From Thiotrichaceae bacterium (GTDB taxonomy: Bacteria > Pseudomonadota > Gammaproteobacteria > Thiotrichales > Thiotrichaceae): a stretch of DNA of 12,092 nucleotides. How positions within the stretch are numbered: position 1 is the first letter of the stretch; each line of letters begins with the position of its first letter. Position numbers and translations under genes: made by a program. Location: positions 1 through 12,092 of the forward strand of contig JALVDQ010000165.1 of the NCBI GenBank assembly GCA_027008885.1, given 5' to 3'. The notes below the pieces were generated by a model. The model was not told the origin of the DNA and did no database searches. It worked only from the letters and a program-made list of their open reading frames with translations. Shown here one piece after another: positions 1 to 12,092 of the stretch.

Positions 1-422
1 ACGCTATCACTCTGACTCAAACAGTAAATTCTGATGTTGTGTTTGACCTGACGCCAGATGCACCCACAGATGCGGGTGATTATTTCGCTAATTCATATAC
101 TCGTGATGCGACCTTACTCAGTATTGAAGGCATAGCCAGTGATCAAAAGTGGATGGTTTACGCCAAAATCAGTAATTATGTGCATAGCGGTACGGAAAAG
201 ATCCGAATCAAGGTCAAGAGGACGGGTGATGGAACCGGGGTGACCGCACCTACAGGCGGAGCAGTGTTTAAAAAACTTACTGTGGGTAACTATAGATATT
301 TATTCAGGGGAAAAGGTAACCGTTACAATATTCCAATCACAACCAAAATCGGAGGAATTGGTGTTAGAGATGGTTATGGTGCATTCAATACCACGATTGA
401 ATATAAAGTAGAAACCTATTGA
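1..422 (+). CDS. Fimbria-like exported subunit, C-terminal part (5' end outside window)
   Basis: The reading frame is open from the first bases (first full codon at position 3) to a TGA at 420-422, so this is the C-terminal 139 residues of a longer protein. A GTG at 39 lies inside the frame and is not taken as the start. The visible part is rich in alternating beta-strand patterns and ends in GAFNTTIEYKVETY. It shares a TDAGDYF motif, a K-x-x-x-Y-x-K strand and a final T-I-x-Y strand with the exported protein at 4450-4944 (TDAGDNF; NINVTITYTL). The two look like paralogous subunits of one fibre. A last strand with alternating hydrophobic residues is typical of pilins assembled by donor-strand exchange. 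As the first visible gene ahead of chaperone and usher genes, it is a plausible major subunit. The role is inferred from context and the paralogy; I recognise no named family. Confidence 0.6.
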   Translation, partial: AITLTQTVNSDVVFDLTPDAPTDAGDYFANSYTRDATLLSIEGIASDQKWMVYAKISNYVHSGTEKIRIKVKRTGDGTGVTAPTGGAVFKKLTVGNYRYLFRGKGNRYNIPITTKIGGIGVRDGYGAFNTTIEYKVETY

Positions 423-485
423 TATACTCCTGTCTTGGGGATGGAAAAATTTCTGAGCGAACCAATATCTGATTCAGGAGTATAT
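422..485 (+). repeat. Inverted repeat between subunit and chaperone genes
   Basis: An 11-bp perfect inverted repeat (ATATACTCCTG at 422-432 and CAGGAGTATAT at 475-485) encloses a 42-base loop. It begins inside the stop codon of the upstream subunit gene and ends 38 bases before the chaperone ATG. There is no T-run behind it, so it is not a standard intrinsic terminator. In fimbrial operons, hairpins placed after the major subunit often stabilise or process the mRNA so that the subunit is made in excess. That role is inferred here. Confidence 0.55.
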
Positions 486-523
486 AAACAGGGCTAAAGC
501 ATAAAGCAAAAGGGGAAAGGATT

Positions 524-1348
524 ATGAATAATAAATTACTACAACTATTAATTTTTCTTGTATTGACAGTTTTCAGCACAGAATCTCTGGCAGCTATCTT
601 GATGCAGGGAGGTTATTCGCATGAGTTTACAGTTACGCCTGGTGGTGTCTATAAAAAATCAATTAAATTGAAAAATATGGGGCGTACACCCCAGGAAATA
701 AAGATTTACCTGGAAGACTATATGTTTAATGCAGGTGGGCGTTCAAGATTTTCTGCTGCAAGATTGCGTAAAAACCCACGCAGTAATAGTCACTGGATCA
801 GATTTAGTCCAAATCGTATTGTTTTGGCACCAGGGGCAGAAAGGGTCGTAAATTATACAATGCGCGTCCCAAGAGGCAGATTGACTGGAACCTACTGGAG
901 TGCCCTGATTATTGAACCTGTTGTGGCATCCTCTCTGGAGTCGTCCAGAAAGCGTTATAACGATAAAAAAGTGCATATGAATATCCAGCAGGTAGCTCGT
1001 CATGCCATTCAAATTGTGGCGCAAGTGGGTGATACCGGAAAAGCAAACATACAGTTCAAGCATCCTGTCATGAAGAAACAGGCAGGCAAACGTACCTTTA
1101 GTCTGGATGCCTATAATGTCGGTACCCGCTGGATAAAGCCTGATGTCTGGCTGGATGTTTATAACCAGCAGGGGGCCTTTGTTGGCAAGTTTCAGGGTGA
1201 TGGATCGCGTATTTATCCGCGGACTTCGGTAACATTGCCCGTTGATATATCGCGTTTGCGTTCCGGGAAGTACAAGGGTCTTTTTGTTGTCGATGGCGGT
1301 AGCAGCACAGATATTTTGGCTACCGATGTTAATCTGACAATCAGATAA
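524..1348 (+). CDS. Periplasmic fimbrial-chaperone-like protein with two Ig-like domains
   Basis: The 274-residue product has a clear signal peptide (hydrophobic residues 5-17, likely cleavage after SLA or LAA at 23-24). The first Ig-like domain (about 25-140) contains FSPNRIVLAPGAE (94-106) followed by a GTYWSALIIEP strand (122-132). This layout matches the PapD-type chaperone pattern P-x-x-x-x-L-x-P-G then R-x-x-x-F-W-x-x-x-x-x-P, and also resembles the DUF916/WxL-interacting domains of Gram-positives. A second beta domain (about 175-274) contains NVGTRWIKPDVWLDVY and a GKYKGLFVVDGG strand. At 274 residues it is longer than FimC/PapD chaperones (about 205-230 when mature). I cannot find an obvious equivalent of the PapD Arg8. 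ATG at 524 is preceded by a purine-rich AAAGGGGAAAGGA site. It lies between a subunit gene and an usher-like gene, so a subunit chaperone is the best reading. Confidence 0.68.
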   Translation: MNNKLLQLLIFLVLTVFSTESLAAILMQGGYSHEFTVTPGGVYKKSIKLKNMGRTPQEIKIYLEDYMFNAGGRSRFSAARLRKNPRSNSHWIRFSPNRIVLAPGAERVVNYTMRVPRGRLTGTYWSALIIEPVVASSLESSRKRYNDKKVHMNIQQVARHAIQIVAQVGDTGKANIQFKHPVMKKQAGKRTFSLDAYNVGTRWIKPDVWLDVYNQQGAFVGKFQGDGSRIYPRTSVTLPVDISRLRSGKYKGLFVVDGGSSTDILATDVNLTIR

Positions 1349-1431
1349 GCAGTTAGGAGAAAAGGAATAAAAGGCATAAAAAATAATAACTTAATGCAGA
1401 TTTTCGTTTCAGGTTGAGTGTTTTTCAGGGC

Positions 1432-1459
1432 TAACTACCCGGAATAATCCGGGTAGTTA
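1432..1459 (+). repeat. Perfect 11-bp hairpin just upstream of the usher-like gene
   Basis: TAACTACCCGG (1432-1442) and CCGGGTAGTTA (1449-1459) form a perfect stem with a 6-base AATAAT loop. Only a short CTTTTC follows, so it is at best a weak terminator. The AGGAA ribosome site of the next gene (1466-1470) starts 6 bases after the stem and its ATG is at 1477. The hairpin could attenuate read-through from chaperone to usher or affect ribosome loading on the usher message. The function is inferred; the structure is directly visible. Confidence 0.7.
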
Positions 1460-1476
1460 CTTTTCAGGAAGCTATC

Positions 1477-4281
1477 ATGCTATTTCTATATAGGGGAAAA
1501 AAGGCTGTTTTTGCTACTTATGCGGTGTTCTTGTTAGTACTTTTATTTCCGCTATATGCTTTTTCAGCTTCATTTGTTGATATTATTGTTAAACAGCGCG
1601 TGATTGTTGCACAAAGTCGGGGGATTGTGACTTTGCCGTTCAGTGTTGTTAATCGCAGTAATCGAACTCTTCGGCTTAGAGAGAGTCTTGAGTTGCCAGA
1701 GGGCTGGAGAATTTTAACAGGGGAAGATTCGTTTACCCTGGCAGCGGGTGAGAGAAGTCTGCGTTTGCTTCATGTTTTGGCTTCATCCGATGTGCCTGCC
1801 GGAAAATATACCATTCCGTACCAGATTGTTTCCAGGGATAAATTTTCAATTCATGCCGAGAAAAAAATCAGTGTTATTATAAAATCGGCATCAAAATTAT
1901 CCGTTGAGGTAATTGAAAAGCCTGATCTGGTACTGGCAGGCGAGAAATATACAGTAAAGGTACAGCTTGCCAATCAGGGCAATGTGCCTTTGTTGCTAGG
2001 AGTTGATGTCAGGGATAGATTATCTTATCTGACTTCTTTTGCACCTCATCATCTGCAATTAAAAGCTTCTCAAAAAGCAATTATTACAATTCATGCGAAA
2101 ATTCCTGAAACATTAAGCAAAAGCACTTACCACAATTTGAAGCTGCTCCTGAAGGGGCGCTCAATTGCAGAAAGCAAATCAATAAAAACACAAATTATTG
2201 CTTTCAAGCCGGATGGCACAGGCTTGTATCAGACAATACCGACCAAAATCACATCGACTTATACAAACAATGGCGACCATGGTGTTTTGCAGACCGAGTT
2301 AAGTGCCGCCGGAAATCTGGATGAAAAGGGCAAACATCACCTTGATTTGCTTTATCGTGATACGAAAACGAATGATCTGTCTGTGCTGGGTTCTGATGCA
2401 GAAAAACGGCTGTCTTACAATAATGATTCTTTTGCGATTCATTTGGGTGATCGCTCTTTTTCTCTTGCCGGTATTGGAGATGAAGGCTTGTATGGAAAAG
2501 GTGTGGAAGTTGACTATTCTCCTCCTGGCAAGAAATGGAATATTCGAGCCTTTACAGCAGAACAGAAGCGTCAGGATAATACTGATAATGTGAATAAAGA
2601 TAGCGCAAGGAAATTTAACTTCAGCGGTTTTGAAATCGGATACAAGTTTTCCAATGAACTGGAACTGGCGATCAACACACTCTCTCAAAGAAATAATGAC
2701 AAGGAACAGAAAAAAGAAAGCATCAGCGGGATTGATTTGCATTGGGATAAATTTTCCAGTGCTGAAGTTAATTTGTCTCTGGCAAAAGATAAAGATGGAA
2801 AAGCTTTCAGGCTACAACAATATGGAAGCCTGGGCGATTTTAACTATGACCTTGAGGTACAAAAAGCAGATGCAGATTTTGACGGTCTTATCAAAGACAT
2901 AAAAAGTGAAGCTGTTACAGGAATATACTCATTTAATGACAATAAAAATTATCTCCGTACAAATCTGTATCACGCAAAACGTAATGTTGACGAGGATACG
3001 AGCAGAAATATTACAGAAGATAAAAACTTTAGTTTGGGAATAGGGCATTATTTTAATAATCTCCATCAGGACAGCCTGTATACAGAAATATTTGTTCGTA
3101 AATCCAGAGATCTGCGGCAATTGTCTGATTACAATCAAACTGAACGGGGTATTCGCCTCGACTATCAAAAAAATATCAATCAGCAATTAAGGTTGAATAC
3201 AATTGTTGAGCATGTGCTGAATAATGATCACATAAGGAATAAAAAATCAGCCAAAAATCGGGGCAGCCTGACTCTGGCGTATACTCCGAATGATAAATAC
3301 CATTTGAGCTTGAATATTGATAGCAGCAGTATTCATCGTGACAACAGTGTCTATGATAATGATAGCAATTATGATGATAATAGCCTGAATTATGGATTAA
3401 ATGCGGCGATTCGCTTTAACTCCAGACAACTTCTTTCAGGCTACTGGAGACACTCAAAAAATAACAATACCTTGCAACTTAATTATAATCATACCTTTAA
3501 TAACGGCATAACGCTGGGTGGCTCTGTCTCTACCGATACTCTAAATAATTCAAAAACAGACAAAGATTCCCTTGAGTATCAGCTTAGATTGAGTGTGCCA
3601 TTTGATATGCCTTTGTATAAATACAAAAATATCGCAGCACTCAAGGGCAAGGTTTACGACAAGGCTCAGCGTCAGCCAGTGAGCAACGCGATAGTCGCTA
3701 TTGCAGGACAATATGCTGTTACAGACAAGGAGGGTAATTATCTGTTTAAAGCCATTCGTGAGGGAAAATATGATTTGAGCACAAATCTGAGTAAAACCCG
3801 GCTGAATAACTACATGATAGAGAATAATGAACAGCAAAAAATAACTTTACATGCCAACAGAACATTGACACATAATATAAAACTGGTGGCAGGTACGGGT
3901 ATTAGCGGACAGGTTTTAGCCTATACCTTGTCAAGCGCCTCTATTTTGTCAGGCAAAGCCAATCATACGGCAATGAAACCTTCTGGCGGTGTAGAAGGTT
4001 TGTTAGTCACGTTAGTATCGACAGATGACAGTGAAATAGTCCATAAAGCACTTACCAGTGAGGGTGGTTATTTCAGTTTTAATGGCATTAAAGCAGGAAA
4101 ATGGCTGATACAGGTCACAGATCCGAGAAAAGTGCTTAAGGATGCCCGTTTGGAAAAACCACAAAGAGTAATAGAACTCAAGGTTGGTAAAGACACAGAT
4201 ATTGTTTTCAGGGCAATTCCGTTAATGAAGCAAATCAGGAAAATAGGACCTAGTAGTGGATTTAATGTAATTGGAGAATAA
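1477..4281 (+). CDS. Usher-like outer-membrane beta-barrel protein with Ig-like ends
   Basis: The 934-residue product has a signal peptide (hydrophobic 13-30, cleavage near 30-32). Two beta-sandwich regions follow (about 33-140 and 140-245), with NRSNRTLRL, AGKYTIPYQI and LANQGNVPLLLG resembling NEW3/COG1470-type Ig repeats. Residues about 250-715 look like a transmembrane barrel: many short alternating strands ending in aromatics, with Asn/Asp-rich turns. Within it, LGDRSFSL (323-330) followed by YGKGVEVDY (339-347) recalls the usher motif G-D-x-x-x ... F-R-G-x-x-L-x-x-D. Two C-terminal carboxypeptidase-regulatory-like domains follow (about 720-800, with GKVYDKAQRQPVSNAIV and TDKEGNYLF; about 805-920, with TSEGGYFSFNGI). 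Classical ushers also end in small beta domains. The likely role is export and assembly of the neighbouring subunits at the outer membrane. An outer-membrane protein unrelated to ushers is possible, but the gene order argues against it. Ribosome site AGGAA at 1466-1470. Confidence 0.62.
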   Translation: MLFLYRGKKAVFATYAVFLLVLLFPLYAFSASFVDIIVKQRVIVAQSRGIVTLPFSVVNRSNRTLRLRESLELPEGWRILTGEDSFTLAAGERSLRLLHVLASSDVPAGKYTIPYQIVSRDKFSIHAEKKISVIIKSASKLSVEVIEKPDLVLAGEKYTVKVQLANQGNVPLLLGVDVRDRLSYLTSFAPHHLQLKASQKAIITIHAKIPETLSKSTYHNLKLLLKGRSIAESKSIKTQIIAFKPDGTGLYQTIPTKITSTYTNNGDHGVLQTELSAAGNLDEKGKHHLDLLYRDTKTNDLSVLGSDAEKRLSYNNDSFAIHLGDRSFSLAGIGDEGLYGKGVEVDYSPPGKKWNIRAFTAEQKRQDNTDNVNKDSARKFNFSGFEIGYKFSNELELAINTLSQRNNDKEQKKESISGIDLHWDKFSSAEVNLSLAKDKDGKAFRLQQYGSLGDFNYDLEVQKADADFDGLIKDIKSEAVTGIYSFNDNKNYLRTNLYHAKRNVDEDTSRNITEDKNFSLGIGHYFNNLHQDSLYTEIFVRKSRDLRQLSDYNQTERGIRLDYQKNINQQLRLNTIVEHVLNNDHIRNKKSAKNRGSLTLAYTPNDKYHLSLNIDSSSIHRDNSVYDNDSNYDDNSLNYGLNAAIRFNSRQLLSGYWRHSKNNNTLQLNYNHTFNNGITLGGSVSTDTLNNSKTDKDSLEYQLRLSVPFDMPLYKYKNIAALKGKVYDKAQRQPVSNAIVAIAGQYAVTDKEGNYLFKAIREGKYDLSTNLSKTRLNNYMIENNEQQKITLHANRTLTHNIKLVAGTGISGQVLAYTLSSASILSGKANHTAMKPSGGVEGLLVTLVSTDDSEIVHKALTSEGGYFSFNGIKAGKWLIQVTDPRKVLKDARLEKPQRVIELKVGKDTDIVFRAIPLMKQIRKIGPSSGFNVIGE

Positions 4282-4388
4282 TAAGAACCTGTCTGAGAAT
4301 AGCCAAAAATACGATTTTCAACAATTTAACAAAAATTAAGTTCTTTATTTTCAATAACTTAAAAAATTGGTTCTTGGAAAAATTGTTA

Positions 4389-4418
4389 ATTTCTTAGTTC
4401 TCGATTTCTTAGTTCTCG
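4389..4418 (+). repeat. Perfect 15-bp tandem duplication upstream of second subunit gene
   Basis: The unit ATTTCTTAGTTCTCG occurs at 4389-4403 and again, without a gap, at 4404-4418. It lies in the AT-rich 168-base gap before the second subunit gene and ends 31 bases before its ATG. A 7-bp inverted repeat (TTAAGTT 4336-4342, AACTTAA 4356-4362) lies further upstream in the same gap. The duplication could be a paired regulator site or a product of strand slippage. No promoter hexamers are convincing. Confidence 0.6.
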
Positions 4419-4449
4419 GCTAGGAACAGTCCCAAAGGAATATAAACTT

Positions 4450-4944
4450 ATGACTAAATTAAAAACACTTCAGTTGATATGTATAATATCAGGCGCATTT
4501 TTTTTCGCTACGGAGGCTTTTGCCGACAGCGACACTGCGACACAACAAGTGCGCATTATTATCCCCAAAATTGCAATTATTGATGTTGATAATACCTATA
4601 CACCTTTACAGATAACTTTTGATCCGGTTACAGATGCTGGCGATAATTTTTCCATGGTAACCGCGACAGGCTATTACGATGTTACATCAAATATCAGGAA
4701 GCTCAAACTCTATGGAAAAACAAATATAGACCTGCAATCTTTGTATAATTTAAAGCTTGAAGTAAATGAAGCCGGAAATTTTTATCGAACCTTAACTACG
4801 ACTTCCGAGAAAGTTTCCAACCAAAACCGGCAGGCTCAAAAAAACCAGCCACTCTACTACAGGGCAAGCCCGGTTTCTCCCAATAGAGCAATTCCCTATG
4901 GGAATATCAATGTAACCATTACATATACACTGGTAGAACCATAG
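4450..4944 (+). CDS. Second fimbria-like exported subunit
   Basis: The 164-residue product has a strong signal peptide: basic start, hydrophobic 8-19, cleavage after AFA at 23-25, leaving about 139 mature residues. The mature part opens with alternating strands (QQVRIIIPKIAIIDVD), has ITFDPVTDAGDNF in the first third, and ends with GNINVTITYTLVEP. The TDAGD-x-F motif, the order of strands (K-L-K-L-Y-G-K, Y-N-L-K-L-E-V, F-Y-R-T-L) and the final T-I-x-Y strand match the partial subunit at 1-422. It has no cysteine in the mature part, unlike type 1 or P pilins, which have a conserved disulphide. It could be a minor, anchor or alternative major subunit; it is too short for a two-domain tip adhesin. 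AAAGGA at 4434-4439 serves the ATG at 4450. The gene ends 37 bases from the oppositely oriented ATPase gene. Confidence 0.62.
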   Translation: MTKLKTLQLICIISGAFFFATEAFADSDTATQQVRIIIPKIAIIDVDNTYTPLQITFDPVTDAGDNFSMVTATGYYDVTSNIRKLKLYGKTNIDLQSLYNLKLEVNEAGNFYRTLTTTSEKVSNQNRQAQKNQPLYYRASPVSPNRAIPYGNINVTITYTLVEP

Positions 4945-4981
4945 GGGTTATAGGGGGTGGCTACTGTATGTACTCCCCTTC

Positions 4982-7309
4982 CTAAGAAGCTTTCCAGACA
5001 ACAGCAATATCTTCTATCTGAATGTCTGTTTTTCTGGGTTTTATGGAAAATTCTTCTATATCGACGTTATCAATATCATATTTATCCGCAAGCTCATCTA
5101 TCTTTTCTTCGAGTTCTTCCTCAAGCTCTTCGATATCATCTTCAATTTTTTCAATTCGATTTTTTTGCCGGCTGACATCTCCCCGCTCTTTTAGGATACG
5201 GGTGCTGGCTACGCCAATGGATGCTCTGGATTTTCCAAACAAGGCACCCAGTACAGTCAAACCAGCCTTGAGAAAAGAATTACTGGTATCTGCTTTTTCC
5301 TTGTCCAGTCTTTCCATAGCGCGTTCCAGGCGATCCCTGAGGACTTTTTCCTTTTTTGCGAAGCGTTCCTGTAAAACTTCAATTGCCGCTTCCTTCTTTT
5401 CATTGAGTAGATCATTGAGGCGTACTTTAAAATCACTCAATGATTCATAAGGTTCTGATTCAAGCCTGGGTGATTTGCTGCGGAACAGTTTCAGTCTTTG
5501 TTCATGGTAAAGCCAGTCTTTCAGGCTGGCTTTTGCTTTGCGAAGGTTTTTGTCCGAGCGGATAAATTCCTGCACTTCGGCATATTTTGCATTTGCAGGA
5601 GGATTAAGAGGATATTGACTAAAGCAATTATGCGACTCTTCCTGTATTGCGTTGTCCCAGTCGAGATTATTATCCGTTGGATCAATATCCAGATTAAGAC
5701 AAAGCGTTTCTTCTTCATCAATGCCACGCGACTGATTGAAAAAGTGTACCTTGGCTTCGGCCATTATACTGGGTCGAAATTTCCCCGATTTGTTCAAGTC
5801 TGGTTTAAAGCGCTGCGGGATAGAGCTATCCAGTGTTGAGTAATTATCAAAGCCGTCATCATCAATTTGTGTTTCTTCAATATCTTCTTCCTCAGGCTCT
5901 AATAGTGCTTTCTGTTCCTGCATCAGGGCAGAAATTTCATCCCGCTTTAAAGGTCCCTTGAGATAACTCATTACCCAGCGTGTCCCAAACAGGCGTATAT
6001 CGTCAAGGTGTGCGCTTTTCAGGAAGAAGGTACGTTTTTTCAGGTTTGACAGCAGGTTTTTTATTTCCTCCTTGTCATAACTGGAATCAACTTTGCCGCC
6101 CAGTCCATCGATAACACGGGCTATATCCTGGGTGGTTTGCAAACGCCCGATAAACCATGTTCCCATATTGGACAGCCCTTTATAATCAAGGTCAACCGGA
6201 TTTTGGGTACTTAATACAATACCTATGCCATAGGCACGAGCCTGTTTTAGCAGGAGTAACATCGGTTCTTTACTGGGTGGATTACTGATAGGAGGAAAGA
6301 AACCAAAGATTTCATCCATATAGAGTAAGGTTTTAAGTGCAGATGTACCACTCTGGCGACGCATCCAGGCAATGAATTTATTCAGCAGAAGTGTAACAAA
6401 GAACATTCTTTCTTCATCATTAAGATGAGAAATTGAAAAAATTGCAACTTTTGCCTTGCCATTCTCATCATAAAGAAGTTTTTGAATATCCAGTGATTCA
6501 CCCTGGAGCCAGGCACTAAATGTTGGTGATGCGATGATTGAATTAAAGCGGGTAGCAAATTTAAAACGCTCATTTTGAGGGTAAAAGGTTTCCAGTGGTA
6601 AAACACCGATTTTCTTAAATGGCGGACTAATGATTCGTGCAATTAATTCTTCCAGACTCAGGTCTTTGCCGTCATACCACGCAGAGGCAATAAGCTGGCT
6701 TAATAAAATAGTTTCCTTGGACTCGACAGAATCAGCCTCAACACCTATTAACGAGAGCAAGCTGCTAACGGTAGTATGCAGATAGGATGAAAAACTGTCA
6801 CTATCCTCCATAATCTGGGGAGGGGGAACTTCGAGTGAACCAAGTACATTTACGCTAACACCAGCTCTGCTGCCCGGCGTGTAAATTGTTTTCTTAACCG
6901 CATGAAATTTGGCGACACGTTCTCTTGTCTGATGAAAAGATTCAATGCCATTTTCCCACATGCTGGCAATTTTCTCTGCATAGCTACTGACGTCTTTTTC
7001 TTTGGATTTGGCTTCGTCAGCTACCCAGGGTTCAAATGATCTGGGCGAAAACTCCGGGTCTGTCAGGCATAAATTTCCCATATCGCCTTTCGGATCAATA
7101 ATAATAGAAGGAATATTGTCTATGGCAGCCTCTTCAATGATGCCAACACCAAGCCCCGTTTTGCCACTGCCTGTCATACCAATAATAGTGGCATGTGTCG
7201 TAAAATTTTTATTTTTAAGTAGAGTAAGTACCTCTGTCATTTCCAGTGTTTTTTTATCTATATCCTTGCCTAGATAAAAAAGCCCAAGTTTTTCGTAAAT
7301 CTCTACCAT
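4982..7309 (-). CDS. HerA/DUF87-type P-loop ATPase with coiled-coil C-terminus
   Basis: The 775-residue product starts with a short beta region (YEKLGLFYLGKDID) like the N-terminal barrel of HerA proteins. It has a Walker A motif GMTGSGKT (44-51), then IIIDPKGD (69-76), a Walker B strand LLYMDEIFGFF with D332-E333, and the HerA-like STQNPVDLDYKGLSN segment (from 367) followed by WFIGRLQTTQD with a candidate arginine finger. These are hallmarks of FtsK/HerA hexameric motors. An acidic linker follows (EPEEEDIEETQIDDD). The last 200 residues are highly charged coiled coil, interrupted by a hydrophobic GLTVLGALFGKS stretch. Archaeal HerA works with NurA in DNA-end resection; bacterial versions occur alone or with defence effectors. 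No partner gene is visible here, so the cellular role is unknown. The ATG is preceded by an AGGT at a suitable distance. The gene stands alone and converges on the fibre cluster. Confidence 0.85.
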   Translation of the reverse strand: MVEIYEKLGLFYLGKDIDKKTLEMTEVLTLLKNKNFTTHATIIGMTGSGKTGLGVGIIEEAAIDNIPSIIIDPKGDMGNLCLTDPEFSPRSFEPWVADEAKSKEKDVSSYAEKIASMWENGIESFHQTRERVAKFHAVKKTIYTPGSRAGVSVNVLGSLEVPPPQIMEDSDSFSSYLHTTVSSLLSLIGVEADSVESKETILLSQLIASAWYDGKDLSLEELIARIISPPFKKIGVLPLETFYPQNERFKFATRFNSIIASPTFSAWLQGESLDIQKLLYDENGKAKVAIFSISHLNDEERMFFVTLLLNKFIAWMRRQSGTSALKTLLYMDEIFGFFPPISNPPSKEPMLLLLKQARAYGIGIVLSTQNPVDLDYKGLSNMGTWFIGRLQTTQDIARVIDGLGGKVDSSYDKEEIKNLLSNLKKRTFFLKSAHLDDIRLFGTRWVMSYLKGPLKRDEISALMQEQKALLEPEEEDIEETQIDDDGFDNYSTLDSSIPQRFKPDLNKSGKFRPSIMAEAKVHFFNQSRGIDEEETLCLNLDIDPTDNNLDWDNAIQEESHNCFSQYPLNPPANAKYAEVQEFIRSDKNLRKAKASLKDWLYHEQRLKLFRSKSPRLESEPYESLSDFKVRLNDLLNEKKEAAIEVLQERFAKKEKVLRDRLERAMERLDKEKADTSNSFLKAGLTVLGALFGKSRASIGVASTRILKERGDVSRQKNRIEKIEDDIEELEEELEEKIDELADKYDIDNVDIEEFSIKPRKTDIQIEDIAVVWKAS

Positions 7310-7366
7310 TTTTCGTACCTGTTCTGAGGGTGAATTGCTCTGTTTCTTGCTCTTTAAATAACTGAG

Positions 7367-7372
7367 TATAAT
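7367..7372 (+). promoter_or_regulatory. Perfect TATAAT, possible -10 element
   Basis: TATAAT at 7367-7372 would place a start near 7378-7380, exactly where the 5' arm of a long base-paired segment begins. The hexamer 17 bases upstream (TTCTTG) is a poor -35, so the promoter is uncertain. On the minus strand the overlapping TATACT (7366-7371) could equally serve the ATPase gene starting at 7309. Confidence 0.3.
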
Positions 7373-7377
7373 TAGTC

Positions 7378-7518
7378 GGTAGTGGGTGAAGCTGTGTTTT
7401 TAGCCCCGGAGCCTGAGCGTGACCCGAGAAGATCGCGCTATCATGCTGGATTGCGTTATTTGCATATTTACGCCTTGCTCTTCAGAAAAACGATGCACTC
7501 AACATTTAACCCATTACC
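7378..7518 (+). ncRNA. Possible structured small RNA or imperfect palindrome
   Basis: GGTAGTGGGT (7378-7387) pairs with ACCCATTACC (7509-7518) over ten positions, with one G-U if read as RNA. Further inward, GTTTTT can pair with AAAAAC, GAGC with GCTC, and GCGT with ACGC, giving a long interrupted rod about 141 bases long. A perfect TATAAT lies six bases upstream and an intrinsic terminator 29 bases downstream (7547-7572), so a plus-strand transcript of about 195 bases is plausible. I checked for 4.5S, tmRNA and RNase P signatures and saw none. The size is near that of 6S RNA, but I cannot match the conserved central bubble. A degenerate dispersed palindrome is the main alternative, and the strand is not certain. 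Confidence 0.35.
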
Positions 7519-7546
7519 AAGTATAGGTGCTTATATTAGCAATAAA

Positions 7547-7572
7547 AAAAGCCTGCGCAAAGGCAGGCTTTT
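7547..7572. terminator. Bidirectional intrinsic terminator
   Basis: AAAAGCCTGC (7547-7556) and GCAGGCTTTT (7563-7572) form a 10-bp stem with a GC-rich core and a 6-base GCAAAG loop. The plus strand has TTTT at the base of the stem; the minus strand has seven T's (complement of A at 7544-7550). It would stop transcripts from either direction, including any RNA from 7378 rightward and read-through leftward from the lipoprotein gene. Confidence 0.8.
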
Positions 7573-7579
7573 AAACTGA

Positions 7580-7588
7580 TGTGGATAA
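7580..7588 (-). promoter_or_regulatory. Single DnaA-box match
   Basis: TGTGGATAA is the exact complement of the consensus DnaA box TTATCCACA. It stands alone: I see no cluster of boxes, no AT-rich 13-mers and no dnaA or dnaN nearby. A chance match to a 9-mer in a window of this size is quite possible, so I do not call an origin. Confidence 0.2.
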
Positions 7589-7622
7589 ACAGTTTTGGAT
7601 TAATAAACCCGTATTACCCAAG

Positions 7623-7757
7623 CAAAATCAATTTAACAAAATTTCGTTTCCTGTTTTTGATATTCAAGGTATTGCGACGGGAGCATAGAGGGCTATGTAA
7701 CCAAAGCAATAACGAAGAAGATCAGAAAACAGGAGCTAAATTGTTAGATCAATTTTG
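7623..7757. repeat. 135-bp imperfect palindrome, MITE-like or dispersed repeat
   Basis: The left arm (7623-7676) and right arm (7706-7757) are near-complements: CAAAAT-2-AT-1-TAACAA, then TCCTGTTTT, GAT-1-TTC and TATTGC recur in the same order on the opposite strand. The centre holds a smaller stem, CATAG (7684-7688) with CTATG (7693-7697). The match may extend outward to GTAT at 7611 and ATAC at 7763. There is no reading frame for a transposase, so this is a non-coding element: a MITE, or a member of a large palindromic repeat family. It could also end the lipoprotein transcript, whose stop codon is 88 bases away. No clear target-site duplication is visible. Confidence 0.6.
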
Positions 7758-7844
7758 AGCGGATACTTATTATATACTTTTTACGACCAGGATGTGCTTA
7801 TCTTAAGCCATTCTTAACCATAAAAAGAATATAGGCAGACTCTC

Positions 7845-9236
7845 CTAGCGTATCATCCCTAATGCCCTAAATGTATCCTTACTGAGCTTGCCAACAGGTA
7901 ATCCACGAGAACTTTGGAATGCTTTTAAAGCGGCCGCTGTTCCGGCATTCATCTTACCATCCAATGCTCCAGGATCAAACCCTTTTGCTTTTAATGCTTT
8001 CTGGATTCCATAAACAATGCTTCTGCGTGTCTCAGCCTTGCTTTGTTGAGACGCCACCTGTTTTTTTAAATGCACAGTGTTGCGATAGCTGACCTTTCTT
8101 CGCTTTGGTCTGGCTGCTTTTCTATGGCTGGCAACACGCTTTCCAGAGCCTGCATTCATTACTCTTAGATACTCCTGATAGCTGATACCAGAGTGATTGT
8201 ATTGCTTTCTGTAGTTATTACTACGAACCACCGGACGACGTACAATAGTAGCTTTTTGATACTGTTTTGGAGCCACTCTGTGAATATGGTTTGAAGCAAC
8301 CCTGTGGTATTTTCTGGAGGTCTTTTTATGGCTACCATACTTTTTACGGTAATGAGCGGGTGCATTTGTTTTGCAAATAACAGGTTTCCAGACATATTTG
8401 GCGCTGCCAGTTTTGACCCGGTAGTTTTGTGTTTTATAGCGTGCCGGGGTTTGCACTGTTTTGTACAGGGCAGGGGAAATTCTTTGTTTCTGCTTAACTG
8501 TCTTGTACACCGCAGGAACCAGAGTACGAAGTGTTTTCGCAGGACGCACAAGTACACGCTTTTTAACCGTCTTGTATACCGCAGGAATTTTTACCCTGCA
8601 CATGATTTCACCCGTCATATTGTCAATACGAGTGATAGCACCATGGCCTTTTCTCCAGGTGTTATATGCAGGCTTGATCATGATGCGCTTCGTAACAGTT
8701 TTATACTGGGCTGGAATGACACGAGTTTTGTAGCTTTGCTTGCGAACCAGCACTTTCTTGTTGATCCAGCGGTATTGTGGCGCACGCACAAGAACACGTT
8801 TTGAGGTCGCTTTTTGTATGAGTATACGACGTGACTGGGTTTTATAGGTTGCAGGCAACTTCACCCTGGCAAAACATTGACCTGGTTGCGCTGCAGGCAA
8901 GCCATTACTGCGAACAGAGTGAGTCGGTCTTGGTTTTTTATGATAAACGCGACTCGCCTTTGGTGGTGTCGGTTTATAGACAGGTTTGGCAACAACAGTT
9001 TTTGAAGATTCAACCTGTTGTTGTGAAGCGGCACTAATCTGGGAGCCACCTGCACTTTGTGACTGGGAAGTAACCTGTGATCCACCTGCACTTTGTGACT
9101 GGGAAGCAACCTGTGATCCGCCTGACTGCTGTGACCCAGCACTAATCTGCGAACCACCAGTTACTTGCTGCTGGCTACAGCCAGATAATACTGCTGCAAG
9201 TATGGCACTTGAAACCGAGAGTTGAGTCATTTTCAT
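7845..9236 (-). CDS. Basic repeat-rich lipoprotein with C-terminal peptidoglycan-binding domain
   Basis: The 463-residue product has a lipoprotein signal peptide with lipobox LSGC (Cys20). Residues 27-74 are four 12-residue repeats beginning GGSQ (at 27, 39, 51, 63), a flexible Ser/Gln linker. Residues 121-290 contain about eight units built on P-A-x-Y-K-T-V followed by K-R-V-L-V, in two halves that open with CFARVKLPATYKT (121) and CRVKIPAVYKT (213). A Lys/Arg/His-rich stretch follows to about 400. The end (406-463, SIVYGIQKALKAKGFDPGALDG to LSKDTFRALGMIR) is a typical PG_binding_1 domain. The protein is probably anchored in the outer membrane by its lipid and to the cell wall by its C-terminus; its strong positive charge suggests polyanion contact. 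The function of the YKT repeats is unknown to me. AGGAAG precedes the ATG at 9236. A second in-frame Met at codon 3 is less well spaced. Confidence 0.85.
   Translation of the reverse strand: MKMTQLSVSSAILAAVLSGCSQQQVTGGSQISAGSQQSGGSQVASQSQSAGGSQVTSQSQSAGGSQISAASQQQVESSKTVVAKPVYKPTPPKASRVYHKKPRPTHSVRSNGLPAAQPGQCFARVKLPATYKTQSRRILIQKATSKRVLVRAPQYRWINKKVLVRKQSYKTRVIPAQYKTVTKRIMIKPAYNTWRKGHGAITRIDNMTGEIMCRVKIPAVYKTVKKRVLVRPAKTLRTLVPAVYKTVKQKQRISPALYKTVQTPARYKTQNYRVKTGSAKYVWKPVICKTNAPAHYRKKYGSHKKTSRKYHRVASNHIHRVAPKQYQKATIVRRPVVRSNNYRKQYNHSGISYQEYLRVMNAGSGKRVASHRKAARPKRRKVSYRNTVHLKKQVASQQSKAETRRSIVYGIQKALKAKGFDPGALDGKMNAGTAAALKAFQSSRGLPVGKLSKDTFRALGMIR
9046..9117 (-). repeat. Two 36-bp tandem copies within the lipoprotein gene
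   Basis: Two nearly identical 36-bp units (9046-9081 and 9082-9117) encode consecutive GGSQV(A/T)SQSQSA repeats of the lipoprotein linker. More diverged 12-residue copies flank them on both sides. The near-identity of the central pair suggests recent duplication by slippage or recombination, so copy number may vary between strains without breaking the frame. Confidence 0.75.
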
Positions 9237-9552
9237 GAAAAACTTCCTTTTTTATAATTTAAAATTAATGTTTCGAATCAGCCATATCAGTGAGTATTGA
9301 TCAGAGATTAGTTTCTTGATTCGAGTTGTGAATCAAGTAAATAGGAATATTCAAATAAAATATAGTAACAACGGAATGAACGGTAGTCTTTTTCTGTTGA
9401 ATACATATTGAGCATGAGAAGATTATGCCATGCAAGATTTAGACAATAGTTTAAGTAAATTCAACAATATACTAATTATTCTTGTTTTTAGTATTTATGA
9501 GCTTGTAACTACCCAGTGTAATCCATAACTGCATTAAACAAGCAGATTAAAT
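9237..9552. other. 316-base AT-rich intergenic region
   Basis: This gap lies between the start of the lipoprotein gene and the stop of hflD, both on the minus strand. I find no protein gene, tRNA or clear terminator for hflD. It should hold the lipoprotein promoter; no hexamer pair stands out. The one clear structure is the inverted repeat at 9315-9337. Confidence 0.5.
9315..9337. promoter_or_regulatory. Operator-like 8-bp perfect inverted repeat
   Basis: CTTGATTC (9315-9322) and GAATCAAG (9330-9337) are perfect complements around a 7-base spacer. A partial third copy, CGAATCA, lies closer to the gene at 9274-9280. The centre of the palindrome is about 90 bases upstream of the lipoprotein ATG at 9236. 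A dimeric regulator site is a reasonable guess; an RNA hairpin in a long leader is the alternative. Confidence 0.4.
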
Positions 9553-10191
9553 TCAACTTATACCCAAAAAGGCATCAGCCTGACGTTGTAATTTTCCTCT
9601 TTCCCAGAGAAGTTTCCAGCGGCTTCCGCCTGCTTGCCGCCAAAGTAGTGCGGCGCGTATGCCCGCTAACAACAGGGCTCTGATTTTTGCTGCATTTTTG
9701 GGATTTGAGAGGAAATTTTGATTGCCTTTTACCATGATCTTTGGTCCAAGCTCACTAATTGTCTGAGCATAAATATCAGCAAGAGACAAGCTGATATTTT
9801 CATGGTTTATATCAAAGTGTTTTAATTTTTCCTGTGTTTTTTCAACGCCTTCAATTACTTTTCTATATATTTCCTGATTACGGTCAAGTTTGTTTTCCAG
9901 AGCAAGCAGCCTCAGGGCATAACGTGTGGCTTCCATATCCTTGGGTTTTCCATCCGGGGTAAGTTGCCCACTACCCAGTTGGTACATCATTGATCTAAAG
10001 CCGGTTTTTAAATTGGCAAGAGATCCGTACAGACTTTCAGCAGAGTCATTATCCCGGGTTAAAATGCTGTTAATACAGGTCTGGTAAAGTTCCTCGTTAA
10101 CATTTCCTGTGTTTGCAATTTGAATAACACCTTCAACGCATTGAAAAAGTGCTGCCAGGGCAATTGTTCTGTTTTTAGTACTGGATTCCAC
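9553..10191 (-). CDS. hflD: High-frequency lysogenization protein HflD homologue
   Basis: The 212-residue length fits the family (E. coli HflD, formerly YcfC, has 213). Characteristic stretches are the N-terminal ALAALFQCVEGVIQIANTG, the YGSLANLKTGF region, and the strongly conserved end GPKIMVKGNQNFLSNPKNAA to LLWRQAGGSRWKLLWERGKL. HflD is a small, mostly helical protein at the inner face of the cytoplasmic membrane. In E. coli it binds phage lambda CII and lowers lysogenization; its wider housekeeping role is not settled. It follows mnmA by 32 bases on the same strand, the order seen in many Gammaproteobacteria, so the two are probably co-transcribed. In E. coli purB comes next; here a non-coding gap and the lipoprotein gene follow. 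Confidence 0.93.
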   Translation of the reverse strand: MESSTKNRTIALAALFQCVEGVIQIANTGNVNEELYQTCINSILTRDNDSAESLYGSLANLKTGFRSMMYQLGSGQLTPDGKPKDMEATRYALRLLALENKLDRNQEIYRKVIEGVEKTQEKLKHFDINHENISLSLADIYAQTISELGPKIMVKGNQNFLSNPKNAAKIRALLLAGIRAALLWRQAGGSRWKLLWERGKLQRQADAFLGIS

Positions 10192-10223
10192 TATCAGCTT
10201 ATCTCTACTTAGGATTTAGGGTT

Positions 10224-11339
10224 CTAATTTGATTCTGTGCATTTTGTCTGCATTTTATCAATAATACCACCGCCAAGACAAACCTCATCCTGGTAAAACA
10301 CAACAGACTGTCCTGGTGTTATGGCTCTTTGATCTTCATCAAAACAAACCATGCATTCGTCATTGTTTAGTCTCACATGACAACTTTCTTCGCTCTGGCG
10401 ATAACGTATTTTAGCCTTGCAGTTAAATGAGCTGGCAGGTGCTTTTCCCGCCACCCAATGCAATTGTGAGGCATTTAACTGGCGTTTCAAGAGCAGGGGA
10501 TGATTATGCCCCTGAGCAGCGACCAGTTGATTGTTTTGCAAGTTTTTATCTACCACAAACCAGGGTTCTGCAGTGGCTGTTTTTAATCCTCCAATGCCAA
10601 GCCCCTGACGTTGCCCCAGAGTATAATACATTAAGCCCTGATGTTTACCGATTGGCTCACCCTCGGGGGTCACAATGATTCCGGGCTGCGCGGGTAAAAA
10701 GCGTTGCAAAAATTCGCTAAATTTACGCTCTCCGATAAAGCAGATGCCGGTACTGTCCTTTTTTGTTGCAGTCTCAAATCCGGCTTTTTTAGCGATTTCC
10801 CTAACCCTTGATTTTTCCAGTTCACCAATCGGAAACAGGCTTTTTTGCAGTTGATGTTGTTGCAGTGTATATAAAAAATAGCTTTGATCCTTATTGCTAT
10901 CAACCCCTTTTTTTAGGCTCAACAAGCTACCGCTACGCTCTATACGGGCATAGTGACCTGTTGCGATGTAATCCGCACCAAGACTTAGCGCATAATCCAG
11001 AAAAGCCTTAAACTTGATTTCCTTGTTGCACATAATGTCAGGATTTGGTGTGCGCCCTGAGCGGTATTCCTGCAAAAAATATGCAAACACACGATCCCAG
11101 TATTCACCTGAAAAATTGACGGTGTGCAGTTTGATTCCCAGCTTGTCGGATACAGACTGCGCATCCGCAAGGTCTTCTGCTGCAGTACAGTAGTCTTCAG
11201 TATCATCCTCTTCCCAGTTTTTCATAAACAGTGCTTCGACCTGATAACCCTGCTCCAGCAGAAGCAGGGCAGCGACAGAAGAATCAACGCCGCCAGACAT
11301 GCCGACAATGACTTTTTTACTGATGTTTAGCGTATTCAT
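10224..11339 (-). CDS. mnmA: tRNA-specific 2-thiouridylase MnmA
   Basis: The 371-residue product makes the 2-thio group of 5-methylaminomethyl-2-thiouridine at wobble position 34 of Lys, Glu and Gln tRNAs, using ATP to adenylate the base and sulphur relayed from IscS through the Tus proteins. The ATP-pyrophosphatase P-loop SGGVDSS is at 15-21. Both catalytic cysteines are present: Cys104 in [12 protein letters not shown] and Cys200 in [13 protein letters not shown]. The tRNA-binding centre ([13 protein letters not shown]) and C-terminal beta-barrel ([29 protein letters not shown]) are intact. The chosen ATG gives the usual distance to the P-loop. No clear Shine-Dalgarno sequence precedes it: the upstream minus strand reads C7 T7 then an AT-rich tract. 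It lies between an SDR gene and hflD on the same strand. Confidence 0.97.
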
Positions 11340-11353
11340 TTATAAAAATATGT

Positions 11354-11367
11354 AAAAAAAGGGGGGG
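11354..11367. repeat. A7G7 homopolymer pair upstream of mnmA
   Basis: Seven A's (11354-11360) are followed directly by seven G's (11361-11367), so the minus strand reads C7T7 ending 14 bases before the mnmA start. This replaces the expected purine-rich ribosome site. Such runs are prone to slippage and could vary in length. They lie in the 55-base gap between the SDR gene and mnmA. Confidence 0.6.
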
Positions 11368-11394
11368 ATGGGTATGAGTATGAGATACAGGGCA

Positions 11395-12087
11395 TTACCA
11401 GGGGATAATGCTTCCATCAATATCAAAAAACTTGCCAGTATCAGTAATATCACACTCATCCAGAATTTTCCTCAGCATTTGCGCAGACTCCTCAACGGAT
11501 ATTTCAGCGTTTGGACCACCCATATCGGTACGCACCCAGCCAGGATGCAGGATAAGGCAGGTAATATCAAGATGACGCAAATCGTGGGCAGCGCTCACCA
11601 TTACCGCATTTAATGCCGCCTTGGTGGCACGGTAGGCATAAGCACCACCTGAGGTATTATCATCCATGCTGCTCATTTTGCTGCTCATACTGGCAATGAT
11701 TTTTCTGTCGCTGATGGCAACATTCTCCTTAAAGTGTTCCATCATTTTCATGGGTGCAAGCAGGTTGACCGCAACCGCCTCCTGCCATGCCTGATCACTG
11801 CTTTGCCCAAGCCTTGAAGCATCCTCGGCATACACACCCGCATTATTAAGAAGAATATCCACAGGCTTGTTTTTTAGAGCCTTTTTAAGCTTGTCCATCT
11901 GTTTTTCCTTGGTGACATCAAGCTTGTGGATAGTCAGCTGAGGATGCTTGTTTGCCAGTTTGTTCAGCTCCTTCGCCTTTTTCGGCTTGCGACAACAGGC
12001 ATGAACCTGCCACCCCTGTTCAAGATATTGTTTGCTAAGTTCCAGTCCAATACCACGATTGGCTCCAGTAATAAGTAGTGTAGGCAT
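11395..12087 (-). CDS. Short-chain dehydrogenase/reductase, CsgA/sniffer-like
   Basis: The 230-residue product is a classical-type SDR with a Rossmann fold. The cofactor motif TGANRGIG is at 7-14, NNAG at 81-84, a serine-rich catalytic strand IASMSSKMSS at 131-140, and the active-site Y152-x-x-x-K156 in YRATK. HPGWVRTDMGG follows, typical of the C-factor/sniffer/carbonyl-reductase subgroup. Arg and Lys near the end of the second strand (CCRKPKKAKEL) suggest NADP(H) rather than NAD(H). The substrate cannot be told from sequence. ATG at 12087 lies five bases from the window edge, so its ribosome site is not visible; the fold begins immediately, which supports this start. It is followed after 55 bases by mnmA on the same strand with no terminator between, so one transcript is possible. 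Confidence 0.9.
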   Translation of the reverse strand: MPTLLITGANRGIGLELSKQYLEQGWQVHACCRKPKKAKELNKLANKHPQLTIHKLDVTKEKQMDKLKKALKNKPVDILLNNAGVYAEDASRLGQSSDQAWQEAVAVNLLAPMKMMEHFKENVAISDRKIIASMSSKMSSMDDNTSGGAYAYRATKAALNAVMVSAAHDLRHLDITCLILHPGWVRTDMGGPNAEISVEESAQMLRKILDECDITDTGKFFDIDGSIIPW

Positions 12088-12092
12088 AATTT

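Follow-up and report, generated by a model that had tools for sequence, protein, structure and literature searches.

Four neighboring genes in a Thiotrichaceae genome are arranged like a chaperone-usher fimbrial operon, and none of their products matches an usher, PapD or pilin model of Pfam or NCBIfam at E ≤ 10. We asked whether they encode a divergent branch of this pathway or a separate system with the same layout. The window, i.e. the whole stretch of DNA that was analysed, is the complete contig C165 (12,092 bases); the genome totals 2.97 Mb and is divided into 494 contigs. Within positions 1–4944 the ORF list shows four ORFs on the + strand, with 101, 128 and 168 bases between them. The ORFs and the features assigned to them are:

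3..422, + strand: B-type subunit, C-terminal 139 aa, 5' end open at the contig end
524..1348, + strand: periplasmic chaperone, 274 aa, two Ig-like domains, WxLIP/PapD fold (profile match, model)
923..1000, + strand: F1-G1 region of the chaperone, residues 134–159 (model, 81-sequence alignment)
1477..4281, + strand: usher-like outer-membrane protein, 934 aa (model, profile comparison)
1576..2199, + strand: two N-terminal Ig-like (NEW3-like) domains, residues 34–241 of the 934-aa protein (predicted secondary structure)
2227..3621, + strand: predicted beta-barrel, residues 251–715 of the 934-aa protein, 26 predicted strands (model)
3631..4221, + strand: two C-terminal beta-sandwich domains of the 934-aa protein (Pfam, model)
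4450..4944, + strand: D-type subunit, 164 aa, mature part without Cys (sequence)
4525..4566, + strand: candidate donor strand (N-terminal extension), residues 26–39 of the D subunit (A/D alignment)

Gene order and its conservation in relatives

The next gene after the D subunit (4982–7309) is located on the opposite strand. The opposite-strand genes following the cluster encode a HerA-like ATPase and then a protein with a peptidoglycan-binding domain; beyond these are genes which we take to be HflD, MnmA and a short-chain dehydrogenase. Upstream, the cluster appears to continue on contig C384 (7,953 bases) of the same genome. This contig carries an A-type major subunit at about 6515–7108, preceded by a gene that is presumably aroA, a full B-type subunit at 7202–7672 (a 156-aa paralogue of the 3–422 protein) and, at its very end (7784–7953), the start of a further B copy matching window positions 1–170 at 95%. 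The longest database contig for each of subunit A (P0109), the chaperone (P0023) and the barrel protein (P0001) has 20,150 bases, close to the sum of both contigs (7,953 + 12,092 = 20,045). The agreement is evidence, short of proof, that C384 and C165 are neighbors in the genome.

When searching 95 relatives, including the window's own genome (G000), with the barrel protein we found matches in 11 genomes. In G018, G033, G049, G059, G032, G027 and G042 the match covered most of the protein or extended to a contig end, while G002, G019 and G035 were dropped because their matches were confined to the C-terminal domains. Gene order was read at the matching loci and additionally in G426, G428 and G164. 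The sequence-only reading of this DNA had described a chaperone-usher-like layout and proposed a survey of its recurrence. The order was indeed kept: in nine genomes, the window's own among them, subunit, chaperone and barrel genes are contiguous and the barrel gene immediately follows the chaperone gene on the same strand (G000, G018, G049, G059, G032, G042, G426, G428 and G164). In G033 the chaperone and barrel genes lie on either side of a contig break (C42/C46), in G027 the contig starts inside the barrel gene, and in G032 the chaperone consists of two overlapping ORFs. A B subunit is located directly 5' of the chaperone in nine genomes (G000, G018, G033, G042, G049, G059, G032, G426, G428), and a D subunit follows the barrel gene likewise in nine (G000, G018 (partial), G033, G027, G042, G049, G059, G426, G428). 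G164 contains A, chaperone and barrel only, and no match to the D subunit was found in G032. An additional 132-aa E subunit is present in G426, G428, G049 and G059. Neighboring genes that separate the four, or a known non-usher family for the 934-aa protein, had been named as observations that would speak against the reading; the neighbors are conserved together, and profile searches placed the protein in no such family.

Homologues of the 934-aa protein share 46–73% identity among P0002–P0017 (14 aligned) and 23–46% in five other genomes (G018, G049, G059, G032, G042) with the same neighbors. Chaperone homologues from Thiothrix lacustris and T. litoralis have 36–37% identity. Further named sources of relatives are a Leucothrix mucor MAG, a Thiotrichaceae MAG, Thiolinea and Cocleimonas; weaker relatives are named Bacteroidia bacterium, Candidatus Marithrix and Thermodesulfobacteriota. 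The named relatives of the cluster proteins are annotated as hypothetical or DUF3324 proteins. The chaperone profile found 22 of 63 members at family level and 30 of 369 at class level (E ≤ 1e-5, own genome counted in both). Nine of the 22 family matches exceed 140 bits, counting the longer G032 piece, and the other 13 reach at most 90.4; the two of the latter whose loci were read, L157 (G015) and L161 (G040), belong to a sister type of cluster. The class-wide search with the barrel alignment, scoring two candidates per genome, matched 55 of 369 genomes. Besides G000 only G164 was matched at both protein ends. Most other matches were confined to the C-terminal CarboxypepD-type region, and G424, G084, G282, G195 and G182 matched only in a short Ig or barrel stretch; none of these were counted as relatives. 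A search of genome contigs with the single 934-aa sequence as query returned no relatives. Searching for Pfam Usher gave nothing in the window's own genome and matches in 15 of the 57 relatives searched.

The 934-aa barrel protein in comparison to ushers

Ushers consist of a 24-stranded pore with a plug, an usher N-terminal domain and two C-terminal domains; in FimD and PapC the plug comprises some 75–90 residues. We modelled the barrel protein with AlphaFold2 on 21 homologues (mean pLDDT 81.9, pTM 0.56). The model begins with a pair of Ig-like domains (34–241), as had been read from the sequence alone, followed by 26 strands (251–715) and two sandwiches (719–818 and 833–915). NPCBM_assoc/NEW3 matched within the Ig pair with E 8e-4, below the cut-off. 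The C-terminal domains match CarboxypepD_reg (722–803) and SdrD_B (837–885) and occupy the positions of usher CTD1 and CTD2. Since no two successive barrel strands are more than 14 residues apart, the prediction leaves no room for a plug domain. The predicted architecture thus includes the barrel and the two C-terminal sandwiches of an usher and differs in the rest.

Fold comparison allowed more than one reading of the barrel. Seven FimD chains were the top Foldseek matches (E 1.2e-14 to 1.4e-12) with low TM-scores of 0.27–0.38, followed by ciliary Ig proteins, another FimD, PapC and others. With VIA-align 2 the Mtr complex (6r2q_B) scored 18.6 (406 aligned, rmsd 4.6), PapC 17.0 (423, rmsd 9.5), FimD 16.8 (435, rmsd 9.1) and LptD 16.7 (395, rmsd 5.7). 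The scores of the ushers are thus similar to those of the Mtr complex barrel and LptD, so barrel shape alone is not decisive. Among the best 50 VIA-align 2 matches only three, all of them ushers, extend to the C-terminal domains (model residues 907–914).

Profile comparison decides better than the fold. The signal-stripped profile of the barrel protein was aligned by hhalign to a profile of seven E. coli ushers, with six column shuffles for each comparison. The full profile scored 70.5 (probability 93.2; shuffle maximum 19.7), the barrel part alone 61.9 (maximum 21.2) and the C-terminal domains 26.2 (maximum 18.3), while the Ig pair did not match the usher profile (16.0, equal to the shuffle maximum of 16.0). 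Against single sequences the full profile scored 26.6–41.3 with ushers and 15.9–20.1 with LptD, FhuA, BamA and PgaA. For the barrel part the ranges were 16.1–36.0 and 15.3–19.9; here EcpC (16.1) falls within the range of the other barrels and ElfC (22.2) lies barely above it. As judged from these profiles, the barrel protein is homologous to known ushers. That the protein is instead a transporter or porin-like barrel, comparable to LptD or the Mtr complex barrel, with unrelated exported proteins as neighbors, would agree with a fold matched to a similar degree by PapC, by these barrels and by TonB-dependent receptors; given that the profiles set most ushers apart from four such barrels and that the gene order is conserved, we regard it as very improbable.

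The chaperone and the subunits

The chaperone model (pLDDT 92.1) shows the two-domain PapD fold as a predicted structure. WxLIP_PGBD (DUF916) and fn3_5 match the chaperone, both below their cut-offs, and EfmWxLIP1 matches over both domains with E 2e-7. The resemblance to DUF916/WxL-interacting proteins suspected from the sequence therefore holds, and homology to WxLIP extends over DUF916 and DUF3324. Excerpts of PMC10599100 describe WxLIPs as typified by an N-terminal NQIDKxxxYFDLK motif and a C-terminal membrane helix, the helix being present in virtually all of them. The 274-aa chaperone contains neither and ends in a beta strand; it is a WxLIP homologue, not a WxLIP proper.

The relation to PapD-type chaperones is more distant. 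For the window chaperone PapD_N was absent at E ≤ 10, and for the 81 chaperone family members it was not among the 25 most often matched of 79 families. Of the profile searches suggested by the sequence-only reading, those for DUF916 and NEW3 thus gave matches below cut-off, those for Pfam Usher and PapD_N none at E ≤ 10. An apparent direct match to E. coli chaperone-usher chaperones (probability 80.6) nearly vanished when signal peptides were removed and was rejected; the signal-stripped hhalign scores were 21.4 (null maximum 19.8) and 18.3 (null maximum 21.6). The chaperone is linked to PapD-type chaperones stepwise, only via the intermediates L081 and L163.

In the model, residues 134–159 (F1-G1 loop) lie between two strands and have no secondary structure. 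This region contains the alternating residues V150/M152/I154. In the alignment of 81 sequences, with counts per position over 75 or 80, positions 152 and 154 are hydrophobic in 75/75 and position 150 in only 51% of 75; positions 151, 153 and 155 are rarely so (fractions of 0.07, 0.00 and 0.03). Position 159 is Arg in 80/80. As a sequence pattern this corresponds to an alternating hydrophobic donor strand with a basic anchor. By eye, FimC, YehC, YadV and SfmC have the Lys of KL[FY]/KLFL five positions after the last alternating hydrophobic residue; ElfD has Thr at that position, and EcpB and YhcA lack such a stretch. Arg159 is likewise located at +5 from the last donor residue and resembles R125 of CfaA, which follows donor residues 114/116/118/120 in the excerpted text of PMC4133393. 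For non-classical chaperones, excerpts of PMC4654587 give Arg89 in strand F1 as carboxylate anchor; no counterpart was found in the F1 strand of the chaperone (123–133). The same excerpts describe a proline as invariant across the CU superfamily. Its putative equivalent, position 96 (equivalence by eye), is Pro in 46/81 and hence not invariant.

The only Cys of the D subunit (residue 11) belongs to the signal peptide, and the mature protein therefore lacks Cys, in agreement with the sequence-only reading. A and D are covered by one profile, which also finds E, and the B profile matches the A/D profile with an hhalign score of 54.4 (maximum of 20 shuffles 16.1). The A/D alignment (n=77; 12 read from loci and 65 from the database, some being the same protein) shows at the mature N-terminus Q48 in 69/77 and Pro55 in 70/77. 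Positions 50, 52 and 54 are hydrophobic, with Ala counted, in 77, 76 and 77 of 77; the equivalents in the D subunit are V34/I36/I38 followed by P39. Based on this pattern the N-terminal extension of A and D is a candidate donor strand. Nine complete B-type proteins start 18–22 residues before a shared AG block, and seven A and eight D proteins 34–60 residues before it; B therefore lacks the donor pattern. These distances were counted by eye assuming cleavage at AxA-like sites, leaving out A of G164/G032 and the E proteins. Single-domain tip subunits without extension are known (AfaD/SafD).

Comparing A, B and D with known families, WxL domains and E. coli pilins gave no convincing match, and a PDB sequence search gave nothing useful. 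Against seven small WxL-cluster proteins, a shallow set of which two are not annotated as WxL, the A/D profile scored 14.7 (null maximum 14.0) and the B profile 17.3 (null maximum 16.3). Seen by eye, both resemble W-x-L in one stretch and finish with [WY]-x-[LI] at the C-terminus.

These data bear on two further explanations. The cluster might be a fimbria of the known alpha type (CS1/CfaA or Ecp-like) which has merely drifted. CfaA is one of the chaperone-usher chaperones that match the chaperone best in fold, and the Arg at +5 is as in CfaA; however, other classes score within 1 Z unit, no usher or pilin Pfam model, alpha-type (CS1/Ecp) ones included, was found at E ≤ 10 for the four proteins, and neither the chaperone nor the subunits have a clear profile match to the sets including EcpB and EcpA, respectively. 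In addition, among the seven ushers compared singly, EcpC takes only fifth place against the full profile (29.2) and the last against the barrel part. We consider this explanation unlikely.

Alternatively, a Gram-negative WxL-type surface complex could be formed, in which the WxLIP-like protein stays with the subunits permanently instead of acting as a transient chaperone, and the barrel only carries the complex outward with no polymerisation. The nearest solved relative of the chaperone, a WxLIP bound to a long WxL (9i25), would fit. So would the gene order at 3 of 7 annotated Gram-positive loci, where an annotated WxL-domain gene immediately precedes that for WxLIP, comparable to the subunit before the chaperone. 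The conserved donor-like extension of A and D would be purposeless without strand exchange, though, and the missing membrane helix, the usher relationship of the barrel protein and subunits not recognisable as WxL domains also argue against such a complex, making it quite unlikely.

Proposed assembly and relation to known systems

Chaperone-usher assembly fits the gene order, the homology to ushers, the PapD-type fold, the donor patterns of both chaperone and subunits and the existence of a subunit without extension, and we therefore consider it quite probable that the cluster encodes a divergent chaperone-usher pilus system. The subunits would be incomplete Ig-like domains entering the periplasm by Sec. 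The chaperone would lend each of them its G1-like strand (residues 150–154), and Arg159 in the interdomain cleft may hold the C-terminal carboxylate of the subunit. The pair could then dock at the N-terminus of the barrel protein, on the two Ig-like domains that replace the usher N-terminal domain, and be handed to the C-terminal domains. There the N-terminal extension of an incoming A or D would replace the chaperone strand on the previous subunit, and the fibre would exit through the barrel. Without an extension B could only start a chain, which would place it at the tip, with A as the shaft and D (and E in genus g2) as later subunits.

Overall the observation made from the sequence alone is confirmed, and its interpretation is partly supported. 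Convergence on the same layout is disfavored: with profile-level homology of the barrel protein to E. coli ushers and the stepwise link of the chaperone to PapD-type chaperones, a divergent homologous system is likelier than a convergent one. The proposed distant branch stands in this sense; its placement among alpha-type (CS1/Ecp) fimbriae was not established. The cluster could be assigned to no named chaperone-usher clade, and it departs from several defining features, namely the usher N-terminal domain, the plug and the invariant proline.

The cluster would add a branch to the chaperone-usher pathway in Thiothrix-like bacteria. Here a WxLIP-type chaperone would serve a pore that is recognisably an usher, lacking the classical docking domain and, by prediction, the plug. 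Such a natural usher bears on subunit recruitment and pore closure. The family could be a surviving link, with WxLIP and chaperone-usher chaperones descending from one two-domain strand-donating chaperone; resting on profile chains and predicted folds, this has in our view an even chance of being correct. If true, strand donation to a surface subunit would predate both the usher and export across the outer membrane. Whether the Gram-positive WxL system and Gram-negative pili share one ancestral strand complementation becomes testable with this cluster. Among the matches listed in the open-access literature we found no paper relevantly joining WxL/DUF916 with chaperone-usher or PapD, and in the same literature none on Thiothrix with chaperone-usher.

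Among the closest known systems are the WxLIP (DUF916+DUF3324) and WxL clusters of Firmicutes, e.g. EfmWxLIP1 (PDB 9i25, 9i1y). In WxLIP, according to excerpts of PMC10599100, a hairpin is predicted to turn into a strand completing the WxL sandwich. In contrast to these clusters the present system is Gram-negative, and its cluster includes an outer-membrane barrel. Compared with FimC, YadV, CfaA and CsuC, to which it has no clear direct sequence-profile match, the chaperone has a long F1-G1 loop. With FimD and PapC the 934-aa protein shares the large barrel followed by two beta-sandwich domains, the profile match spanning the last third of the barrel into the C-terminal domains, whereas two Ig-like domains take the place of the usher N-terminal domain and the 26 predicted strands contain no plug-sized insert. 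The order subunit-chaperone-barrel is also common to a DUF4402-type chaperone-usher cluster (G068, locus L081). Its usher-like protein does not match the Ig pair or the barrel and is matched weakly in the C-terminal domains only (33.2, no shuffles), and its subunit is a DUF4402 protein. The L081 chaperone was found with the family profile of the window chaperone (E 2.9e-15), with the window chaperone alone (E 1.0e-8) and with the profile of E. coli chaperones (E 6.3e-8).

Contig boundary and neighbouring genes

At the boundary between two contigs of the same genome we noticed near-identical B-type subunit genes arranged in tandem (contig C384, 7202-7953, and window 1-422), and this repeat is probably the cause of the assembly break. 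Beside the surface-fibre cluster the window carries, among others, these two genes:

4982-7309, minus strand: HerA/FtsK-like ATPase, 775 aa (DUF87, E 2.4e-7)
7845-9236, minus strand: exported protein, basic, Lys/His-rich, 463 aa

The ATPase gene is convergent with the surface-fibre cluster, and the C-terminal part of its product is long and charged. The exported protein contains GGSQ repeats and a PG_binding_1 domain at its C-terminus; its resemblance to HxsA is weak (46 bits against a cut-off of 121.65).

Relatives of the barrel protein and the chaperone

Three database proteins (P0020, P0021 and P0022) are distant relatives of the 934-aa barrel protein over its full length, with 19-22% identity. 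P0020 has a hydrophobic segment at the C-terminus and P0022 a C-terminal extension that by eye resembles LysM. A minimal version of the system was found in one genome (G164):

L080, 5487-9691: one subunit, chaperone and barrel protein

It is flanked by a large repetitive secreted-protein-like gene on one side and a regulator-like gene on the other. In another genome (G032) the chaperone is encoded by two overlapping ORFs in different frames (L025, 1269-2109), reflecting either a frameshift or a sequencing error.

Regarding the WxL-interacting proteins (WxLIP) homologous to the chaperone, an unannotated stretch in a record labelled Klebsiella pneumoniae plasmid (CP069367.1, 101758-102462) matches Enterococcus faecium WxLIP at 74%, possibly due to a contaminated or mixed assembly.

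A sister cluster in two genomes

Locus reading identified a sister cluster in two other genomes of the family Thiotrichaceae:

L157, 4490-9952: sister cluster
L161, 4653-10216: sister cluster

Both encode a protein of about 730 aa whose end resembles SdrD_B, together with three subunit-like proteins, a chaperone and one more subunit-like protein. None of the four small proteins of L157 gave a Pfam match at E<=0.01. The chaperones (271-272 aa) are related to that of the window (E 1.8e-24 and 2.3e-26), and the cluster appears to be a second chaperone-usher-like system, also divergent.
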